From contig JALGXW010000014.1 of assembly GCA_029821875.1 (NCBI GenBank), positions 62,001 through 126,000 on the forward strand: a stretch of 64,000 nucleotides of DNA. Reading direction: 5' to 3'. The notes below the pieces were generated by a model. That model was not told where the DNA came from and did no database searches. It worked only from the letters and a program-made list of their open reading frames with translations. Below are positions 1 through 64,000 of this stretch, one piece after another (positions within the stretch are counted from its first letter, which is position 1; every line of letters starts with the position of its first letter). Source of the DNA: Candidatus Hebobacterum abditum. GTDB taxonomy: Bacteria > Armatimonadota > Hebobacteria > Hebobacterales > Hebobacteraceae. The position numbers and the translations under genes are program-made.

Positions 1-111
1 CTGCCCTCACAGCCCCCTCACTCGGCGCGTGGATTCGCGCCGGCTTCGCGTTATACTAGGCAGAGGACCCAGGGCGTAAAGGCCCTTCGCTGCGACCGAA
101 TCCAAGGGGGA
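1..111 (+). promoter_or_regulatory. Upstream region of the first sigma-factor gene
   Basis: No gene is seen here. A short inverted repeat (GGCGCG at 24-29, CGCGCC at 36-41) lies just before a good -10 box, TATACT at 52-57. No convincing -35 lies 17 bp upstream. The stretch CCCCCTCACTC near position 14 resembles the tail found beside the hairpin repeat at 36430, so this may be the end of a dispersed repeat. Confidence 0.3.
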
Positions 112-117
112 GTGGCA

Positions 118-665
118 GTGGCGATCGAGGGAACGCGGGCACAACCCATCGTGTCTGCCGAACCTGAGGCGGAGCTGGTCCGCCGAGTGCGCCTGGCAGA
201 TCAGGCCGCCTACGCCGACTTCTGCCGGCGCTTCGGGCCCCCGCTCCACGGCTTCGCCGCCTCTCGCCTCTCCGGCGACCACGACCTGGCCGAGGACATC
301 ATGGTCCAGACCCTTGGCTCTACGGCATCGCCCGCCGCCAGATCCAGGCCGAAATCCGCAGACAGAAGAGGCGCAAGTCCGTGCCCGCCCACGCCCAGGT
401 ACCCATCGACACCATCAACGAGGTCCCGTCTGCGGGTGACATGGCGGCCGATCTGGCCGACCGCGTCGACGCGCAGCGCAAGATCGCCGAGCTATCCCGA
501 TTCCTTTCCGACAGCGAGATGGAGGTGCTCACCCTTCATTGGGTGGACGAGTTCTCGGCCAGGGAGATCGCCCGCATAGTGGGCCGCTCCCACCGCGCGG
601 TCGAGTCCCTGCTCCATCGGGCCAGGCAGAAAGCACTGGAAAGGTGGGGTGACCATGCTGACTGA
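118..665 (+). pseudogene. ECF-type sigma-70 factor, frameshifted with an internal deletion
   Basis: The N-terminal part reads as sigma region 2 (a DHDLAEDI helix) in the frame starting with the GTG at 118, which has AAGGGGG about 7 bp upstream. A GTG at 112 would sit too close to that site. At about 303-315 the reading frame changes. The downstream frame continues with the region 2.4 motif WLYGIARRQ and then region 4 (LSDSEMEVLTLHW, helix-turn-helix AREIARIVGRSHRAVESLL). Family members have roughly 20 more residues between EDI and WLYGIARR, so about 60 bases seem lost as well as the frame. The remaining frame ends at 665, overlapping the next gene, as expected of a sigma/partner operon. It is either a broken gene or an assembly error. 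Confidence 0.75.
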
Positions 666-1860
666 TCCAAGAGAACAGCACATCGCCGCCGCATTCAAGG
701 CCGCCCGGCCCCTGCCGAGGGCGGGATGGGATGGCCGCGCCCTCGCGGCGATGGCCGAGACCCAGCCGCGCCGGCATCCGAATCTGCTCACCTTCATCAT
801 CGTCGCCGCGCTGCTGCTCTTGCTCGCCGCCGGCGTCTTCGCCGCGGTGCGCTACTTCTTCGTTGAGGGGACGCTGCATTTCCACGAATACCGCGGGCCC
901 CTCCCAGGGCATCAGGAGCCTCAGGAGCCCACCGCACGTTTCTTCGGCGGCGAGCTGCAGTGGGAGACAGATGCCCGGCCCTCCGAAACGGGGGACATCG
1001 CCCCGGTCAGCGGCAAGGTGGTCTACTGGTGGGAGGACACGTGGCCCCCCACGCGCACCGAAATCCTCGTGTCCAACCTCGACTGGTCCGACGAGGTCAA
1101 CCTCACTGAGATCGCCGGGATCGGTGGCATCAACTGCGTCCCGAAGTGGTCTCCTGACGAAACCATGATCGCCTTCCAGCACTGCGACCCCGTGGAGGGC
1201 CTGCTGAACTGCAAGGCCGGATTCCACCTGTGGGTGATGAATGCGGACGGCTCTGATGCTCACCGGGTCATGCCTGAGGGTGCGCCTCCCACCGATTGCG
1301 GCACCTGGTCGCCCGACGGCTCCCGCCTCCTCACTTACATTCGGGAGCCGGACTCGTATGGGGAGCAGATCGGCGCGATCAGCACCGACATCTGGGGCAC
1401 AGACATCCTAGTGTTGCCCAATGTTGGGCGGTCCGGCTCTTGGTCTCCCGATGGCACCATGATAGTCAGCGACTACGCCGAGAAGGGGGAGTTTGATGGC
1501 CAGGAGGGGCGGTGGAATCAGCTTCTCCTCACAAATGCCGATGGCAGCGAGCCCAGAGTCCTGGTGGAGCAGTCCATTGCTGAGGCAGACATCCGCGCCC
1601 ACTATCCAACTGAGGACCAGCTCGCGCAGATTCCCGATGTCGATATCCTCGTCGAGGCCGCGCAGTACTGGGCGGGGCCATGCAAGCCGGTATGGTCTCC
1701 CAACAGCGACAAGATCGCCTTCCTCGCCGCCCTGCCCTTCGAGCCGGACGGGCTCGACAACAGGCGGCAGGCTGAGGTCTGGGTCTACGACCTTACCACC
1801 GATGAGCTGATCAGAGTCACGAACGACGATATCATGCAATCCAACATCATCTGGAAGTAG
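655..1860 (+). CDS. Membrane-anchored PD40/TolB-like beta-propeller protein, possible sigma partner
   Basis: This 401-residue protein has a cytoplasmic N-terminus of about 43 residues, one transmembrane helix at about 44-66 and an extracytoplasmic domain with at least four PD40 blade motifs (WSPDETMIAF, WSPDGSRLL, WSPDGTMIV, WSPNSDKIAF). PD40 propellers are known from TolB and related binding proteins. The ATG at 655 is preferred over the GTG at 649 because the ribosome site AGGTGGGG lies about 7 bp upstream of it. The gene overlaps the end of the sigma-factor frame by 11 bp. By position and topology it could be an anti-sigma or sensor protein, but no zinc-finger anti-sigma motif is visible, so this role is inferred. 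Confidence 0.7.
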   Translation: MLTDPREQHIAAAFKAARPLPRAGWDGRALAAMAETQPRRHPNLLTFIIVAALLLLLAAGVFAAVRYFFVEGTLHFHEYRGPLPGHQEPQEPTARFFGGELQWETDARPSETGDIAPVSGKVVYWWEDTWPPTRTEILVSNLDWSDEVNLTEIAGIGGINCVPKWSPDETMIAFQHCDPVEGLLNCKAGFHLWVMNADGSDAHRVMPEGAPPTDCGTWSPDGSRLLTYIREPDSYGEQIGAISTDIWGTDILVLPNVGRSGSWSPDGTMIVSDYAEKGEFDGQEGRWNQLLLTNADGSEPRVLVEQSIAEADIRAHYPTEDQLAQIPDVDILVEAAQYWAGPCKPVWSPNSDKIAFLAALPFEPDGLDNRRQAEVWVYDLTTDELIRVTNDDIMQSNIIWK

Positions 1861-2113
1861 CCCTCGCTGAGATACCACCACGAGCAGTCACCATAGCCGA
1901 CATCGCTCTCAAGCAATCGAACGCTGTTGCATAGAAGAGAATAGCAATCGACCGTTTTATAAGATAGCGATAGTTCGTTTTGCTGGATAGGGCCGTACTG
2001 ACGGCTTCACGGACGTCTGGCGGACGGAGGGAGAGACAGATAGTGGCCTTGCCCCCCCGTCGCCCAATCACACATCTGTTGAGCCATATTGCCCAATGGT
2101 GGGAGGTGTTGAG
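1861..2113. other. Intergenic region with an AT-rich patch
   Basis: No gene is recognised. About 1915-1985 is clearly more AT-rich than the surroundings (containing TTTTATAAGATAGCGATAG) and may hold the promoter of the SLH protein that follows, though no -35/-10 pair with normal spacing stands out. The ribosome site GGGAGGT at 2099-2105 serves the ATG at 2114. Confidence 0.35.
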
Positions 2114-3676
2114 ATGTTGCGGCGAACTGTGTTGCTTCTTGTCGTAGTCTTCCCCATCCTCTGCCTATCTGCGTCGAGCGTCCTCGCGGACGCCGACCTG
2201 GCCGCCACCACCGAGCGCGTCAGCGTCAGCTCTGCTGAGGCTGAAGGGAACTACAGAAGCAACTGGTCCTCCGTCAGCGCGGACGGCCGGTATGTGGCCT
2301 TCAGTTCCCTTGCCGACAACCTGGTGGCAGGCGACACGAACGGGGTCGTTGATGTCTTCGTCCGCGACCGTGTGACTGGCATCACAGACAGGGTGAGCGT
2401 AAGCGGCGCCGGGGAACAGGGCAACGACTGGAGCAACTGGCCCTCCATCAGCGCGGACGGCCGGTATGTGGCCTTCATGTCCACTGCCAACAACCTGGTG
2501 GCAGGGGACACGAACGGGAGCTGGGACGTCTTCGTGCGGGACCGGGTGAGCGGCGAGACCGAGCGCGTCAGCGTCAGCTCTGCTGAGGTAGAAGCGAACG
2601 GCGGCAGCGGGGGCGCCGTGAACCTCCTCGCCATCAGCGCGGACGGCCGGTATGTGGCCTTCCTGTCGGAGGCCACCAACCTGGTGGCCGGCGACACGAA
2701 CGGGAGCAATGACGTCTTCGTGCGGGACCGGGTGAGCGGCGAGACCGAGCGCGTCAACGTCAGCTCCGCTGGGGCTGAAGCGAACGGCCCCAGCGGTTAT
2801 TCAGTGATCAGCGCGGACGGCCGGTATGTCGCCTTCATGTCCGATGCCACCAACCTGGTGCCCGGGGACACGAACGGGAGGGCTGACGTCTTCGTGCGGG
2901 ACCGGATGGCCGGCGAGACCCAGCGCGTCAGCGTCAGCTCTGCTGGCGTAGAAGCGGACGGCCGCAGCGACGAGAACTCCATCAGCGCGGACGGGAGGTA
3001 TGTGGCCTTCGGCTCCAGGGCCAGCAACCTGGTGCCCGGGGACACGAACGGCACCAGGGACATCTTCGTGCGCGGGCCACTCGAGTACTACGACGGCCCG
3101 CCTCCCACGTTCGATGATGTCTCACCAAGCTTCTGGGCCTTCGATGAGGTCGAAGCGTGCGCCGCTGCCGGCATCGTCTCGGGCTACGGGGATGGTCTCT
3201 ACCATCCCGAGTTGGGCGTGACCAGAGATCAGATGGCGGTCTACATCTCCCGGGCTTTGGCCGGCGGCGATGAGAACGTGCCAGACTTCACCGCCACCCC
3301 GACCTTCCCCGATGTCGGCGACACGCACTGGGCCCTGAAGTACGTGGAGTACGCCGTCTCTTGTAGCGTCGTCTCCGGCTACCTCGACGGCACCTACCGT
3401 CCTGAGTATCCAGTGACCAGAGACCAGATGGCGGTGTATGTTGCCCGTTCCATCTGCGACCCGACGGGCGAAGACGGCCTAACTGACTACGTCCCGGCCG
3501 ACCCTCGCAACTTCCCCGATGTGTCCTCCGGCTTCTGGTCCTACAAGCACGTCGAGTACTGTGTCGAGAACGGCGTGGTGGCCGGCTACCTTGACGGCTA
3601 CTACCGCCCCGATTACGTCGTCACCCGCGACCAGATGGCGGTGTACGTGGCGAGGGCGTTCGGGCTGATGCCTTAG
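2114..3676 (+). CDS. Exported PD40-repeat protein with three C-terminal SLH domains
   Basis: The protein has about 520 residues. A signal peptide (MLRRTVLLLVVV...SSVLADA) is followed by five tandem repeats of about 58 residues, each carrying SADGRYVAF and then GDTNG..DVFVRDR. These are PD40/TolB-like blades, so a five-bladed propeller is likely. Three SLH domains end the protein, each with the pattern FPDV..FW....VEYCVENGVVAGY and TRDQMAVYVARA. SLH domains hold proteins on the cell wall or S-layer, so a surface location follows. The ATG at 2114 is chosen over the ATG at 2096 because GGGAGGT sits at the right distance and the signal peptide then starts cleanly. The next gene converges on it with a 5-bp gap. 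Confidence 0.88.
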   Translation: MLRRTVLLLVVVFPILCLSASSVLADADLAATTERVSVSSAEAEGNYRSNWSSVSADGRYVAFSSLADNLVAGDTNGVVDVFVRDRVTGITDRVSVSGAGEQGNDWSNWPSISADGRYVAFMSTANNLVAGDTNGSWDVFVRDRVSGETERVSVSSAEVEANGGSGGAVNLLAISADGRYVAFLSEATNLVAGDTNGSNDVFVRDRVSGETERVNVSSAGAEANGPSGYSVISADGRYVAFMSDATNLVPGDTNGRADVFVRDRMAGETQRVSVSSAGVEADGRSDENSISADGRYVAFGSRASNLVPGDTNGTRDIFVRGPLEYYDGPPPTFDDVSPSFWAFDEVEACAAAGIVSGYGDGLYHPELGVTRDQMAVYISRALAGGDENVPDFTATPTFPDVGDTHWALKYVEYAVSCSVVSGYLDGTYRPEYPVTRDQMAVYVARSICDPTGEDGLTDYVPADPRNFPDVSSGFWSYKHVEYCVENGVVAGYLDGYYRPDYVVTRDQMAVYVARAFGLMP

Positions 3677-3681
3677 CCTGG

Positions 3682-4986
3682 CTAGTGCAACACTTCGCCC
3701 GTCACGAGGAGGTAGCCAGCGTACCACTTGGTGCCGTCGTATCGCTTGGGGTCGTCCATGGTGACGCCGCGCTCCGCCAGCAGCTTCACCTTGTCGGGCT
3801 GCTCGTCATCGATCTCGAGCCTGATGGTGTGCTCCTCGTCGGGCAGGTCGGTGGCGGCGATCATCACCGTGACGCGGTGGCCCGTACACCAGGAGTCGAA
3901 CCGCGGCACGATCTTCGGCTTCCCATCGTCGACGGTGACGATGATCTGCCCGCAGTCGGGGCCGACCATGTCGTAGACCATCACGCTGGTGCCGCGGAAG
4001 CGGAAGGCGATGCTCTCGCCCGGCTCCTCGGCCAGCCACAGCGCGTCGAGCTTGTCCCCGAACTCCGCGCCCTCGCGGAGCTTCCTCACGGCCGGATCGA
4101 TCACCACGTCGAGCTTCCGCCATCCGGCGCTCAGCTCCGCGCGGTCGAGCGGGATCGGCTTCGCGTACTCGAAGTTATCCTCGCGAAAGGGATCGGGCAG
4201 GGAGTGGGGGCCGGGCTGGCCCGCGCCCTTCATCTTCTCGATCGAGCGGGCGACGGCCTCCGCGTAGAGCCGGTGGCCGGCATCGTACGGGTGGATGCCA
4301 TCACCCGAGAAGAGGATCCTGTCGCCGAGGGCGGCCTTCTCCTCCTCGGTCTCCGGCCACCGGCCGGTGAAGACGAGCTTGCCCTCGTGTTCGAGGCGGG
4401 CCACCTCCAGCCCCATGAGGATGGTCGGCATATCGTAGTGCTCGGCGATGTCCGCATGCTCGGTGTAGGTGTGGGGGACCTCGCCCTGCCTCAGACCCTT
4501 GGTCATCCATTGCCCCACCACGAAGACGAAGCAGATATCGATGTCGGGGTCGGCGCGGCGGGCCTTGCGCACGATTCCCTCTATCGACTTGTGGATGCGC
4601 TCACCGGAGGTCGACAAGTCGTTGCCCGCGAACTCGATGAAGAGCAGATCGGGATTGTGACGGAGCACATCGCGCTCGAGCCGGAAGACTCCGAGGTCGG
4701 AGCTGGTGCCGGAGATGCCGGCGTTGATCGCCTCGATGCGCGCCTGGGGGTACTGCTCCCGGAACCACTCCTCGGTCATGGTGCGCCAGCCGGCGGACTT
4801 CGTGATGCTGCCGCCCAGGTAGGCGATGCGCACCTCGCCGCCTCGTTCGAGCTTGTGGAGGGCATTGGGCAGGCCACCGCGGGGAACGCACTCAGGCGGC
4901 AGGCGGAGAGGCGATTCATCGGCCGATCCACTGCCACAGGCAAGGGCGATCACGAGCACGACCACCAGACCCAGAAACCACGTCAT
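3682..4986 (-). CDS. Exported SGNH/GDSL-family hydrolase
   Basis: The 434-residue protein starts with a hydrophobic leader ending ALAC-GSGS, a lipobox-like site but with Ala at -3. The SGNH fold shows block I GGSIT (nucleophile Ser60), block II NAGISG (about 88-93), block III GND (121-123) and block V DGIHPYDAGH (Asp229/His232). These are the residues of the esterase triad and oxyanion hole. After about residue 255 comes a beta-rich C-terminal domain resembling the jelly-roll halves of carbohydrate esterases, so de-acylation of a polysaccharide is plausible. It sits between SLH surface proteins on the opposite strand. The substrate is unknown. Confidence 0.85.
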   Translation of the reverse strand: MTWFLGLVVVLVIALACGSGSADESPLRLPPECVPRGGLPNALHKLERGGEVRIAYLGGSITKSAGWRTMTEEWFREQYPQARIEAINAGISGTSSDLGVFRLERDVLRHNPDLLFIEFAGNDLSTSGERIHKSIEGIVRKARRADPDIDICFVFVVGQWMTKGLRQGEVPHTYTEHADIAEHYDMPTILMGLEVARLEHEGKLVFTGRWPETEEEKAALGDRILFSGDGIHPYDAGHRLYAEAVARSIEKMKGAGQPGPHSLPDPFREDNFEYAKPIPLDRAELSAGWRKLDVVIDPAVRKLREGAEFGDKLDALWLAEEPGESIAFRFRGTSVMVYDMVGPDCGQIIVTVDDGKPKIVPRFDSWCTGHRVTVMIAATDLPDEEHTIRLEIDDEQPDKVKLLAERGVTMDDPKRYDGTKWYAGYLLVTGEVLH

Positions 4987-5134
4987 CGATCCGTCTCCTT
5001 CCTCACCATTCGCTGGCTAGCTATGACGCAGCGCCCGCGGGGTCCTTCCTGGATGGCTCCCGGGGGCGCTGCGGTCGTCCGGCCGCCGCGTCAGTGGCAG
5101 CGGCTAGCGGACCCACGTAAACCTGTGGTAACAT

Positions 5135-5149
5135 GTAGACGTCTTCTAC
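5135..5149. promoter_or_regulatory. Short palindrome upstream of the GxGYxYP-SLH gene
   Basis: The sequence GTAGA-CGTCT-TCTAC is a 5-bp perfect inverted repeat, flanked by a wider CACGTA/TACGTG pair (5114-5151). It lies about 70 bp before the start codon at 5217, where an operator could sit. No regulator can be assigned. Confidence 0.25.
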
Positions 5150-5216
5150 GTGAGGACATCCTCGGGGGATTCGCGCCGGGTCTCGCTCTCTGTGCTCCCC
5201 AAGGGAGGCAAGTGAG

Positions 5217-7361
5217 ATGAGATGCGGATTGGTGGCGACGGTTCTACTCTGCTTCATCCTCAGCATGGGTGGAGCGGCCTTCGGCCAGGCCGACTTCGTC
5301 TACTTCAGCACGGATTTGGGCACCGTTCCCTACTACGAAGCGATGGCCGTGCTGGCCTTTCAAGGGTTAGTGAACCGGGACGGGCCGCGCTTGTACGTGA
5401 ACACGAGGACGTTGCATCCGTGGTCGGGACCGGATCCCAAGTCATGGCGCAACGAATGGGACGAAACGTGGCTCTCGATCTTCGACTCCCGGGGCTATCA
5501 ATACGAGACGGTGACCTCTCTATCGGCTCTCTTCGAGCGACCCAACTTCCGTTCCGCGGTCTCGGGGCTCGTCATCTACGATCCTGACCAGCTCGCGTCC
5601 TCGGCGTGGATCGCCATGACGATCGCTGGCGTCGAAGACCGTCTGCCCGTGACCGCGGACTTGCTGTCGGTCGTGCCGAACCTCACTACGTGGTGGCCAG
5701 ACCAGTTCGACCTGCGCCCGTTGGGCGACAAGGTGGCCGAATACCAGTGGCTCGTTGACAACTACCTCCTCGCCAGCAGCGACGAGGCGGCCTATGTGGT
5801 TGGACACGATTCCCCGTACGGCGACCCGGGAGACATATTCGGCCTGGACTATGCGGTGGCGAAGGGGGCCTTCGTCTTCGACTTGTCGCTTAATCCGGAC
5901 CGTCCGCAAGAGGAAGCGCTGGCCGACGCGATCGTGCGGCATCTTGCAGCTCCCGCGCCGATTCTTGGCTACTACGGTGAAGTGAGCAGCGGCGACTACG
6001 CAGCAGAGCGCGGCAACTACGTCATCAACACGGTCTGCGCCTCCAACCTCAGCTTCCATCACCAGATACCCCGGCAGTCTGCCGATCCGCTGGTGCAGAC
6101 CACGCGCTACACGCCCGAGGAGTTGGAGATCGATCCGACCAAGTACTATCTCGCGTTTGTCTTCACGGACGGCGACCGCTTGGCACATCCCACCCGCCTC
6201 TACCGGGCCGGGGCCTGGTTCGATCCGGCTCGAGGACACGTCCCGATGAACTGGGGGCTTAACGCGAACTTCTTCCGAGAGCTTCCGGCGATGGTCGAGT
6301 ACTACTACTCCACCGCGACCGAGAATGACTACTTCTACGCCGGTCAGGACACCCGCGTGAGCCGCCTGCCAAATCGCGGCGACTACGCAGCGTTGTTTGC
6401 CCAGTCCATGGCCGACTTCGACCTCAACATTGCATCCATGCTCGACGACAACTTGGACCCGACGATCTGGGACCCGTTCCTTGCGGCCTCGGGCATACAG
6501 GCCGTGGTCCACACGCGAGCGAACGAGCTGATGTTCCTGGGAGACCACGTGCCTTTCCTGCCCAACCGTTTCGACTGGCCGTGGTTCCACGGCGGCGGTG
6601 CCACCTCCGCCGAGATCGCGGCCGACATCATGGCAACGATGTCCGCAGGTCCCCCGCCGGCCTTCGCCACCATCACCGACCTGCTGCTCGACTCACCCTC
6701 GGCGGCGAAGGAGGTGATGGACTACCTGACGCCGCACGGATGCGTTTTCGTCCGCCTCGACGAGATGGGCGCTCTCGCCCGGCAGATCGACCACTTCTAC
6801 GATATTGGCACGAAGTACTGGGCTCACGACGAGGTGGAGGCATGCTTCGAGGCGGGGATCGTGCAGGGCTACTCGGAGACACACTACCAGCCGACGCTGC
6901 CCGTCACCCGCGATCAGATGGCGGTGTACATCTCCCGCGCCCTGGCCGGTGGCGACGCCAACGTCCCCGAGTTCACCGACACGCCGACCTTCCCCGATGT
7001 GCCGGAGGGATCTTGGGCGCTGGACTATGTGGAGTACGCGGTCGATCAGAACGTCGTCGGCGGCTACGGGGATGGCACCTACCATCCCGAGTATGAGGTC
7101 GACCGGGGGCAGATGGCGGTGTATGTCGCCCGCTCCCTGGTCGCGCCGAGCGGGGAGGCGGCGCTGGCCGATTACGTCCCGGCCGACCCGCGCAACTTCC
7201 CCGATGTGGCGTCTGACTTCTGGGCCTACACGCACGTGGAGTACTGTGTCGAGAACGGCGTGGTCGCGGGCTACCTCGACGGCCTCTATCACCCCGAGAT
7301 CGTTGTCACCCGCGACCAGATGGCGGTGTACGTGGCGAGGGCGTTTGGGTTGGCGGGGTAG
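5217..7361 (+). CDS. Exported GxGYxYP-type protein with three C-terminal SLH domains
   Basis: The protein has 714 residues. A signal peptide ends near AAFGQA. The body begins with FVYFSTDLGTVPYYEAMAVL and LAFQGLVNRDGPRLYV, which matches the start of the GxGYxYP family, a group of putative glycoside-hydrolase-like proteins of unknown activity. Later blocks include YYLAFVFTDGDRL and MNWGLN. From about residue 525 three SLH domains follow, ending VTRDQMAVYVARAFGLAG, nearly identical to those of the flanking surface proteins. The ribosome site AAGGGAGG at 5201-5208 supports the ATG at 5217. A role in surface carbohydrate handling is likely by family, but the reaction is unknown. Confidence 0.83.
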   Translation: MRCGLVATVLLCFILSMGGAAFGQADFVYFSTDLGTVPYYEAMAVLAFQGLVNRDGPRLYVNTRTLHPWSGPDPKSWRNEWDETWLSIFDSRGYQYETVTSLSALFERPNFRSAVSGLVIYDPDQLASSAWIAMTIAGVEDRLPVTADLLSVVPNLTTWWPDQFDLRPLGDKVAEYQWLVDNYLLASSDEAAYVVGHDSPYGDPGDIFGLDYAVAKGAFVFDLSLNPDRPQEEALADAIVRHLAAPAPILGYYGEVSSGDYAAERGNYVINTVCASNLSFHHQIPRQSADPLVQTTRYTPEELEIDPTKYYLAFVFTDGDRLAHPTRLYRAGAWFDPARGHVPMNWGLNANFFRELPAMVEYYYSTATENDYFYAGQDTRVSRLPNRGDYAALFAQSMADFDLNIASMLDDNLDPTIWDPFLAASGIQAVVHTRANELMFLGDHVPFLPNRFDWPWFHGGGATSAEIAADIMATMSAGPPPAFATITDLLLDSPSAAKEVMDYLTPHGCVFVRLDEMGALARQIDHFYDIGTKYWAHDEVEACFEAGIVQGYSETHYQPTLPVTRDQMAVYISRALAGGDANVPEFTDTPTFPDVPEGSWALDYVEYAVDQNVVGGYGDGTYHPEYEVDRGQMAVYVARSLVAPSGEAALADYVPADPRNFPDVASDFWAYTHVEYCVENGVVAGYLDGLYHPEIVVTRDQMAVYVARAFGLAG

Positions 7362-7459
7362 GCGGAATGGGCCGGGGGGCGGAGGGGAAGACAGAGTGAG
7401 TCGGGCCGGGACACCATCCGTGTCTTCTGCTGGGAGATGCCCGGGGGAAGGTGGTTAAG

Positions 7460-9523
7460 GTGAAGACGAGATGGATTCCAGGGATGCTCGCGGTGGTTGT
7501 CATCTGTTCCGTGGGCGGCGCGGCGGAGGCTCAGCAGTTCTCTGACCTTGCCCCTGCGCTGGGGCTCCCCGGAGCGGTCGGCGCTGCCTGGGGGGACTAC
7601 AACGACGACGGGTACGCGGATCTGTTTGTCGCCGGCAACGACTATCTGGGGTACGGCGCTCGCCTCTTCAGGAACAACGGCAACCTGACCTTCGCCGATG
7701 TGAGCGCGGCGATGGGCATCTCCATGACCACTGAAGGGCAGATTGCGCCGGCCTGGGCCGACTACGACAACGACGGCGATCTCGACGTCTTCGTCGGGTC
7801 GGACGGCCTCGTTCCGAAGCTCTACCGCAATGAGGGCGACCACTTCGTGGACGTCGCGACGGAGGCCGGGGTCGCGTCCATCATCGGCTCCCTCGCAGCT
7901 CGCACCGCGGCCTGGTGCGACTACGACGGGGACCACTGGCTCGACCTCTTCGTTTCCGGCGGCGGGCCCCGACTGCTTCACAACAACGGGGATGGAACTT
8001 TCAGTGACGCCACTTCGTCGGCGGGCATGACCGGCCCGGCAGAGCCCGAGGGCGGGAACTGCTGCGCATGGGGCGACTACGACGACGATGGGTGGCCCGA
8101 CCTGATCGTCACGCGAATCGAGGGGCGGCGGCCTCTTCTCTATCACAGCAACGGCGACGGGACCTTCTCGGAAGAGGGCGGCTTCCTGTCTGTGGTCGAC
8201 GGTGGCGTTGGCGTGGCCTGGCTGGACTACGACAATGACCGGCTCGTGGACTTCTACATCACCAGCGGCCCGCCCCAGGCCAGAGACTGGCTGTTCCATA
8301 ACAACGGCGATGGCACGTTCACCGATGTCGCAGCTTCGGCCGGAATGGCCGGTGAGGCATCATCTTCTGATTCGGTGGCCTGGGCGGACTACGACAACGA
8401 CGGCTATGTGGACATCTATGTTGGCAACACGCAGACCGGCGGGGAGTCGCTGCTCTACCACAACAACGGCGACGGGACGTTCACGAACCGCGCTCCCACA
8501 GAGGGAATGGCGGGGACCTACCACGACGAGGCCGCAGTGTGGGCCGATGTGGACCTGGACGGGAAGGTGGATCTCTTCCAGGCGGGCCAGTTGATCTCGC
8601 GCTTCTTCCACAACAACGGGCCGGCCGGCAACTGGCTGCGGCTGCGCGCGCTCACCAACGCGACCGGCGCGGCTACGATCAGCGAGTTCCCCGCCCGTGA
8701 CGCCATCGGCGCCCGAGTCGAGCTCAACCTCGACAATGACGACGGCTTTCCTCCCGGCCGCACTGTGGTCCGGATGATCGACGGCGGCTCGGGATTCATG
8801 AGCCAGAACGAACAGGTGGCGCACTTCGGGGTCGGCGACTCGACGGTCGTGTGTGTGCGGGTGTTGTTCCCCGACGGCAGCATTGTCACCCACCGCAGCG
8901 TGCCGGTCAACCAGCAGATCACGATCAGAGACATCCCTGTGGGGCCCCAGGGGACCTTCCCCGACGTGCCTCGCGACTTCTGGGCCTACGAGGCGATCGA
9001 GAAGTGTGCGGAGGTGGGCATCGTCGCGGGCTATCCGGACGGCCTCTACCATCCCGAGATCGCCGTCACCCGGGATCAGATGGCCGTCTACATCTCCCGT
9101 GCCCTGGCAGGTTCGGACTTCGACGTGCCCGAGTTCACCGGCACTCCTACGTTCCCCGATGTCGATGAGATGCACTGGGCGCTGAGGCACGTCGAGTACG
9201 CGGTCGACCAGAACGTCGTCGCCGGCTACCAGGATGGCACTTACCATCCCGAATACGAGGTGACCCGGGACCAGATGGCGGTGTACGTGGCCCGCTCTCT
9301 CGTCGCGCCTGACGGCGAAGAGGGCCTGGCCGATTACGTGCCCGCCGACCCCCGCAACTTCCCCGACGTGGCCTCTGACTTCTGGGCCTATACGCACGTC
9401 GAGTACTGCGTCGAGAACGGTGTGGTGGCCGGCTACCTCGACGGGCTCTATCACCCCGAAATCGTCGTGACCCGCGATCAAATGGCGGTCTACGTGGCGA
9501 GGGCGTTTGGGTTGATGCCCTAG
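7460..9523 (+). CDS. Exported FG-GAP/ASPIC (UnbV) repeat protein with three SLH domains
   Basis: The protein has about 687 residues. A signal peptide (ending GGAAEA) precedes seven FG-GAP-like blades with calcium-binding loops such as DYNDDGYADLFV, DYDNDGDLDVFV and DYDNDGYVDIYV. This is an integrin-alpha-type propeller. An ASPIC/UnbV domain follows (NWLRLRALTN, GARVEL, GFMSQNEQVAHFGVG, VRVLFPDG), and three SLH domains end the protein. The GTG at 7460 is preferred over the GTG at 7451 because GGGGAAGGTGG lies about 7 bp before it. It follows the GxGYxYP-SLH gene with a 98-bp gap and may share its transcript. The role is probably a surface-displayed binding protein. Confidence 0.87.
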   Translation: MKTRWIPGMLAVVVICSVGGAAEAQQFSDLAPALGLPGAVGAAWGDYNDDGYADLFVAGNDYLGYGARLFRNNGNLTFADVSAAMGISMTTEGQIAPAWADYDNDGDLDVFVGSDGLVPKLYRNEGDHFVDVATEAGVASIIGSLAARTAAWCDYDGDHWLDLFVSGGGPRLLHNNGDGTFSDATSSAGMTGPAEPEGGNCCAWGDYDDDGWPDLIVTRIEGRRPLLYHSNGDGTFSEEGGFLSVVDGGVGVAWLDYDNDRLVDFYITSGPPQARDWLFHNNGDGTFTDVAASAGMAGEASSSDSVAWADYDNDGYVDIYVGNTQTGGESLLYHNNGDGTFTNRAPTEGMAGTYHDEAAVWADVDLDGKVDLFQAGQLISRFFHNNGPAGNWLRLRALTNATGAATISEFPARDAIGARVELNLDNDDGFPPGRTVVRMIDGGSGFMSQNEQVAHFGVGDSTVVCVRVLFPDGSIVTHRSVPVNQQITIRDIPVGPQGTFPDVPRDFWAYEAIEKCAEVGIVAGYPDGLYHPEIAVTRDQMAVYISRALAGSDFDVPEFTGTPTFPDVDEMHWALRHVEYAVDQNVVAGYQDGTYHPEYEVTRDQMAVYVARSLVAPDGEEGLADYVPADPRNFPDVASDFWAYTHVEYCVENGVVAGYLDGLYHPEIVVTRDQMAVYVARAFGLMP

Positions 9524-9635
9524 TTCAGCCGCCCGCGCGATCTGCCGTCAGGAGGACCAAGGGGCCAGCGTCGGGAAGCAGTGACGGAGTCACGAGTGAG
9601 TGCGAGTCACCGCGGCTCATCACGGAGGCGCTGGC

Positions 9636-11063
9636 ATGGCTGGGAATCCGAGCGGAGAGAGGCCGTCGGAGCGTTTCATACAGCTGAGCGGCGTGATCCC
9701 GAAGCTCGCGGTGACGGCCGGCCTCGGCCCGCCGCGGACCGAATGCGGGGTGGGCGCGCTGATGGCCTGGGCCGACCGGCTATGGGCGATCAGCTATGTC
9801 TCCTCCGGGGCCGAGAGCGGCTCGGGCACCGGCCTCTATGAGATCGACGACGACTTCCGGATGAGCAAGCGGCCCGAGAGCTGCGCCGGCACCTACACCA
9901 ACCGCTTCGTGCACTTCCCCTCCAACCAGCTCATCATCGGCCCGCATGTCATCGATGCGGATCGGAAGGTGCGCACCGTCGAGCCGCTGGTGGACATCCG
10001 CCTCTGCGCGACCATGGGCCATCTCGATGACCCCGAGGGCAAGGTGTACATGCTCGGCATGGAGGGGCTGCTGTTCGAGATGGATGTGTCCACACTCGAG
10101 GTCAAGCAGCTCTTCGATCTCAACCGCGAGCTGGACATCTCGCCCGACTGGGACGGCGACCGCGGCAGCGCGGTTCACCTCAAGGCCGGCTATACCGGCT
10201 TCGGGCGAGTCGTGGTGGCGAACAACAGCTATGACGAGCGCGACTTCCGCGGGCCGGAGGAGGCGGGCCGGCTGGCCGAGTGGGACGGCACGCAGTGGCG
10301 TGTCATCGAGAAGAAGGCCTTCGTCGAGGTGACCGGCCACGGCGGCTGGTGGCAGGCGATGTTCGCGACCGGATGGGATCGCGCTTCGGCGATCCTCCAG
10401 GTCTACACGGCCGGCAACGACACCTGGACGCGCTACCGCCTGCCGAAGGCCAGCCACACCTATGATCACGCCTGGTCCACCGAGTGGCCGCGCATTCGGG
10501 AGACCGAGCACGAGCGCTTCCTCATGGACTGCCACGGGATGTTCTACGAGTTGTCTCCCTATGTCTACGACAACCGCGTGTGGGGGGTGCAGCCGATCTC
10601 GAAGCATCTCTGGGTGCTCGGCGACTTCTGCTCCTGGCGCGGCCTGCTCGTGCTCGGCGCGGATAACGCGAGCCCTGCCATGGGTGCGAATCCGCTGGCG
10701 GGCGAGCCGCAGTCCGGCCTCTGGTTCGGCAAGACCGATGACCTCTGGCAGTTCGGCAAGCCGTCGGGCTGGGGCGGGGTGTGGTGGGAGGAGAGCGTGA
10801 AGGCCGGCGAGCCCTCCGACCCCTACCTCATGACCGGCTTCGACAGGAAGGCGCTCCACCTCAGCCACGGCTCGGCCGACCCGGTCGCCTTCACCGTCGA
10901 GGTGGACTTCCTCGGCAACGGAACCTGGAAGGAGTACGAGGCCTTCGAGGTCGGCCCGAGCGGGTACGCGCATCACGAGTTCCCCGATGGCTTCAGCGCA
11001 CACTGGGTCCGCGTGACCGCCGACCGGGACTGCACCGCCACGGCCTACTTCACCTACACCTAG
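9636..11063 (+). CDS. Uncharacterised protein, probably a beta-propeller
   Basis: I do not recognise this 475-residue protein by name. It has no signal peptide or membrane segment from the chosen start. It contains recurring strand-rich segments (WADRLWAISYVS, MGHLDDPEGKVYMLGMEG, GFGRVVVANNSY, RGLLVLGADNAS) typical of propeller proteins. The last 60 residues (DFLGNGTWKEYEAFEV, HWVRVTADRDCTATAYF) look like an Ig-like or carbohydrate-binding beta sandwich. The ATG at 9636 is chosen because GGAGG lies 7 bp upstream, while a GTG at 9600 lacks a site. The following GNAT-like gene starts 33 bp downstream, suggesting one transcript. Confidence 0.65.
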   Translation: MAGNPSGERPSERFIQLSGVIPKLAVTAGLGPPRTECGVGALMAWADRLWAISYVSSGAESGSGTGLYEIDDDFRMSKRPESCAGTYTNRFVHFPSNQLIIGPHVIDADRKVRTVEPLVDIRLCATMGHLDDPEGKVYMLGMEGLLFEMDVSTLEVKQLFDLNRELDISPDWDGDRGSAVHLKAGYTGFGRVVVANNSYDERDFRGPEEAGRLAEWDGTQWRVIEKKAFVEVTGHGGWWQAMFATGWDRASAILQVYTAGNDTWTRYRLPKASHTYDHAWSTEWPRIRETEHERFLMDCHGMFYELSPYVYDNRVWGVQPISKHLWVLGDFCSWRGLLVLGADNASPAMGANPLAGEPQSGLWFGKTDDLWQFGKPSGWGGVWWEESVKAGEPSDPYLMTGFDRKALHLSHGSADPVAFTVEVDFLGNGTWKEYEAFEVGPSGYAHHEFPDGFSAHWVRVTADRDCTATAYFTYT

Positions 11064-11095
11064 CTCGCCCGCCGCGCTGGGGGGCGCGGCACGCC

Positions 11096-11848
11096 ATGCC
11101 ATCCACAGATTACGAAGTCATCACCGCCGCCGACTGCGCCGACCTCCGCCCGAGGGCGGATGCGGTGACCCTCCCCGTCTGGCCGGAGTTCATCCTCCAC
11201 GATCCCGTGGCGGAAAACTGGCAGGCGCTCTACGACGAGTTCCCGCAGTTCCAGTTCGCGCTCGTGCAGCCGGGCACAGATGAGATCGTCGCCGTTGGCG
11301 ACAGCATTCCGCTCGCCTGGGAGGGCCGCGCCGAGGACCTGCCCGACACCGGCTGGGACTGGGCCGTCGAGCAGGGCCTCCGCGACGGCCGCGCCGGGCG
11401 AACGCCGACGGTGCTGTGCGGCCTTCAGCTCGTCGTCGCGCTGGACCACCAGGGCAAAGGCGTCAGCTCCCACGCGGTGCGGGCGATGAAGGCCATCGCC
11501 AAGTCCCGCGGCTTCGGCGCGCTCGTCGTGCCGGTGCGGCCGACGATGAAGAGCGAGCACCCGCACGTATCCATGGAGGAGTACATCGGGTGGAAGCGGG
11601 AGGACGGCCTGCCCTATGACCCGTGGCTTCGGGTGCACGTGCGCCTGGCCGGGGAGATCGTGAAGGTCTGCCCGGAGTCGATGCGGGTCACGGGCACGAT
11701 TGCCGAGTGGGAGGAGTGGACCGGGATGCAGTTCCCCGCCGCCGGCGACTACGTCATCCCCGGCGCCCTCCTCCCCATCACCATCGACCTCGACTCCGGC
11801 CTCGGCACTTACGTAGAACCGAACGTGTGGATGAGGCACGGGGTCTGA
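11096..11848 (+). CDS. GNAT-like N-acetyltransferase family protein
   Basis: The protein has 250 residues. The segment LCGLQLVVALDHQGKGVSSHAVRAMKAIA has the layout of GNAT motif A, in which a beta strand leads to the acetyl-CoA-binding loop Q/R-x-x-G-x-G/A. Here QGKGVSS replaces the commoner QGxGxG. The rest is poorly matched to any GNAT I know: the C-terminal part VPVRPTMKSEHP and YIGWKREDGLPYDPWLRVHVRLAGEIV seems specific to a subfamily. The substrate is unknown. It lies 33 bp after the preceding gene on the same strand and is followed by a hairpin repeat. Confidence 0.6.
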   Translation: MPSTDYEVITAADCADLRPRADAVTLPVWPEFILHDPVAENWQALYDEFPQFQFALVQPGTDEIVAVGDSIPLAWEGRAEDLPDTGWDWAVEQGLRDGRAGRTPTVLCGLQLVVALDHQGKGVSSHAVRAMKAIAKSRGFGALVVPVRPTMKSEHPHVSMEEYIGWKREDGLPYDPWLRVHVRLAGEIVKVCPESMRVTGTIAEWEEWTGMQFPAAGDYVIPGALLPITIDLDSGLGTYVEPNVWMRHGV

Positions 11849-11863
11849 AGGCGGGCCCCCTCC

Positions 11864-11908
11864 GTTGGGCATGAGCCTCGGCCGCCTCGGGTGGCTTGCC
11901 TCCTGCCC
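11864..11908. repeat. Dispersed hairpin repeat, long variant
   Basis: The copy begins GTTGGGCATGAGCCTCGG and ends GGCTTGCCTCCTGCCC. It contains an inner GCCGCC/GGCGGC-like arm, as does the copy at 49589. It lies 15 bp after the stop of the GNAT-like gene, between two converging genes, where it could act as a transcript-end hairpin. Confidence 0.6.
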
Positions 11909-11964
11909 TTCTCCCTCGGGCCGGCCACCGCGGTGTGCTGTGGGGAGGTGGGAAGCGCAGAGAC

Positions 11965-12504
11965 CTACCGGATTGCTCGGATGCCGTCCCAGAGTAGGAC
12001 AGCCCAGACCAAGATGAAGAGAGCAACGGACCAGACGCAGACCAGCGTTCTGGTTGGGCGCTGTAGCGGCCACCGCAGGACACACCATCCCCAGTCCACC
12101 CACTCACCTTCTTCCTTCCCTTCTTCCTCTTCCTTCCGCTTGCGCTTCCCCCACACCCACGTGCGCTTGCGCTTGTCATCCCAGTACGTATACGGCCCCT
12201 TTTCCGGTGCCTGACCGCTTCCCCAGATGCGGCCCTCGTACTCTCTCAGTCTAGTCTGCAGGACATCGAGTGAGATGGTGATCCTCAAGCCGACGACGAT
12301 GGCGATGAAGCTGACCGCCAGACCGAAGACTGGCAGCACGATCCCCACAAGCCCCGGGGTCTTGGAGGCGTACGTCAGGGCTGCTGCGAGTATACCGTTT
12401 ATCACCAGGAATAGCTGAGTGCGTTGCTCGAACGCCCGGTTCTCACTCGTCCGGAATCCGTGCAGCGTCTGGTAGTACAGGCGATCCTTTTCGTCGAGCG
12501 GCAT
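11965..12504 (-). CDS. Small integral membrane protein of unknown function
   Basis: The protein has 179 residues. Two adjacent transmembrane helices lie at about 30-75 (LFLVINGILAAALTYAS and VGIVLPVFGLAVSFIAIVV), then comes a charged cytoplasmic stretch rich in Lys/Glu (KRKRKEEEEGKEEGEW, about 115-132), and a third helix near the C-terminus (VCVWSVALFILVWAVLLW). The N-terminal motif FRTSENRAFEQRTQLFLVINGIL resembles widespread RipA-like or SLATT-like small membrane proteins; I cannot decide between them. The start is supported by GAGGGGG about 6 bp upstream on the minus strand. There is no clear operon partner. Confidence 0.6.
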   Translation of the reverse strand: MPLDEKDRLYYQTLHGFRTSENRAFEQRTQLFLVINGILAAALTYASKTPGLVGIVLPVFGLAVSFIAIVVGLRITISLDVLQTRLREYEGRIWGSGQAPEKGPYTYWDDKRKRTWVWGKRKRKEEEEGKEEGEWVDWGWCVLRWPLQRPTRTLVCVWSVALFILVWAVLLWDGIRAIR

Positions 12505-12589
12505 GTCCCCCTCCTCATTCTTCTACCGGCAACTGGCAAGTCTGGCCAGCGTGGCTGCTCGGCAGACACCGCGCACTGGGTTCGTCGCA

Positions 12590-13324
12590 TTACCGCTGCT
12601 TGCAAGGTAGAGAGGCCTTTGGCAGCAAGCCCAGGAGAGCTTGGAGGTGTCCGAGTGCGACTGTCGGCACACCCTTACGGCTGCGGCGGCCGATCGGCTT
12701 TCGCACAACGTAGACCGGCGTCATGCCGAATTCCCGGGCACCTTCGACATCCCGATCCCAGCTGTCACCAACATGAAGCGCCTCCCGCGGCTGTACAGCT
12801 AGTCCGGTCAGCGCGGCATCGAACAGTCTGGGGTCAGGTTTCAGCACGCCGACCCTATCCGATATCGCGACCGCGTCCACGCGCGGCAGCACTCCCAGCT
12901 TCCCCAGCGTCTCGACCTGCTCTGGAGTTGTGCCATCGGAGACAATGCCGATCCTCAACCCCAGGTCATTGAGTGATCTGAACAGCCTCACGATTCCCCA
13001 GTCCCGCTTGATCTGCCGTCGGACAAACGCTTGGTATGCAGCATGCCCGATCAGGGTCGCCTTCGGCTTGAGGTGTGCGCGCTCGGAGGCCTCTCTGAAC
13101 ACATCATATGGGAGGCCGAACAGGCGGTTCAGGTGGGGCGATGCGGATCGCCTCGCGACTGAGCCATAGTGACCTGCGAGAGGGCAGTCTGGTGCGGCGA
13201 GTCCCAAGCGCGCCAGGCGCGCAACAACGTACGCTAAACCAGCGTTCTCAATCCCGCTGGCATCGATGAGCGTGTCGCCGATATCGAAGACTATAGCCTT
13301 GAGCTGGTCGACAGAGAGCCGCAT
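12590..13324 (-). CDS. HAD-superfamily hydrolase
   Basis: The protein has 244 residues, the normal size for a subfamily-I HAD phosphatase. Motif I is FDIGDTL (nucleophile Asp and acid/base at the Gly-Asp pair), motif II is IVSDG, motif III is the Lys in VLKPDP, and motif IV is GDSWDRDVEGA, all in the expected order and spacing. The helical cap between motif I and II is about 90 residues long. A phosphatase or phosphoglycolate-phosphatase-like activity on a small metabolite is expected; the substrate is unknown. The ATG at 13324 is chosen because upstream in-frame sequence is repeat-like and not conserved. Confidence 0.85.
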   Translation of the reverse strand: MRLSVDQLKAIVFDIGDTLIDASGIENAGLAYVVARLARLGLAAPDCPLAGHYGSVARRSASPHLNRLFGLPYDVFREASERAHLKPKATLIGHAAYQAFVRRQIKRDWGIVRLFRSLNDLGLRIGIVSDGTTPEQVETLGKLGVLPRVDAVAISDRVGVLKPDPRLFDAALTGLAVQPREALHVGDSWDRDVEGAREFGMTPVYVVRKPIGRRSRKGVPTVALGHLQALLGLLPKASLPCKQR

Positions 13325-13341
13325 CTCCACATGAATTCGTA

Positions 13342-13368
13342 GGGAAGAGGCTTGCCTCCTGCCTTCCC
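13342..13368. repeat. Dispersed hairpin repeat, degenerate copy
   Basis: The sequence GGGAAGAGG-CTTGC-CTCCTGCCTTCCC is an imperfect version of the hairpin at 36430. A related tail, the inverted form of the CCCTCACTCGCGTT segment that follows the 36430 copy, occurs near 13490-13510. The pair may therefore bound a small composite element. Confidence 0.5.
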
Positions 13369-13515
13369 CCGAAGGGCCGCCACCACAGGCTTGGGGGCCG
13401 GCAGGCCTCGGACTGGCTTGCGCCCGACAGGGTACTGTCGGGCGACCCACCTCGCGCCTGCGCACTTCGCCTCCACCGATCGGCAGCAAACGCCAAACGC
13501 GAGTGAGGGGGGCAC

Positions 13516-13568
13516 GGGGGGACGAATCGCCGGGCTGCCCTGAGCGAAGCCGAATGGGTCGTCCCCCC
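13516..13568. repeat. 10-bp inverted repeat in a 324-bp intergenic region
   Basis: GGGGGGACGA (13516-13525) and TCGTCCCCCC (13559-13568) are exact complements separated by 33 bases. The loop contains CCCTGAGCGAAGCCGAATGG, which resembles CCTGAGCGAAG-type dispersed repeats of environmental bacteria. It precedes the oxidoreductase at 13649 by about 80 bp. No promoter is evident. Confidence 0.5.
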
Positions 13569-13648
13569 GCTACACTCGCCGCCCCGGCAGGTGACGCTCG
13601 CATCCTCTGGTAGTCTTGGGGGCGGAGTCCTGGCGACTGGAGGTTGTG

Positions 13649-14716
13649 ATGGCGGTGAGATTCGGTTATGTGGGCTGTGGGTTTGTGGGGCAGGGGGTGC
13701 ACATCCCGAACTTCCTCGGAATCCCCGAGGTGGAGCCGGTGGCGCTGGCCGAGATCAGGCCGCAGCTCGGGGAGAAGGTGCAGCGGAGGTGGGGGTTCCG
13801 CAAGCTCTACCGCAGCCACCTCGAGCTGGCCGAGGATTCGGAGGTCGAAGCCGTCGGCGTGTCGGCCGCCTTCAGCGAGCAGTCCGCCATCGCCCGCGAC
13901 CTGCTGCGCGCCGGCAAGCACGTCTTCATGGAGAAGCCGATGGCCCTCTCGCTGGCGGAGGGGGAGGAGATGCTGGCGGCCGGACAGGAGGGCGGCGGCC
14001 GGTTGATGGTCGCGTACATGAAGCGCTACGATGCGGGCGCGCAGCTCGCCAGGCAGTACATCGACGAGTTCCGCGCCGATGACTCAATGGGCACGCTCTT
14101 CTACGCCCGCAACCACGGCTTCTGCGGCCGCCAGTGGGATGCCGGCTTCCGCGGCCGAATCGAGACCGCCGATGAGCCGCGCCCCGAGCCCGGGCCCCCT
14201 CGCTGCCCCGACTGGATGCCGGAGAAGCACTGCGGCGCCTATGTCTGGTACCTCCAGCAGTACACGCACAACGTGAACCTGCTGCGGTGGTTTCTCGACG
14301 CGGGCGACGACGCTCGCGTGACCGCGGTCGATCTCGGCCCGGATGGATACACAGGTGTGGTGGTGTTTGAGATCAACGGCGTGCGCGCCATCATCGAGTC
14401 GGCGAACACCACGCACTTCGGCTGGGACATGAACACCCAGGTCTTCTTCGAGAACGGGTGGGTGAAGACGACCTCGCCGCCGCTGCTGCTGGACAACGTG
14501 GCCGAGGCGGTGGAGGTGTACCGCGGCGGCGACATCCAGCAGATCAGCCACCCGCTGCCCGATCCGATCCATAGCTGGTGCTATCGGCGGGAGGCGGAGC
14601 ACTTCGTCGAGTGCGTGCAGTCGGGTGAGCCGTTCCGCTCCACCGGCGAGGACACCGTCACCGATATCCGCATGTTCGAGGATATCTTCAGGCTGTGGAC
14701 TGAATCCCAGGCGTAG
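13649..14716 (+). CDS. Gfo/Idh/MocA-family NAD(P)-dependent oxidoreductase
   Basis: The protein has 355 residues. The Rossmann start VRFGYVGCGFVGQGVHIPNF (Gly-rich dinucleotide loop) is followed by the family signature EKPMALSL at about residue 93 and a C-terminal alpha/beta domain. Members oxidise or reduce sugars, inositols or related compounds. HCGAYVWYLQQYTHNVNLLRW carries the His typical of the catalytic helix region. GGAGG at 13639-13643 supports the ATG at 13649. It is one of three family members in the window (others at 57442 and 63229). It converges on the next gene with a 33-bp gap. Confidence 0.9.
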   Translation: MAVRFGYVGCGFVGQGVHIPNFLGIPEVEPVALAEIRPQLGEKVQRRWGFRKLYRSHLELAEDSEVEAVGVSAAFSEQSAIARDLLRAGKHVFMEKPMALSLAEGEEMLAAGQEGGGRLMVAYMKRYDAGAQLARQYIDEFRADDSMGTLFYARNHGFCGRQWDAGFRGRIETADEPRPEPGPPRCPDWMPEKHCGAYVWYLQQYTHNVNLLRWFLDAGDDARVTAVDLGPDGYTGVVVFEINGVRAIIESANTTHFGWDMNTQVFFENGWVKTTSPPLLLDNVAEAVEVYRGGDIQQISHPLPDPIHSWCYRREAEHFVECVQSGEPFRSTGEDTVTDIRMFEDIFRLWTESQA

Positions 14717-14749
14717 GCAGGCGCGGCCGGCCTGCGGCTCTGCTTCTCC

Positions 14750-16582
14750 TCAGCCGGCCTTCTTCTCCGGCGGCTCCGGCGGGTACTGCGCCCGCCAGGC
14801 GTCATCCGGAATGGTGGGATTCTCCCAGGCGGGTCCGAGTTGCTGGATCAGGCCAGTCATCTCGGGCTGCGCGCAACTCCGCTCGACGTGTGCACGCGTC
14901 ACTGCTGCGCCGGTGGCGAGGCCGAGGTAGAGCAGGGCGAGAACCGCGCCGGCCGCTGGCAGCACGGCACGCAGGTTGCCTCGCCAGCGGGCCAGCAGGC
15001 CGAATCCCCGACGTAGCCGGAAGACAGCGACGAGCAGCGTCAACGTGAGCGACACAACTGCCGGGAATGCCAACAGGCCGATAAGCATCTGCTTCGGGAT
15101 GACGGGAGCCTGCGGGGCCCACAGCGACATCGCCGCTCCGGCAGCTCCCACCGGCAGCGCGGCCATCAGCGCCGTTATCAGTTTGGGTCGGCCGCCGAGG
15201 CCCGCGGCGGCATCGGCCGTGCGTCTCGCCCGAGCACTCACCAACAGGAAGATCACCAGCAGCGAGGCGAGCTGCACGACGAGGGCCACGCCCACAAGCA
15301 GTAGAAACGCAGCTCGCGCATAGCGATCATGTCGGATCCCCGAGGAGTCTCGCCATTGCTGTGCGAGGTCCATTCTGAGGTAGTGCTTCACGAGGTCCTC
15401 GCGGACTTCAGCCTGCGCCTCTTCGCCGGCCTCGGACACGTAGACAGCATGCTCGCGCCCGTAGAAGATGCGACCCTCGTTGCGCCCACTGGGTAAAGGG
15501 CCTCCGGACAGGCCAGTCATCTCGTCCGAGCGCCAGTCCCACACAGGCCTGGCTCCCAGCGTGAAGCCCACCCCCGCGAACGCCCACTCGATATACGGGC
15601 CCCCGTTGGCGATGACTGATTCTTGATAATGTCTTGAGAAGGCCATCGCCGCATCCCAGAGCTGGACCGCCTCGGCATCACGTCCCTCGATGTGTGCCCG
15701 CGTTCCCTCGTAGCGGGCGATCCTGGCGACATCCTTCAACCGTACCGCGGACCACACACCGACACTGTGCCTCCCGATCCAGCGTCGCTCCGGCGCCGGC
15801 GCCCCCTCCCGGTCCAGGAAACGCTCCACCATCGCTCGCACTTCCCTCGAATGGCTGTCGGCAATTGGCAGCTCTGCCGCCTCGATCAGCCGGCTGCGCG
15901 CCTTCTTATCCTCGTGCAGCCCGTAGAGGACCCAGGCTTCGAGTGCCACCGGAAGGCCATTCTCCGGCTCGTCGTGCTGCCATCCATGGAGCGCGTCGAG
16001 CATCAACTGGGCGCGCTCCGGGTCGAGCTGCACGGGTGTTCCCTCGGAGGCGAGCGACTCGAGGACCCCCTGTGCTTGGGCGACCCGTTCCGGATTGCCG
16101 GCATCTCCGTCTATGACCAGTGTCCCCAGATGGTGGTAGCTCGTGCCACTCATGAGCTGCGTGACATAGGCGGCCCAGTAGGCAGGAGCGCGATGCGACT
16201 CGGCTGCCTGCTTCAGGAGGGCGGTGCTCTTCTCCCTCTGCTCCCAGGTGTCCTGCGGCTGCGGCATATCACGCCGCTGCCGTGATTGCGAATCCATGGC
16301 CGCCGCCGCGAGCATCTTGGGCTCATCCGCGTAACGTCGTTCGCACTCAGACAGATACTCGGGATCGAAGGCCTCGAAGTGCTCGCGGAGTGCTTCCATC
16401 CAGATGGAAGCCACATTGCGAAAGCCCGCGCCCTCTGTGACCATGCCCTCCGTCGGCTCTTCCGACAGGCGGAGCAGGGCCGCCGGGCCTGCGCACCTCT
16501 GCAGTCTCGCCTGATCCCGCAGCGGCGATGCGGCTGCGACGACCACGGCCACGAGTACGAGGATCAACCAGGAAGCTCTCAT
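14750..16582 (-). CDS. Large uncharacterised membrane protein
   Basis: I do not recognise this 610-residue protein. An N-terminal hydrophobic segment (about 3-20, LILVLVAVVVAAAS) is followed by a mainly helical extracytoplasmic domain of about 400 residues with many short helices, which may be TPR-like. Then come about four transmembrane helices in the last 190 residues (including FLLLVGVALVVQLASLLVIF and LIGLLAFPAVVSLTLTLLVAV). The ATG at 16582 has GGGAGG upstream. A longer start at 16642 is possible but has no ribosome site. It is divergent from the TauE/SafE exporter. Confidence 0.6.
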   Translation of the reverse strand: MRASWLILVLVAVVVAAASPLRDQARLQRCAGPAALLRLSEEPTEGMVTEGAGFRNVASIWMEALREHFEAFDPEYLSECERRYADEPKMLAAAAMDSQSRQRRDMPQPQDTWEQREKSTALLKQAAESHRAPAYWAAYVTQLMSGTSYHHLGTLVIDGDAGNPERVAQAQGVLESLASEGTPVQLDPERAQLMLDALHGWQHDEPENGLPVALEAWVLYGLHEDKKARSRLIEAAELPIADSHSREVRAMVERFLDREGAPAPERRWIGRHSVGVWSAVRLKDVARIARYEGTRAHIEGRDAEAVQLWDAAMAFSRHYQESVIANGGPYIEWAFAGVGFTLGARPVWDWRSDEMTGLSGGPLPSGRNEGRIFYGREHAVYVSEAGEEAQAEVREDLVKHYLRMDLAQQWRDSSGIRHDRYARAAFLLLVGVALVVQLASLLVIFLLVSARARRTADAAAGLGGRPKLITALMAALPVGAAGAAMSLWAPQAPVIPKQMLIGLLAFPAVVSLTLTLLVAVFRLRRGFGLLARWRGNLRAVLPAAGAVLALLYLGLATGAAVTRAHVERSCAQPEMTGLIQQLGPAWENPTIPDDAWRAQYPPEPPEKKAG

Positions 16583-16686
16583 CTCGGCCCCCTCCCAGTG
16601 CTCGAGCGAGTGTGTGGCAGTCTCAGTGAGGAGATTCCACATGCCGAGGCCGCAGTGCTACCGCAGCGATCGGCGGCCCCGCTGTG

Positions 16687-16715
16687 TTGACACGGGGCGG
16701 ACGTTGTGCTGCAAT
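16687..16715 (+). promoter_or_regulatory. Possible sigma70 promoter for the TauE/SafE gene
   Basis: An exact TTGACA (-35) lies 17 bp from TGCAAT, a weak -10. The site is about 50 bp before the ATG at 16765 and lies in the divergent gap. The -10 is poor, so confidence is limited. Confidence 0.4.
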
Positions 16716-16764
16716 CACGTGACTCGTCCCAGCTTGTCCGGGGCACTCTCGAGGGCCGCTCACG

Positions 16765-17589
16765 ATGTTTCCGCAGATCTGGCTGGTCGCGCCCGGTCTC
16801 TTGCTCGGCATGTATGCGACCCTGATCGGCGCCGGCGGCGGGTTCGTGCTGGTGCCGATGCTGCTCCTGCTGGACCCGGAGGCCGACCCTGATACGGTTG
16901 CGAGCATATCGCTGGCCGTGGTGTTCGTGAACGCGTTATCCGGGAGCATCGCCTACGGGCGGCTGGGGCGCATCGACTTCCGGGCCGGCAAGCTCTTCTC
17001 GCTCGTCGTGATACCGGGGGCGATCCTCGGGGCTCTGGCGACGGGCCTCTTCTCCCGCGGCATCTTCGACATCGTCTTCGGCGCCGTGTTGCTGTTCAGC
17101 TCGGGCTTTCTCTTCCTCGCCCCCGGGGGCGAGAGGGGCGTGCAGGTGGGCGACAGTGGGAAGGGCGTGTCCCCCACGGTGGTCGCCAGCGATGGACAGA
17201 GCTACACATATAGCTACAGCCCAAAGGCCGGGTGTGCGCTCGGCTTCGTGGAGGGCTTCTTCTCCAGCATGCTCGGCATCGGCGGCGGCATCATCCAGGT
17301 TCCGCTGCTGGTGCGTGTTCTCAAGTTCCCAACCCATATCGCCACCGCTACCTCTCAATTCATCGTCGCGGTGATGGCCTTCTGGGCCACCCTCGTCCAT
17401 GTGGTGCGCGGCGATCTCGGGGCCGCCGAGACCCTCTCTCAGGGGCTGCCCCTGGCGCTCGGCGTCGCGGTAGGAGCACAGCTCGGCGCCTATCTGTCCG
17501 GCCGCGTCCGCGGCCCTACGCTGATCCGCTTTCTGAGCCTGGGTCTGGGATTCGTCGGCCTCCGGCTGTTGCTGGGGCAGGTGCTGTGA
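16765..17589 (+). CDS. TauE/SafE-family anion exporter (sulfite exporter-like permease)
   Basis: The protein has 274 residues, a usual length, with about eight hydrophobic segments. The first repeat (PGLLLGMYATLIGAGGGFVLVPMLLL) carries the Gly-rich GAGGGFVLVP motif. The second half repeats it as GFFSSMLGIGGGIIQVPLLV, as expected for this internally duplicated family. It probably moves sulfite, sulfonates or other organic anions across the inner membrane. Its position near a sulfatase-fold gene fits sulfur metabolism only loosely. Its last 55 bases are duplicated, degenerate, at 19397-19452, and the gene is followed immediately by a copy of the ECF sigma promoter region. Confidence 0.85.
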   Translation: MFPQIWLVAPGLLLGMYATLIGAGGGFVLVPMLLLLDPEADPDTVASISLAVVFVNALSGSIAYGRLGRIDFRAGKLFSLVVIPGAILGALATGLFSRGIFDIVFGAVLLFSSGFLFLAPGGERGVQVGDSGKGVSPTVVASDGQSYTYSYSPKAGCALGFVEGFFSSMLGIGGGIIQVPLLVRVLKFPTHIATATSQFIVAVMAFWATLVHVVRGDLGAAETLSQGLPLALGVAVGAQLGAYLSGRVRGPTLIRFLSLGLGFVGLRLLLGQVL

Positions 17590-17596
17590 CGCCCGA

Positions 17597-17720
17597 TGCA
17601 ACCTCTCGGCCCGAATCGGGATCATCGGTATGACTGCGGTTGAGCGAGAGCGGCCGTGGGTCCGCGGCAACCAGCATGACGAACGCGAGTGAGGGCGAAC
17701 TCGTCGGGCTCACCGCGCGG
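17597..17720 (+). pseudogene. Remnant of an ECF sigma gene: promoter, leader and first codons only
   Basis: This stretch matches 20173-20296, the promoter and start of the intact sigma gene, at roughly 80-85% by eye without gaps. TGCAACCT at 17597 and the ATG at 17676 are 79 bases apart, exactly as TGCAACCT at 20173 and the ATG at 20252. The reading MTNASEGELVGLT parallels MTKATDGELVGLT of the intact gene. Similarity stops near 17716 and no sigma domain follows. It is a truncated duplicate that begins 7 bp after the TauE/SafE stop codon. Confidence 0.8.
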
Positions 17721-17802
17721 CCCCTCCCTCCCTCACAGGAAGCAGGCCGCGCAGCCTCCCGGCAGGACCGCGCCGTCGGCCTCACGAACTCGCGTGTATA
17801 GC

Positions 17803-19383
17803 ATGTCCCGCGGCCGCGAACCAGCCAGCAAACGCCGCCTGCTCGCGCGGATCGTTGTGATCGGCGCCGTGCTGGGCGCGGTCTGGCTCCTGGTCGGCGC
17901 GGCGCGTGCTAGGGTCCCTCCGCCGCCGCTGCCGATCCCGCACACGTGGACTCCTCCGCTAGACGGCGCGGCCGGGCTCGCGCGGGCGCGGGAGCAGGCG
18001 GCCGGCGCGAATGCGGTCATCTGCGTGCTCGACGCCGCGCGGGCCGATCACCTCGGCTGCTACGGCTACCCGCGCGACACCACTCCCACCATCGATCGGC
18101 TGGCGGAGGAGTCAGTGGTCTTCGACCGGCACTTCTGCCAGCACACCCAGACGAAGGGCTCCATCGCTTCGCTCTTCCTCTCCCAGTACCCGCACACCCA
18201 TGGCGCGCTCCGCCATAGGAGGCCGCCCCGCGACGCCTTCAGCATCGAACAGGGATTCCAGCAGGCCGGCTACACCACCGCGCTGTTCGCCTCCAATATG
18301 TGGGTATCGCCCGTGAGGGGCATGGGGCTCGGGTTCGACTGGGTGGTCGCGCCCGGGGTGGACGCTCGGAGCCTGGGGCCAGCGCCCGGGATGCAGCTTG
18401 GGATCCTGGGGTCAGCGCGCGGCGACGAGCCGCCCGGCGAATCCCTGAACAACCGGGGCCCCGAGGCCCTGCTCGCGCGCATCGCGCGCTGGCTGGAGGA
18501 GAAACCATCGGGGCCGTTCTTCGCCTTTGTCCACTTCCTGCCACCCCACCTCCCCTATGCCGCGCCCGACGAACTCGCCCGCGCGTTCGCGGGGGAGCGA
18601 CCCCCCACGTGGTGGAGGGGCCGGTTCCCTTTCCGCGAGGTGAGGGACGCCAACACCGCGGGGGACCACGCTCGCCCAGGCCCCGACCTCGTCAACCGCT
18701 ATGACGCAAATCTGCTGTGGGCGGATCGCGTGGTGGGCGAGCTGGTGGGCCTGCTGCGGCGCGCCGGCGTGCTCGACCACACGCTGCTGATCATCACCGC
18801 CGACCACGGCGAGACCTTCGGCGAACACGGCTTCAAGTGGCACCCCGCCTGCCCCTATGATGAGACCATCCGCGTGCCCCTGCTCCTCCGCTTCCCGGGC
18901 GACGAGCGGCCCGCGGGGCGGGTGGCCGCGCTCACCGAATCCATCGACCTGCTGCCCACGATCTACGAGCTGCTCGGGCTGTCCTACCCGACCGAGTCGG
19001 TCCAGGGGCGTTCGCTCTTGCCGCTCCTCACGGGGGAGCAGCGCGCCGTGCGCAGCTACGCGTTCTCTCTGACCGAGGGCGACCCGCCCTGCGCGGTCAT
19101 CCGCGGCGAGCGCTACAGCCTGCTGCTGTTCGAGGGCGGGAAGCTCCGGGCGCTCTACGATACCGAGGCCGACCCCTGGCAGACCCGAAACATCGCGGAC
19201 GAGCAGGAGGACCAGGTGCAGCGGATGCTGCAGGCCTTCGAGGAATACGCCCGCGCCCAGCGCTACCCACCGCTCCAGTATCTCGACCCCGAGGCGCCCA
19301 GCTTGCTGCCCGACGCGCCGCCCGAAGAGCCGCTGTCACCGGAAGTCCGCGAAGAACTCGAAGCCCTCGGCTACCTGAAGTAG
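17803..19383 (+). CDS. Sulfatase-fold (alkaline-phosphatase superfamily) membrane enzyme with Thr at the nucleophile position
   Basis: The protein has 526 residues with one N-terminal transmembrane anchor (about 13-34). The sulfatase fold shows DAARADHLGCYGYPRDTTPTIDRL, SLFLSQYPHTHGA, ITADHGETFGEHG and HPACPYDETIRVPLL. The usual C/S-x-P-S-R formylglycine motif is replaced by TKGSI (117-121): Thr for Cys, Gly for Pro, Ile for Arg. A formylglycine sulfatase is therefore unlikely. A Thr nucleophile is known in LtaS-type phosphoglycerol transferases of the same superfamily, so a phospho- or sulfo-transferase is possible. The ATG at 17803 is chosen because the preceding sequence is the sigma remnant. 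Confidence 0.78.
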   Translation: MSRGREPASKRRLLARIVVIGAVLGAVWLLVGAARARVPPPPLPIPHTWTPPLDGAAGLARAREQAAGANAVICVLDAARADHLGCYGYPRDTTPTIDRLAEESVVFDRHFCQHTQTKGSIASLFLSQYPHTHGALRHRRPPRDAFSIEQGFQQAGYTTALFASNMWVSPVRGMGLGFDWVVAPGVDARSLGPAPGMQLGILGSARGDEPPGESLNNRGPEALLARIARWLEEKPSGPFFAFVHFLPPHLPYAAPDELARAFAGERPPTWWRGRFPFREVRDANTAGDHARPGPDLVNRYDANLLWADRVVGELVGLLRRAGVLDHTLLIITADHGETFGEHGFKWHPACPYDETIRVPLLLRFPGDERPAGRVAALTESIDLLPTIYELLGLSYPTESVQGRSLLPLLTGEQRAVRSYAFSLTEGDPPCAVIRGERYSLLLFEGGKLRALYDTEADPWQTRNIADEQEDQVQRMLQAFEEYARAQRYPPLQYLDPEAPSLLPDAPPEEPLSPEVREELEALGYLK

Positions 19384-19396
19384 TGACTGAGGGCCG

Positions 19397-19452
19397 ACGC
19401 TTTCTGAGCCTGGCTCTCGGGTTCGTCGGGCTCCGATCGCTGCGGGGGCAGG
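19397..19452 (+). pseudogene. Remnant of the 3' end of a TauE/SafE gene
   Basis: This stretch (CGCTTTCTGAGCCTGGCTCT and onward) aligns with the last coding bases of the exporter at 17527-17583, at about 80% by eye and in the same order and strand. No upstream part of the gene is present. With the sigma remnant at 17597 it shows that an exporter-sigma block was duplicated and then interrupted. Confidence 0.7.
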
Positions 19453-19535
19453 GCTCGGCGCTTCCCCGATCACGACAGGAGGGCAAGGGGCCTTGCCGAA
19501 GTGTGCCTTGAGTGGATCCTGCTCACTCCCGATAC

Positions 19536-20102
19536 ATGAGCGCCGACATGCGCGAGTCCAACCTGCTCCAGCCCGACAAAACGGGCCTGCTCGTCATCGA
19601 CCTCCAGCAGCCGCTGCTGGAGGTGATGTGGAACCAGCAGGAGCTGATCGCCAACGTGCGACGCCTGGCCGAAGGAGCGCGGATCCTCGAGTTGCCGGTT
19701 CTCGTCACGGAGCAGAATCCCGAGAAGCTGGGCCCTACTGCGTCCGCCGTCGCGGAGGTGCTGGAAGGTCGATCGCCTCTTCCCAAGATGGCCTTCTCCT
19801 GCTGCCGGGAGGAGGGATTCATGGAGGCGCTGCGGAGCCTGGATCGGGGCGCCTGGCTGCTTTGCGGTGTCGAGGCACATGTCTGCGTCAGCCAGACCGC
19901 GGTCGACCTACTCGACCACGGACACGACGTTCACGTCGCTGCCGACGCGGTGGGCTCCCGCGTCCGGGCGAACTGGGAGGCGGGGCTGGAGCGAGCGCGA
20001 CGAGCCGGCGCGATCATCACCACCACTGAGATGGCGCTGTTCGAGCTGCTCGAACGGGCGGGGACGGACCAGTTCAGAGCCGTGCAGCGGCTGATACGCT
20101 GA
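19536..20102 (+). CDS. Isochorismatase-family cysteine hydrolase
   Basis: The protein has 188 residues. The cysteine-hydrolase triad is visible: Asp in LLVIDLQQPLL, Lys in LPKMAFSC, and the nucleophile Cys in CGVEAHVCVSQTAVDLL, with the typical cis-peptide region before it. The VEAHVCV form is that of YcaC-like members rather than true isochorismatases. The substrate is unknown. Starts at 19536 or 19548 are both possible; neither has a strong ribosome site. The gene lies between a TauE/SafE remnant and the sigma promoter, so it may have been inserted into an ancestral exporter-sigma pair. Confidence 0.85.
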   Translation: MSADMRESNLLQPDKTGLLVIDLQQPLLEVMWNQQELIANVRRLAEGARILELPVLVTEQNPEKLGPTASAVAEVLEGRSPLPKMAFSCCREEGFMEALRSLDRGAWLLCGVEAHVCVSQTAVDLLDHGHDVHVAADAVGSRVRANWEAGLERARRAGAIITTTEMALFELLERAGTDQFRAVQRLIR

Positions 20103-20172
20103 TCCGCGAGCCATGATAGAGGCCACCTCGCGCCCGGCCGCTCGCCCTGGCGCGAAGGGCGCCCACGCAGAG

Positions 20173-20209
20173 TGCAACCTTTCGACCCGGATTGGGATCA
20201 TTGGTATGA
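20173..20209 (+). promoter_or_regulatory. Putative ECF-type promoter of the sigma/BtrH-like gene
   Basis: TGCAACCT (20173-20180) has the GCAAC core seen in many ECF -35 elements, and about 16 bp later comes CATTGGTATGA, where the -10 would lie. The whole segment is conserved in the remnant at 17597. ECF factors often drive their own genes, so self-regulation is likely but unproven. Confidence 0.55.
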
Positions 20210-20251
20210 GGGCGGTCGGGCGAGAGCGGCCGTGGGTCCGGAGTAGGGAGC

Positions 20252-21874
20252 ATGACGAAAGCGACTGACGGCGAACTCGTAGGGCTCACCCGGGGCGGCG
20301 ACCGCGACGCCTACGGGGAGCTGGTGGCCCGCTATCAGGGCCACGTGTATGCCCTCGCCTACAGCCTCACGGAGAACTGGGCGGAGTCGCAGGACATCGC
20401 CCAGGAGACTTTCATCCGCGCCTACGTGAACCTCGACGGGCTCCGCGATCCGGAACGCTTCCCCGCCTGGCTGCGGCGGGTTACCTTCAGTGTGGCGATG
20501 AAGTGGCTGAAGGCCTACCGGCCGGGGCTGTTCCAGCAGCTCGACGGCCGGGTGGACCTCGACACCCTCGAGATCCCCGACTTCCGGCCGGGGCCGCCGG
20601 AGGTGGTGGAGAAGAGGGAGCTGGCCAGGGCCGTGCAGGGCGCCATCGGCGAGCTTCCCGCCAAGTACCGCGTGCCGCTGACGATGTTCCACCTCGACGG
20701 CCTCTCCTATCAGAAAGTCGCCGACTTCCTGGACATCCCGCTGGGCACGGCCAAGTCGCTCATCCACCGCGCCCGGGCGAAGCTCAAGGGCGCGCTGGCA
20801 GGCTACGCATCAGAGGAGGTCACTCCCATGGTTCAAGAGGTCTTCGACGAGCACCGGCTGCCGGAGGAGTTCGCGCAGAAGGTGCTGGATAATGTGCCGA
20901 CACTGGGTTGGGGGACGGGGCGCGAGTGCACCTTCGCGGGTGCGCTGGAGGCGGCGCTCACGCCCACCGACCATCCCTACAGGTACAGCGACCTGCTCGG
21001 CTTCACCGGCCTCGCCTTCCGTACGCGGTGGTTCTGCGGGGATGATGGGGCGCGGTGGTGCCCCTCCTGCGCGGTGGGCGAGATGGAGGAGGAGATCGCG
21101 GCGGTCGAGAAGGCGACCGGCTGGCCGCTGCGGGTGCACTTCCTACAGGGAGATGATGTGGCAAACGTGGAGCAGACCAGGACCGACATCGTCAAATCGA
21201 TCGACGAGGGCCGCGCGGTTCTCGCCTACGAGCCGGAGTTGAACATGGATGTGGTGTACGGCTACGAGCAGGGCGGGAAGATGCTGCTTCTGCGCGACTA
21301 CGCCAAGGGGGAGGAGCCGCTCCGGCTGTCGCCCTCGAAGCTCGGCTTCCTCATGTTGTTCATCGGTGACCGCGGGGAGGCAATGTCTCGGCGCGAGGCG
21401 ATCATCGAATCGCTGAGGATCGCGGCCCGCAACTGGCGCCGCGAGCGCGGACACGCAGGGCCGGGCGAGTACTGGTATGGGAGGGCCGCGCTCGAGCACT
21501 GGATGGCGGACATCGAAGGGGCGGAGGAGCTGTCGGAGGAGGATCTGGACCAACTGCGCTCGGTCACCTGGTGGAACTTCACCACCATACACGACGCGAG
21601 GAAGACTGCGGTCACGTACCTGAGGGAGATCGCGGAGGAACTCGGCGGCGAGGCAGTGGAGGCGCTGGGGCGCGCCGCGGACATCTACGCGGAAGAGGTG
21701 AAGCTGTTCGACGCGGCCGCGGCGGAGCCGCAAGTCTTCATCGGATCGGCCGAGGGATGGACCGACGATGCGGGCCGCCGCGAGCGAGAGGTCTTGACCC
21801 GAGCGATCGAGCTGGAAGAGAAGGCCATCGCGGAGATCGAGCGCGTGTTGGAGCAGTTGCCTGCCGATGGCTAG
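20252..21874 (+). CDS. ECF sigma factor fused to a BtrH-like C-terminal domain
   Basis: The protein has 540 residues against about 180 for a normal ECF factor. Region 2 is at about 10-85 (ARYQGHVYALAYSLTENW, QDIAQETFIRAYVNL, FPAWLRRVTFSVA). Region 4 is at about 125-185 (LPAKYRVPLTMFHLDGLSYQ, FLDIPLGTAKSLIHRARAKL). From about 205 comes a domain with GRECTFAGALEAAL, YSDLLGFTGLAFRTRWF, DIVKSIDEGRAVLAYEPE and a helical end. The next gene carries the same domain, which resembles BtrH_N plus DUF4872. The Cys in GREC could be catalytic or acyl-carrying. Extended ECF factors often use such tails as built-in regulators. The gene overlaps the next by 8 bp (ATGGCTAG), implying coupled translation. Confidence 0.82.
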   Translation: MTKATDGELVGLTRGGDRDAYGELVARYQGHVYALAYSLTENWAESQDIAQETFIRAYVNLDGLRDPERFPAWLRRVTFSVAMKWLKAYRPGLFQQLDGRVDLDTLEIPDFRPGPPEVVEKRELARAVQGAIGELPAKYRVPLTMFHLDGLSYQKVADFLDIPLGTAKSLIHRARAKLKGALAGYASEEVTPMVQEVFDEHRLPEEFAQKVLDNVPTLGWGTGRECTFAGALEAALTPTDHPYRYSDLLGFTGLAFRTRWFCGDDGARWCPSCAVGEMEEEIAAVEKATGWPLRVHFLQGDDVANVEQTRTDIVKSIDEGRAVLAYEPELNMDVVYGYEQGGKMLLLRDYAKGEEPLRLSPSKLGFLMLFIGDRGEAMSRREAIIESLRIAARNWRRERGHAGPGEYWYGRAALEHWMADIEGAEELSEEDLDQLRSVTWWNFTTIHDARKTAVTYLREIAEELGGEAVEALGRAADIYAEEVKLFDAAAAEPQVFIGSAEGWTDDAGRREREVLTRAIELEEKAIAEIERVLEQLPADG

Positions 21875-23018
21875 CAAAGCGCACGAGAGGAAGCGAGGGG
21901 CCGAGGACCCCATCACCAGGCGCAGCTTCCTGCAGAAGATGGGGATGGGCGCGGCCGCGCTGTCCATGGGCGTGCTGCCGGAGGGGGCCGCTGCCGCAAC
22001 GAACAGGCGGCGGGCCGACCAGAGAGAGGGGAGAACCATGAAAGTACCCATGAAGGTGGAGTACGAGTTCGTCTGGCTGTCCTGGGTGGCCTCGGCGACC
22101 GGCTGCCTGAAGGCCCTCGGCGTCGACTGTGGCCCTGCGGAGGTGGCCGGCTACTCGGGCTATGCCTTTATGCTCAATGTCCCCACAGGGCTCCATCCCT
22201 CCGGGCCGACCGCGTTCGACTGGGGCCTGCTCCATCGCGGCGTGTCGCTGTTGGGCCGGTCCACGCTGGTCTTCCACGGCGCCCACTGTCCCTGTGAGAT
22301 GAAGAGCGAGGCCGAGGCCAAGCGCGTTCGCGCGGAGATGCGAGCGGCCTACGAGATGGTGGAGAGAGAGATCGCCGCCGGGCGTCCCTGCGTTATCTGG
22401 GGAACTTATGATCCGGACTTCGGCATCGCCGTCGGGGTCGAGGATGACACTTACCTGGTGGAGACCTTCCGGCGCGGCACCGACGAGCCGCAGACTCCCA
22501 TCCCGTACGACGGGCTCGTCTGCCCCTCGGGCGCCTACGCGCTCGCCTTTCCCACCGCCATCGGGGTGCCCCGCCGCCAAGGAGACCGCGAGGCCCTCCG
22601 CCACGCGGTCACGATGCTCAACTACAAGCATGGCGACCCGCAGTACGCGAACGGCCAGGCGGGCTATGATCGATGGATCGAGAGCCTTGAAGGTGGCGAG
22701 GCCGAGCCCCATGGCAACAGCTACAACGCGCACTGCTGGGAGGAGGCGAGACGCTTCGCCCGCGACTTCCTCGCCCGCGTGTCGACGCGCAATCGCGACA
22801 TGTCGGACGCGCTGGCCCCGGCCATCGCCGCCTATGGAGAGGTCGTCGAGCCCCTCGACAAGCTGACCGACCTCTTTCCCTTTCCGGATAGAGACCGGAA
22901 GGTCGATGACCCCCAGGTCCGAGCCAAGGCCATCGAACACCTCCGCGCCGCCAAAGCCGCCGACACGCGAGCCGCGGCTGCGCTCACAGCGGCGGCCGGA
23001 GAGTGGCCGCCGGAGTAG
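21867..23018 (+). CDS. Tat-exported protein with the same BtrH-like domain as the sigma tail
   Basis: The protein has 383 residues. The N-terminus carries a twin-arginine signal (TRRSFLQKMGMGAAALSMG). The mature part shows ATGCLKALGVDC, YSGYAFMLNVPTG, EREIAAGRPCVIWGTYDPDF and GQAGYDRWIESLE, which line up one by one with GREC, YSDLLGFTGLAF, VKSIDEGRAVLAYEPE and GRAALEHWMADIE in the sigma C-terminal domain. The Cys in ATGC is the best candidate active residue. A strong internal ribosome site and ATG at 22038 could also give a cytoplasmic form. It could be the extracytoplasmic partner of the sigma factor. The function is not known. Confidence 0.75.
   Translation: MASKAHERKRGAEDPITRRSFLQKMGMGAAALSMGVLPEGAAAATNRRRADQREGRTMKVPMKVEYEFVWLSWVASATGCLKALGVDCGPAEVAGYSGYAFMLNVPTGLHPSGPTAFDWGLLHRGVSLLGRSTLVFHGAHCPCEMKSEAEAKRVRAEMRAAYEMVEREIAAGRPCVIWGTYDPDFGIAVGVEDDTYLVETFRRGTDEPQTPIPYDGLVCPSGAYALAFPTAIGVPRRQGDREALRHAVTMLNYKHGDPQYANGQAGYDRWIESLEGGEAEPHGNSYNAHCWEEARRFARDFLARVSTRNRDMSDALAPAIAAYGEVVEPLDKLTDLFPFPDRDRKVDDPQVRAKAIEHLRAAKAADTRAAAALTAAAGEWPPE
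22027..22040 (+). promoter_or_regulatory. Internal ribosome site and second start codon
   Basis: The segment AGGGGAGAACC followed by ATG at 22038 lies in frame just after the Tat leader and begins MKVPMKVEYEFVW. It is a better ribosome site than the one at the first start, so a second, signal-less product is possible. Confidence 0.5.
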
Positions 23019-23126
23019 ATCGTCTCTCTCACACAGCTCGGCAGCTCGCCCATGCCGCTTCATTCTCAGCCGTTGGCGGCGGCCCCTGCGGCGGGTGATC
23101 GGGATGTGGCCGCGGGAGGAGGGGAG

Positions 23127-25208
23127 CTAGAGGCACCAGATGGCCTTGATGGCGAGGCGGTTAACCCACTCTTCGGCATTGGGGTCGCCCACCACGACCA
23201 GCAGGTCCATGCCGCGCCGGAGCCGCTGGCGATAGGCCGCGTAGGCGTTGGTGTCCGTGCCGTGGCGCACGACCCGCGCGCTGGCTGTCTTCCCTTCGCC
23301 CACCTCGTAGGTCGTCTGAAGGACGCCCAGGCTGGCGGTCTCTGCGGGGACGACGTTGCCCTCATCGTCGAGGTCGGCGGCGGTGACGCGCTCGAGTCCG
23401 ATCCGCATCGACCACCGCGGGGCGAGGCGGAAGGCCTGGTATATCTCTGCGAAGCGGTAGTCCTCGCCATAGTGCTCTCCCCAGACCCACCTCAGGCCGC
23501 CCCCTCGGTACATGTCGTTCCGGTTCCAGCCGAACCGGAGATATCTCTCTTCGCTGTCGAAGCCATCGCGCACACCGGTCTCGGCGCCGACCCGGAGTCT
23601 CGTGCCCGCCCGCCAATCGACATCGTACCCGACAGCGAGCCGCCGACGCGGGCCTTGCTCGGAGTGGCCGTAGTTGTAGCGAAGGTCATACTCCCTCTCT
23701 TGCACGCTGCTGTCGTCGTAGGAGATCTCGTAGTCGAAGTGATAGTAGGTGTTCCTGACCCCGGTCTCGTACACGAGCCCGTCATCGGCCCGGAACTCGG
23801 GGCCGATCTGCTCGACGCCGACATGCCAGTCCAGCCCCTGCCGCCGGCGCTCCCCGACCTCATAGGTGACCATGGTGTCATCGCCGCCCTCGCCCTGGGT
23901 GTGGCTGCCAAACAGGTCGCCCCAGACATAGCGGTCGACGTCCTCTCCCGGCCAGTCCCAGCTCCCGAACACCGAGTAGGCGCGGTTGTCCGGCTCTCCG
24001 GGCACGCGCCGGTCGACGCCGTTGAAGCCGATCCCACCCGTGGTTCCGAAGTGGTGCTGGTAGCTGCAGACGAAGTGGTTCTCGCCTCCGCGCCGGTAGG
24101 CGTCGAGCACCCCGAACCGCTCCGCGCCGACGGTGCCGAAGGCCTTCGCCCCGAGATCGAAGTCCTCCACTCTCCTGCTGTAGAAGAGGTTGGACCAGGG
24201 GAAGTAGCCGCTCCCCTCCTGGAAGAAGGGCCGGGGATCCGGCAGCCACCGCTCGGTGTAGGTGAAGTCGATCGTCTCCACCACGTCCTCAATGTTGCTG
24301 AAGTCGGGGTTGGCCGTGGCGAGGGCCACCACGCCGTTGGAGAGGGTGCCTCTCGCGTCCAGGCCCGCGGTCAGAAGCTCTCTCTCCCCCTCCTCTTCCG
24401 ACAGCACGGAGAGCGCGTAGGGCATGAGCACATACCGGAACCGCACGGGAGGCGTCTCGAGGCCCGTCCATCGAGCGCAGTTCTGCGTGTCGAAGACCTT
24501 GGCGAAGCAGGCCGGCCAGAGGGAGCGGTCCTCCTCGCGGGCCAGCACGCGGGCGAAGTCGAAGCGAAAGCAATCCTGGCCGTCGGGATAGCGGAGGATA
24601 GACTAGGGGATCTCTATCTCGGCCGTCCAGCCTCCCTCATCGATGGCCGCCGCCGCCCGCCAGTCGCCTCGCCACTCGATCTTCTCCGAGGTGCCGCCCG
24701 GCACGTAGTCCCACTGGGTGCCGGCCGGGTTGACGCGGAAGGAGTAGAAGTTCTGGCTGTTGTTCTCCACGTCCAGCCAGAACTGCACCTGGTCATCCAG
24801 GCCGAGGCCTCCCTGGCGCTTCTTCTGGTCGCACCGGATCTCGGAGGGCCTGGCGTCATGGCAGCGGAAGGCGACGTAGATCGCCCGGGAGTCATAGCAC
24901 AGCCAGGCCTCGGTGCGCTCGTGCTCGGGCGCGTCGATCCGCTGCCGCCAGAAGCCGTCTATGTGAGTGGCCTGCTCCCAGCAGGCGTCGTCGAGGACGC
25001 CGTCGATAACGGGCGGCTCGGCGATCGCCGCCGCCGGGACCGAGGGCGGGCCGGTTGCGGCCTCGCCGGCCGTCTCCACGGCCTTGCCCACCTCCACAGC
25101 TTCGCCGACCTCCTCCGCGGCCCAAAGAGGCGCGGTCGCAGAGGCCGCCAGCACGGCACACATGATTGTTGCCAGCAAAGCAGTGAGTCTCATTCTCGAA
25201 TCGGACAC
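23127..25208 (-). pseudogene. CBM9-like/DUF5916 outer-membrane protein interrupted by an in-frame TAG
   Basis: This is a paralogue of the gene at 25590, with 693 codons. A signal peptide is followed by a CBM9-like domain (PPVIDGVLDDACWEQATHID, KTEAWL-like RTEAWLCYDS) and then a long beta-barrel-type region ending VNRLAIKAIWCL, a C-terminal aromatic end typical of outer-membrane barrels. Codon 202 (24603-24605) is TAG in the context EIEIP-stop-SILRYPDG. The paralogue has Phe there (EIPFSILRYPDG), so TTC became TAG. The frame is intact on both sides. It is either a recent pseudogene, an error in sequencing or assembly, or a readthrough codon. The GTG at 25208 has AGGAGGGG 9 bp upstream. Confidence 0.85.
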
Positions 25209-25306
25209 AGTCTGGAACCCCTCCTAATTCGTGTCTCTCAATGGGCCCTCGCCCCAGCGCCGACCGACGAAGCTACCGCACGATCGGCCGGGCCCAGAAT
25301 GGGAAG

Positions 25307-25332
25307 CGCCACAGGCCTGGGTGCCTGTGGCG
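25307..25332 (-). terminator. Hairpin in the leader of the interrupted DUF5916 gene
   Basis: CGCCACAGGC and GCCTGTGGCG form a perfect 10-bp stem with a 6-base loop. On the minus strand it is followed by CTTCCCATTC, not a clear U-run. It may be an attenuator lying between the leader peptide at 25370 and the gene start at 25208, or the end of the upstream transcript. Confidence 0.55.
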
Positions 25333-25369
25333 TCGTCTTTGGTGTGCTGTGGCTGGTGAGGTCAGCCGG

Positions 25370-25435
25370 TCACAGGGCCTTCAGGCACGGGAGGCGGAGG
25401 CGATCCGCGAGGACCGAGATGTGAGCAGCACACAT
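25370..25435 (-). CDS. Possible 21-residue leader peptide
   Basis: The small frame starts with an ATG preceded by AAAGGAGGT (minus strand, 25446-25454) and begins MCAAHISVLADRLRL. It lies directly behind a near-perfect promoter and before a stable hairpin, the layout of an attenuated leader. The peptide has no run of one amino acid, so no amino-acid signal is obvious. Translation is not proven. Confidence 0.45.
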   Translation of the reverse strand: MCAAHISVLADRLRLPCLKAL

Positions 25436-25480
25436 GATCGTCGCCACCTCCTTTCACCTGAATTGCCGTACGGAAGTGCG

Positions 25481-25509
25481 AGTATAGCGGGGCGCCGACC
25501 CCTTGTCAA
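25481..25509 (-). promoter_or_regulatory. Near-consensus sigma70 promoter
   Basis: On the minus strand TTGACA (25504-25509) and TATACT (25481-25486) are separated by exactly 17 bp. Transcription would begin near 25474, giving a leader of about 265 bases before the DUF5916 gene that starts at 25208. Confidence 0.75.
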
Positions 25510-25589
25510 CCCCTCGTTTGCCGGCGAAAGACCGTGAGGCCCCGGGCCGCCGTCGGCCGGCCAACTGTCAGCCGCTGGACTCCGTGCGG

Positions 25590-27620
25590 CTACAAACACC
25601 AGATGGCCTTGATGGCAAGGCGGCTGACCCACTCCTCGGCATTGGGGTCTCCCACCACAACCAGCAAGTCCATGCCGTGGCGCACTCGCTGCCGGTAGGC
25701 TCCATAGATGTTTGTGCTCGAGTCGCCGGAGACCAGCCGCGCGCTGGCGCTCCGCTCCTCGCTGATGTCGTAGGTCGTGGTGATGACAAGCTGGCGCGAC
25801 CACTCGGGCGGGGTCACGTTTCCCTCATCGTCGAGGTCGGCGGCGTAAATACGCTCGAATCGCAGCTCGCCCGACCATCTCTCGGTCGGGTGGAAGGCCT
25901 GGACGAGGCTCTGATAGCGGAAGGGCTGGCTGTAGTGTTCTCCCCAGTGGAAGTCGATCCGGCCGGTGCGGCGCATGTCTTTCCGGTTCCACCGGGCGGC
26001 AATGTAGTGTGTCGCTTCGTCGAAGCCGTCTCTCTCGCCGCCGCTTATGCCGAGCCACATGCTCCACCCGCTGCGCCAGTCTAGCTGATGGCCCAGCCAG
26101 CCGGAGCGGCGCCGTCCGTCCTGCGACATCCCGGCGTCGACCCAGAGGACCCACCAGCTGCGCTGCACGTGGCCCTCATCGTAGGTCCGGGCGTACTCCA
26201 TATTGGCAGAGAAGTTCCTTACGCCTGTCTCCGGAACGTACCCGTCGTCGGCCTGGAACTCCAGTCCGGTGGCCTCGTATCTGGCGAGCCAGCTGAGCCC
26301 TTGGAGACGAGACTGCCTGAGGCCGACGTTCAGGCGCGAGTCGTCTCCGCCCTCGCCTTGAGTGTGCGACCAGGCATGGCTGAGATGATAGTGGCGATTG
26401 CCCCCCTCGAAGGGGCGACTCCAGTAGCCGCCGAGCTGATATGCCTGGTTGTGCGGCTCATCGGGGAGGCGTGTGTCTGTGCTCCCCACACTCAGACCGG
26501 CAGTCGTGCCGATGCGGTGTCCGTACTCCCACACAAGATGGTTCTCTCCGCCGCGGCGGTAGGTGTCGAGCACGCCGAACTGGTGGCGGCCCAGTGTGCC
26601 GAAGGCCTTGGCTCCCAGATCGAAGTCTTCGATCCGTCGGCTGTAGAAGATGCCTCCGGGGAAGTAGTACTCACCTTCCCGGAAGAAGGGACGATATTCC
26701 GGGAGATGGCGCTCGACATAGGTGAAGTCGATGGTCTCCACGACATCTTCGAGGTTCCGGAAGTCCGGGTTGTAGGTGCCGAGGCCGACGACTCCATTCG
26801 GGAAGGTCCCCTTCACATCGAACCCCGCGGTCAGCGGCTCCCGATCCTCCTCGTCCTCCGACAGCACAGACAGCGCGTACGGCATGAACGTGCACCGGAA
26901 AGGAACCGGCGGCGTTGTCAGACCGGTCCAGCGCGCGCAGTTGTCCGTGTCCCAGACTCGGGCGTACGCGGGAGGCCAGGTGCACCAGTCTTCCTGGCGG
27001 GCGAGAAAGCGAGACAGCACGACGCGGAAGGTATCCTGTCCATCCGGGTAGCGGAGGATCGAGAACGGTATCTCGATCTCGGCCGACCATCCCTCCTCGT
27101 CCACGGAGCCGGCGGCGCGCCAGTCGCCTTTCCATTCGATCTTCTCAGATGTCCCGCCGGGCACGTAGTCGTACTGCGTGCCCGCCGGCGTGACGTTGAA
27201 GTTGTACCAGTTCCTGCCCGTATCGTTCACGTCAATGCCTACCACCACGCGGTCGTCATCCCAGATGCGGCCCTGACGCTTCTTCTGGGCGGCGCGAATC
27301 TCTGAGGGCTTGCTGTCGTGACAGCGGAAGGCGACATAGATCGCCTCGCCGTCGTAACCAAGCCAGGCCTCGGTCTTCTCTATCGGCGATTCGTCCTCGC
27401 GCTCGCGCCAGAAGTCGGTCATGTGCGTCGCTTCCTCCCAGCAGGGGTCATCGAGGAGGCCGTCGATGACCGGCGGCTCGGCCACCTGGACAGCGGGAAT
27501 CGAAGGTGGATCTGTGTCCGTTTGCCCCTGCGCCCCGCTCGCGGGCGTAGAAAGGACTGATGCGGCCGCTACCAGTGTGAGCAAACAGATGGCACTTCGT
27601 ACGACACGGCTTGCGTTCAC
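25590..27620 (-). CDS. CBM9-like/DUF5916 outer-membrane protein (intact paralogue)
   Basis: The protein has 676 residues. A signal peptide (about 1-33, ending ASGAQG) is followed by a carbohydrate-binding family 9-like domain (PPVIDGLLDDPCWEEATHM, EKTEAWLGYDGEAIYVAF). Then comes a long region with amphipathic strands (WARYEATGLEFQADDGYV, SARLVSGDSSTNIYGAYRQR) ending SRLAIKAIWCL, a barrel-type C-terminus. DUF5916 proteins are thought to be outer-membrane barrels, sometimes linked to polysaccharide or peptide use. The GTG at 27620 is preferred because GAGGGG precedes it. It lies upstream of its broken paralogue on the same strand. Confidence 0.85.
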   Translation of the reverse strand: MNASRVVRSAICLLTLVAAASVLSTPASGAQGQTDTDPPSIPAVQVAEPPVIDGLLDDPCWEEATHMTDFWREREDESPIEKTEAWLGYDGEAIYVAFRCHDSKPSEIRAAQKKRQGRIWDDDRVVVGIDVNDTGRNWYNFNVTPAGTQYDYVPGGTSEKIEWKGDWRAAGSVDEEGWSAEIEIPFSILRYPDGQDTFRVVLSRFLARQEDWCTWPPAYARVWDTDNCARWTGLTTPPVPFRCTFMPYALSVLSEDEEDREPLTAGFDVKGTFPNGVVGLGTYNPDFRNLEDVVETIDFTYVERHLPEYRPFFREGEYYFPGGIFYSRRIEDFDLGAKAFGTLGRHQFGVLDTYRRGGENHLVWEYGHRIGTTAGLSVGSTDTRLPDEPHNQAYQLGGYWSRPFEGGNRHYHLSHAWSHTQGEGGDDSRLNVGLRQSRLQGLSWLARYEATGLEFQADDGYVPETGVRNFSANMEYARTYDEGHVQRSWWVLWVDAGMSQDGRRRSGWLGHQLDWRSGWSMWLGISGGERDGFDEATHYIAARWNRKDMRRTGRIDFHWGEHYSQPFRYQSLVQAFHPTERWSGELRFERIYAADLDDEGNVTPPEWSRQLVITTTYDISEERSASARLVSGDSSTNIYGAYRQRVRHGMDLLVVVGDPNAEEWVSRLAIKAIWCL

Positions 27621-27745
27621 GCCATTCCCCTCGCCACTCGATGTCTTCACATGTCCCACTAACAGAGACGCGTGAAGTCGCCAGAAGGTTCCCGCGCCCG
27701 CCGATTCCCTGGCGCCTTGTGCGAGAAGGCTCTACTCAGCTCAGG

Positions 27746-29266
27746 TCACTGGTTCATGCTCACCGGGCCGGAGACGTTGCTGATGGAGGTGCTGCCGCCG
27801 GCAGCGTCGATGGTCAGCTCGCCCTCCACATTTGCGACCGCTATGTCTCCCCCGGCGCTGTTGGCGGTGACTGACCCGGAGATGTCCGAGATAGAGATGC
27901 TGCCACCGCCGGTCTCGGCCACCAGCAGATCACCCTCGACGTCACTGACGCTTATGTTGCCGCCGCCGGTCTTCGCAGTTGCGGCCCCCTCCACCTTCGA
28001 GACCGAAATGTCGCCGCCGCCGCTTTCGGCAGTGAGCTCACCCTCTACGCCGCTGGCGTTCACATTCCCGCCGCCAGTGTTCGCGCTCACGGCTCCCTCG
28101 ACATCTGAGACCGAGATGTCTCCCCCGCCGCTGGTGAGGGTGGCCTCGCCTTGGACGCCGCCGACCGATATGTTGCCGCCGGCAGTGTCCGCCCGCACCT
28201 CGCCCTCGATCTGACTTAGGCTGATGTCCCCTCCGCCGGTCTCCGCCTTCACCGGTCCTCCGATCTCGCTCACGGAGATGTCGCCGCCGTCGGTCCTGAG
28301 CACGAGCTCGCCGGTGAGAGAGGCGGCCGCGATGGAGCCGCCTTTCGTGTGAGCGCTGATCTCCGCCTCACACGGGATCTCGAACCGGAACGTCAGGTCA
28401 TTGGTCGCGTCGGGGTTGTCCGGGTCGCCGAGCGTGAACCTGTGCTGTCCATCTTCCTGATCGCCCGACCAGGGTACTTCCTTCTCCCACCCGTCGGGCA
28501 GAGGTTCGCCCTTGTCGACCGGCTTGCGCACGATCAGGCGAAACTCCCCCTCCTCCGTACCGGCGAGTTCGAGGTTCCCGGTATGGCATGTGATCGCCAA
28601 GTCAATTCTGTCATCCCCGACCGAGTACGAGGTGAGCACCGCCTCCTCGCCGCGCTCGCGGCGCCTGTGTGCCGACGGCGGATGCGGAGGCTTGGGGGGA
28701 CGAGGAGGCTTTGGGGGCCGCGGGGGGCGCGGACCGTGCGGCCAATCTTCCCCCTCGTCCGCGCTGTCGGAGAAGGTCCCGTAGTTCTCCTCGCACTTGT
28801 CCTCGAGGATGGCTATCAGCTTGCCGGGCCCGCTCACCGTGCCGTAGTTGGCGAAGCTGCCGATCTTCCGTTCGAGGAGTTCCTTCGGAACATCATCGCG
28901 CACGATCAGGTGGCCGAAGTTCGCGTAGGAGGTGCCATCCTCCATGCGCTCCAGCAGGTGATGGCTCAGCTTGGCGGTGGTGAAGTTCTCGCGGGTGGGA
29001 TCGCCGACCGCGTGTGACCCGCCGAACCTTCCGGCCAACCTTCCAACTACATGGCGTTGAATCTGTTGGGCGAGGGAGCGGCCGAACTGGCCCCAGTTCA
29101 CGCTGCGGGTGTGGGGTGGTCCGGCCTCCAAGCCTTCCTGCTCGGCGTCGCCCCGCGCCTCGCCACGGTGGCTCTCCTCGACGGCATTCAGCAGCTCACC
29201 CGCCTGCTCGACGGTGATGCGGCCCTCCTTCAGCATCTCCAGAATCCTCGTCCGTTCCCCTTCCAT
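27746..29266 (-). CDS. SHOCT-like/DUF4097 beta-helix repeat protein (LiaX/YvlB-like)
   Basis: The protein has 506 residues. The N-terminus (ILEMLKEGRITVEQAGELLNAVEE) is the SHOCT-like helical hairpin found at the start of YvlB/LiaX-type proteins. A Pro-rich linker (PRPPRPPKPPRPPKPP, about 190-207) follows. From about residue 305 there are eleven repeats of about 18 residues of the form TGGGDISVSDVEGAVSAN, a DUF4097 right-handed beta-helix. LiaX is known as an envelope-stress sensor in Firmicutes, so an envelope-linked role is plausible. No signal peptide or membrane helix is seen. It follows the DUF2089 regulator with a 54-bp gap and is probably controlled by it. Confidence 0.8.
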   Translation of the reverse strand: MEGERTRILEMLKEGRITVEQAGELLNAVEESHRGEARGDAEQEGLEAGPPHTRSVNWGQFGRSLAQQIQRHVVGRLAGRFGGSHAVGDPTRENFTTAKLSHHLLERMEDGTSYANFGHLIVRDDVPKELLERKIGSFANYGTVSGPGKLIAILEDKCEENYGTFSDSADEGEDWPHGPRPPRPPKPPRPPKPPHPPSAHRRRERGEEAVLTSYSVGDDRIDLAITCHTGNLELAGTEEGEFRLIVRKPVDKGEPLPDGWEKEVPWSGDQEDGQHRFTLGDPDNPDATNDLTFRFEIPCEAEISAHTKGGSIAAASLTGELVLRTDGGDISVSEIGGPVKAETGGGDISLSQIEGEVRADTAGGNISVGGVQGEATLTSGGGDISVSDVEGAVSANTGGGNVNASGVEGELTAESGGGDISVSKVEGAATAKTGGGNISVSDVEGDLLVAETGGGSISISDISGSVTANSAGGDIAVANVEGELTIDAAGGSTSISNVSGPVSMNQ

Positions 29267-29320
29267 CGGTCCTCTCCTTCGAGTCGCTTGGGCAATCCGG
29301 ATATGTCGACGCGATGCCGG

Positions 29321-29713
29321 TCAATCGGTGAGTGAGCGAAGCTCGCCGGCCGCCTCCTCGGGCGTCATCTCTCCAGCCTGAAGCCGGTCGAGGATCTCCT
29401 GGCGTCGGGCGGCGCGGTCCTCCGCGGCCTCGGCCTGCTCCTTCGTCGGCGTATAGCCGAGCGCGGTCAGGAGAGCATTGACGCGAGACCTGACCGTCGG
29501 GTAGGAGAGCCCCAGCGCCTTCTCCATGTCTCGCAGCACACCCCGGCAGCTCAGGAACACATCGAGCAGGCGGCGCTGCTCGGGGTCGAGGGCGCAGAAG
29601 CGGCAGCCCCGCTCGAAATGCCCGCTGAGGCGCAGATCGCAGGCCTCACAGGTCAGCTCGGTCACCCGCAGGGCTTGCTGGCAGCCCGGACAACGGTTGA
29701 CGTCTGTGCTCAT
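29321..29713 (-). CDS. DUF2089-family zinc-ribbon regulator
   Basis: The protein has 130 residues. An N-terminal zinc ribbon (CPGCQ...CEAC, then a further CRFC) precedes a helix-turn-helix-like segment (LLDVFLSCRGVLRDMEKALG, SYPTVRSRVNALLTALGY) and a C-terminal SHOCT-like hairpin (EILDRLQAGEMTPEEAAGEL) of the same kind as in the next gene's N-terminus. DUF2089 proteins are usually found next to DUF4097/SHOCT genes, as here. DNA binding is inferred. The 5' end and promoter of this gene are copied at 31130-31233. Confidence 0.85.
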   Translation of the reverse strand: MSTDVNRCPGCQQALRVTELTCEACDLRLSGHFERGCRFCALDPEQRRLLDVFLSCRGVLRDMEKALGLSYPTVRSRVNALLTALGYTPTKEQAEAAEDRAARRQEILDRLQAGEMTPEEAAGELRSLTD

Positions 29714-29800
29714 GATGTCTAGACCTCTAATCGTGATGCTGGCAAATCAGCGGCCGGAGAGGAGAGATGCTCCTGCCCGACCGGTTCCGGGCCCGCGGGC

Positions 29801-30952
29801 TCACGGGCCGGCGCCGCCCAGCTGGGTGAGCGCCGTCTGGAGGAGCATCTGCGCGGCGATCTCACTGGTGGGCGAGTTGTCGTTGGACATGATGGCGAGG
29901 CAGATACGGAAGTCGGGCAGGTAGATCACGCCGCACTTGTACCCGAAGATCCAGCCCGCGTGGCCCCACCATCGGATGCCGTTGATCTCGTTCTTGGCGA
30001 TGCCGAGGCCGTAGCCGTTCATCCAGTCTTCGCCGGGGGTCGGGGAATGGAAGGACAGCATCTGCTGCCGCGCGTCTGGAGTGAGCACGTCACCTTCGAT
30101 GAGATGCACCAGCCACCTGGCCAGGTCCTCCGGCGTGCAGTAGAGCTCGCCACCGGCCCAGGAGGAGATGGCCGTGTTCGGCATCGCCGTCAGATCGTCG
30201 AGGGTGCCATCGCCGTCGAGATCGTACCAGGCGTGGGCGATCTCGAAGCCCGGCGGCGCGGCCTCACCCGGCGCCGCGAAGACACTCTTCAGGCCGAGGG
30301 GCTCGAAGAAGCGGGTGCGGAGCTCTTCGTCGACATCCGACCCGGTGACGCGTGCGGCGATGAGCTGCAGCAGAAGGTAGTTCGTACTCGAGTAATGCCA
30401 GCCCACGCCGGGGGCGAAGTAGGGCTCGCCCACTAGAGTTGTGATGATCTCCTCGGGCGTCCAGCGCTTGCTCAGGTCGAACGAGGAGAGCGGGCGACGG
30501 GCGAGCGAGTCGGGATGCTCCACGTAGTCGAAGACCCCGCTGGTGTGGTTGAGGAGCTGACGCACTGTGATGTCGGGACTGATGTGCTCGTATGATGGCA
30601 GCCATCTGCCGATGGGATCGTCGAGTGAGAGCCGCTTCTCGTCGGACAACTGAAGGATCAGGGCCGCGATCAAGTTCTTCTTGATGCTGGCCATCTGGAA
30701 GACCACGTGTGGGTCGAGGGCCTTGGCGGGGGCGCGCTCGGACACGCCGCTGGTGCCGAGCCAGACATCGCGCCCGGGGAGGATGAGAGCGGCGGACACG
30801 CCGACGCCATGTCCCGCCTTGAGCGCCTCGTCGAGGGTCTGCTGCAGTGCCGTTTCCATGGAGGGTGTCGCCTCCTCGGGAGTATCAGCACAGCCGGCGC
30901 CAGCCAAGCACGCGGCAAGCGCTAGGAGCAAGGCAAGGAGATTGCGCTTCAC
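29801..30952 (-). CDS. Lipoprotein serine hydrolase, class C beta-lactamase/DD-peptidase family
   Basis: The protein has 383 residues. A lipoprotein signal (LLLALAACLAGAGC) is followed by the three family motifs: SIKK (nucleophile Ser with Lys), YSSTN (Tyr-x-Asn) and HAG in WWGHAGWIFG, in the position of KTG. Families of this kind act as esterases, D-aminopeptidases or peptidases in the periplasm. The GTG at 30952 has AGGAGGG about 6 bp upstream. It overlaps by GTGA the end of the remnant frame at 30949-31182, and its downstream neighbour is the DUF2089/DUF4097 pair. Confidence 0.88.
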   Translation of the reverse strand: MKRNLLALLLALAACLAGAGCADTPEEATPSMETALQQTLDEALKAGHGVGVSAALILPGRDVWLGTSGVSERAPAKALDPHVVFQMASIKKNLIAALILQLSDEKRLSLDDPIGRWLPSYEHISPDITVRQLLNHTSGVFDYVEHPDSLARRPLSSFDLSKRWTPEEIITTLVGEPYFAPGVGWHYSSTNYLLLQLIAARVTGSDVDEELRTRFFEPLGLKSVFAAPGEAAPPGFEIAHAWYDLDGDGTLDDLTAMPNTAISSWAGGELYCTPEDLARWLVHLIEGDVLTPDARQQMLSFHSPTPGEDWMNGYGLGIAKNEINGIRWWGHAGWIFGYKCGVIYLPDFRICLAIMSNDNSPTSEIAAQMLLQTALTQLGGAGP

Positions 30953-31182
30953 TCTGGTCCCTCCTCTTCCTCTGCAGGAAGTCCTCGCACGCCCAGGATG
31001 CTCGTAGTGCCTCTATTGGTGCTGTCCCCCCTCGTCCATGTCCCTTCCGAAAGGGTGCGGCGAGGCGCTGCCGCAGCTACTGGCCTGACCGGCCGATTCC
31101 CGCCCTGCGGACTGCCTGGGCTGGTCCTGCGCTCCCCAGGGGGCTGCCGGCAGCTTGGACAACGGTTGATCTCTGTATTCAC
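30949..31182 (-). pseudogene. Remnant of a DUF2089-type gene, 5' part only
   Basis: The frame begins with a GTG and reads NTEINRCPSCRQPPG, matching STDVNRCPGCQQALR at the start of the intact DUF2089 gene. The DNA match also covers about 45 bases upstream, including the -10 region. After the first CxxC the frame runs into Arg/Pro-rich sequence without a second zinc pair or a helix-turn-helix, so only the 5' end was copied or kept. The frame stops in a GTGA overlap with the serine hydrolase, so a small coupled peptide cannot be excluded. Confidence 0.65.
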
Positions 31183-31204
31183 GATAGTCAATCCTCGAAT
31201 GGGG

Positions 31205-31233
31205 ATGCTAGCATAGGAGGCCCTTTCTGTCAA
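31205..31233 (-). promoter_or_regulatory. Sigma70-type promoter in front of the DUF2089 remnant
   Basis: On the minus strand TTGACA (31228-31233) and TAGCAT (31205-31210) are 17 bp apart. It would now drive the remnant and the serine hydrolase at 30952. Confidence 0.65.
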
Positions 31234-31656
31234 GCGGCAATTGAGATATTCTAAGAAGAACTTCAACTATTCTGATATTCCCTCTGCTGGGGGCCCTCGG
31301 GCGCCCCAAGGGATGCCTCGAGGGTCGGGCCGATGCCCCAACTGCGCCCGACAGCCGGGCAGAAGGCGCTCCCCCTCTCGGCCCTCTATCGGTCGCGAAC
31401 ACCGCGGCCGACGGAACCGAACAAGAAGGAGGGCGGCGAAGAGCTGGCGGCCTATGCCGCCGGTGGTTTAGGGGGGGGCGCGCCCGGCCTGAGCTCTGCC
31501 CGGCAGGGGGAAGTCGGCCTGGCGGCGAAGTCGGCGACGGCGTTGCGAGTCGGCCCGGCGCGTTGGCCTTGGGCGGCATGAGAGACGGTAAGTGCGCGGC
31601 CCGATGCTGGTGACTTTCTGCAGAGCAATGAACGACGACACAGGAGGGGGAGGGTC
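31234..31656. other. 423-bp region without a recognised gene
   Basis: This is the divergent gap between the serine-hydrolase side and the lipoprotein-hgcAB side. The first 45 bases are AT-rich (AATTGAGATATTCTAAGAAG), the rest is very GC-rich with several short dyads such as GGGGCGCC-type runs. No tRNA or conserved RNA is recognised. The ribosome site AGGAGGGGGA at 31642-31651 belongs to the lipoprotein gene that follows. Short frames here look random. Confidence 0.4.
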
Positions 31657-32085
31657 ATGATGTGCCGCAGACGAGCGCTGGTGGCGGCGGCCTCGCTGCT
31701 GGCCCTCGCGGCCGCGTGCATCGGCTGCGGCCCGAAGGAACCTCCGCCCCCGGGCGGGGCCTTCACCGACGTGTCGCGGCCCGCCACCGCGGCTCGGGCC
31801 CGCCCCTCGGGTTCGCAGGCCGGTGGGGTGCCGAGCGCGGCCGGAGGAGTGGTCCTCCCACCTGGAGCGGGCCCCGCGGCAGGGGCAGACAGAACTGCGG
31901 TCGAGACCGACGTAGACGACTACCTCCAGCGCGCCAGGGAGTACGAGCAGCAGCAGGAGGAACTTCGCCAACAGGAGCTCGAATCGACGCCACCCTCCGA
32001 CATGTGGGTGCCCATCCCCGAAGCGCCCGAGGCCGAGGAGACTCAGCCGCTCGAAGACGAGACCGCCGCCTACCCATCGGGCTAG
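31657..32085 (+). CDS. Small proline/acid-rich lipoprotein upstream of hgcA
   Basis: The protein has 142 residues. A basic, hydrophobic leader ends LALAAACIGCG, a lipoprotein-like cleavage site. The rest is low-complexity: Pro/Ala/Gly-rich, then a short helical stretch (YLQRAREYEQQQEELRQQEL) and an acidic tail. No domain is recognised. AGGAGGGGGA precedes the ATG. hgcA starts 47 bp after its stop on the same strand, so they are probably co-transcribed; whether it has any role in that pathway is unknown. Confidence 0.6.
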   Translation: MMCRRRALVAAASLLALAAACIGCGPKEPPPPGGAFTDVSRPATAARARPSGSQAGGVPSAAGGVVLPPGAGPAAGADRTAVETDVDDYLQRAREYEQQQEELRQQELESTPPSDMWVPIPEAPEAEETQPLEDETAAYPSG

Positions 32086-32132
32086 GTGGCCCCTCCACTC
32101 ACCACGGGCGGCACAGACCGGAGCAACCCCCA

Positions 32133-33140
32133 GTGACCAGTGAGAGGTCGTCCGGCCGCCCCTCCGTCAGAGCCACGACCAGCACCCTGACGCTCGCCAA
32201 CTGGTGGGACCACTTCCTGGCGCGGTGGGGTGTGAACCGCATGGGGCACCGGGTCGATCCCGGCCTCTACGCGCTGGGCCAGCCGAAGCCCGACTCGCCC
32301 GTGTTCGTGACGGCCAACTACACGCTCAGCTTCGACGCGCTGCGCTCGGCCCTGCCGAACACCGACGCCTACCTCCTCGTTCTCGATACGGAAGGCATCA
32401 ACGTCTGGTGCGCGGCCGGCAAGGGCACCTTCGGGACGGACGAGCTCGTGCAGAGGATCGACGCGGTGGGGTTGGCAGAGGTCGTTCGTCACCGCGACCT
32501 GATCCTGCCGCAGCTCGGAGCCCCCGGCGTGAATGCGCACGAGGTCAAGCGCCGCAGTGGATTCAACGTGAAGTATGGCCCCGTTCGCGCGGCCGATCTG
32601 CCGGCCTACCTCAGCGCTCGCCAGGCCACGCCGGAGATGCGCCGAGTGCGGTTCGGGCTGCTCGACCGCGTCGTCCTGATACCGGTCGAACTGGTGCATG
32701 TGCTCTGGCCAACCGTGGCGGCGGCGATCGTGCTGTGGCTCGCGGCAGGGGGCCTCTTCGCGGCCGGCATTCTCGCCGCCGTGCTGGCCGGGGTGGTGCT
32801 GTTCCCGGCCTTGCTGCCCTGGATTCCGACCCGGGACTTCACGAGCAAGGGATTTGTCCTCGGGCTTGCGGCCAGCGCGCCCTTCGCCCTGACTCTCCTC
32901 CTGTGGAAGCAGGGCGGCCCGGCCTGGATCGCGCCGGCGTGGGCGGGTGCGTTTCTGCTGATGGCGCTTCCGGTGACAGGGTTCCTCGCGCTGAACTTCA
33001 CGGGTTCGACTCCATTCACCTCGCGCAGTGGGGTACGGCGGGAGATACAGAAGTACACGCGGCTGATGGCGGCGATGTTCGGCGGTGGTATAATACTGCT
33101 GATAGCGCTCATCGTGATCGGCCTGGTGATAGAGAGATGA
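32133..33140 (+). CDS. hgcA: HgcA, corrinoid protein of mercury methylation
   Basis: The protein has 335 residues. The N-terminal corrinoid-binding domain is related to the acetyl-CoA-pathway CFeSP. It carries the diagnostic cap-helix motif NVWCAAGKGTFGTDEL, with the cobalt-ligand cysteine at residue 93, the same number as in the characterised Desulfovibrio (Pseudodesulfovibrio) ND132 protein. LILPQLGAPGVNAHEVKR and FNVKYGPVRAADLPAYL also match. Five transmembrane helices make up the last 130 residues, so the protein sits in the inner membrane. HgcA is known to pass a methyl group from its corrinoid to Hg(II). The GTG at 32133 has GGAG 9 bp upstream and gives the usual N-terminus. It overlaps hgcB by ATGA. 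Confidence 0.95.
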   Translation: MTSERSSGRPSVRATTSTLTLANWWDHFLARWGVNRMGHRVDPGLYALGQPKPDSPVFVTANYTLSFDALRSALPNTDAYLLVLDTEGINVWCAAGKGTFGTDELVQRIDAVGLAEVVRHRDLILPQLGAPGVNAHEVKRRSGFNVKYGPVRAADLPAYLSARQATPEMRRVRFGLLDRVVLIPVELVHVLWPTVAAAIVLWLAAGGLFAAGILAAVLAGVVLFPALLPWIPTRDFTSKGFVLGLAASAPFALTLLLWKQGGPAWIAPAWAGAFLLMALPVTGFLALNFTGSTPFTSRSGVRREIQKYTRLMAAMFGGGIILLIALIVIGLVIER

Positions 33141-33430
33141 TGTCATCTGTGTCGGCGGCGAACACGCTGGAATACGACGCCGAGCGGTGCGTGAACTGCG
33201 GCCTGTGCAGCGCGGTCTGTCCCCACGGAGTCTTCGCGCAGGGAGAGGGCGCGGCCGAGGTCGTCAACGCGGAGGCCTGCATGGAGTGCGGCGCCTGCCA
33301 GCTGAACTGCCCCTCTGGAGCGATCCAGGTGGAGAGCGGCGTCGGGTGCGCCTATGCCCTCATGCGGGCCGCACTGAAGGGCGAGAGGGAGTCCGACTGC
33401 TGCGGCGGCGGCGATACGACCTGCGGCTGA
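33137..33430 (+). CDS. hgcB: HgcB, 2[4Fe-4S] ferredoxin of mercury methylation
   Basis: The protein has 97 residues. It has two [4Fe-4S] motifs, CVNCGLCSAVCP (Cys18-28) and CMECGACQLNCP (Cys48-58), the second in the CMECGAC form diagnostic for HgcB. Cys71 (GVGCAYAL) corresponds to the lone conserved cysteine, and a vicinal pair Cys88-Cys89 lies near the C-terminus, with a further Cys96. HgcB is known to reduce the HgcA corrinoid and is thought to bind Hg(II) through the terminal cysteines. The ATG at 33137 overlaps the hgcA stop codon (ATGA), so the two are translationally coupled. Confidence 0.95.
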   Translation: MMSSVSAANTLEYDAERCVNCGLCSAVCPHGVFAQGEGAAEVVNAEACMECGACQLNCPSGAIQVESGVGCAYALMRAALKGERESDCCGGGDTTCG

Positions 33431-33607
33431 GCGCTCCCCTACTCTTCCCTGCCATCGCACCATGCTCTTCATCCTGAGCCCACGCGATGCCGGTAAGTCG
33501 GTGCTCTGCAGGGATCCCCATCCGGCTGCTGTCGCGCCTCGGGCGCGTGTCATTCCCCCGGAGCAGCCGCAAAGGAGGCCCTCTGCTCACAGGCGAATGA
33601 GGCCGCC

Positions 33608-34576
33608 ATGCCAGCCGCGCTGGGCCATCGCGAGCGGGTGTTGCGCTCCATTGAGCATCGCGACATCGATCGCGTCGCCTGTTATTTCGCCGCCGAGGAG
33701 GAGACGCAGGCAATGCTGCACGCCCGTCTCGGCCTCAGGGACGCACAGGAGGCGACGCGCTTCTTCGACGCCGACACAATCCAGGTGACGATCTACTGCG
33801 CCCTTCCCGATTTGTCCCCGGTCCAGTCCATCGAAGACCTGGAGGGATTGCCGTGGCCGAGCCGCGAGCGGGTGGACCTGCCGGCCGAGGTGCAGCGCGT
33901 GCGGGAGGCCCGCGCTACCGGCCTGGCGGTGATGGGCGGCGCCTGGGCAACCATCTTCACTGGGGCGCGGCGGAGCATGGGCGAGGAGCGGTATCTGCTG
34001 GCGATGGTGGATCAGCCCGAGCTGATCGCCAACATCATCCGCCGGGCCGCCGAGGGCTTCCTGGACATCAATGAGGCGCTCTTCTCGGAATGCGCCGACG
34101 GCCTCGACGTGTTCTACTTCGGCACCGATTTCGGCACTCAGCGCTCGCTCTTCATCAGCCCCGAGGCCGTCCGGGGTCTCTTCCTGCCCCATCTCGCGCG
34201 GCTCGCCGAGCACGCCCACGTCTTCGGGCTCAAGGTGATGTTCCACACGTGTGGGGCGGTGGCCGACCTCATCCCGGACTTCATCGCCTGCGGCATCGAT
34301 GTGCTCGACCCGGTGCAAGTCGCGGCGACGGCGATGGCGCCCGAGATGCTGGCGGCGCGGTTCGGCGGCCAGATCGCCTTCCACGGCGGCATCAGCACCC
34401 AGACCCTCCTTCCCCGCGCCGCGCCCGATGAAGTACGCGCTGTGACCGAGGAGACTGTTCGCGCCCTTGGCCCCACCGGCTACATCGCCGGCCCCGACCA
34501 GTGGCTGATGTCGGACATCCCCATCGAGAACATGGTGGCGATGTACGAGGCAATCCGCGGCTATGGGGTGGCATGA
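33608..34576 (+). CDS. URO-D-superfamily protein, candidate methyltransferase
   Basis: The protein has 322 residues. It matches the uroporphyrinogen decarboxylase superfamily, whose members include MtaA-type corrinoid:thiol methyltransferases. The pattern VMFHTCGAVADLIPDFIACG carries the HxC of the zinc site, and FHGGISTQTLLP and GPDQWLMSDIPIENM complete the barrel. The third zinc cysteine of MtaA is absent near GPDQW. The N-terminal catalytic Arg/Asp pattern of true HemE is not seen, so haem synthesis is unlikely. It follows hgcB on the same strand with a 177-bp gap. A link to methyl transfer onto HgcA is attractive but only inferred. Confidence 0.75.
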   Translation: MPAALGHRERVLRSIEHRDIDRVACYFAAEEETQAMLHARLGLRDAQEATRFFDADTIQVTIYCALPDLSPVQSIEDLEGLPWPSRERVDLPAEVQRVREARATGLAVMGGAWATIFTGARRSMGEERYLLAMVDQPELIANIIRRAAEGFLDINEALFSECADGLDVFYFGTDFGTQRSLFISPEAVRGLFLPHLARLAEHAHVFGLKVMFHTCGAVADLIPDFIACGIDVLDPVQVAATAMAPEMLAARFGGQIAFHGGISTQTLLPRAAPDEVRAVTEETVRALGPTGYIAGPDQWLMSDIPIENMVAMYEAIRGYGVA

Positions 34577-34655
34577 GCCTTCGCCCTCGCGCCCCGGCTC
34601 CGAGTTGCGACGGACGGTGGCGTGAGGCGGAGCCGAACCGGTCGTCCCGCCCCGT

Positions 34656-35696
34656 TCATCCGGCGCGCACCCGCGGCGTCAGCGCCCGCGCCGGGTTGTC
34701 TTTGAGAAGCTTATCGACGGCGTCGTCGTCGATGCCGGCCTTCTTCATCGCCGGGACGAACTCGGTCAGCAGCTTGTCGAATGGCCGCTGCTCGCCGCCC
34801 TTTGGCTCGCCGACGTTGTACCAGCCGCGGTCCTGTGAGATCAGCACCTGATCGATCAAGTCGGCCTCGATCAGGTCTTTGATCATCTCGAGGTGGCGCT
34901 CCGGCTCCTCCGGAGTGACGGCGTCCAGCTCGATCCACGCACCGCGCCGGCCGGCCTCCCGCCAGATGTCGCGGTTCGCCTGCGCGTCCGCATGCACCCA
35001 GATGAAGGCACTCCCCGCGACGCCCTCGCTCTCGAGGACATCCAACTCCTGGAGAACGGTCGTGCTCTCGGTGGTGTGGGCGGCGATGGTGAGGCCGGCG
35101 CGCAGGTGGGTCAGCGCGGCCGCCCGAACGATCTTCCGCTGGATCGGGCTGAGGTCGCCCTCGTTCGCCGCGATCTTGATGAAGCCCGGCCGAATGCCGG
35201 TGTCGTCGATGCCCTCCTTCGCCTCCCTGGTCCAGTCGTCGGCCAGCGATTCCGCCGTCCCGTCCAGCGCGTACTTCGGCAGATACGGGTCCTTGTAGAG
35301 GCCGGTGTTGGTGATGATATGCAGGCCGCTCGCCTCCGACAGTCGCCTGAGCAGGACGGGGTCGCGGCCGAGGAACTTCGGGCTGCAATCCCCGAAGCTC
35401 TGCCCGCCGGCGTCCCGCACCGCGTCGAGATAGGGGAGCATCACCTCGTAGACTTCGTCGCGCTCCCAGCGGTGCGGCCCGGTCATGTCGGCGCCGATGA
35501 AGTCACACATGACGTGCTCGTGGATCAACGTCACGCCCAGCTCGGCCGGATCGACCGGGCCGGTGACGGTCTGAATCGCTTCCATCGCGTTCTCCTTCTC
35601 AGATGAGCGCAACCGCGCGAGCGCCTCCCGCGGGGACAGTGCCGCCGCGACTCCCGCCACCCCAGCGCGTCTCAGAAACTCTCGTCGATTCAGCAT
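34656..35696 (-). CDS. Phosphotriesterase-family metal-dependent hydrolase with a Tat leader
   Basis: The protein has 346 residues. The N-terminus is a twin-arginine leader (NRREFLRRAGVAGVAAAL). The TIM-barrel metal sites are visible: HEH in VTLIHEHVMCDF, the bridging Lys in GFIKIAANEG, His in IAAHTTES, His in WVHADAQAN and Asp in LISQDRGWYN. These fit the phosphotriesterase/lactonase group; the natural substrate is more likely a lactone or ester than a phosphotriester. GGGAG precedes the ATG at 35696. A strong second ribosome site and ATG at 35585 could yield a form without the leader. Confidence 0.87.
   Translation of the reverse strand: MLNRREFLRRAGVAGVAAALSPREALARLRSSEKENAMEAIQTVTGPVDPAELGVTLIHEHVMCDFIGADMTGPHRWERDEVYEVMLPYLDAVRDAGGQSFGDCSPKFLGRDPVLLRRLSEASGLHIITNTGLYKDPYLPKYALDGTAESLADDWTREAKEGIDDTGIRPGFIKIAANEGDLSPIQRKIVRAAALTHLRAGLTIAAHTTESTTVLQELDVLESEGVAGSAFIWVHADAQANRDIWREAGRRGAWIELDAVTPEEPERHLEMIKDLIEADLIDQVLISQDRGWYNVGEPKGGEQRPFDKLLTEFVPAMKKAGIDDDAVDKLLKDNPARALTPRVRAG
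35583..35599 (-). promoter_or_regulatory. Internal ribosome site and second start of the phosphotriesterase-family gene
   Basis: AGAAGGAG (minus strand, 35592-35599) lies 6 bp before an in-frame ATG at 35585, just after the Tat leader, giving MEAIQTVTG. Families without a leader start at this point, so the leader may be a later addition or both forms may be made. Confidence 0.5.
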
Positions 35697-35777
35697 GGAT
35701 GAACTCCCAGTGGCCGAGCCGTGCCTCGGCGAGACAACTCGTGGATACTTCTCCCATCGGCCGCGCTGCCCTGCGAG

Positions 35778-36278
35778 CTAACCGAGATCCACTTTGCCAA
35801 ACAACAGCGTCGCCAACAGCCCGGCGATGGGTGGGAAGAAGAGGGTGCAGGCCAGCCGGATGGCGGCGAACTTCCAGCCGAGAATGCCCAACTCCAGGGG
35901 CAGGCGCGCCACCGCCCACAGCGACCACGCCGTGAGGAAGGCCACGATCGTGCCCACCCCCGCGCCCGTCCGCAGCAGCCCGGCCGCTATCGGCATGCTG
36001 ACAAAGGGTCCACCGGGAGTGAACACCCCCGCCGCCGTCCCCAGCAGAATCCCCCGCAGTCCGGACCCGGGGCCGATCCAGGTGGAGATCAGCTCCTTCG
36101 GCAGCAGTGTCTGCACGAGTCCGGCCGCCAGAAACGCGAACAGCAGCAGCGGCAGGACCTGCGCGGTGAGCTGCAGCCCTGTCTTCGCGCCCTCGACGTG
36201 CTCCCCCTGACCGCGGAAGTATCCGATGCACAGAAGCGCAACTGCAAGCGCCCCCATCACGATGGTCGGGATGAGCAT
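35778..36278 (-). CDS. Permease of the DUF318/ArsP-like family, short form
   Basis: The protein has 166 residues with four to five membrane helices. The motif GTAAGVFTPGGPFVSMPIAAGLLRTGAG is the conserved core of the YraQ/ArsP-like permeases, and WIGPGSGLRGILLG precedes it. Full family members have about 300-350 residues with two such halves, so this is a half-size member that may work as a dimer. The ATG at 36278 has AAAGGAAGGGG just upstream and is preferred to an earlier ATG at 36305. It is 81 bp upstream of the phosphotriesterase-family gene on the same strand. Confidence 0.75.
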   Translation of the reverse strand: MLIPTIVMGALAVALLCIGYFRGQGEHVEGAKTGLQLTAQVLPLLLFAFLAAGLVQTLLPKELISTWIGPGSGLRGILLGTAAGVFTPGGPFVSMPIAAGLLRTGAGVGTIVAFLTAWSLWAVARLPLELGILGWKFAAIRLACTLFFPPIAGLLATLLFGKVDLG

Positions 36279-36429
36279 GGCGGTTCCCCTTCCTTTGGCG
36301 GCCATCAGTAGCCTCTCAAGTCAGTGTGCTGCTGGATTGCGGCCTGCGAACTGAATATGCCGGCAGAAGGGTATTGGCCGCCGCCGCGCCCGATCCTCGC
36401 GGGGAAGTCGTGGGGCAGGACCTAGCCCC

Positions 36430-36458
36430 GTTGGGCAGGAGCTTGCCTCCTGCCCAAC
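36430..36458. repeat. Dispersed hairpin repeat, best copy
   Basis: GTTGGGCAGGAG and CTCCTGCCCAAC form a perfect 12-bp stem with a 5-base loop (CTTGC). A tail with CCCCCTCACTCGCGTT follows. It lies between two minus-strand genes (36278 start and 36525 end). Confidence 0.8.
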
Positions 36459-36524
36459 GAACACACCGCCCCCTCACTCGCGTTCAGCGTTTGCCGGCGG
36501 CGTCCGCCGCACCGTGCCCACACC

Positions 36525-37511
36525 TCACTCCCAGTCCCACAGGCTCCAGATCCAACGGTCGCCGGGCGTGTGGCCCGCCCGCTGCGCCTTCTGCTCTTCA
36601 GCACGGATCTGCTCGAACCACTCGGGGTCTGACCAGGCTTCCCGGTCTCTGGCCGGATAGAGGTATTCGAGCACTTGCGAAGCAAGCGCGCCGGTGTCCA
36701 GGATGATATCGGTGTAGCGCGCCACCAGGGCCTGCACGGCCTGCACGCGCTCGGCCCACTGGGGCGCGGCCGCGATCGTGTCGATCAGCGGCACCGCGGT
36801 GGCCGCGAAGGGTAGCTTCTCGAAGGCCCACCGCAGCCGCTTCGGGTAGGGGTGATAGGCCTTGCCGATGAGAAGGCCCACGCGCAGCAGATCGGCCAGC
36901 AGCGGGCCAAGCAGAATGCTCGCCTCGACGACCTCGCCTCTCTGGACCGCGAGCGCCAGCTCGGCCGGCTGCCCCTTGATGTCGGCCAGCTTCAGCAGCA
37001 ACCGCTTGCGCCAGAGCCACTCGGGCAATCGCTCCGGCCGGGTGGCTTCCCGGAGCGTGCGCATCATTCCGTGCGGGTCGCGGAGCACCAGGCTCTCCTG
37101 GTGTAGCTTGAAGAGCGCCTCGGGGCTGATCTCCTCCCAGGGCACATCGGCGCCGCCGAGGATGTGTCCCGCCTGCCCGCCGAGCAGCCACGAGGCCGGA
37201 TGCACGTTGACCTCCGGGTGGCCGTACACAACCCACCCCTCGGGATGGCCCGGGAAGTCGCAGTACCGCTGCGCGTCGGCGCGGAAGGGCTCGGCCTGCC
37301 TCCACAGGAGCAGTTGCACGTGCCCGCCTTCCCGATACCACAGGTCGTCTTCGAGATAGATGATGGCGTCGAGATCGGAGAGTCCGTCGGCCAGCCCCAG
37401 GTTGTAGGAGCCTTCGATGACAACACACATTCCGGCCGCGACCTGCGGGTGCTTGTCGGCGATCAGCGGGATGACTTGCTGCTCAAGGTATGCTCTCGCG
37501 TCTTTCGACAT
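36525..37511 (-). CDS. Nucleotidyltransferase-fold protein (DUF4037-like)
   Basis: The protein has 328 residues. The nucleotidyltransferase signature is GSYNLGLADGLSDLDAIIYL: a Gly-Ser followed by the metal-binding SDLD pair, with a possible third carboxylate in YGHPEVNVH. A helical domain of about 200 residues follows. Similar folds are found in kanamycin-type nucleotidyltransferases and in DUF4037 proteins. The substrate is unknown. It starts 36 bp after the phosphotransferase at 37548 on the same strand and the two are probably one operon. Confidence 0.78.
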   Translation of the reverse strand: MSKDARAYLEQQVIPLIADKHPQVAAGMCVVIEGSYNLGLADGLSDLDAIIYLEDDLWYREGGHVQLLLWRQAEPFRADAQRYCDFPGHPEGWVVYGHPEVNVHPASWLLGGQAGHILGGADVPWEEISPEALFKLHQESLVLRDPHGMMRTLREATRPERLPEWLWRKRLLLKLADIKGQPAELALAVQRGEVVEASILLGPLLADLLRVGLLIGKAYHPYPKRLRWAFEKLPFAATAVPLIDTIAAAPQWAERVQAVQALVARYTDIILDTGALASQVLEYLYPARDREAWSDPEWFEQIRAEEQKAQRAGHTPGDRWIWSLWDWE

Positions 37512-37547
37512 CTGCCTCGCCCTCCCCGGAAGGCATGGTTCTCACCT

Positions 37548-38606
37548 TCACAGCAACTCCTCGCACTCCAGGTCCTCGAAGGCGGCGAAGGCCTTCTCGA
37601 GGCCGTCCCAATCGGTCTCGGGCGCGAGCTGCCCCTGCCATTGCCACATGGGGATCAGCACGTTCTCGATGGACTGCTCCCGGTAGTCGCGCCAGCAGTC
37701 TTCCCACGCGTATCCCTTGACTCCATGGCGAAGCAGCCCGTCGTGATAGCGGCGCACCAGGTCCATCTCCAGCAGACGCCGCTCCTCCCGCGTCCAGTTG
37801 CGGGCGATCATGAAGGCGAGGTCCTGCGGACCGACACTCACGTTCCAGAACTGCCAGTCGATGATCCGGATGTGGTTCTGCTCCGCCTCTCGCGGCACGA
37901 GGAAGTTCTCGAAGTGGGCGTCGCCGTGGATCAGTGTGAGACCTTCATTGGGCCGCAAGTGACTCGCCGCGAAGCGGCGCTGCCATCGGTCCAGCGCGGT
38001 CGACACGACCTTCCTGCAGATGCGCTGCTTGTCGAGGGGGAGTTGGTCGCCGAGGAAGGAGAGGAAGCCTGCGAGGTGCTCCTCCATGCTGGCGACGTCG
38101 GGGGGCTCCGGAGCTGACCCGATCTCCTCGCCCAGCCGCGGGTGCTCCCACCAGAAGGCATGGAATCGCGCCAGGAAGTCCATGATGCGCTCGCAGGTCT
38201 CTCGGCGAGGTGGCGGCCGCGAGTCCACTTCGACATGGCTGTCCGACAGGTCCTCCAGCAGGAGATGTGACTTCGTGGTCTCCGGCGAGTAGGCGGCATC
38301 GAAGCACCTCACCACCGGCGGATTCTCCATCGCTGGCGCGACTCGCCGGTAGAACGCCACCTCGTTCTCGCCGAACTGTGGGTGGAACCCAGGCCTGGAG
38401 ATCTTCAACAGCAACCGCGACGGAGCGGAGTCGGCTGCACCCCCCGAGTAGCGCACGCTTAGCCACACGACCGTCGAGGTCGTCGTCTGGTGTGCCGACT
38501 TGTCGATCGCGATCACTCGGCCGCGCCCGAGACTGCCCTGCCTGCCGAGCACGGCCTGGAGCCAGTCGGCCGTCAGCTGTGATGCGTCAGTGATCACATC
38601 GCGCAT
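37548..38606 (-). CDS. Aminoglycoside phosphotransferase-like kinase (EcKinase/APH superfamily)
   Basis: The protein has 352 residues. The catalytic loop is LIHGDAHFENFL (HGDxxxxN) and the metal site IRIIDWQFWN (DW). The N-lobe carries SRLLLKISRP with the ATP-binding Lys, and LLLEDLSD is the hinge typical of the ecdysteroid-kinase-like branch. It likely phosphorylates a small hydroxyl compound. The ATG at 38606 has GGGAGA upstream. A promoter lies at 38782-38810 and a leader of about 170 bases with alternative stems lies between. Confidence 0.82.
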   Translation of the reverse strand: MRDVITDASQLTADWLQAVLGRQGSLGRGRVIAIDKSAHQTTTSTVVWLSVRYSGGAADSAPSRLLLKISRPGFHPQFGENEVAFYRRVAPAMENPPVVRCFDAAYSPETTKSHLLLEDLSDSHVEVDSRPPPRRETCERIMDFLARFHAFWWEHPRLGEEIGSAPEPPDVASMEEHLAGFLSFLGDQLPLDKQRICRKVVSTALDRWQRRFAASHLRPNEGLTLIHGDAHFENFLVPREAEQNHIRIIDWQFWNVSVGPQDLAFMIARNWTREERRLLEMDLVRRYHDGLLRHGVKGYAWEDCWRDYREQSIENVLIPMWQWQGQLAPETDWDGLEKAFAAFEDLECEELL

Positions 38607-38657
38607 CTGTTTCTCTCCCTTGCCAGGCCTCCCGGAGTTGCGTGACGACTCGAACCG

Positions 38658-38740
38658 GGAACACAACGCGCCTGCCTCGCGCCACCCGATGGTCTGGATG
38701 GCATGAAGCAGGCGCGTCAGGGGCTGAATCGCGTTGTCCC
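38658..38740 (-). promoter_or_regulatory. Leader with two competing stems
   Basis: ACGCGCCTGC (38666-38675) pairs perfectly with GCAGGCGCGT (38708-38717). The same region (CAACGCG within 38665-38670) can instead pair with CGCGTTG (38730-38736), extended by GGGA/TCCC. The two pairings exclude each other, as in attenuators. It lies in the untranslated leader of the kinase gene at 37548. No known riboswitch is recognised. Confidence 0.4.
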
Positions 38741-38781
38741 TGCGACAGCAGTATCGTTTTGTCGTCGGTCAGCCGACTTAG

Positions 38782-38810
38782 AGACTAGCAGGCAGACGGC
38801 TCTCCGTCAA
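38782..38810 (-). promoter_or_regulatory. Sigma70-type promoter of the kinase operon
   Basis: On the minus strand TTGACG (38805-38810) and TAGTCT (38782-38787) are 17 bp apart. It would start a transcript of the phosphotransferase and nucleotidyltransferase genes. Confidence 0.55.
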
Positions 38811-38863
38811 CCGGCCTTCGCCCCCTGTGCTATGATGGGCGGATGGCGTCGGGAGGTGGGAGC

Positions 38864-39310
38864 ATGCAGATACGCAGGCTGGTCGAGGGGGACGAAGCGG
38901 CCGCGTGCCAACTCATCGAGCAAGTCAAGTTCACGATCGACGAGGTTGCAGATGTGTCGCTCGATCCCGTGGACATGGCCGCGCTCGTCTCCGACGAGCG
39001 CGCCTACCTCATCGCGGCCTATGTCGATGACAGGCCGGTGGGCCTGGTGTATGGCTACCGCTTCCCCCGGCTCGACGGGCCGAGGCCGATGATGTTCCTA
39101 TACGAGGCCGGAGTGCTGGCGCAGCACCGCAGGCGGGGCATCGGGCGCGCCCTGGCGGAGGAGCTGAAGCGCTTCGCCAGGGAGAGCAACTGCCGCAAGA
39201 TGTTCGTTCCCACCGAGGCCTCCAACGAGGCGGCGATGGCGCTCTATCGCTCAGCCGGGGGCGAAGGCGGCGCCGACAAAGACGCAGCCGCCTTCTGGTG
39301 GAATTGGTGA
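38864..39310 (+). CDS. GNAT-family N-acetyltransferase
   Basis: The protein has 148 residues, the normal single-domain length. Motif A is LYEAGVLAQHRRRGIGRALAEELKRFA with the acetyl-CoA loop RRRGIG, and motif B is TEASNEAAMALYRSAGG, the classical N-x-x-A-x-x-x-Y. The layout is that of AAC(3)-I/fosmidomycin-resistance-type members, though the substrate is not clear. The ATG at 38864 has GGGAGGTGGGAG just upstream. The following kinase-like gene starts 21 bp after its stop, so the two are probably co-transcribed. Confidence 0.85.
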   Translation: MQIRRLVEGDEAAACQLIEQVKFTIDEVADVSLDPVDMAALVSDERAYLIAAYVDDRPVGLVYGYRFPRLDGPRPMMFLYEAGVLAQHRRRGIGRALAEELKRFARESNCRKMFVPTEASNEAAMALYRSAGGEGGADKDAAAFWWNW

Positions 39311-39331
39311 GGGCGCCGGGCGGAAACTGAG

Positions 39332-40255
39332 ATGACATTCGCGGAGCTCACAGACCTCCTTCAGACCAAGGACGAGTTCGGGGATCTCGGCGATTGGACC
39401 ATCGCGGGCATCACCGAAGGCGGGACGAGCGCGCACACCTACCGATTCACCTCCGGCCGCGCCGATTACTTCGTGAAGGAGACGCAGGACAACGAGCGCA
39501 ACACGCTCCAATTGCTGGCGGGCCTCGAACTGGACGTGTGCCCGCGCGTGGCGTATCCCGATCTGCTCGGCCACAACGTGCTGGTGATGCAGCACATCCC
39601 CGGCGACTCGCTCAAGACGAAGCGGCTCGAGCCGGGGCTAGTCGGGAAGTACGCGGAGATGCATAACGCTTTGAACAACTGGCAGCGCGTGGAAGAATGC
39701 TGTCCCGACACCCCCTGCACATTCTCCGACACGGACGGCGGCAACTATCGGGACTTCATCCTCCAAGGCTGCCGCGATGGGTACCAGCGCCTGATGAACA
39801 TCAGGCCGCTCGGGCTCTCCATCCTCGACGACTTCACCCGTCTCGCCGATCGTGTCGTACAGAGACAGGAGACGCTGGCCGGCGAGTACTCGACCATGCC
39901 CTTTGGGTGGCTCCACCACGATTTCAGGGAGGAGAACATCCGGGGCCGTCCCCAGAGGCTGGTGGACTGGGGGTCCTCTTACGGGCACGGACCATTCCTG
40001 TTCGACCTGGCTCCGTTCCTTCTGATCGACGCCGATGCACTCGATGTCTTCACGGCCCGCTCCGACATCTGCCGCAAGGCAAGCGGAGAGCAGGTCGAAG
40101 GGTGGCTCCGCGTGGGGGGCCTGGCGAGCTTTGTCGCGTTCCTGGTGTGGCGTCTGCCCGATCCGGAACGCGAAGATCACGCGCAGACCCGCGACGGAGA
40201 GTGGGCCGAGTATCTAGAGTATGAGTTCGAGCCTTACATGCCGTTACTGGCGTGA
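39332..40255 (+). CDS. Phosphotransferase of the aminoglycoside/choline kinase superfamily
   Basis: The protein has 307 residues. The N-lobe includes TSGRADYFVKETQ with the ATP-binding Lys. The catalytic loop is WLHHDFREENI (HxDxxxxN) and the metal site is RLVDWGSSYGHGPFLFDLA. The length and motifs fit a small-molecule kinase. It follows the GNAT gene in one unit, and the divergent neighbour at 37548 is another kinase of the same superfamily but only distantly similar. Confidence 0.8.
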   Translation: MTFAELTDLLQTKDEFGDLGDWTIAGITEGGTSAHTYRFTSGRADYFVKETQDNERNTLQLLAGLELDVCPRVAYPDLLGHNVLVMQHIPGDSLKTKRLEPGLVGKYAEMHNALNNWQRVEECCPDTPCTFSDTDGGNYRDFILQGCRDGYQRLMNIRPLGLSILDDFTRLADRVVQRQETLAGEYSTMPFGWLHHDFREENIRGRPQRLVDWGSSYGHGPFLFDLAPFLLIDADALDVFTARSDICRKASGEQVEGWLRVGGLASFVAFLVWRLPDPEREDHAQTRDGEWAEYLEYEFEPYMPLLA

Positions 40256-40469
40256 GGGGACTTCGGCGGCCAGCTGCCGGAGCAACGGCGCCCCCGGCTG
40301 TTTCTCGTGTCCGTCTCCTGTCCAATCAGCCGGCAACCAGGGAAGGAGGCCGCGGCCGGACGCGGGAAGCACGGGCCGACATATCAGCGTGGGAGGCCGG
40401 CCCGGCCGCGAGCGCGCCCACGTGCGCGGCCGCCGTATCCTGCCGAGCATCTAAAGGAGGTCTGTGACC

Positions 40470-41282
40470 ATGGAAGACGTGATGAAGAGCGTATTGCAGC
40501 TCGCCCCCGTGTACGGGCTCCGTCTGCTGGCCGCCATCGCCATCATCGTGGTGGGCCGGTGGATCGCCAAGTACCTGAGGCGCCTCGTGGCGCGAGTGCT
40601 CGCCAGTAGAGAGGTCGACGCGGCGGTGGTATCGCTGGCCTCGTCGGTCACCTATGTGCTGCTCATGGTGGCCATCCTGCTGGCGGCGCTCGGCCAGCTC
40701 GGGGTGCAGGTGACCACCTTCGTGGCGATCCTCGGCGCGGCCGCGCTCGCCATCGGCCTGGCGCTCCAGGGCTCGCTGGCGAACCTGGCGGCCGGCGTGC
40801 TGCTGCTGCTGTTCCGACCCTTCAAGGCGGGGGACGTAGTCGAAGCGGCCGGCGTCATCGGCGTCGTGGAGGAGATGCACATCTTCACCACTCAGCTCCG
40901 AACCGGCGACAACCGGCTCGTCATCGTGCCCAACGCGAAGCTGACGGGCGACAACATGATCAACTACACCGCCAAGGACACCCGCCGCGTGGATATGGTG
41001 ATAGGCGTGGGCTACGGCGAGGACCTCCAGCGCGTCAAGGCCGTGCTGGGGGAGATCCTCTCCGCGGATGAGCGGGTGCTGGAGGATCCGGAGCCGACCA
41101 TCGGCGTGCTGGAGCTGGCCGATAGCGCCGTGAACCTCGCGGTTCGCCCGTGGACGCGCACACCCGACTACTGGGGCGTGTACTTCGATACGATGGAGGC
41201 GGTGAAGACGCGCTTCGACGCCGAAGGCATCAGCATCCCCTTCCCCCAGCGGGACGTCCACCTTCACGGCAGCGCGTCGTAG
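40470..41282 (+). CDS. Small-conductance mechanosensitive channel, MscS family
   Basis: The protein has 270 residues, close to E. coli MscS. Three membrane helices lie at about 15-35, 58-82 and 88-118. The pore helix TM3 is GAAALAIGLALQGSLANLAAGVLLL, with the MscS Gly/Ala pattern, followed by RPFKAGDVVE and VPNAKL, signatures of the beta domain. It protects cells from osmotic downshock in the inner membrane. The ATG at 40470 has AAAGGAGGT at a good distance. Confidence 0.92.
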   Translation: MEDVMKSVLQLAPVYGLRLLAAIAIIVVGRWIAKYLRRLVARVLASREVDAAVVSLASSVTYVLLMVAILLAALGQLGVQVTTFVAILGAAALAIGLALQGSLANLAAGVLLLLFRPFKAGDVVEAAGVIGVVEEMHIFTTQLRTGDNRLVIVPNAKLTGDNMINYTAKDTRRVDMVIGVGYGEDLQRVKAVLGEILSADERVLEDPEPTIGVLELADSAVNLAVRPWTRTPDYWGVYFDTMEAVKTRFDAEGISIPFPQRDVHLHGSAS

Positions 41283-41292
41283 AGGAGCAGTC

Positions 41293-41348
41293 GGACAGGA
41301 GGCAAGCTGCCTTCGCCAGGGTTACGGCGCCCAAGGCTCCTGCCCAAC
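41293..41348. repeat. Dispersed hairpin repeat, long variant in reverse
   Basis: Read on the minus strand it starts GTTGGGCAGGAGCCTTGG and ends GCTTGCCTCCTGTCC, the same order as the copy at 11864. It lies directly after the MscS stop codon. Confidence 0.6.
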
Positions 41349-41382
41349 GGTCTTGCGGCCGTGAGGAAGAGTGGCAAAGCCC

Positions 41383-41411
41383 TTGACGGGGTGGGGCGTG
41401 TCCGCTATCAT
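41383..41411 (+). promoter_or_regulatory. Sigma70-type promoter of the leader and GNAT-fusion gene
   Basis: TTGACG (41383-41388) and TATCAT (41406-41411) are 17 bp apart. Transcription would start near 41418, about 215 bases before the GNAT-fusion gene. Confidence 0.65.
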
Positions 41412-41442
41412 TCAGCCTCCACACCGACGCTGCCCGGAGGTG

Positions 41443-41505
41443 ATGAGCATGGTTAAGGCAATGAGTCCGTCGCTGGCCACACTCTCCGGGTCGCGCCATC
41501 GCTAA
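41443..41505 (+). CDS. Possible 20-residue leader peptide
   Basis: The frame MSMVKAMSPSLATLSGSRHR follows a strong ribosome site (CGGAGGTG at 41435-41442) and ends in TAA. It lies between a promoter and a hairpin, in front of the GNAT-fusion gene. The Met/Ser/Arg/His content gives no clear attenuation signal. Whether the peptide is made is not known. Confidence 0.45.
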   Translation: MSMVKAMSPSLATLSGSRHR

Positions 41506-41543
41506 CTTACTGTACGACTGAGCCATCAGCAGATCGCCGCACC

Positions 41544-41590
41544 CGGAGCCGTGGGCGGGACGGAAGCCCGCGGCCCTTCTATTTGCTCCG
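41544..41590 (+). terminator. Attenuator-like stem-loop
   Basis: An outer stem CGGAGC/GCTCCG (41544-41549 with 41585-41590) encloses an inner stem CGTGGGC/GCCCGCG (41550-41556 with 41566-41572). A pyrimidine stretch (CCCTTCTATTT) lies at its base. It resembles a leader attenuator more than a classical terminator. It ends about 43 bp before the start at 41633. Confidence 0.45.
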
Positions 41591-41632
41591 TACCATTCAT
41601 CCCGAGTTCAATGGGCTTCGAGGGGAAGGCAA

Positions 41633-44600
41633 ATGTCGATTCCAACGCGAGATCTGACGCAGCAATGGCGTGATGGCGACGCCCAGCGCATGGCGCGCTT
41701 CTGGAACGTCACCTTCGACGGCTGGCCCTGGGGGGGAGGCGATCCCATCACGGCCGAGGAGGCGGAGCGGCGGACGCGGGAGCGCCAGCAGGTCGGCTGC
41801 TTCGTGGCCGAGGCCGACGGCAAGATCGTCTCCCTGTGCGACCTCCAAGCGAAGCCGACCGACACCACCGGCTCGTATGTCGGTTTGCTCACGGCAGATC
41901 CGGCCTATCACGGCCGGGGCTTCGGGAAGGCAGTGCTGCTGGCCTCGGTCGAGCGGGCCTACGAGCGGGGCATCGATCGCGTCGATCTGCACACCTGGCC
42001 GGGGAACCTGAAGGCGGTGCCGCTGTACAAGAAGTCGGGCTTCATGTGGTCGCCGGAATCGGAGTGGGGCGTCTACATGCAGAACTTCACGCCCGCGGCG
42101 CGGCGGCAGCCAATCGCCCGGGAGTTCTTCCGCAAGCACGATTGGTACCTCACCATGAAGCGCGACCTCTCGCTTGCACCCGAGGAGCACAAGCGCGGCA
42201 AGGTGCGCGTGTACGAGTACGTGTGGGAGGCCGACGGCGAGCGGCTTCGCATGGTCTACGACCGCAACTCCTGGGGGTTGGTCGAGGTGGAGACCGATGA
42301 CTTCACGGCCGGCTGCTTCCTCGAGGAGGAGAAGCTCATCGCGGGAGTGCCGCAGCAGATCAGGTGGCGCGTTGTCAACCACCGCCGTGATCCCCTCGAC
42401 GTGGTGCTCGTCGCCAGCGCGGACGAGGGCGTGTCCCTCGACCACAAGGAGGTCCTCCAGGTCCGCGGCAGGGCCGACGTCGAGGCCGGCTTCGAGATCG
42501 ATCCAGATATGAGAGAGAAGGAGAAGGACCCTCGCGCCGCAGTCGTGCGCACCGACCTGCTCATCAACGGTGAGCCGATCACGCTGGCGGCCGGCTTCCA
42601 GGTGAAGCAGCCGGTGCACTTCTCCCTCGACGGCGACGGCCTCCGGCCGAACCGCCCGGAGCCGGTTGTCATCCAGTGCCGCAACGAGCTGGACAAGCCG
42701 GCCCGCGTGAAGGTGCGGGTCACTCCCAGCCCGGGCGTCGAGCTGGATCGCTCGACCGCTTCCGTCCGGCTGCCCGCGAAGGGCTCGGCCGAGCTGCCGA
42801 TCACGCTGACCGCGCAGACCAGCGGCACGGCCGCGCTGAAGGTGGAGGCGGAGGCGACGGCCGGGCGGCGAACGCTGCGGCCGAAGAAGGCCGACCTCTA
42901 CGCCTCGACGCTGGAGGCGGGAGAGGTCGTCGGGCGTGTCGAGAAGGACCGCGCGGTGCTCGAATCGGCCGCGCTGCGTGTGCAGGTGTGGCGGCGGGGT
43001 GGTTCTGTCCACATCAGCGACAAGCTGCGCGGGCGTCACGGGGTGGCCGGCTTCGCGCAGCCACAGATCGGCCCGCCGTTCAGCTGGGACGAGTTCTTCG
43101 ATACTCGCTGCGAGGCCCGCGTCGAGCAGGAGCCCGGCCGCGCGGTGGCGATCCTGACCACGCCCTCCATCTACCGGCCAGGGGTGGTGCTGGAGCAGAG
43201 GATCGCTGTCTCCAACCTGCCGCTGATCGAGATGCGGTCGAGCGTGATGAACGGGGGCACGAGACGGCTGGACTGCGAGCTCATGAGGGGGGGCGAGTTC
43301 CGTGCCCAACGCGGGCGGACCGCCGTCCCGGCGGACGGCGGCGTCGTGCGCGCCCCGCGCGGCGGGGCCGGGCGGAGCCTGGGCGAGCACCGGCCAACCG
43401 AGGAGGGGGAGAAGTGGGCGGAGGGATGGCTCGCGGCCGAGGATGCCGACGGCGTCGCGGTCGGGCTGCTCTGGGGCGGTGCTCAGCGCGTCGAGGTGAG
43501 CGACTGGGGCTCCCGCGTCAGGCAGAGGCTGCCGGCCGCCATGCCGGGACAGTCGGTGGAGGCCGAGCCGCTCTACGCCTTCGTCGGGGATGGGGATCAC
43601 TTCACCGTGCGGCGCTGGTGGCAGCTTCTCTATGGCCCTCGCCAGGACCGCGAGCAGCGCCATGAGCCGACGCGCCAGCCCTTCGAGTTCGGCCTCCGTC
43701 CGCGGCCCCCGATCATCCACGGCCGCAGCGCGGAGGTGGAGTTGGCGGCGGACTCGTTCGGCCGGCTCGAGCTGTCCGGCAGCCTCTCGGTGGAGGCGGC
43801 GGAGGGCCTGCGGGCCCGCCCGCGGCGGGCCGAGTTCAAGCGGGCCTGCCACAGCCGCAAGCGCGCCACCAAGGTGCAGCTCAGCCGCGCCGTACCGACT
43901 CCCGAGGGTGGCTACTTCGTGGACTGCACGGCCCGCATCGATCGCGCCATCTATCGCGAGCGGCAACCGGTGATCGTGCTGGGCGACCCGAAGCGCGAGG
44001 TCAGCGTCGAACGAACCGGCGAGGAGGGCGAGGTGTTCCGCCTTGAGAACGGCGTGCTCGAGCTTACTATCGCGCCGGGCTTCAAGGGATCGGCCATCTC
44101 GCTGGCGCGAGACGGCGAAGAGCTTCTTCGCTCGGCCTATCCGGACGCCCGGCCGCTTGGAACGGCAAACCCGTGGATGGGCGGCATCGAGCCGGGCTTC
44201 GCCGGACTGGAGTCCGAGCAGCTCGCGAGGGAGCGCTTCACGGCCCGTGAGATCGAGCGACGCGGCCGGCAGGGGATCGTGTGGCGGGGGGTGCGCGTGT
44301 CGTGTTCCCCCAAGCACGAACGGCGGCGGGAGGACCGGCTCGCGCTCGACTATCTGCTCGCGCCCGGAAGCGGTATCTTCGCGGTGGCGATCAGGACGAC
44401 CCACCGCGGCGGCACGGCGACTTGGCTGGATGCCAACTTCAGCTTGTGGCCGGTGCTCGGCGGCAGCTATCTCGACGCCGTGGGGAGCGGCAGTATCGAC
44501 GGCCGGACCTCGCGGCTGCGCTGCGAGCATGGCGGCGAGACCGAGGGGGACCGCTGGGCCATCGCCGAGACCCCGAAGGCCGGCGAGGCCGTGCTGATGG

Positions 44601-44791
44601 CCTGCTCCGGTGTGGAGGCGGGCGTGAGCGCGGACATCCTCGGGCGGGACGGGTACTGCCTGAGCGCGAATGCCTGGGGCAGACACGAGGCGAAGCAGAC
44701 GCGGGAGTCGGTCTTCTTCATCTCCTACCAGCCGGCCGACCGCGCCCGCGATCTCGCGGAGGCGCTGTCAGAGCTGAAGGAGCTGCCGTAG
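41633..44791 (+). CDS. GNAT acetyltransferase domain fused to a large beta-rich region
   Basis: The protein has 1,052 residues. The first 155 form a GNAT domain, with motif A TADPAYHGRGFGKAVLLASVERA and VPLYKKSGFMWS at its end. The remaining 900 residues are not like any family I can name: segments such as IAGVPQQIRWRVVNHRRDPL, NRPEPVVIQCRNELDKPARV and KGSAELPITLTAQTSG look like Ig-like beta sandwiches, followed by a region with aldose-epimerase-like strands (GFKGSAISLARDGEELLRSA). No signal peptide is present, so it is cytoplasmic. GAGGGGAAGG precedes the ATG. It sits behind a leader-peptide-like region. It may modify or bind a carbohydrate. Confidence 0.75.
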   Translation: MSIPTRDLTQQWRDGDAQRMARFWNVTFDGWPWGGGDPITAEEAERRTRERQQVGCFVAEADGKIVSLCDLQAKPTDTTGSYVGLLTADPAYHGRGFGKAVLLASVERAYERGIDRVDLHTWPGNLKAVPLYKKSGFMWSPESEWGVYMQNFTPAARRQPIAREFFRKHDWYLTMKRDLSLAPEEHKRGKVRVYEYVWEADGERLRMVYDRNSWGLVEVETDDFTAGCFLEEEKLIAGVPQQIRWRVVNHRRDPLDVVLVASADEGVSLDHKEVLQVRGRADVEAGFEIDPDMREKEKDPRAAVVRTDLLINGEPITLAAGFQVKQPVHFSLDGDGLRPNRPEPVVIQCRNELDKPARVKVRVTPSPGVELDRSTASVRLPAKGSAELPITLTAQTSGTAALKVEAEATAGRRTLRPKKADLYASTLEAGEVVGRVEKDRAVLESAALRVQVWRRGGSVHISDKLRGRHGVAGFAQPQIGPPFSWDEFFDTRCEARVEQEPGRAVAILTTPSIYRPGVVLEQRIAVSNLPLIEMRSSVMNGGTRRLDCELMRGGEFRAQRGRTAVPADGGVVRAPRGGAGRSLGEHRPTEEGEKWAEGWLAAEDADGVAVGLLWGGAQRVEVSDWGSRVRQRLPAAMPGQSVEAEPLYAFVGDGDHFTVRRWWQLLYGPRQDREQRHEPTRQPFEFGLRPRPPIIHGRSAEVELAADSFGRLELSGSLSVEAAEGLRARPRRAEFKRACHSRKRATKVQLSRAVPTPEGGYFVDCTARIDRAIYRERQPVIVLGDPKREVSVERTGEEGEVFRLENGVLELTIAPGFKGSAISLARDGEELLRSAYPDARPLGTANPWMGGIEPGFAGLESEQLARERFTAREIERRGRQGIVWRGVRVSCSPKHERRREDRLALDYLLAPGSGIFAVAIRTTHRGGTATWLDANFSLWPVLGGSYLDAVGSGSIDGRTSRLRCEHGGETEGDRWAIAETPKAGEAVLMACSGVEAGVSADILGRDGYCLSANAWGRHEAKQTRESVFFISYQPADRARDLAEALSELKELP

Positions 44792-44800
44792 GGCCCCGGC

Positions 44801-45724
44801 TCACTCTTCCGTGTTGAGGTGGATGTCGCCGCTCGTGGCGGAGATGTTCACCGACCCGGCGCCTGCCCCCAGGCGGGTGCCGGCCCGGCCGCGGCTCACC
44901 TCCGACCAGGGACCGCCGCGGATGTCCCCCGAGACGGTCTTCGCGTGGACCTCGCAGTCGGAGCCCCCGGGCAGGGCCACGCGGACGTCGCCGCTGACGC
45001 TCTTCGACTCGAGCCTCCCCGAGAAGGGCAGGGCCGACTCTATACGGATGTCGCCGCTGACGGTGTGGGCATCGATCTGGTCGGCGAGGAGCGCCGTGAG
45101 GACTACGTCGCCGCTTGTGGTGCGGGCGTCGACGGCGCCGGCCGCGTCATCAACACGGATGTCGCCGGACACCGTATGCGCGGCCACCGGGCGCACGCTA
45201 TCGCGCACCGAGACGTCCCCCGAGACAGCGCTGGCATCAATGGGCCCCTCTATTCCCTGCACACTGACATCCGCGGAGACGACCTTGACCGATAGGTCTC
45301 TGTCCGGGGGCGTCCTGACCGCCAGCTTGACACTCACACCGGGCGGCCATCGCTTGCCCTGGGCCGCCTTCGCCGAGATGAAGTTGCCGGAGGCGTCATT
45401 GCCACCGCATCCCGCCTCGACCGCCCGGGCGCGAAGGCGAGCATCGGCCTCATCCTCGCCCCGGGCGTAGACCACGTACTCGGCGACCGTGTCCGGGCCG
45501 CCCGGGAGGACCTCCACCTCGCCGGCGACGGTCTCGACACGGAGCCGCTTCTCCTCCCCGGCCGGGAGGGTCAGGGTGCCGCGACTGACCTCGAAGCGCG
45601 GCTGACCGCCGAGGGCGGCGTCCAGGATCTCGCCAAGCCGCGCCGTGGCATAGCCGAAGCCCCAGAGGATACCGTAGGAGCACGCGAGCGCAAAGAGGAC
45701 CGCAGCGACCACTCGCCAGCGCAT
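44801..45724 (-). CDS. DUF4097-family repeat protein with N-terminal membrane anchor
   Basis: The protein has 307 residues. A transmembrane helix or signal anchor lies at about 4-24 (VVAAVLFALACSYGILWGFG). The rest is a DUF4097 beta-helix with about seven turns of the pattern SVSGDVSVRD, HTVSGDIRVD and TTSGDVVL. The family is common in envelope-stress operons; this copy has no regulator beside it, unlike the one at 27746. It converges on the GNAT-fusion gene with a 9-bp gap. Confidence 0.8.
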   Translation of the reverse strand: MRWRVVAAVLFALACSYGILWGFGYATARLGEILDAALGGQPRFEVSRGTLTLPAGEEKRLRVETVAGEVEVLPGGPDTVAEYVVYARGEDEADARLRARAVEAGCGGNDASGNFISAKAAQGKRWPPGVSVKLAVRTPPDRDLSVKVVSADVSVQGIEGPIDASAVSGDVSVRDSVRPVAAHTVSGDIRVDDAAGAVDARTTSGDVVLTALLADQIDAHTVSGDIRIESALPFSGRLESKSVSGDVRVALPGGSDCEVHAKTVSGDIRGGPWSEVSRGRAGTRLGAGAGSVNISATSGDIHLNTEE

Positions 45725-45796
45725 CGGCCTACCTCCCTCTCCAGATGCCTACATATACCCAGACGCAGGGGCGCAGCAGAAGGTTTCAGCTTCGGC

Positions 45797-46732
45797 TCAG
45801 AAAGCCCCAAAGCGCGTCATCGCCACGATCTCGTGGTAGCGCTCGGCCATCTCTTCCGGCGAGAGGGCGAAGAGCCGGTCCAGCGAGAAGTCCTCCACGG
45901 TGAAGGAGGCCATCACCGACCCCGCGATGATGGCCCTGCGGAGCGTCTCCTCATCGGTCCCGCCACACCGAGCGAGGTAGCCCACCAGGCCGCCGGCGAA
46001 GGTGTCGCCCGCGCCGGTGGGGTCGCGAATCTCCTCCAGCGGATAGCCGGGGGCCGCGAAGTAGGAGTCCCGCGACATCATGAGGGCCCCGTGCTCCCCC
46101 TTCTTTATCACCACAACGCCTGGCCCGCGGTTGAGCACGCCCCGCCCGGCCGCGATGAGGTTCGACTCGCCGGTGAGCTCCCGCACCTCCGCGTCGTTCA
46201 TGAGCGCGATGTCGCACCGGGCCAGCACCTCGAGCAGCCTCTCCTCCGCGTTCTCGATCCAGAAGTTCATCGTGTCGCAGACCACGAGCTTCGGGCGGCG
46301 CATCTGGTCGAGGACGGAGAGCTGCAGCCCCGGCTCGATGTTCGCAAGGAAGACGTAGGGCGTGTCGCGATAGCTGTCCGGCAGCTCGGGGCGAAAGTCC
46401 TGGAAGACGTTCAGCTCCGTCGCGGTGGTATGCGCCTGGTTGAGGTCGTACTCGTAGTAGCCAGACCAGCGGAACGTCTTACCCGGCGCGCGCTGGAGGC
46501 CGGCCAGGTCGACGTTGCGCTGCGCAAGCTGCGCCACGTGCTCCTCGGCGAAGTCCTCACCCACCACCCCCACCAGCCGCACCGGCGAGAAGAAGCTCGC
46601 CGACACGGAGGCGTAGCTGGCCGCGCCGCCCAGCACCTCGCTCGTCTCTCCGAAGGGTGTGCGCACAGAGTCGTAGGCCACTGACCCGACGATCAGGACC
46701 GGGCCGTCTCGGCAGCCGTCATCGAACGCCAT
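45797..46732 (-). CDS. PfkB/ribokinase-family carbohydrate kinase
   Basis: The protein has 311 residues. The PfkB motif 2 is DPTGAGDTFAGGLVGYLA with the catalytic Asp. The N-terminal segment includes LIVGSVAYDS and GGAASYASVSASFF, the sugar-binding Gly-Gly loop. The VVIKKGEHGALM strand belongs to the ATP site. Substrates in the family are sugars, nucleosides or inositols; the exact one is unknown. It lies in a minus-strand run with the nuclease-like gene upstream (22-bp gap). Confidence 0.9.
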   Translation of the reverse strand: MAFDDGCRDGPVLIVGSVAYDSVRTPFGETSEVLGGAASYASVSASFFSPVRLVGVVGEDFAEEHVAQLAQRNVDLAGLQRAPGKTFRWSGYYEYDLNQAHTTATELNVFQDFRPELPDSYRDTPYVFLANIEPGLQLSVLDQMRRPKLVVCDTMNFWIENAEERLLEVLARCDIALMNDAEVRELTGESNLIAAGRGVLNRGPGVVVIKKGEHGALMMSRDSYFAAPGYPLEEIRDPTGAGDTFAGGLVGYLARCGGTDEETLRRAIIAGSVMASFTVEDFSLDRLFALSPEEMAERYHEIVAMTRFGAF

Positions 46733-46754
46733 TCTGAGCTCTCCCCGCCTTCCG

Positions 46755-47498
46755 TTAGATGTCGAACTCCGCCCACACCGGGCTGTGGTCGGAGGCCTTC
46801 AGTAGCTCCGGGTGCCGGTGCACGCGGCAGGCTCTCAGCTTCTGGACGAGAGGCTTCGACGCGAAGATATAGTCCACCCGCGCCACCCGTCGCCGCTCGC
46901 CCAGCGTCAGGCCGGGCGCAACGGGATTCCGCTCCCGGTAGCAATCAACCCATCCGGCCCGCTCGATGGAGGCGATGATGCCCTGCGGGCCACGACCCAA
47001 CTCCGACTCCGGCCGGATGTGAGCCTTCGCCACCGGGTCGCCCGCGGTGAGGCTGTTGAGGTCGCCGCACATCGCGCACAGCCGCCGCCGGTAGGGCCGC
47101 ATCCACTGCAGGAGCAGCCGCGCCTCCCGCCGCCGCGAGGGGTAATCCGGCCGCAGGTGGGTCGCGAACAGCGTGAGGGTCTCGCCGCTGGGGGCCCTCA
47201 GGTCAACCGACGCGGTGGTGTGGAGGAAGACAGTGTCGAGGCCGAGGTTCTCGTGCCCCAGAATCGGCAGCCGGGAGAACACGGCCAGGTCGAAGCCCGA
47301 GTTCGACCTGATCAGCAGGCCGCGCATGCGGAGCTGCCGCGACGCCTGGCGGAACGCCTCCCGCCTGTTGCGCCGCCAGTAGCGCGCCTCCTGAATCGCG
47401 ACCACATCGGCCTCCGCGCTCTTGATCACGCGCAGCACCCGCGCCAGCCGATCCGGCAGCGCCCCCTCCAAGACATTGTAACTCAGCAACCTGAGCAT
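46755..47498 (-). CDS. Endonuclease/exonuclease/phosphatase (EEP) family protein
   Basis: The protein has 247 residues. The EEP fold begins LRLLSYNVLEG (Asn), followed by VVAIQEARYW (metal Glu), FATHLRPDYP, CGDLNSL (Asp/Asn pair) and the end motif VDYIFASK...LLKASDHSPV with the catalytic Asp-His. Without further domains it could be a DNase, a phospholipase-like or an inositol-phosphatase-like enzyme. No signal peptide is seen. Confidence 0.88.
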   Translation of the reverse strand: MLRLLSYNVLEGALPDRLARVLRVIKSAEADVVAIQEARYWRRNRREAFRQASRQLRMRGLLIRSNSGFDLAVFSRLPILGHENLGLDTVFLHTTASVDLRAPSGETLTLFATHLRPDYPSRRREARLLLQWMRPYRRRLCAMCGDLNSLTAGDPVAKAHIRPESELGRGPQGIIASIERAGWVDCYRERNPVAPGLTLGERRRVARVDYIFASKPLVQKLRACRVHRHPELLKASDHSPVWAEFDI

Positions 47499-47657
47499 GT
47501 CAGGCCGCGAGTATAGCAGCCGGGCAAGCGCCCGGCAAGGCGGCCAGCGCGCACCGGCTCCCTGTCCCCCACGCCCCGGCAGCCCGGCGCAGGCCCGCTG
47601 AGTTCAGCCCGGCCTTGACACCTGCTCCCCTGCGGCGCGAGAGTGGGAGTGACACCC

Positions 47658-47685
47658 GTTGGGCAGGGGCTTCATCTCCTGCCCC
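47658..47685. repeat. Dispersed hairpin repeat
   Basis: GTTGGGCAGGGG-CTTCAT-CTCCTGCCCC, an almost complete copy with one G-U-type mismatch in the stem. It lies in the divergent gap before the Fe-S protein at 47723. Confidence 0.7.
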
Positions 47686-47722
47686 GACTGCTGAGAGAAT
47701 CGAACTGAGGAGACCGTCTGTC

Positions 47723-48469
47723 ATGACCCAGACCCAAAAGGTGAAGACATTCGCACGCGAGCGGGGCGCGCATCTGGTGGGAGTCGCACCCGTGGAGCGG
47801 TTCGAGGAGGGACCGGTGGGCCACCGCCCGGCCGACCTGCTGCCCGGGGCGCGCTCCGTGGTGGTGGTCGCGCTGCGCTTGTTCCAGAGCGTGCTCGACC
47901 ATCCCCAGATCAACCGGGAGAGCGCGCTCATCCCGCCCGACGTGCTGCCCGATGTGCAGCAGCACTACTACCGCCGAACACACTACGAGACCGTGAACTG
48001 GAACCTCCAGATCATCGGCCACCAGGTGGCCTACTTCCTCGACGCGGCCGGGCACGAGGTGATGCCGACCCCGGTGACCTATGACGTGGGCGACCTGTCG
48101 AGCCGGGTGCCGGGCTACTACGCGCCCTTCTCCCATCGCCACGCAGCGGTGGCAGCGGGCCTGGGCATGTTCGGCCGCAACAATCTGATACTCACCCCGC
48201 AACACGGGCCGCGCCAACGCTTCAACTCGGTCATCACGACGGCCGAGCTGGAGCCGGACCCGATGCTGGAGGAGAACCCCTGCCGCGGCGAGGAGTGCGA
48301 CGCCTGCCGCAAGGCCTGGCCGGGCTGCTTCGGCGAGCTGTACAGCTGGTCGATGGTGGGCAAGACGTTCGAGATGGCCAGCTTCGACGGCTGCAGCTCG
48401 GACTACCCCTGCGGCGGCGGTGGCTGCATCCGCGTCTGCCCGGTTGGCGCGAAGAACGCGGTGAGCTGA
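47723..48469 (+). CDS. Epoxyqueuosine reductase (QueG)-like iron-sulfur protein
   Basis: The protein has 248 residues, shorter than QueG (about 350). The N-terminal half (FARERGAHLVGVAPVERFEE, LLPGARSVVVVALRL, GHQVAYFLDAAGHEVMP) and HRHAAVAAGLGMFGRNNLILTP follow QueG and reductive-dehalogenase-like proteins. The cysteine cluster CRGEECDACRKAWPGC and CGGGGCIRVCPVG can bind one or two Fe-S clusters. It probably reduces a small substrate and may use cobalamin, but the classical HEAT tail of QueG is missing. The ATG has GAGGAG upstream. Confidence 0.78.
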   Translation: MTQTQKVKTFARERGAHLVGVAPVERFEEGPVGHRPADLLPGARSVVVVALRLFQSVLDHPQINRESALIPPDVLPDVQQHYYRRTHYETVNWNLQIIGHQVAYFLDAAGHEVMPTPVTYDVGDLSSRVPGYYAPFSHRHAAVAAGLGMFGRNNLILTPQHGPRQRFNSVITTAELEPDPMLEENPCRGEECDACRKAWPGCFGELYSWSMVGKTFEMASFDGCSSDYPCGGGGCIRVCPVGAKNAVS

Positions 48470-48538
48470 GCATTGCAGGCCGGGAGGAGGAGGCCCCTGG
48501 CCCCACGAACGGCCGGACGAGACCCCGGAGGGGAGGCC

Positions 48539-49582
48539 GTGGCCGATCGCGACCAGGCGCAGGAAGCCGTTGCGAGATACGGTCTTTGTGGGGGCGCCGG
48601 AATCGTGCGTCAACTCGACGCCACGCATGCCGCGTTTCAGGTGAAGGCCGGCGACAGACTGTACGCGCTGCGTCAGTTCAATGCCTATACGAAGGCTGAG
48701 AACCTGCGCACCCAGTTCCTGCTTGCCGAGTTGATGCAGAATGCCGGCCTGCGCACACCGCTTCCTGTCCCCGCGCCCGATGGTGAGCCCTTTGTGGAGG
48801 TGCAGGCGCGCCTTTGGTCTCTGTTTCCGTGGTGCCATGGCAGGCCGGGCAGAGCCGAGAGCATCGAAGACCTGGCCGTGCTCACCTCAGTGCAGGGAGC
48901 GTGGGTCGAGTGTTGTGAGCGCCTTCGTTCGGGCAGCCGTTGGGACGACATCGTTCGCTCTGCCGAGAAGTCTCGCCAGCGGAAGGGTTGGGCCTGGGTG
49001 GTGCCACTAGACCAGGTGCCGGCCTTTGCCCGCGAGCATGCGGTGATCGAAAGGGCGCGGGCCGAGGCGCCAGCGGGCCCGCATCGGACGCCATTCCTCC
49101 AACTGCTCCCCGAAGTGGAGGCGGCCATCGACGAGTTCGACGGCCTGCTGGAAGAGCACGGCGTCTGTGACCTACCACACGTGGTGACGCACGGCGATTT
49201 CTGGGCGAGCAACATCCGTATTTCGGGCAGTGAGGCTGTGGTATTGGATTTGGATTGCTTCTCGTTCGAGCCGCGGATTGCGGACTTCGCCAGAGCGGCC
49301 AACTGGTATTACCGGGAGCGCAGCGCAACAGAGAACGCCCATCTACTCCAGCGGTTTGAGGCACGCGCTCGTCTTGGTGTCGAGGAAGCAGAAGCTCTAC
49401 CGTTGATGATGTGCGCTCACGACCTGTATTATGCCGTCGGCCACGTTCTTCTGTTCCTGTGTGAGGAGGAACCGGCTGCTCAGAGTCGGTTGGTCCGGTC
49501 CATCCAGTCCGAAGCGCGTGCCGCTCAACGGTATCGACACGGAAGTGCCAGTGTGCTGCGGATGTTCCTGAGCAGTGTATGA
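48539..49582 (+). CDS. Phosphotransferase of the aminoglycoside/homoserine kinase II superfamily
   Basis: The protein has 347 residues. The N-lobe shows YALRQFNAYTKAENLRTQF; the catalytic loop is VVTHGDFWASNI (HGDxxxxN) and the metal site VLDLDCFSFEP (LDxD). This is the CotS/HSK-type branch. It starts with the GTG at 48539, with GGAGGGGAGG directly upstream. The window therefore has three kinases of this superfamily. The substrate is unknown. Confidence 0.8.
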   Translation: MADRDQAQEAVARYGLCGGAGIVRQLDATHAAFQVKAGDRLYALRQFNAYTKAENLRTQFLLAELMQNAGLRTPLPVPAPDGEPFVEVQARLWSLFPWCHGRPGRAESIEDLAVLTSVQGAWVECCERLRSGSRWDDIVRSAEKSRQRKGWAWVVPLDQVPAFAREHAVIERARAEAPAGPHRTPFLQLLPEVEAAIDEFDGLLEEHGVCDLPHVVTHGDFWASNIRISGSEAVVLDLDCFSFEPRIADFARAANWYYRERSATENAHLLQRFEARARLGVEEAEALPLMMCAHDLYYAVGHVLLFLCEEEPAAQSRLVRSIQSEARAAQRYRHGSASVLRMFLSSV

Positions 49583-49588
49583 ACCGGC

Positions 49589-49626
49589 GGGGCAGGAGCC
49601 TTGGCCGCCTCGGGCGGCCCTGCCCC
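49589..49626. repeat. Dispersed hairpin repeat with a nested arm
   Basis: GGGGCAGG and CCTGCCCC form the outer stem; the inside (GCCGCCTCGGGCGGC) forms a second stem. It begins 7 bp after the preceding stop codon and could end transcription. Confidence 0.7.
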
Positions 49627-49737
49627 TCCTCCATCCGCTCACGGCCGCTCTCTTGGCAACGGGCCGACAGAGCATGGTTGGGGAGAAGACGGGGATTCGG
49701 GTAGAATGGGTAGGGCCAATCTGGGAGGTCGCGTTGA

Positions 49738-50466
49738 GTGCGAATCAAGATTCTCGCCTGTGAGGTCATATTCCGAGAGGTATGCCTCGCCGCCGCCCAC
49801 GGCCGCAGCATCGTCGATCTCGTCTTCCTGCGCCGCGGTCTGCACTCCAACCCCGACACGCTGCGGGAGACGGTGCAGAAACTGATCGATGAGACGGATG
49901 AGGAGCAATGCGAGGCGGTCGGCCTCGGCTACGGTCTGTGCAGCAATGGCGTCGCCGAGGTGCGCGCCCGAGGGATACCCGTGGTGGTGCCCCGCGCCCA
50001 CGACTGCATCACGCTTCTGCTCGGCTCCAAGGAAGCCTATGACGAGCGCTTCTCCGCGCGGCCCGGCACCTTCTACTACAGCGGCGGCTGGATCGAGCGG
50101 ATGGACGATTCGGTGCCGCGGCGGGTCGAGGACGGCGCGGGGCTGGACGCTTCCTTCGAGGAGCTGGTCGAGAAGTACGGGCGCGACAATGCCGAGTACC
50201 TGTGGGAGCTGCAGGGAACCTGGCTGGAAAACTACACCCATGCCACCCACATCGACATGGGGCTCGGCGACATCGACGGCTATCGCCGCCACACCCGCGC
50301 CATCGCGGAGCAGCATTCCTGGGAGTACGAGGACGTCCCTGGCGACCTCTCTCTTCTTCAGGCTCTCGTCGATGGCGACTGGGATGAGAAGACGTTCCTG
50401 ATCGTTCCTCCCGGCAGGCAGATCGCGCCGTCCGTGGGCCCTGACGTCGTCTGCGCGGTGGACTAG
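49738..50466 (+). CDS. DUF1638 family protein
   Basis: The protein has 242 residues. The family pattern is clear: [43 protein letters not shown] and [20 protein letters not shown], with the conserved cysteines in ACEV, GLCSNG and HDCI. DUF1638 genes are often found near corrinoid and methylamine methyltransferase genes, and a role in corrinoid-protein handling has been suggested but not proven. The GTG at 49738 has GGGAGG 9 bp upstream. Here it is isolated from hgcAB by about 16 kb. Confidence 0.82.
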
Positions 50467-50543
50467 CACTGGGGGCCAGTGCGCCACACGGCCGCACGAA
50501 CAGTGTGAGCGGTATGGGGGCAGGTAGGGAGAACAGGAGACAG

Positions 50544-52037
50544 ATGACACCTTGTCCAGAGTGCCAACACGATGTTCCAGAGCAAGCCATGGCTTGCCCT
50601 GAGTGCGGGGCGCGGACGCCCGCCAGAGCCAGATCGGCCGAATGGGGATTTGAGTACAAGTCGAAGGCGGCTCTCTTTGGATTGCCCTGGCTCCACATCT
50701 CATTCAAGTACGGGCCAGGGTGGCGGGTGGTTCCGGCCAAAGGGATCATCGCCATCGGCCAGTTCGCCGTCGGCATCTTCACTCTGGCGCAGTTCGGCCT
50801 CGGTGTCATCAGTGTCAGCCAGATCACAGTTGCAGGCTACGCACTGGCGCATGTTGGCGCAGCGTATTCCCTCACCGCTCAGGCCGGCGTCTATGTTCAC
50901 GAAGGACGCGGACCGGTCGTCACCAGCGTAGCGGACCTGCTCGAGCGCGGCCACCGCCCGTCGACTGAGGATCTCGAAACGGTTGACTACACACCCCTTC
51001 CCGGCGATGACTGGGAGGTATCGACACCGGCGGAGCAGGGGCTCGATCCGACGCTGCTGGCGGAGCTGTACTACAACGCGGGCAAGCTGGAGACCCTCTA
51101 CGGCCTGCTGGTAATCAAGAACGGCCATCTGGTCGCGGAAGGGTACTTCAACCAAGGGGCGGTTGGGCAGCTGTCCAATCGGGCATCGACGACGAAGAGC
51201 GTTACGTCGGCCTTGGTCGGAATTGCGCTGGAGCAAGGCCATCTCTCAAGCGTAGATCAGAAGATGATGGACTTCTTCCCGGAGTTCGCCGATCAGATAA
51301 CTGATCCGAGGAAGGAGCAAATCACGATCCGGGACTTGCTGCAGATGCGCGCTGGATATCCCAACGAGGAGCGCACGGCTCCCTATTTCGACATCCTTTT
51401 CTTCAGCGACAACTGGCACCACGTGCCTCACCTGGTTGATTTTCCTCTCCTCAGCGATCCGGGAACCGAGTACCGGTACAGCAATCTGGTCTCCCATCTC
51501 CTGGGGGCCATTGTGGCCCGGACGAGTGGCACAGATCTCAAGTCATATGCGCAGGAGAATCTCTTCGCGCCGATCGGCGCCGAGGTGGGCGATTGGTATG
51601 CCGATGCAGATGGCTACAACTTCGGTTGCATGGGGATCTTCCTCACGGCACGCGACATGGCAAAGTTCGGCGCGTTGTATCTCAACGACGGTGAATGGGA
51701 GGGCAAGCAGATCGTCTCGGCCGACTGGGTCAGGGAATCGCTGCAGAGGTACTCGGAGAAGACCCATTACAGTGGGTGGTTCTCGAGCAAGAAAGGGCGC
51801 TACTTCAGGGACATCGGGTATGGCTATCAGTGGTGGTCCGCCAGGGCGGGCGACCATCGCTTCGACTACGCGTCAGGACATGGTGGAAACCTAATTGTAT
51901 TACTGGACGATCTCGACATGATCATCGTCACGACCGCGGATCCCTTGCACGAGTTGCCGGGGGCGTCGGGATGGAAGTACGAAGGGGCCATCACCGACGT
52001 GGTGGGCAAATTCATCGAATCCCTGCCGAGCGAGTGA
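50544..52037 (+). CDS. Zinc-ribbon, membrane-anchored serine hydrolase (class C beta-lactamase-like)
   Basis: The protein has 497 residues. An N-terminal zinc ribbon (CPECQHDVPEQAMACPEC, about 4-21) is followed by hydrophobic Gly-rich segments at about 70-115 (IIAIGQFAVGIFTLAQFGLG) and then a full serine-hydrolase domain: RASTTKSVTS (Ser-x-x-Lys), YRYSN (Tyr-x-Asn) and GHGGN in the KTG position. The ribbon suggests contact with a metal or nucleic acid on the inner side and the hydrolase outside, or an unusual cytoplasmic enzyme. The ATG at 50544 has AGGAGA upstream. Confidence 0.8.
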   Translation: MTPCPECQHDVPEQAMACPECGARTPARARSAEWGFEYKSKAALFGLPWLHISFKYGPGWRVVPAKGIIAIGQFAVGIFTLAQFGLGVISVSQITVAGYALAHVGAAYSLTAQAGVYVHEGRGPVVTSVADLLERGHRPSTEDLETVDYTPLPGDDWEVSTPAEQGLDPTLLAELYYNAGKLETLYGLLVIKNGHLVAEGYFNQGAVGQLSNRASTTKSVTSALVGIALEQGHLSSVDQKMMDFFPEFADQITDPRKEQITIRDLLQMRAGYPNEERTAPYFDILFFSDNWHHVPHLVDFPLLSDPGTEYRYSNLVSHLLGAIVARTSGTDLKSYAQENLFAPIGAEVGDWYADADGYNFGCMGIFLTARDMAKFGALYLNDGEWEGKQIVSADWVRESLQRYSEKTHYSGWFSSKKGRYFRDIGYGYQWWSARAGDHRFDYASGHGGNLIVLLDDLDMIIVTTADPLHELPGASGWKYEGAITDVVGKFIESLPSE

Positions 52038-52095
52038 CGGGCACGACATAGCGGCTGCGCTGGCGCTCTCTCCAGCTGGCGGTCGGTCTGTCTTG

Positions 52096-52701
52096 CTAGG
52101 CCGTCAGCCGTCGCCCGAGCCGGTGGGCCGCCTGCGAATAGCGCTCGACGCCTCTCTTCTCCACGGCCCCTGCGTACAGGGTCCCCACCACCTTCGCGCC
52201 GAGGATGTCAACGCAGTGGCTTCGCAGCAGCGGGGTCGCATCGTCGCACCAGCGCCGAAGCAGCGGCGGGACGAGGCCGGAGCTCACGATGATCACGCCC
52301 CTCTTCTGTCTCGTGGTGCGAGGCGTCGGGCAGCCTGGGAGCGGACGCCGGCCGGGCTTCGCGAACACCCAGGCGGTTCGCTCTACGAAGGTCTTCATGA
52401 CCGCGGTGGCCCCTCCCATGTTGACGGGAGTGCCGAAGATGAAGCCGTCGGCCTCCTCCATTAGGGGGTAGATGGCGTCCATGTCATCGGAGATGACGCA
52501 GCGGGCCCGCGCCGTGTCGGGATCGTCCTCCCGGCACACCATGCAGTTCTTGCAGTATTCAATCCTCTGGTCGATAAGGTAGAGCTTGTCCACGTGAACA
52601 TCGTCCGCGCGGCCGGCGCAGGCTCCCTCTATCGCGCGGTCCACCAGTGTGTCGATGGTCTTTCCCTTGCGATAGCTCCCCACAATCGCCAGGATCTTCA
52701 T
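52096..52701 (-). CDS. NADPH-dependent FMN reductase/flavodoxin-like protein
   Basis: The protein has 201 residues. It starts MKILAIVGSYRKGKTIDTLVDRAIEG, the FMN-phosphate loop of the iron-sulfur-flavoprotein family, and carries YCKNCMVC with two cysteines, though not the compact CxxCxxCx4-7C cluster of Isf. FGTPVNMGGATAVMKTFVERT forms the flavin-ring site. It probably works as a small flavin reductase in the cytoplasm. GGGAGA precedes the ATG. It is divergent from cysM. Confidence 0.83.
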   Translation of the reverse strand: MKILAIVGSYRKGKTIDTLVDRAIEGACAGRADDVHVDKLYLIDQRIEYCKNCMVCREDDPDTARARCVISDDMDAIYPLMEEADGFIFGTPVNMGGATAVMKTFVERTAWVFAKPGRRPLPGCPTPRTTRQKRGVIIVSSGLVPPLLRRWCDDATPLLRSHCVDILGAKVVGTLYAGAVEKRGVERYSQAAHRLGRRLTA

Positions 52702-52867
52702 GGACAGTCTCCCGGGACTCCGAGACGCCCGGTAGTGGGCTCCGCGCAGGTGAGACGGCCCGCTCCGGTCGCCAGCGTGAGAGGTTCGTTGACCCGATGA
52801 GGAGAACCTCCTCTTAAGAAGTGCTCCGCGTTCGCTGCGTTGGCGACGGCCAGGAGGGTACACGGCC

Positions 52868-53779
52868 ATGAGCATACTCTCTGCCATCGGGAATACGCCG
52901 CTCGTAGAGCTAACCGCTATGAACGGCAAGCGGTCTGATGTGCGGATCTTCGCCAAGCTGGAGGGGGCCAACCCCGGGGGCTCCGTGAAGGACCGCCCCG
53001 CCTACTATATGATAAAGAAGGCCGAGGAGTCCGGCGAGCTTCATCCCGGCACCACCATACTCGAGCCGACCTCGGGTAACACCGGCATCGCCCTGGCGAT
53101 GATCGGAGCTGCAAGGGGGTATTCGGTGAAGCTCCTCATGCCGGAGTGTGTCAGCACTGAGAGGCGGCTCGTCCTGGAGGCCTTCGGCGCGGAGGTCGAG
53201 CTGACCCCGGCCAGGGAGGCCACCGACGGCGCCATCAGACGGGCGCACGAGATCCTCGACAGCAGCTCGAACGGCTACTACATGCCCAACCAGTTCGAGA
53301 ACGAGAACAACGTCCTCGCCCACTACGAGACCACGGGCCCCGAGATCTACTCACAGACCGAGGGCGCGGTGGATGTCTTCGTCGCGGGCATGGGGACCAC
53401 GGGCACGTTGATGGGAGCGGGCCGGTACCTTAAGGAGAAGAAGCCGGCCGTCAGAGTGGTCGGCGTCGAGCCCTCCGAGGGCCACACCTTGCAGGGACTG
53501 AAGAACATGACGGAGTCGATCGTCCCGGGAATCTACGAGCCCGCGGAGCTGGCTGACAAGATCGAAGTCAGCGATGGCGAGGCCTTCGAGTTGACGAGAC
53601 TGCTGGCGACGAGGGAAGGCCTGTTTCTGGGCATGTCGAGCGGGGCCGCGGTGGCCGGCGCGCTGCGCGTGGCGGAGGACATGACCTCCGGGACCATCGT
53701 CGCGCTCCTGCCCGACCGAGGCGACCGCTACCTCAGCACAACGCTGTTCCGGTCGGTGTGCGCGAAGTGCCCGCCGTGA
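52868..53779 (+). CDS. cysM: Cysteine synthase B (O-acetylserine sulfhydrylase)
   Basis: The protein has 303 residues, the length of CysM. PLP lysine lies in EGANPGGSVKDRPAYYMI. The phosphate loop is PTSGNTGIAL, the second Gly loop is AGMGTTGTLMGAG, and the C-terminal part REGLFLGMSSGAAVAGALRVA and LLPDRGDRYLST matches CysM rather than CysK. It makes cysteine from O-acetylserine (or O-phosphoserine in some CysM) and sulfide or thiosulfate. It opens the run of genes up to the terminator at 58681. Confidence 0.92.
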   Translation: MSILSAIGNTPLVELTAMNGKRSDVRIFAKLEGANPGGSVKDRPAYYMIKKAEESGELHPGTTILEPTSGNTGIALAMIGAARGYSVKLLMPECVSTERRLVLEAFGAEVELTPAREATDGAIRRAHEILDSSSNGYYMPNQFENENNVLAHYETTGPEIYSQTEGAVDVFVAGMGTTGTLMGAGRYLKEKKPAVRVVGVEPSEGHTLQGLKNMTESIVPGIYEPAELADKIEVSDGEAFELTRLLATREGLFLGMSSGAAVAGALRVAEDMTSGTIVALLPDRGDRYLSTTLFRSVCAKCPP

Positions 53780-53815
53780 GAATGCCCCCTTCCTGAGAGT
53801 CTGTGTCAGTTCGTA

Positions 53816-53839
53816 GGGCAGGAGCTTCGTCTCCTGCCC
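53816..53839. repeat. Dispersed hairpin repeat
   Basis: GGGCAGGAG-CTTCGT-CTCCTGCCC, a perfect 9-bp stem. It lies 36 bp after the cysM stop codon. Confidence 0.75.
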
Positions 53840-53897
53840 CGCCGTTCTGTAGGGCGGGTATGCGCTCTTGGTAAATGGCCGCCGGCCGTTACCCGAC

Positions 53898-53922
53898 GGG
53901 CAGGGGCCTCGTCTCCCGCCCG
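53898..53922. repeat. Dispersed hairpin repeat, imperfect second copy in the same gap
   Basis: GGGCAGGGGCCTCGTCTCCCGCCCG repeats the preceding copy 82 bp further on with several changes. It ends about 17 bp before the methyltransferase start. Confidence 0.55.
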
Positions 53923-53939
53923 GCGGGCCGAGGAAGTGG

Positions 53940-54746
53940 ATGAAGTACTACTATCGCGAACACATTGACGGGTACCAGCAGATGAAGGCGGAGGGTCACC
54001 TCGCGTGGCACACGCGCCTCAACGGGAAGCCATTCGATGACTTCTGCTCTCGCCCGTTCCTGGAGTACGCGCTGCCGCGCCTGGGGCTGGCAGAGGCGCG
54101 GCCGAGGGCGCTCGAGATCGGGTGCGGGACGGGCGTCGGCGCCTGCTTCCTCGCCGAGCGCGGCTTCCGGGTAGACGCCATAGACCTCATCCCGGTCGCC
54201 ATCGAGATCGCGAGGAAGGTGGCCGCCGAGCGACACCTCGACATCAACTACCAGGTCCAGGACGTCTGCGAGTTGCCCCACCGAGGGGAGCAGTATGACC
54301 TCATCGTGGACAGCTTCTGCCTCCAGGCCATCGTCTTCGACGAGGAGCGCGCCCGTGTGTTCGCGGCCGTGCGGGCGCGGCTGCGGCCGCACGGCTACTA
54401 TCTTGTCAGCACGGCGATGTTCGACGAGGCGCGATTCCGCGAGAACGAGACGGTGACGGATGAGCGAACCGGCATCGTCTACCACCGCTATGGAGACAAC
54501 GGCCTCATCGAAGTGGCGACGGGGATCGCCTACGTCGAGCTGGACGGAAGTCCGGACCGCTACGAGGGCACGGCGCAGATCGCCGGCACCCGGTACCTGC
54601 CCAATCGCAGACACCTGCGGCCGCCCGCCCTGAAGGCGGAGCTGGAGGCGGCCGGCTTCGCCGTGCTATACCAGGCCGGAGAGTACGGCGAGAACGTCAT
54701 CTGCGCCCATGCAGGGTCCGCAGCCGGCCTGGCCGCACCCGGCTAG
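53940..54746 (+). CDS. Class I SAM-dependent methyltransferase
   Basis: The protein has 268 residues. Motif I is ALEIGCGTGVGACFLAERGF (SAM-binding Gly loop), followed by the acidic end of strand 2 (VDAIDLIPVAIEIARKVA) and motif IV YDLIVDSFCLQAIVF. The N-terminal helix region (HIDGYQQMKAEGHLAWHTRL) is typical of small-molecule methyltransferases of the UbiE-like group. The ATG at 53940 is preferred; a GTG at 53868 lies inside the preceding repeat. The substrate is unknown. Confidence 0.88.
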   Translation: MKYYYREHIDGYQQMKAEGHLAWHTRLNGKPFDDFCSRPFLEYALPRLGLAEARPRALEIGCGTGVGACFLAERGFRVDAIDLIPVAIEIARKVAAERHLDINYQVQDVCELPHRGEQYDLIVDSFCLQAIVFDEERARVFAAVRARLRPHGYYLVSTAMFDEARFRENETVTDERTGIVYHRYGDNGLIEVATGIAYVELDGSPDRYEGTAQIAGTRYLPNRRHLRPPALKAELEAAGFAVLYQAGEYGENVICAHAGSAAGLAAPG

Positions 54747-54862
54747 TTCGTCAGGCAGGACGTGCGCTCTACGAGCAAGCGCTCTCCTCCGTGTTGACAG
54801 AACATGGCAGGGATGGCAGGATGAACGTCCGTCGAGAATCCTGTGTGAGTGTGTGAAGAACC

Positions 54863-55855
54863 ATGGAGCATGAGAAGGACGATAAGGCAAAGGGGTCCTG
54901 GCTTACCTACCGGCCCGAGATCAAGGTGCACGATTGCACCGTTCGTGACGGCGGGCTCATCAACAACCACTACTTCGAAGATGGGTTCGTGAAGGCCGTG
55001 TACGACACGTGTGTGGCCGCCGGCCTCGATTATATGGAGCTGGGCTACAAGGCCTCGAAGCGCATCTTCGCGCCCGCCGACTTCGGCGACTGGAAGTACT
55101 GCGACGAAGACAGTATCCGGCGGATCGTCGGCGACAACCCCTCGCCCATGAAGCTCTCCGTCATGGCCGACGCCGAGCGCACCGACTACCACGAGGACAT
55201 TCTGCCGAAAGATCAGAGCATCATCGACTGCGTGCGGGTCGCCACCTACATCCACCAGATCCCGGTCGCCGTCGACATGATCCAGGACGCGCACCAGAAG
55301 GGGTACGAGACCACCTGCAACCTCATGGCCCTCTCCCTGATCCACGACAACGACCTCATGGAAGCGCTGCAGGTGTTGATCCAGACTCCGGTCGGGGCCA
55401 TTTACTTAGTGGACAGCTATGGGGCCTTCTACTCCGAGCAGATCAGAGACTACACGGCGACTTTTCTGAAGGCCGTCGAGGGCACCGGCAAGCTGATCGG
55501 CATCCACGCACACAACAATCAGATGCTCGCCTACGCCAACACGATAGAGGCGCTCATCCTGGGCGCAAACCGTCTGGACGCGACCATCAACGGCATGGGG
55601 CGGGGCGCGGGCAACTGCCCCCTCGAACTCCTCATCGCCTTCCTCAAGAACCCGAAGTTCCGGCTCCGGCCCGTCCTCCAGTGCATCCAGGAACACTTCC
55701 TGCCCTTGGACGGCGAGATGGAGTGGGGCTACCGGGTCCCCTACATGCTGACCGGGCTGCTCAACCAGCACCCCCGCGCCGCCATCGCCATGCGAGGCGG
55801 CGACGCGCCCGACGACTACGTCCGCTTCTACGACGAGCTCACCGAGAAGGAGTAG
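54863..55855 (+). CDS. DRE-TIM metallolyase / HMG-CoA lyase-like aldolase
   Basis: The protein has 330 residues. The metal site is IKVHDCTVRDGGLI (DCTxRDG form of the DRE-TIM motif), and HAHNN in LIGIHAHNNQMLAYANT supplies the two histidines. NGMGRGAGNCPLE is the conserved Gly/Asn loop. This is closest in kind to 4-hydroxy-2-oxovalerate aldolases and related carbon-carbon lyases or synthases. The reaction partner could be a keto acid; no acyl-CoA-synthase extension is present. A hairpin follows 15 bp after the stop. Confidence 0.87.
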   Translation: MEHEKDDKAKGSWLTYRPEIKVHDCTVRDGGLINNHYFEDGFVKAVYDTCVAAGLDYMELGYKASKRIFAPADFGDWKYCDEDSIRRIVGDNPSPMKLSVMADAERTDYHEDILPKDQSIIDCVRVATYIHQIPVAVDMIQDAHQKGYETTCNLMALSLIHDNDLMEALQVLIQTPVGAIYLVDSYGAFYSEQIRDYTATFLKAVEGTGKLIGIHAHNNQMLAYANTIEALILGANRLDATINGMGRGAGNCPLELLIAFLKNPKFRLRPVLQCIQEHFLPLDGEMEWGYRVPYMLTGLLNQHPRAAIAMRGGDAPDDYVRFYDELTEKE

Positions 55856-55869
55856 CGGGCACAGGCGGC

Positions 55870-55897
55870 GGCCGTCCCCCCATCGACGGGGACGGCC
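55870..55897 (+). terminator. Terminator-like hairpin after the aldolase gene
   Basis: GGCCGTCCCC and GGGGACGGCC form a perfect 10-bp stem with an 8-base loop, followed by GTTCGGTCG with little U-content. It may weaken transcription into the aminotransferase gene or act only as a 3'-end stabiliser. Confidence 0.55.
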
Positions 55898-56080
55898 GTT
55901 CGGTCGTCATGCCCCGGCAGGAGCCTCCCTTCGCGCCGTTGAACTACGGTTCGGCCCATTCATTCCGCCCCATCTGCCGCACTGGGGCGGGTGGTTGTTC
56001 TTCAGCCGCCTTACAGGCTTCGGGAGCACGCTACCGAAGCAACGTTGGCAGTGAATCGCGCTGTGGAGGAGGACCGCAAC

Positions 56081-57445
56081 GTGAGCGATGTCGTGCTTTC
56101 GCCGAGACAGGTGCCGCCTGTCGAGACGAAGTTCCGCAAGATCCAGACACCGATCCCGGTGCCGGAGTCCATCCCCATCCTCGAATCCCTCCACCGGGAT
56201 GAGCCCCGCTCAATGCGCGGGCAGGGCTGTGTCGTCTGGGATCGGGCGGTGGGCTTTCATGTCCACGACCGCTGGGGCAACACCTGGATCGACTGGAGCT
56301 CCGGCGTATTGGTGGCCAACGCCGGCCACGGCCGGCCCGAGATTGCGAAGGCGATCTGCGAGCAGGCCAACAAGACGCTGCTGCACAACTACTGCTTCCC
56401 GAGCGAGATCCGCGCCGAGCTGGTGGAGAAGCTGGCGAAGCTCGCGCCCGATCGGCTGGACAAGGTCTTCCTGCTGACCACCGGCGCCGAGACCACCGAG
56501 GCCGCCATCAAGCTCGCCCGCACCCACGGCCGCGCGGTCGGCGGCGATAAGAAGATCGCCATAGTGAGCTACGAGGGCGCGTTCCACGGGCGCACGATGG
56601 GCGCACAGATGATCGGCGGCATCCCGGCCCTGAAGGAATGGATCGTCAACCTCGACCGTGACATGGCGCAGGTGCCGTTCCCCGATGGGTTCCGCTGCAC
56701 GGACACGAGCTTCGACTTCTTCCTGAAGACGCTCGACCAGAAGGGCTTCGGGCCGGGCCGCATCGCGGGCGTGATCAGCGAGACCTATCAGGGCGGCAGC
56801 GCCGCCTTCTGGCCGACGGAGTACGCGCAGAAGATGCGCGCCTGGTGTGACGAGCACGACATCGTGCTCATCTTCGACGAGGTGCAGGCCGCCTTCGGCC
56901 GCACCGGGACGATGTGGGGCCTCGAGCACTACGGCGTGGTGCCCGACCTGATGTGCTGTGGCAAGGGCATCACGAGCGGCCTGCCGCTGTCGGCCGTCAT
57001 CGGCACCGCCGATCTCATGGACCAGTACCCGCCGGGCAGCATGACGAGCACCCACACCGGCAACCCGGTCTGCGTGGCGGCGGCGCTGGCGAACCTCGAT
57101 GTACTTACTGGGGAGAGCCTGCCGCAGAGGGCGGCCGCTGTTGGCGAGGTGCTGCACGCGGGCCTGCGGGAGATTCAGAGCGAGCACTCCGATGTCTGCG
57201 GCGCGAGCATGGGCAGGGGGATGGTGGCCGGGCTTCACATCGTGAGGCCCGGCAGCATCGAGCCCGACGCGGAGCTGGCGTCGAGCATCGTCGACCGCTG
57301 CGTCGAGAAGGGATTGCTCATGTTCCATCCGGTCGGCTTCGGCGGGGCGACGGTGAAGATCGCGCCGCCGCTGGTGACGCCCGAGGAGGCGGTGGACGAA
57401 GGGCTTGCGGTGCTGCGGGAGGCCATCGAGGAGGCGCGGTCATGA
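56081..57445 (+). CDS. Class III aminotransferase
   Basis: The protein has 454 residues. The PLP site shows LTTGAETTEAAIKLAR (phosphate loop), the Asp in IVLIFDEVQAAFGRTG and the Schiff-base Lys in PDLMCCGKGITSGLPLSAVIG. The fold and length are those of 4-aminobutyrate or diaminobutyrate aminotransferases. It transfers an amino group from or to an omega- or ketone-type substrate. The GTG at 56081 has GGAGGAGGACC directly before it. It overlaps the next gene by ATGA. Confidence 0.9.
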   Translation: MSDVVLSPRQVPPVETKFRKIQTPIPVPESIPILESLHRDEPRSMRGQGCVVWDRAVGFHVHDRWGNTWIDWSSGVLVANAGHGRPEIAKAICEQANKTLLHNYCFPSEIRAELVEKLAKLAPDRLDKVFLLTTGAETTEAAIKLARTHGRAVGGDKKIAIVSYEGAFHGRTMGAQMIGGIPALKEWIVNLDRDMAQVPFPDGFRCTDTSFDFFLKTLDQKGFGPGRIAGVISETYQGGSAAFWPTEYAQKMRAWCDEHDIVLIFDEVQAAFGRTGTMWGLEHYGVVPDLMCCGKGITSGLPLSAVIGTADLMDQYPPGSMTSTHTGNPVCVAAALANLDVLTGESLPQRAAAVGEVLHAGLREIQSEHSDVCGASMGRGMVAGLHIVRPGSIEPDAELASSIVDRCVEKGLLMFHPVGFGGATVKIAPPLVTPEEAVDEGLAVLREAIEEARS

Positions 57446-58659
57446 GCTGGGACAAGCGACTCGACGTTTTGCTCATCGGCGGCGGGATGATCAGCCAGGA
57501 GGTCGTCATCCCGACCTTGCTGCAAGAGCGCATGCGCGGCATCGTCGGCCACCTGCACGTGTCCGCGCTCAATGCTGGCATCATCAAGCAGTGTGAGGAG
57601 CTGTTCCCCGGCGGGCAGTTCGTCGGCTACCCCGACCCCGCCAAGTACGCGTCCGACGACAACCAGCCGACGATGTATCGGGAGGCGATGGCCAAGCTCG
57701 GCGAGCACGCGGTGGTCGTGGTGGCGACCCCGGACCACCTCCACACCGACATGACCCTCGAAGCCATCGATGCCGGCCACGACGTCGTCGTGATGAAGCC
57801 GCTCTGCCTGAAGGTGGAGGAGGCGCACAAGGTGATCGAGGCGGCCGAGAAGCGCAAGGCCTACGTCGCCACCGATTACCACAAGCGCATGGACCGGGCG
57901 GTGCGGCTCGCCCGCTATCGGGTGCGCCGCGGCGACCTCGGCGAGATGCTACACGGCCACGCCTGGATCGAAGAGCCGAAGTACATGCCGCTGAAGTTCT
58001 TCGGGCTGTGGGCGGAGCAGTCGAGCCCGTTCGAGTACATCGGCGTGCACTACGTCGATGCCTACTACTTCATCACCGGCCTTACCCCGAAGCGCGTGGC
58101 GGCCTGGGGCCAGAAGAAGTTCCTCCCCACCACGGGCAGTGACGCCTACGACGCGGTGCAGGCCGTCATCGAATGGGGCGACGGCTCCGTGCTCTGGATC
58201 CAGACTTCTTGGGTGTGCTCGGAAAAGAACTCGGCCATGACCAACCAAGGGCTGCAGATCAGCGGCACGAAGGGCGAGTACTGGGCCGACCACAAGTTCC
58301 GCAACCTGCACATCCTCACCGATGACGACGGCTTCGAGCAGATCAACCCGAACTTCTTCAAGCACTATGACAGCTGGGAGAAGGACGGCGCGGTCGAGTA
58401 CGTGGGCTATGGCTTCGAGAGCATCTCTCGGTGGCTGCGCGATATCCACGACATCCATGTCGAGACCGAGGGCATGTCGGAGAAGGACTCGCTGGCCCAC
58501 AGGGAGAAAAGACTTGGGGAGTGGGAGGCCGGCCAGCGGCCGCTTCCTCGGCAAGCGCTCATTGGCGTTGCCGTCAACGAAGCCGTACGGCTGAGTCTCG
58601 ACAACAACAGCGCTTACGTCGTATTCGACGCAGATATGTACCCGAAACTGTCAGAGTAA
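57442..58659 (+). CDS. Gfo/Idh/MocA-family oxidoreductase
   Basis: The protein has 405 residues. The Rossmann loop is LLIGGGMISQEVVIPTLL; the signature MKPLCLKVEEAHKV stands for the common EKP. YHKRMDRAV and YIGVHYVDAYYFITG are the active-site helix elements. Its ATG overlaps the stop of the aminotransferase by four bases, so the two probably act in one pathway, for instance oxidation of a hydroxyl to a ketone followed by transamination. The substrate is unknown. A strong terminator follows. Confidence 0.9.
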   Translation: MSWDKRLDVLLIGGGMISQEVVIPTLLQERMRGIVGHLHVSALNAGIIKQCEELFPGGQFVGYPDPAKYASDDNQPTMYREAMAKLGEHAVVVVATPDHLHTDMTLEAIDAGHDVVVMKPLCLKVEEAHKVIEAAEKRKAYVATDYHKRMDRAVRLARYRVRRGDLGEMLHGHAWIEEPKYMPLKFFGLWAEQSSPFEYIGVHYVDAYYFITGLTPKRVAAWGQKKFLPTTGSDAYDAVQAVIEWGDGSVLWIQTSWVCSEKNSAMTNQGLQISGTKGEYWADHKFRNLHILTDDDGFEQINPNFFKHYDSWEKDGAVEYVGYGFESISRWLRDIHDIHVETEGMSEKDSLAHREKRLGEWEAGQRPLPRQALIGVAVNEAVRLSLDNNSAYVVFDADMYPKLSE

Positions 58660-58680
58660 CCGGACCAGGGGCTCAGTACA

Positions 58681-58717
58681 GGCGGGCCGGGCGACACCCG
58701 GCCCGCCGTTTTTGTTT
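58681..58717 (+). terminator. Rho-independent terminator
   Basis: GGCGGGCCGGG and CCCGGCCCGCC form a perfect 11-bp stem with a 5-base loop, followed by GTTTTTGTTT. It is the clearest terminator in the window and ends the run that begins at cysM. Confidence 0.93.
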
Positions 58718-58766
58718 GAGGGGAACCCGCAGGGCTGGGCGCGGTGGGCCCTGCACTCCGGGCGGT

Positions 58767-59945
58767 CTACTGGCCCTCTGGCACGATGGGCAACTCGTAT
58801 ACGGCGACTTCAGTGCCGCGCTCACCTGCATACGACACTGCCAGGAGTTTGCTATCGGGAGACCACGCGACTACGCTGGCGTCATGGTCGGCAGGGATCG
58901 GGATACGGCCACGCTCCTCCTCACGCGCCCACAGGATGACTGCCTCGCGGGGCTCCCCCGGACGGCGCAGGCTGTTCAAGCCGGTGGCGATTCCCCTTCC
59001 ATCCGGGGAGATGCATGGTAGGCCAACAGACCAGTCCGGGGCGGCCGTCAGCGTGACGATCTCGGTATGCTCGCGGCCGTCAAGGCCACATCGGTACACC
59101 GACGCGCTCTCAGGTGTGACCCACTTGCGGGCCAGGGCGAAGTACAGATCTCTCTCGTTGCCACCGAACGCCACGCCAACCAGCATCATCTCGCTGGGGA
59201 AGGAGCACACCTGCTCGGCGCTGCCCGTGCCGAGGTCGGCGAGCCAGACCTGCTCCTCTCCCCCACGGTAGTTCCCTGGGATCGCCACCTGTCTCCCATC
59301 GCCTGACCATGCCGGGGGAAAGACGACGCAGACCAACTCATCGAGAGGCACCGAGCGCGTCGCTCCACGCGCCACGTCCGTGACCAAGAGAGCTGACTGA
59401 CCGTCTAGGGAGCCCACGGAGCAGGCCAGTTCGCGTCCGTCCGGTGACCATTTGGGCGCGCCGTACATGGCGCCGGGCAGATCCAGGGCTCGCAGCTTCA
59501 GTGTTGCGGTGTCGAGAATGTGCATCTGCGACCCTATGGAATCGACAGATGCTGCAGACCCAACAGTCGTGCGTTCAAAGGCAATCTCTGGTCGGCCGGG
59601 GCGCCAGTCCGGACAGCCGTCCATCGGACCTCGCGTCACCTGCTTCGCCAGATCCTCCGCAACCAGCCACAGCGTCTGACAACCGCCAGGCTCGGAGAGT
59701 GAAACCACCACTCGCGTGGCATCCGTCGAGAAGCAGCCTTCCAGGATGCCCGATCCCGGCAGCGGGGGGGATGTCCACAGCAGCCGCGCCTTCGGTTCTG
59801 GGACCTGGCGCGGGTGTTCGGATTCTCTGGCGCCACATCCCACGAGTATCACCACCAGGACGAGCAGTGCAAGCGACTGCTGCCATGGTCTCCGGGCGGG
59901 CCCTGGCGGCCGACCGTCAGGGTCAGTGCAGCGCATCGCGTCCAC
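58767..59945 (-). CDS. PD40/TolB-like propeller lipoprotein
   Basis: The protein has 392 residues. A lipoprotein leader ends LVVILVGCG, with about 30 residues in front of it. The body has repeated PD40 blades: WSPDGRELACSV, WSGDGRQVAIPG, ISPDGRGIATGL and WSPDSKLLAVSY. It is related in architecture to the propeller at 655 and the SLH protein at 2114, but without SLH domains. A binding or scaffold role on the outer or inner membrane is likely. The start could also be a downstream ATG at 59936. Confidence 0.83.
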   Translation of the reverse strand: MDAMRCTDPDGRPPGPARRPWQQSLALLVLVVILVGCGARESEHPRQVPEPKARLLWTSPPLPGSGILEGCFSTDATRVVVSLSEPGGCQTLWLVAEDLAKQVTRGPMDGCPDWRPGRPEIAFERTTVGSAASVDSIGSQMHILDTATLKLRALDLPGAMYGAPKWSPDGRELACSVGSLDGQSALLVTDVARGATRSVPLDELVCVVFPPAWSGDGRQVAIPGNYRGGEEQVWLADLGTGSAEQVCSFPSEMMLVGVAFGGNERDLYFALARKWVTPESASVYRCGLDGREHTEIVTLTAAPDWSVGLPCISPDGRGIATGLNSLRRPGEPREAVILWAREEERGRIPIPADHDASVVAWSPDSKLLAVSYAGERGTEVAVYELPIVPEGQ

Positions 59946-60029
59946 CTCGCCCCCAACTCTCGCGCCGTGAGGGAGTGGGTGTCAAGGTGTGGGGCGAAGA
60001 TGGCCGGCGGGCGCGCCTGATGCCGGCAG

Positions 60030-61820
60030 CTAGCTGCGAGAGTCGCCGGGAGAGGACTGCTCTTCCATCAGGGTGCGCCGGACCTGTCGGCGCTTCACCT
60101 TCAGCGCGGAGGTCCGCGGCAGAGCGCGGTCCCAGAAGTGAACTCGCCGTATCCGCTGGTAGCCGGGGAGCGCCCGGGAGATGCGCGAGAGGGCCGACTC
60201 GATCTCTCGCCTGCGGGCATCGACCGGCGGGGCGTCTTCGGCGTCGTCGAGCACGATGACGGCATGGGGCGCCTGGCCCGCGCCCCCGGGCTCGGGCACG
60301 CCGACCACGCAGAACTCCTTGACGTGTGGCAGCTCCCGGTAGAGCCATTCGATCTCGTCCGGGTAGACGTTCTTGCCGGCACCGGTCACGATGACATCAT
60401 CTGCGCGCCCGGCGAGCACCAGGTGGCCGTCTCGTCCGAGCCGTCCGCGGTCGCCGGTTCGGAACCAGTCGCCGGAGAAGGCCCGCCGCGTGGACTCCTC
60501 GTCGCCGAAGTATCCCGAGAAGACGCAGGCCCCCCTGACCATGACGTCGCCCACGCCGTCTTCGTCCGGCTGCTCGACCCGCAGCTCTACCCCGGGGAGA
60601 GGGGAGCCCACCGTCCCACAGCGGGGCCGCGCCGGGCGGTTCAGGGTGAGGACGGGCGAGGTCTCGGTGAGCCCGTATCCCTCGCAGGCTGTGAATCCCA
60701 TCAGATCGAGAGCGTGGAACACATCGGGCGCGAGTGGCGCGCCGCCGCTGACTAGCAGGCGGATGCGCCCTCCAAAGCGGCTGTGTACGGGGCGGTAGAG
60801 CGCAGCTCTGAGCCGCCGGAAGACCGGCGCCAGAGGCGGGATCACCGTTGCGAGCCCGCGACAGAAGTGAGCCACACCACGGAGCGGGACGTGCAGCGCT
60901 CGTCTATGCAGGGGCGCCGACTCGATCCTCTCCCCGATCCGCCTCGCCAGCAGCGCGTAGAGCCGAGGCACGCCGATCATGATGGTCGTTCTCGTCGCCG
61001 CCATCGCTTCGAGCAGACCGGTCGGCGTGAGGCGGTCAATGTAGGTGATGGTCGCGCCGGCGCTCATGGGCGCCAGCAGTCCGGCCGTGAATCCCAACAC
61101 GTGGTAGAGGGGCAACACCGAGAGGAACTCATCCGAAGGGCCGATCGACACGACCTGTCTGAGGGCTCGCACGTTCGCGAGGAGGTTCGCATGTGTCAGG
61201 GGCACACCCTTCGGGGCGAGAGTCGTTCCCGAGGTGAAGGGCATGAAGGCCCACTGGCTCGCGGCTTCTTCTCCCGCCTCCCCCGGTGTCCGGGAGGCCT
61301 CTTGCTCGGCCGGCTCATCAGCGGGGGTGGACTCGCCCGGGAGATCCGCGAACGCGTCCACATCGAATATCTCGCGCTCGCCTGCTCCTTCGACGGCGAC
61401 AGAGCGGACGCGTTCTCGAACGCGCCGCGAGAGCAGCCAGACGCGAGCCTCCGTCTTCTCGGACAGGGCCACGATATCGCGTTCGCCAAGCTCCGGATCC
61501 AGCGGCACCAACACCGCTCCCTGCACGATCAGGGCGAAGAGGGCCACCACCCAGCCGAGCGAGTTCTCGGAAACCAGAAGCACCCGGTCGCCGCGGCCAA
61601 CTCCGGCCGCCGAGAGCACGCGCCCCCAGGCTTCGGCCCGGTCTTGCAGCTCGCCGTAGGTCAGCCTATCCCAGCGGCCGCCCCGCAGGACCTGCAGCGC
61701 TGTCTTGTCCTCGTGGTCCCGCGCTGCTCTGTCCAGGAAGCCGACGAGCGTGTCCCCCTCAGATGCTCCGCCTGGCACGGAGTGCGCCTGGGCTCTGTTC
61801 GGTTCGGTCATGTCGGCCAC
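60030..61820 (-). CDS. AMP-dependent long-chain acyl-CoA synthetase-like ligase
   Basis: The protein has 596 residues. The adenylation P-loop is FMPFTSGTTLAPKGVPLTH. A5 is GYGLTETSPVL, A7 WFRTGDRGRL, A8 GRADDVIVTGAGKNVYPDEI, and the catalytic Lys lies near the end in SALKVKRR. The LTYGELQDRAEAWGRVL start is that of FadD-like enzymes. It activates a fatty or aromatic acid with ATP and CoA. It lies upstream of the PD40 lipoprotein gene on the minus strand with an 84-bp gap. Confidence 0.92.
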   Translation of the reverse strand: MADMTEPNRAQAHSVPGGASEGDTLVGFLDRAARDHEDKTALQVLRGGRWDRLTYGELQDRAEAWGRVLSAAGVGRGDRVLLVSENSLGWVVALFALIVQGAVLVPLDPELGERDIVALSEKTEARVWLLSRRVRERVRSVAVEGAGEREIFDVDAFADLPGESTPADEPAEQEASRTPGEAGEEAASQWAFMPFTSGTTLAPKGVPLTHANLLANVRALRQVVSIGPSDEFLSVLPLYHVLGFTAGLLAPMSAGATITYIDRLTPTGLLEAMAATRTTIMIGVPRLYALLARRIGERIESAPLHRRALHVPLRGVAHFCRGLATVIPPLAPVFRRLRAALYRPVHSRFGGRIRLLVSGGAPLAPDVFHALDLMGFTACEGYGLTETSPVLTLNRPARPRCGTVGSPLPGVELRVEQPDEDGVGDVMVRGACVFSGYFGDEESTRRAFSGDWFRTGDRGRLGRDGHLVLAGRADDVIVTGAGKNVYPDEIEWLYRELPHVKEFCVVGVPEPGGAGQAPHAVIVLDDAEDAPPVDARRREIESALSRISRALPGYQRIRRVHFWDRALPRTSALKVKRRQVRRTLMEEQSSPGDSRS

Positions 61821-61924
61821 CGGATGACGCCCGGCGCCATCCCTTCAGTGTGCGGGCCTAGTTCGACCGGCGACCGACTTCTCCCCGACCGGCAGCCGTC
61901 CTGCCATCCGAGCAGGAGCGCACA

Positions 61925-61948
61925 GGGCAGAAGCCGCGTCTCCTGTCC
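61925..61948. repeat. Dispersed hairpin repeat, degenerate copy
   Basis: GGGCAGAAG-CCGCGT-CTCCTGTCC, with a stem of about 7 of 9 pairs. It lies in the divergent gap between the acyl-CoA ligase and the exported protein at 62040. Confidence 0.5.
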
Positions 61949-62039
61949 TTCTGTTGCCCTCTCTGGCATGGCCCCCTCCAGGCGACCGGGAGAGAACTAC
62001 TGCACCGTGCAGTTGTCCAAACGAGTAGGGGGGAGTGAC

Positions 62040-63125
62040 GTGCGCACCGTTGCGATGGCTGCTGCCTTGGTGGTGCTGCTCGCCGTGGGAGCCGCGCATG
62101 GTGGCGAATCCCACTACTGGATCGGCGCGGCTGGCGTGCCATCCCCGCTGAGTCAGTCATACGTGGAAGTCACGTCCGTGCGTGTGACGATAACCTTCGC
62201 CCCACGGGGATGCGCTACCGACGAAGTGCTGGTGCGGGCGGAGTTCGAGCTCGACTGCGAGCGCAACACCGAACTGCAAGACGTGGAGGTGGGGTTCCCC
62301 GTCGCGTATCCGTACCTGTACCCCATGCCCCTCGACTCCGAGTACCCGACCCCGCCAACCGCATATGTCAAGCTCGACGGCTGCCCCGTGCCAGCGCGCT
62401 TCATGTTCCTCTGTGAACTCGCCGAACCGATCGTCGAAGAGTGGTTGACGGAAATAGACAGGCTGCTGGAGCGCGAGCCGGCGCTGCGCGAGGCAGTGAA
62501 GGCCGCTCGGGTCAGCGGCGACGAAGCGGCTCTCGCTGGCTGGCTGCGGGGGAATCTGCCCGAGGAGCGCTTCTCGACGCTCCGTGCATCGTACATCGCA
62601 GAGGGGCTGCTGGCTGGCCCTGGGTGTCCCTCTGACTACTGGTATGACTACCGCGTCGAGGCCGCCCTGCTGTGGTTGGACCCGGACAGGGAGGGGGTCA
62701 ATCCCTACTGGGAGCTTCTAGAGAAGTGGGGCCACGAGGTGCTGCTACTCGACCCGAGGACTGAGCACCTCAGGGACGCCCGCGACCTTGAGCCCGAACC
62801 CGGCTTGGGTGCGTTCGTGTTTCCGGTGCGGCTGGATCCCGGGAAGACTCACACGCTGGTGGTGCAACATCGGCAGAGACTGGGCGGGACGGTCCACCTT
62901 GGCCCTCCGCCCTTCAAGGGCCTGCGCTACAACCTGACGAACGCGAGGCGCTGGGGACGGCCTGAGCGCGTCAGCATCGAAGTGAGGATACCAGCGACCT
63001 GGAGCAAGGCCGCGATCCGACCGGCACCCAGCTCCACGGCGAGAGAGGGCGGCTTCCGCGTCTACCGAATGCGCATGGCGCGTCCGGTGGAGGAGTTGTA
63101 CATCTCCGCTGTGCCAGCAGGCTGA
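62040..63125 (+). CDS. Exported protein of unknown function
   Basis: The protein has 361 residues. A signal peptide (VAMAAALVVLLAVGAAHGG) is followed by a beta-rich part (VEVTSVRVTITFAPRGCATD, ELQDVEVGFPVAYPYLY) that resembles DUF4424-like or related exported proteins, in which an inner strand pattern is followed by a long loop. Later parts (KTHTLVVQHRQRLGG, FKGLRYNLTNARRWGRPERV) again look like beta-sandwich strands. The GTG at 62040 has GGGGGGAG upstream; a much longer upstream frame is not conserved in content. I do not recognise a function. Confidence 0.6.
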   Translation: MRTVAMAAALVVLLAVGAAHGGESHYWIGAAGVPSPLSQSYVEVTSVRVTITFAPRGCATDEVLVRAEFELDCERNTELQDVEVGFPVAYPYLYPMPLDSEYPTPPTAYVKLDGCPVPARFMFLCELAEPIVEEWLTEIDRLLEREPALREAVKAARVSGDEAALAGWLRGNLPEERFSTLRASYIAEGLLAGPGCPSDYWYDYRVEAALLWLDPDREGVNPYWELLEKWGHEVLLLDPRTEHLRDARDLEPEPGLGAFVFPVRLDPGKTHTLVVQHRQRLGGTVHLGPPPFKGLRYNLTNARRWGRPERVSIEVRIPATWSKAAIRPAPSSTAREGGFRVYRMRMARPVEELYISAVPAG

Positions 63126-63160
63126 CCGGATGGGGGCCCGCCGCCGGCGACTCGACTGTT

Positions 63161-63183
63161 GGGCAGGAGCTCGCCTCCTGCCC
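63161..63183. repeat. Dispersed hairpin repeat
   Basis: GGGCAGGAG-CTCGC-CTCCTGCCC, a perfect 9-bp stem with a 5-base loop. A tail CCCCCAACGCTTTCCAGCG follows it, partly like the tail of the copy at 36430. It lies 35 bp after the preceding stop codon. Confidence 0.75.
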
Positions 63184-63228
63184 TGCGAACTGCCTCCCCC
63201 AACGCTTTCCAGCGTGAGGGCATGTGGC

Positions 63229-64000
63229 ATGCAGAAGCTGAACGTCGGCGTGGTCGGGCTTGGCCTGGGGCGTCACTTCACGGCCGCCCTCGCGGCCAGC
63301 GACGCGGTCGGGCGTATCGCGATCTGTGACAGGGATGAGCGACGGGTGGCGCGAGTGCGGACCGACCTTCCCGCCGTCGCGGCGGGATACGCCGACCTCG
63401 ACGAGATGCTCGGACGGGAGTCGCTAGATGCCGTCAGCATCGTGACTCCCGACCACCTCCACCGGCCGCATGCGGAGCTGTGCCTGCGGGCCGGTTGTCA
63501 CGTGCTGCTGACGAAGCCCCTGGCGACCAACCTCCAGGACGGCCGCGCCATAGTGCGGGCCGCGGAGGCGGGGGGGCGGAAGCTGATGGTGGCCCACGAG
63601 CGCCGCTGCCGCACCCACATCCGGCACGTCAAGGCGATGCTCGAGGCGGGCGACCTCGGCGATATCATCCATGTCCGCATCGACGCCATTCAGGACAAGC
63701 GCGGCCAGTTCCAGGCCGCGCCCTGGTATGCCTCAGCCGAGGCCGGCCGCACCGCGCTCGTCGGGTCGGGTATCCACGAGGTGGACCTGCTGCGCCACTT
63801 GATCGCCCGCCCGATCGAATCCGTCTCCGCCCACAGCAATCGGCTCGGCGACCTCGACTTCCCGAAGGACAAGACCACGGCCGCGCTGTTTCGCTTCGCC
63901 GGCGGCACCGTCGGCCAGGTGACCGTCACCTATGAGGCCCACTGGCCGAAGGCCGGCGTCATCGACGACCACTTCCGGCTCGTCGGCACGAAGGGGCTCA
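63229..64000 (+). CDS. Gfo/Idh/MocA-family oxidoreductase, cut by the window end
   Basis: The first 257 codons are present and the frame is open to the last base. The Rossmann loop is VGVVGLGLGRHFTAAL, TKPLATNLQDG stands for the EKP signature, and GSGIHEVDLLRHL carries the His-Asp-type active helix. Family members have about 350-400 residues, so a third of the gene is missing. The ATG at 63229 is preceded by GCGTGAGGGCATGTGG, a moderate ribosome site. The substrate is unknown. Confidence 0.88.
   Translation, partial: MQKLNVGVVGLGLGRHFTAALAASDAVGRIAICDRDERRVARVRTDLPAVAAGYADLDEMLGRESLDAVSIVTPDHLHRPHAELCLRAGCHVLLTKPLATNLQDGRAIVRAAEAGGRKLMVAHERRCRTHIRHVKAMLEAGDLGDIIHVRIDAIQDKRGQFQAAPWYASAEAGRTALVGSGIHEVDLLRHLIARPIESVSAHSNRLGDLDFPKDKTTAALFRFAGGTVGQVTVTYEAHWPKAGVIDDHFRLVGTKGL

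Follow-up and report, generated by a model that had tools for sequence, protein, structure and literature searches.

Gene Content of the Locus

The analyzed window is a stretch of 64,000 nucleotides (bases 62001-126000 of contig C87) from a 4.31-Mb genome (G000; 103 contigs, 95% complete, 3.7% contaminated). A segment of its plus strand encodes a TauE/SafE-type permease, a sulfatase-fold enzyme, an isochorismatase-family hydrolase, an ECF sigma factor, and the product of a gene that overlaps the end of the sigma gene; the permease and sigma genes are each represented a second time by a short partial copy (Table 1).

Table 1. Genes and repeat blocks of the locus, with positions in the window.
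Feature	Position	Strand	Evidence or relation
Intact TauE/SafE-type permease, 274 aa	16765..17589	+	Pfam PF01925, 1.5e-40
3' part of the TauE gene, repeated in decayed form at 19398-19452	17527..17581	+	Repeat comparison
Second copy of the start of the ECF sigma gene (promoter, leader, codons 1-13; ATG 17676)	17597..17714	+	Ortholog: G001, contig C7, 7853-7968
Sulfatase-fold enzyme (alkaline-phosphatase superfamily), 526 aa, ATG 17803	17803..19383	+	Pfam PF00884 Sulfatase, 1.4e-52
TauE remnant: last part of another copy of the gene, matching 17527-17581 at 84%	19398..19452	+	
Isochorismatase-family hydrolase, 188 aa, ATG 19536	19536..20102	+	Pfam Isochorismatase, 5.4e-33
Upstream region (promoter, leader) of the intact ECF sigma gene, TGCAACC-TTTCGACCCGGATTGG-GATCATTG	20173..20251	+	Design common to homologs
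Intact ECF sigma factor, 540 aa, with a C-terminal extension of ~330 aa	20252..21874	+	Pfam
Downstream gene, 8-base overlap with the sigma stop	21867..23018	+	Kept neighbor in G002

The product of the sigma gene matches PF04542 and PF08281 (regions 2 and 4) and has no Pfam match for region 3; its promoter-binding domains are regions 2 and 4 alone, as in ECF sigma factors. Homologs are encoded in G002 (70%) and G012 (69%). The C-terminal extension, the product of the downstream gene, and a 630-aa predicted protein encoded upstream on the minus strand (14750-16642) gave no credible match in Pfam up to E 1, and the extension had no match below E 0.25 in the Protein Data Bank. The downstream product bears a weak likeness to the extension (hhalign probability 95%, E 2e-8, 202 columns, obtained with alignments of only six and two sequences), and its gene adjoins the sigma homolog in G002 as well (84%); it is unmatched in the G012 locus. 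A region homologous to the extension (20873-21874) is found in G003 (locus L057) as a long open frame at 55%, in which the sigma part is undetected. Downstream, two adjacent minus-strand genes have near-identical C-termini (GMDLLVVVGDPNAEEWVxRLAIKAIWCL; 23114-23199 and 25590-25628), and the DNA encoding this shared terminus occurs in G001, G002, G003, G004, and G006 at 75-97%.

Formylglycine sulfatases carry as their nucleophile a Cys or Ser in the motif C/S-x-P-S-R, a modified residue. The enzyme encoded next to the TauE gene has a Thr (TKGSIASL) at the aligned position, which we take to be the place of that nucleophile, and its homologs have TKPSTASL and similar sequences there (aligned by eye). 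The enzyme thus has neither the Cys nor the Ser that characterizes formylglycine sulfatases, and sulfate release by this enzyme together with sulfite export by TauE is therefore an unsupported scenario.

Partial Copies of the TauE and Sigma Genes

The promoter, leader, and first 13 codons of the sigma gene (20173-20290) recur at 17597-17714 with 99 of 118 bases identical (84%), and the 3' part of the TauE gene (17527-17581) recurs at 19398-19452 with 46 of 55 bases identical (84%). With the TauE block as a, the sigma block as b, the sulfatase-fold gene as X, and the isochorismatase gene as Y, the order in the window is a-b-X-a'-Y-b'. The best matches in 60 order-3 Markov windows were 33/55 and 58/118, and elsewhere in the real window the top scores were 31/55 for the TauE block and 56/118 for the sigma block; both repeats, which a preliminary description of this DNA had proposed to be aligned, are thus far above chance. 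A search of the whole genome (4.31 Mb) returned two matches per block, itself and its partner, and therefore neither block is a mobile repeat. A dispersed mobile element, the case that the preliminary description had held to speak against its own account, is rejected.

Several details given earlier agree with the sequence. The distance of 79 bases from TGCAACC to the ATG is found in both copies (17597 to 17676 and 20173 to 20252), and the end of a TauE gene lies upstream of the intact sigma gene, with a length of 55-56 bases and without the final codons and the stop. The sigma promoter and 13 codons indeed follow the intact TauE gene; the homology, however, stops at 17714 and not at 17720. The 87 TauE bases preceding the tail block have no counterpart ahead of 19398 (26% identity). 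Neither remnant is more than 2.7 kb from its intact partner, and the two block pairs have diverged alike, by 16% (9/55 and 19/118), which fits a single duplication followed by reciprocal loss. In another part of the window, 27 bases (36429-36455) are exactly repeated on a different contig of the same genome (L053, 9532-9558) and partly in G006, possibly as a small dispersed repeat.

Promoter Design and Predicted Sigma Control

According to PMC8103513 and PMC3426412, ECF promoters have AAC at -35 and CGT at -10, and autoregulation is frequent. An AACC element, a 16-nt spacer, and a TCATTG-like -10 element precede the window sigma gene and its homologs on contig C92 of the same genome, in G002 (two genes), and in G012. 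The window gene is therefore predicted to have a promoter of its own with the AAC -35 and a conserved -10 region, as ECF membership would imply; the -35 fits these descriptions, whereas the -10 is a variant and not the CGT that they name as typical. We searched for this pattern with up to two mismatches, using the reversed pattern as a control, and obtained five matches in G000, four in G001, four in G002, and two in G012 (two, one, one, and none for the control, respectively). Three of the five G000 matches lie upstream of ECF sigma genes (in the window and on contigs C92 and C30) and one is the remnant; the fifth (contig C27) lies inside a coding frame and looks like a chance match.

The window sigma factor resembles the ECF41 group, as that group is described in PMC3426412, in the upstream AACC -35 and conserved -10 and in its large fused C-terminal extension, and a shared promoter ahead of a neighboring gene would likewise make a very small regulon. 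It differs from that description in that its extension, at ~330 aa, has no Pfam match, that neither an anti-sigma nor a COE gene is seen beside it, and that its promoter activity is a prediction.

The promoter copy upstream of the sulfatase-fold gene has AACC at 17600, a 16-nt spacer, and ATCATCG as its -10 region. Its AACC and TCAT are unaltered in the remnants of both species; in G001 the copy fits the pattern without a mismatch. As the copy retains the ECF -35/-10 core and is directed toward the enzyme gene, it may put the enzyme under sigma control. In the window, 5 of the 28 core bases differ from those of the sigma promoter (counted on aligned rows), which is no better than in the rest of the remnant, and the remnant is thus a candidate promoter. 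That transcription of the sulfatase-fold gene now starts from a remnant of the putatively autoregulatory sigma promoter, which would place the gene in the sigma regulon, is a tentative proposal drawn from these motifs, with the odds leaning against it. The frame that starts at the remnant ATG (17676-17803) ends after 41 codons, one base ahead of the enzyme ATG, and coupled translation would therefore be allowed; the counterpart frame in G001 remains open and overlaps the enzyme gene.

A second truncated ECF sigma start was observed in the comparison of L153 (contig C53 of G001, 3954-4052) with L152 (contig C30 of G000, 5085-5185). The L153 segment (promoter and ~11 codons) is 81% identical to the intact G000 ECF sigma gene, is cut at almost the same codon as the window remnant, and is fused in G001 to the 3' end of an outer-membrane-type gene (RLAIKAIWCL and stop).

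Comparison with a Congeneric Genome

The same genus is represented by one genome, G001, both among 61 genomes and among the 26 listed of 291. Its contig C7 (8,607 bases) terminates within the ortholog of the sulfatase-fold gene, and positions 7853-8607 align without gaps to 17599-18353 of the window with 92% identity over 755 bases. The promoter and 13 codons thus sit upstream of the same sulfatase-fold gene in G001, and this joint dates from the species split or before it; the preliminary description had the enzyme gene enter later as a replacement of the middle of the repeat, which does not agree with this age. The proteins are 93% identical over residues 1-183, and the two genes differ at 5 of 184 first, 7 of 184 second, and 22 of 183 third codon positions. 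The few changes at first and second compared with third positions indicate purifying selection on the enzyme gene.

The region upstream of the promoter copy is different. In place of TauE, G001 has an acetyl-CoA synthetase gene (Pfam) on the opposite strand, and the TauE-promoter joint is not conserved there. The ortholog of this gene in G000 is located on contig C44 (93%). The flanking oxidoreductase is 91-92% identical in the window and G001, and the gene content between it and the remnant is wholly different; the DNA for the 630-aa protein has no counterpart in this interval of G001. In each of the three contexts, the promoter copies are homologous from the -35 box onward.

Between the oxidoreductase gene and the promoter copy, G001 carries a 62-base isochorismatase fragment (window 20001-20062, 92%). 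Over the 59 bases shared with G006, the window and G001 differ at 5 positions, the window and G006 at 7, and G001 and G006 at 10; with G006 as the outgroup, four of the five changes fall on the G001 branch, as debris would be expected to show. The 95-nt isochorismatase match in G006 was considered as a dispersed fragment and rejected, for the gene is cut by the contig end; the sigma gene does not come after it, and its presence places the isochorismatase in the family earlier. The position of the G001 fragment, upstream of the promoter copy, suggests that the isochorismatase lay within the duplicated block and is not a late insert. The fragment thus fits a TauE-isochorismatase-sigma ancestor in place of the later insertion before the second sigma gene that had been put forward; it could also be the ortholog of the only isochorismatase gene of the window, displaced by rearrangement.

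In the 118-base block, the window and G001 remnants differ at 15 positions (12.7%), the window remnant and the sigma gene at 19, and the G001 remnant and the sigma gene at 17. Singletons in the three-way comparison number 10 for the sigma gene, 8 for the window remnant, and 6 for the G001 remnant, and one site has three states. In the rest of the leader, 14 of 88 bases differ between G000 and G001 (15.9%). These counts, together with the divergence of the leader and the enzyme, place the duplication at about the time of the species split.

Distribution and Neighborhood of the TauE Gene

The permease matches its Pfam family over the full length, as TauE/SafE permeases (PF01925) do, but lacks a conserved linkage to a sigma gene. 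At a cut-off of E 1e-40, TauE was found in 6 of 291 Armatimonadota genomes, own genome counted, and in none of the other genomes of its taxonomic family. G002 and G012, which encode the close sigma homologs, gave no match to the TauE protein at E 1e-3. We compared the loci by tblastn (E 1e-4): five other genomes supplied six TauE loci of 9.7-13 kb, at which the sigma factor, sulfatase, isochorismatase, and downstream gene were unmatched, and at ten sigma-side loci TauE, the sulfatase, and the isochorismatase were unmatched. Among these ten, L055 and L059 are one place, two others are just 4.5 kb long, and L057 matches the C-terminal extension alone. The uninterrupted TauE-sigma pair sought in relatives was thus found in none of the loci read, and the suggestion that the exporter was the original partner of the sigma factor lacks support. 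TauE as a conserved sigma partner is rejected on synteny, and the exporter gene is probably a passenger and not an old partner.

Origin of the Locus

We propose, with a probability of about 0.55, that a segment was duplicated near the species split and that reciprocal loss followed. A segment with the TauE gene, most likely the isochorismatase gene, and the ECF sigma gene would have been duplicated about when the two sampled species separated, and deletions would then have taken out the redundant parts reciprocally. The left copy would have kept TauE whole, lost the isochorismatase, and retained its sigma gene only up to codon 13; the right copy would have kept no more than the last 55 bases of TauE, with the isochorismatase and sigma genes left whole. 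The sulfatase-fold gene would sit between the two copies. We infer that a single duplication made both block pairs and that the isochorismatase belonged to the duplicated unit. The blocks are paired, follow the same order, have diverged equally, and have local copies alone, as expected of a tandem duplication. A long unit predicts the start of homology at the -35 box in three contexts only with further loss at its edges, and an undecayed TauE-isochorismatase-sigma block was found in none of the genomes searched, the sole congeneric one being G001, whose contig C7 ends inside the enzyme gene. Duplication with reciprocal remnants, as given in the preliminary description, is supported, whereas the specifics of the duplicated pair and the order of events are not.

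That earlier account starts from a tandem duplication of an uninterrupted TauE-sigma pair, after which the sulfatase-fold gene took the place of the middle and the isochorismatase entered ahead of the second sigma gene; it is unlikely. The stop of the left TauE gene lies 7 bases from the promoter and both blocks have diverged to an equal degree, as such a history would have it, but G001 already has the joint with the enzyme and bears the isochorismatase fragment on its left side, the contig-end gene in G006 points to an isochorismatase earlier in the family, and the loci read contain no TauE-sigma pair.

Import of the left TauE-promoter segment from a close relative, as a xenolog, with the remnants being ragged ends of imported or deleted pieces, is decidedly unlikely. 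The 16% divergence of the copies is near that between G000 and G001 (12.7% for the remnants, 15.9% for the leader), and the completely different content between oxidoreductase and remnant, together with the location of acs on C44, indicates frequent exchange at this locus; however, a donor was not found, and the short distances (at most 2.7 kb) between remnants and intact partners match a tandem event.

A small-scale duplication under selection, copying only the promoter and first codons with the TauE tail as a separate event, would account for the -35 box start in every context and the unaltered AACC and TCAT in both species' remnants, but is very improbable, as it leaves the equally old TauE tail unexplained and the 28-nt core is without clear constraint in the window.

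The preferred reading, duplication of a longer segment with reciprocal loss, resembles known cases of duplication with reciprocal gene loss in that two genes are partly doubled and each is whole where the other copy has decayed. It differs from them in that the two copies are separated by a third gene, that one of them also encloses a fourth, and that an undecayed relative was not found. Essentially, the locus shows gene turnover of an ordinary kind in a genome of the Armatimonadota.

The locus provides a dated, two-species case in which duplication debris can leave the promoter of a regulator before another gene. Promoter capture, by which a partial duplication would have put the sigma promoter and 13 codons before an unrelated enzyme gene, to be kept in two species despite the exchange upstream, is doubtful; if true, the enzyme gene would have joined the sigma regulon via duplication and not via point mutation. 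The locus also cautions that short remnants next to a gene are no proof of its functional partner. For the sigma factor of the window, the partner worth studying is the overlapping downstream gene.

Follow-up and report, generated by a model that had tools for sequence, protein, structure and literature searches.

An ECF sigma factor with a BtrH/AziU3-fold tail, and a predicted exported relative of that tail encoded by the next gene, in Candidatus Hebobacterum abditum

Why would an ECF sigma factor carry a large C-terminal domain that has a relative, with an export signal, encoded by the very next gene? The question is raised by two overlapping genes in a window of 64,000 nucleotides from Candidatus Hebobacterum abditum (contig JALGXW010000014.1, positions 62,001 to 126,000), which is the whole stretch of DNA analysed here. 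A sequence-only reading had regarded the two domains as BtrH-like twins that could sense or process the same ligand on the two sides of the membrane. The features of the gene pair are as follows:

20252-21874, + strand: P0001, 540 aa, ECF sigma factor with a C-terminal BtrH/AziU3-fold domain
20321-20785, + strand: sigma regions of P0001, region 2 at residues 24-86 and region 4 at residues 126-178 (PF04542, PF08281)
20798-20896, + strand: linker of P0001, about residues 183-215, resembling linkers of ECF paralogs with different tails
20897-21871, + strand: tail domain of P0001 (~335 residues; about residues 216-540), with a papain-like half and a helical half
21867-23018, + strand: P0002, 383 aa, Tat-signal protein whose domain is homologous to the P0001 tail
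21912-21995, + strand: Tat signal peptide of P0002, residues 16-43 matching TIGR01409, kept in genome G195 of another genus
22038-22040, + strand: putative internal start of P0002, an in-frame ATG preceded by an SD-like stretch (GAGGGGAG), at the same place in G195

The layout proposed from the letters alone was borne out in its coordinates, reading frames, sigma regions 2 and 4, Tat signal and gene overlap, in which the start of P0002 lies inside the end of P0001 over 8 bp (ATGGCTAG, 21867-21874). Both sigma regions scored above cut-off, with E values of 1e-11 for region 2 (PF04542) and 5.5e-15 for region 4 (PF08281). The export signal claimed for one of the copies was also recovered: P0002 scored 18.6 bits against TIGR01409 (curated cut-off 16.7), and TatC was found in all five genomes searched, among them the present one (G000). 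With a twin-arginine signal and TatC in the same genome, P0002 is a predicted Tat substrate. Pfam and NCBIfam scans returned nothing useful for the P0001 tail or the body of P0002, and PADLOC gave no defence-system match.

A start at 22038 would possibly yield a form of P0002 that lacks the signal. P0002 might then be made in two forms, one exported and one cytoplasmic, the latter acting directly on P0001 in the manner of an anti-sigma factor or co-sensor. Both the window and G195 have the SD-like stretch before an in-frame ATG, in keeping with such an arrangement, but the same stretch also encodes conserved residues and was seen in two genomes only, and Pfam and NCBIfam scans of P0002, the one gene directly after P0001, found no anti-sigma domain. 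We consider the two-form arrangement very unlikely.

The pairwise BLASTP comparison of the P0001 tail with P0002 was marginal (E = 0.001). A profile of 29 tail-type domains, built without P0002 and without its paralog L005, found P0002 at an E value of 7.4e-20. Conversely, a profile of 27 P0002-type domains, which excluded the P0001 tail and included a single ECF fusion (L038, itself P0002-type), found the P0001 tail at 9.5e-18. Judged by these profiles, the similarity is beyond chance and the domains are homologous but old. They shared 17% identity and were separated by the deepest split of a midpoint-rooted tree of 103 rows (138 before near-copies were removed; quick tree search), which places them in two deeply split subfamilies. 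Lying on opposite sides of that split, the two do not descend from a recent local duplication; a local tandem duplication was ruled out as the origin of the pair, and the description of the domains as twins had to be abandoned. Three of the motif pairs named in the sequence-only reading did align (LLGFTGLAF/VAGYSGYAF, SIDEGRAV/EIAAGRPC, and GRAALEHW/GQAGYDRW), but the pair GREC/ATGC did not. The supposedly shared Cys was a misalignment, with no P0002 Cys opposite Cys226 of the tail, and the alignment removed a shared catalytic Cys from the case for two-sided chemistry.

Structure models clarified what kind of domain this is. The AlphaFold models had a pLDDT of 93.1 and a pTM of 0.92 for the P0001 tail, and 84.6 and 0.88 for P0002. 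The top Foldseek match was AziU3 for both (1.6e-7 for the tail, 5.6e-7 for P0002); below 0.001 the tail also matched CcbD and CtaG, and P0002 also matched CtaG. In VIA comparisons with AziU3 (8gs1_D), the tail reached Z 19.9 (rmsd 4.3, 294 residues) and P0002 reached Z 18.4 (rmsd 5.3, 288 residues). CcbD and CtaG came next (Z 17.4-18.4 with the tail, 14.5-17.3 with P0002). Behind this enzyme group, the rows dropped to Z 13.6 and 11.9, respectively. In both proteins, the match to AziU3, CcbD and CtaG spanned the whole domain, papain-like and helical halves alike. On the strength of these models, both domains have a BtrH-like acyltransferase fold, and the earlier hunch of a BtrH relationship was right as far as the fold is concerned. 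The N-terminal half also resembled peptidase C39 and other papain-like peptidases (VIA Z about 10-12.5 for the tail, lower for P0002), and PMC10318531 places BtrH_N near the C39 and C70 peptidases; unlike papain-like peptidases, the window domains have an extra helical half and, by sequence, no complete triad. Pfam C39_2 reached a best E value of 0.052, in two of 26 family members, and a PDB sequence search with the tail alignment gave nothing useful (best E 0.12).

Comparison with BtrH_N supported the fold and a remote link, but not plain membership: PF14399 matched neither protein, with no match at E ≤ 1 for full P0001, the tail alone, P0002 or P0002 from its internal start. Across the phylum, PF14399 scored above its cut-off in five of 151 genomes. 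When 17 BtrH_N-matched proteins were searched with our two profiles, 11 matched one or both below 1e-4 and six did not; in this search L089, which passes the BtrH_N cut-off, matched the tail profile at 3e-20. Of the four clear BtrH_N proteins, L084, L086 and L087 matched neither profile, and L085 matched the P0002-type profile at 7.5e-6. The window domains resemble the BtrH_N (PF14399), CcbD, CtaG and AziU3 enzymes in whole-domain fold and, through L089 and others, by a remote sequence link; they differ from them in having no PF14399 match and no His at the expected place, and in being sigma-fused or exported.

The domain family proved to be widespread. Of 291 genomes in the phylum, 42 matched the tail query and 45 the P0002 query, and beyond Armatimonadota the domain occurred in Poribacteria, Verrucomicrobia, Planctomycetota, Lentisphaerae, Zixiibacteriota, Hydrogenedentota and KSB1 (23 named loci). 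Most copies were solitary, many with signal peptides by eye, and others stood in tandems of two or three. Among 72,556 plasmid records, there was no match to the P0001 tail, which ruled out a plasmid origin, and one match to P0002 (29%), in Paenibacillus cellulosilyticus. A standalone P0002 relative in this species (L179:5647-6882) comes from a named isolate and is a possible experimental handle. In L067, L121 and L122, from Armatimonadota, Zixiibacteriota and Hydrogenedentota, an N-terminal module (PDLGxLKxQAKxLLK...) precedes the domain in the same protein; L121, the one scanned, had no Pfam match at E ≤ 0.01.

Does the tail still work as an enzyme? CcbD has a Cys-His-Glu triad and works through a Cys thioester (PMC12945683), and the CtaG structures include C11, H128 and D144 variants, according to their entry titles. 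In the model of the P0001 tail, Cys226 lies at a helix start where the Cys of papain-like enzymes sits, and it was kept in most tail-type rows. A working enzyme, in which acyl transfer or another reaction at Cys226 takes place and the activity or the acyl-enzyme state controls the sigma factor, would fit this conserved, papain-like placement and the thioester chemistry of CcbD (PMC12945683). The other triad positions speak against it. With positions mapped by fold and spacing rather than by coordinate superposition, model columns 127-132, where the strand expected to hold the His begins, contained no His in any of the 28 aligned rows; a few rows had a single His in columns 124, 126 or 133, and the Asp column varied. 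Some relatives carry N, S, T, V or L at the Cys position, and P0002 has no Cys there. As far as the alignment goes, the Cys-His-Asp/Glu triad of the BtrH/CcbD/CtaG acyltransferases is incomplete in the tail and lacks its Cys in P0002, and we regard a working enzyme as improbable. Given the His missing at its expected place, the tail is most likely a binder of a putative small molecule, not a Cys-His-Asp catalyst, and given the incomplete triad, ligand binding is its likeliest function; against this reading, the tail Cys could serve in other chemistry. A D-A-R motif in the helical half was kept across the tail/P0002 family. In CcbD, the sugar is bound partly via Arg263 and Asp264 of the adjacent subunit (PMC12945683), and our guess, by position only, is that the D-A-R motif corresponds to these residues.

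We found 11 loci with ECF fusions, of which nine could be assessed, G196 C12 and the Poribacteria locus L111 being at or near a contig end. A Tat-signal homologue followed the ECF fusion directly at two of these nine loci (G000 and G195) and was absent from this place at the other seven (G192, G000 C99, G197, G222, G241, G235, and G196 C53); in G241, a homologue lay about 3 kb from the fusion on the opposite strand. The pair therefore recurs in one other genus but is not general, and its absence at seven of nine loci implies that the exported partner is dispensable for such a tail. In G196, contigs C7 and C53 carry relatives of the genes flanking the window pair, and both end before the position of the pair, so that its absence in this genome is uninformative. 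The G195 pair had the same order, strand and overlap region as in the window, with a start that is possibly TTG. In the codon comparison with G195, the sigma part had 91 identical, 60 synonymous and 39 non-synonymous codons (n = 190), the tail 130, 72 and 118 (n = 320), the P0002 signal 27, 6 and 23 (n = 56), and mature P0002 192, 55 and 33 (n = 280), 46 codons at gaps or N being left out. These counts indicate that P0002 is under stronger constraint than its ECF partner, and that mature P0002 is strongly constrained.

These results bear on another account, in which P0002 is a mere output gene of P0001 that does its own work outside the cell, with no role in tail-based sensing, their shared family being coincidental. 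The breadth of the family (the 42 and 45 genomes above), the placement of tail and P0002 in different subfamilies, and the solitary state of most relatives of either kind all agree with it. However, two divergent family members adjoining with an 8-bp overlap, kept in two genera, seem beyond chance, and P0002 evolves more slowly than the tail. We consider this account possible but rather doubtful. Set against the first interpretation of the locus, the fold, the Tat signal and the existence of the pair elsewhere are supported; a shared catalytic Cys and the twin status are not, and the pairing is not general.

The ten ECF-fused domains in the tree fell at five places, and five label changes are required by the starred branches. 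One common origin for the fusions was ruled out, since the nine tail-type fusions as one clade were rejected (p-AU 1.7e-49). A clade joining the window-type with the G222/G241/G235-type fusions was not rejected (p-AU 0.135), so that, despite the five label changes, four separate origins is the safer number. One of the fusions, in G196 (L076), combines an ECF factor with a P0002-type domain. This gene (L076:2461-3951) sits between relatives of window gene 27746-29266 and a DUF5916 gene, and the window has no ECF gene at the equivalent spot. In the window, the CBM9/DUF5916 gene at 23127-25208 (- strand) appears to be split into two ORFs (24606-25208 and 23130-24548), through a frameshift or an assembly error; an adjoining paralog (25593-27659) is one 689-aa ORF.

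The sigma part of P0001 belongs to a large set in its own genome. A sigma-plus-linker query had 19 matches in G000 at E ≤ 1e-4 (L127-L145), nine of which had more than 200 residues after sigma-4 (L127, L128, L129, L130, L132, L135, L139, L140, and L144). L128 was 74% identical to P0001 in sigma and linker and had a different tail, without a Pfam name, and the tail of L129 consisted of HEAT repeats. The nine long tails of 19, together with the same core and other tail in L128, support the idea of swappable tails on a common core. The long tails were of several kinds (HEAT, winged-helix-like, and unnamed), several of them after a similar linker.

Which promoter might such a factor read? Three further features of the window are relevant here:

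20173-20209, + strand: putative ECF-type promoter of the operon, TGCAACCTTT-N16-CATTG-N3-TGA, from footprint and exact pattern search
17597-17721, + strand: duplicated ECF promoter plus first codons of P0001 (125 bp), upstream of the sulfatase gene and also found in G196
17803-19383, + strand: sulfatase gene (PF00884 and SGSH_C) behind the duplicated promoter, a candidate regulon member

The motif TGCAACCTTTyG-N14-CATTG-N3-TGA was common to the DNA upstream of four ECF genes (P0001, the counterparts in G195 and G192, and the own paralog L128), with identical spacing in all four regions and poorly alignable DNA around it. A second group of ECF fusions (L130, G197, G196) had AACCTCT-N16-CAGTG upstream. 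The pattern GCAACCTTT-N16-CATTG-N3-TGA was searched in five genomes with up to three mismatches, giving 23 matches: four exact, one at one mismatch, one at two, and 17 at three. The reversed pattern, used as a control, gave eight matches at the same threshold, and the 17 three-mismatch matches are mostly noise. All four exact matches lay upstream of ECF genes (G000, G195, G192, and own paralog L128). The one-mismatch match (G196) and the two-mismatch match (window 17598) both precede a sulfatase gene. Local alignment of 17597-17721 to 20173-20296 scored 142, whereas none of 295 random pairs scored above 56. The window copy belongs to a 125-bp duplication before the sulfatase gene, which looks like promoter capture. 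The sulfatase gene adjoins a TauE/SafE exporter gene.

The motif is promoter-like and stands before ECF genes of three genera, and recognition of its own promoter by P0001 is putative. The -10 element of ECF promoters is CGTC-like, and CATTG as the -10 half departs from it, which counts against P0001 as the reader. The motif could instead be read by paralogous ECF factors that share this promoter, and the copy before the sulfatase, being a duplication, could be neutral.

Our preferred explanation, which we hold at about even confidence, is that P0001 is a one-component ECF factor that acts on its own promoter, has a pseudoenzyme tail for ligand binding and is made together with an exported relative. 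Binding of the putative ligand would alter the contact of the tail or linker with sigma-2 and sigma-4 and thereby switch RNA polymerase binding, with control presumably running in that direction. Active P0001 would transcribe its own operon from the AACCTTT-N16-CATTG promoter, so that P0002 would also be made, and it may drive the nearby sulfatase gene through the duplicated promoter copy. P0002, as the exported member of the sister subfamily, most likely binds a related compound outside; that it binds the same ligand as the tail is a guess. A bolder version, which we consider improbable, is a switch that senses one putative compound outside and inside the cell: the exported relative would capture or buffer it outside, and the sigma-borne pseudoenzyme would read it inside. 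Both proteins would derive their domain from a natural-product acyltransferase fold, which lineages would have joined to ECF factors on about four or five occasions. Because a sulfatase gene stands behind the duplicated promoter, the signal would perhaps come from sulfated sugars.

C-terminal extensions are established sensors in ECF41 and ECF238, and the known extensions act via conformational change driven by a ligand or partner; ECF42 has a conserved neighbour whose domain occurs elsewhere fused to ECF factors (PMC8999054). Like the factors with extensions treated there, P0001 combines an ECF core with a C-terminal domain; by Pfam and NCBIfam, no anti-sigma factor is evident in the next gene, though one may be encoded at a distance. 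Its tail, with a BtrH/AziU3 fold and ~335 residues, is unlike the extensions named in section 3.5 of PMC8999054, and its exported relative in the next gene sets it apart from the factors with known extensions in that source. No such fusion was described in the titles or abstract starts of the open-licence literature searched, and an ECF group with this type of tail may already stand in the main ECF classification without a domain name. If our explanation is true, one-component ECF factors would have a new type of sensor, a large pseudoenzyme of the BtrH/CcbD/CtaG fold that was recruited repeatedly and, in this genome, exchanged on related sigma cores for other tails, HEAT repeats among them. 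The candidate promoter and the natural swap pairs would make it possible to study C-terminal control of ECF factors, and the explanation would provide a first testable role for a widespread family that has no Pfam name in the members scanned.

Follow-up and report, generated by a model that had tools for sequence, protein, structure and literature searches.

The window (the whole 64,000-nucleotide stretch of DNA analysed here) very likely carries a genuine and intact hgcAB operon of an acetogen-like anaerobe of Candidatus Hebobacteria, for which methylmercury formation is predicted. The host is a member of this class of Armatimonadota (NCBI taxonomy). The name was proposed for GTDB class CAIYQO01 and the group was described in 2023 as acetogen-like bacteria of anoxic sediments with the Wood-Ljungdahl pathway (PMC10290634). 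Judged on sequence, the known pair of genes is here recorded in a new host and in a divergent branch of HgcA; this record is well supported and adds Armatimonadota to the candidate methylmercury producers.

The two genes lie on the same strand with hgcB directly downstream of hgcA, overlapping in an ATGA at 33137-33140 (Table 1). HgcA scores 428.5 bits (E 1.6e-128) against the NCBIfam model NF040863, far above the curated cut-off of 275, and HgcB scores 110.7 bits (E 2.2e-32) against NF040864, for which the cut-off is 99. Since both curated cut-offs are exceeded, a chance match is excluded, and the intact pair claimed in the preliminary description stands. That description also called the pair the necessary and sufficient marker of methylation, which is too strong; its presence predicts methylation and is not a demonstration. 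A fused HgcAB-like protein (NF043039) was considered and rejected, as there are two separate genes here, scoring 214.9 bits (HgcA) and 48.1 bits (HgcB), both below the cut-off of 285.

Table 1. Features of the hgcAB region and related loci. Positions refer to the window unless another contig is named.
Feature	Position	Strand	Remarks
hgcA	32133..33140	+	Membrane corrinoid protein, 335 aa, GTG start, TGA stop; profile, tree, fold
HgcA cap-helix motif NVWCAAGK with Cys93	32400..32423	+	Sequence; Cys93 predicted lower ligand of the corrinoid cobalt
HgcA transmembrane domain	32679..33134	+	Five helices, residues 183-334; AlphaFold2 secondary structure, hydropathy
hgcB	33137..33430	+	Ferredoxin, two [4Fe-4S] motifs, 97 aa, ATG start, TGA stop
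Forward primer site, ORNL-HgcAB-uni-F	32400-32419	+	Exact match, within NVWCAAGK motif codons
Reverse primer site, uni-32R	33278..33297	+	CMECGA codons, exact match
Lipoprotein-like small ORF	31657..32085	+	142 aa, upstream of hgcA; 69% DNA identity in genus-mate
URO-D/MtaA-like protein	33608..34576	+	178 bp downstream of hgcB; Pfam PF01208, 62.8 bits
SLH genes	2096-3676, 5217-7361, 7451-9523		About 23 kb upstream of hgcAB
HgcA remnant L066 (G195:C1)	3981-4130	-	
HgcA fragment L065 (G007:C135)	511-705		N-terminal piece, 65 residues

HgcA has a single cysteine, Cys93, and the corresponding column is invariant in all 22 aligned HgcA sequences. In Desulfovibrio desulfuricans ND132 the change of Cys93 to alanine or threonine abolishes methylation (PMC7305189). 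HgcB carries CX2CX2CX3C motifs at positions 18-28 and 48-58, followed by the lone Cys71, the vicinal Cys88-Cys89 pair and Cys96. The lone cysteine is present in 22 of 22 HgcB compared and, by its position after the second cluster motif, Cys71 would be the counterpart of Cys73 of ND132 HgcB. Methylation is abolished when Cys73 is replaced by alanine, and full activity requires at least one C-terminal cysteine (PMC7305189). Equivalents of all these ND132 cysteines are present in the window HgcA and HgcB.

An AlphaFold2 model of HgcA, computed with 22 HgcA sequences as input (mean pLDDT 83, pTM 0.66), consists of an N-terminal corrinoid domain and then five C-terminal helices, spanning residues 183-205, 207-230, 236-258, 266-292 and 298-334. 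Among PDB entries the published HgcAB model 9a0b ranks first (E 2.4e-19, 42% identity to chain 9a0b_A in the structural alignment), with entries for the corrinoid iron-sulfur protein (CFeSP) following at E 5e-6 and weaker. The similarities to the ND132 system (PMC7305189; PDB model 9a0b) extend to domain order, Cys93 and the five membrane helices in HgcA, and to the two ferredoxin motifs, the lone cysteine and the C-terminal cysteines in HgcB. Apart from sequence, the difference lies in the host, here a member of Armatimonadota in whose genome a profile search gave no DsrA above the cut-off. The cap-helix motif with Cys93, the lone and vicinal cysteines of HgcB, the ATGA overlap and the five membrane helices had all been described previously for this DNA, and each is confirmed, by the sequence, the coordinates or the AlphaFold2 model; Cys96 is an addition to that list.

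Profile searches and a tree had been proposed as checks on the first gene. The profile score is given above; in the tree, the HgcA members of which are without verified activity, HgcA is split from CFeSP at 100/100 and the window protein falls on the HgcA side. The four Hebobacteria HgcA group at 83/95 (a value that is not starred) and three of them at 100/96. Their branching, window and genus-mate, then family, then class, follows the order of kinship. They are nested in a 99/100 branch shared with proteobacterial MAGs (L006/G291, L007/G292 and the class-mates G311 and G314) at up to 61-66% identity. L006 and L007 differ from the window in having other hosts by record title and no flanking genes in common beyond hgcAB. 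The stem of this branch is long, at 0.98 changes per column. Hebobacteria HgcA is probably related to that of some proteobacterial MAGs via an older transfer, in one direction or the other. One of these MAGs, titled Proteobacteria bacterium CS1-C027 (L006; G291:C227 and G291:C252), has two different HgcA genes, and MAG contamination is possible; according to PMC8261052 multiple HgcAB copies occur in no genome. In G316, a genome in the class of L007, HgcA is split over two contigs (G316:C5 and G316:C245; L108 and L106), one part lying at a contig end, and is 56-71% identical to that of the window.

Could so divergent a protein serve another purpose? The alternative that best survives is that hgcAB is intact and expressed, but that this HgcA methylates another substrate, with mercury methylation absent or a minor side activity. 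The long stem is consistent with this, as is an altered C-terminal signature, PFTSRSGVRREI in place of the TYTSLSGVKKEM of most others, and the fused HgcAB homologue of Pyrococcus furiosus does not methylate mercury (PMC8261052). The catalytic cysteines are, however, all retained, and HgcA scores far over the HgcA cut-off but only 214.9 bits with the model for HgcAB-like fusions. We consider this alternative unlikely. Similarly, there is a small chance that the branch shared by Hebobacteria and some proteobacterial MAGs, long-stemmed and with the altered signature, differs from assayed HgcA in its natural methyl acceptor or its regulation; if so, it would help to reveal the native role of HgcAB.

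Identification of the host, for our preferred reading of a Hebobacteria hgcAB operon, rests on kinship. The nearest named HgcA belongs to the MAG M3-38_Bin_440 (JALGXV010000091.1, L005/L064), titled Candidatus Hebobacteria and of the same genus, with HgcA 83% and HgcB 86% identical. Its record sequence is included, letter for letter, in the hgcAB contig of G196, which a genome search places in the same genus as the window genome. Gene order is common to the two over about 12 kb (29.8-41.9 kb of the window). The preliminary description placed the host outside the classical methylator groups, and this genus-level kinship to a named member bears it out. The argument then used, from neighbouring SLH-type surface proteins, fares less well: the SLH genes are real and the conclusion about the host was right, but at 23 kb they are not adjacent to hgcAB and the argument is weak. 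SLH proteins are also spread across the source genome on many other contigs, and as evidence of lineage SLH domains gave way to kinship and to the named Hebobacteria record.

The genomes named here are metagenome-assembled, judging by record titles, and the source assembly is MAG-like, with 103 contigs and 3.7% contamination. It is thus reasonable to ask whether a binning or assembly error has brought in hgcAB from another organism, for example a deltaproteobacterium, the more so given the level of identity to HgcA of proteobacterial MAGs. Such an error is highly improbable. It is largely refuted by the gene order common to the genus-mate; in addition, the surroundings of hgcAB agree in GC content and tetranucleotide profile with the remainder of the window and with contig C40 of the source genome, SLH genes occur on the hgcAB contig itself as well as on many others, and in G192, of the same class, hgcAB lies inside a 4.88-Mb single contig. 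A contig of mixed genomes, raised earlier as a possible objection, is therefore unlikely. The hgcA copy of G198 is on a 3-kb contig.

That the first gene is a CFeSP paralogue (CdhD/AcsC) and not HgcA is barely credible: the corrinoid-binding domains are homologous and the Pfam CdhD domain matches HgcA residues 39-150 with 57.2 bits, but the CFeSP large subunit (AcsC/CdhE) has neither the Cys93 motif nor the membrane domain, the tree separates the two at full support, and this genome encodes its CFeSP large subunit elsewhere, in a separate gene on contig C40. The CFeSP large-subunit model PRK04165 gives HgcA 80.7 bits, for the C-terminal domain only, and its cut-off of 306 is not reached.

Profile searches place HgcA above the cut-off in 5 of 291 Armatimonadota genomes: that of the window, the genus-mate, a family member, the class member with the 4.88-Mb contig and the distant G246. 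The full pair, with full-length hgcA, is present in four of the 14 genomes of the Hebobacteria class. The same-family genome G195, a single 3.15-Mb contig, has an HgcA remnant of 50 residues with 68% identity, which of all HgcA compared is most similar to that of the window; the flanks are unrelated, and the piece looks like a decayed hgcA. The HgcA piece in G007, likewise an apparent remnant lacking the remainder of the gene, is nearest to other HgcA groups. The pair hgcAB was probably present in an ancestor of the window's family or class and later lost by most members. Monophyly of all Armatimonadota HgcA is rejected when G246 is held in (p-AU about 1e-16), so hgcAB has been acquired at least twice in Armatimonadota. 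Patchy presence, a remnant and a second independent acquisition provide a usable case for the study of gain and loss of methylation. After hgcB, the G246 locus (L062, G246:C55, 6493-8389) encodes a MarR-type regulator and an arsenite methyltransferase of ArsM-like type (299.6 bits against a cut-off of 263), such that mercury and arsenic methylation genes adjoin.

Contig C40 carries a CODH/ACS operon, encoding an AcsE-like methyl-tetrahydrofolate:CFeSP methyltransferase, AcsD, AcsV, AcsC and a fused alpha/beta subunit, together with an MTHF-reductase-like gene. It is plausible that this operon represents the methyl supply for HgcA. The folate branch of the Wood-Ljungdahl pathway would then donate a methyl group to the Cys93-bound corrinoid of HgcA, whilst HgcB would reduce the cobalt and deliver Hg(II) by way of Cys71 and the C-terminal cysteines, with methylmercury the predicted end product. 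Corrinoid methylation on HgcA with HgcB supplying electrons and Hg(II) is the scheme proposed for ND132 (PMC7305189). A MerA-like gene on contig C27 scores 390.5 bits, below the curated cut-off of 454.45.

A literature search that did not extend to supplementary tables, Hg-MATE or subscription papers found no link between hgcA and Armatimonadota, and so does not establish priority. Mercury and hgcA are unmentioned in the paper describing the Hebobacteria (PMC10290634), and PMC8261052, in which both hgcA and Armatimonadota occur, counts merA genes. We caution that Hebobacteria MAGs from the Bohai Sea are of low abundance (PMC10290634) and environmental weight is therefore not to be assumed.

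The survey primers ORNL-HgcAB-uni-F and uni-32R (PMC7573106) match the window exactly, with an expected amplicon, from the coordinates, of 898 bp. Amplicons of this lineage may thus already exist in survey data, where they may sit unassigned or misassigned. The genus-mate also matches both primers exactly; against the forward primer there are two mismatches in G198 and one in G192.

Profile searches gave no family match for the small ORF upstream of hgcA. The URO-D/MtaA-like protein scores 46 bits against TIGR01463, below the cut-off of 235.4; its gene is 90% identical in the genus-mate and missing near the other hgcAB loci compared. A special tie of hgcAB to this gene or to a phosphotriesterase gene was dropped, both being common to the genus-mate only. 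Further downstream (35778-36305, minus strand) is an ArsP_1-type permease of only 175 aa, covering model positions 12-135 of 294; the genus-mate has the same half-size form, with 95% identity. On the other side, also on the minus strand, a DUF2089 zinc-ribbon/HTH protein has as its neighbour one of 506 aa, which combines a DUF2089-C SHOCT-like domain with repeats (two genes, 27746-29266 and 29321-29713).
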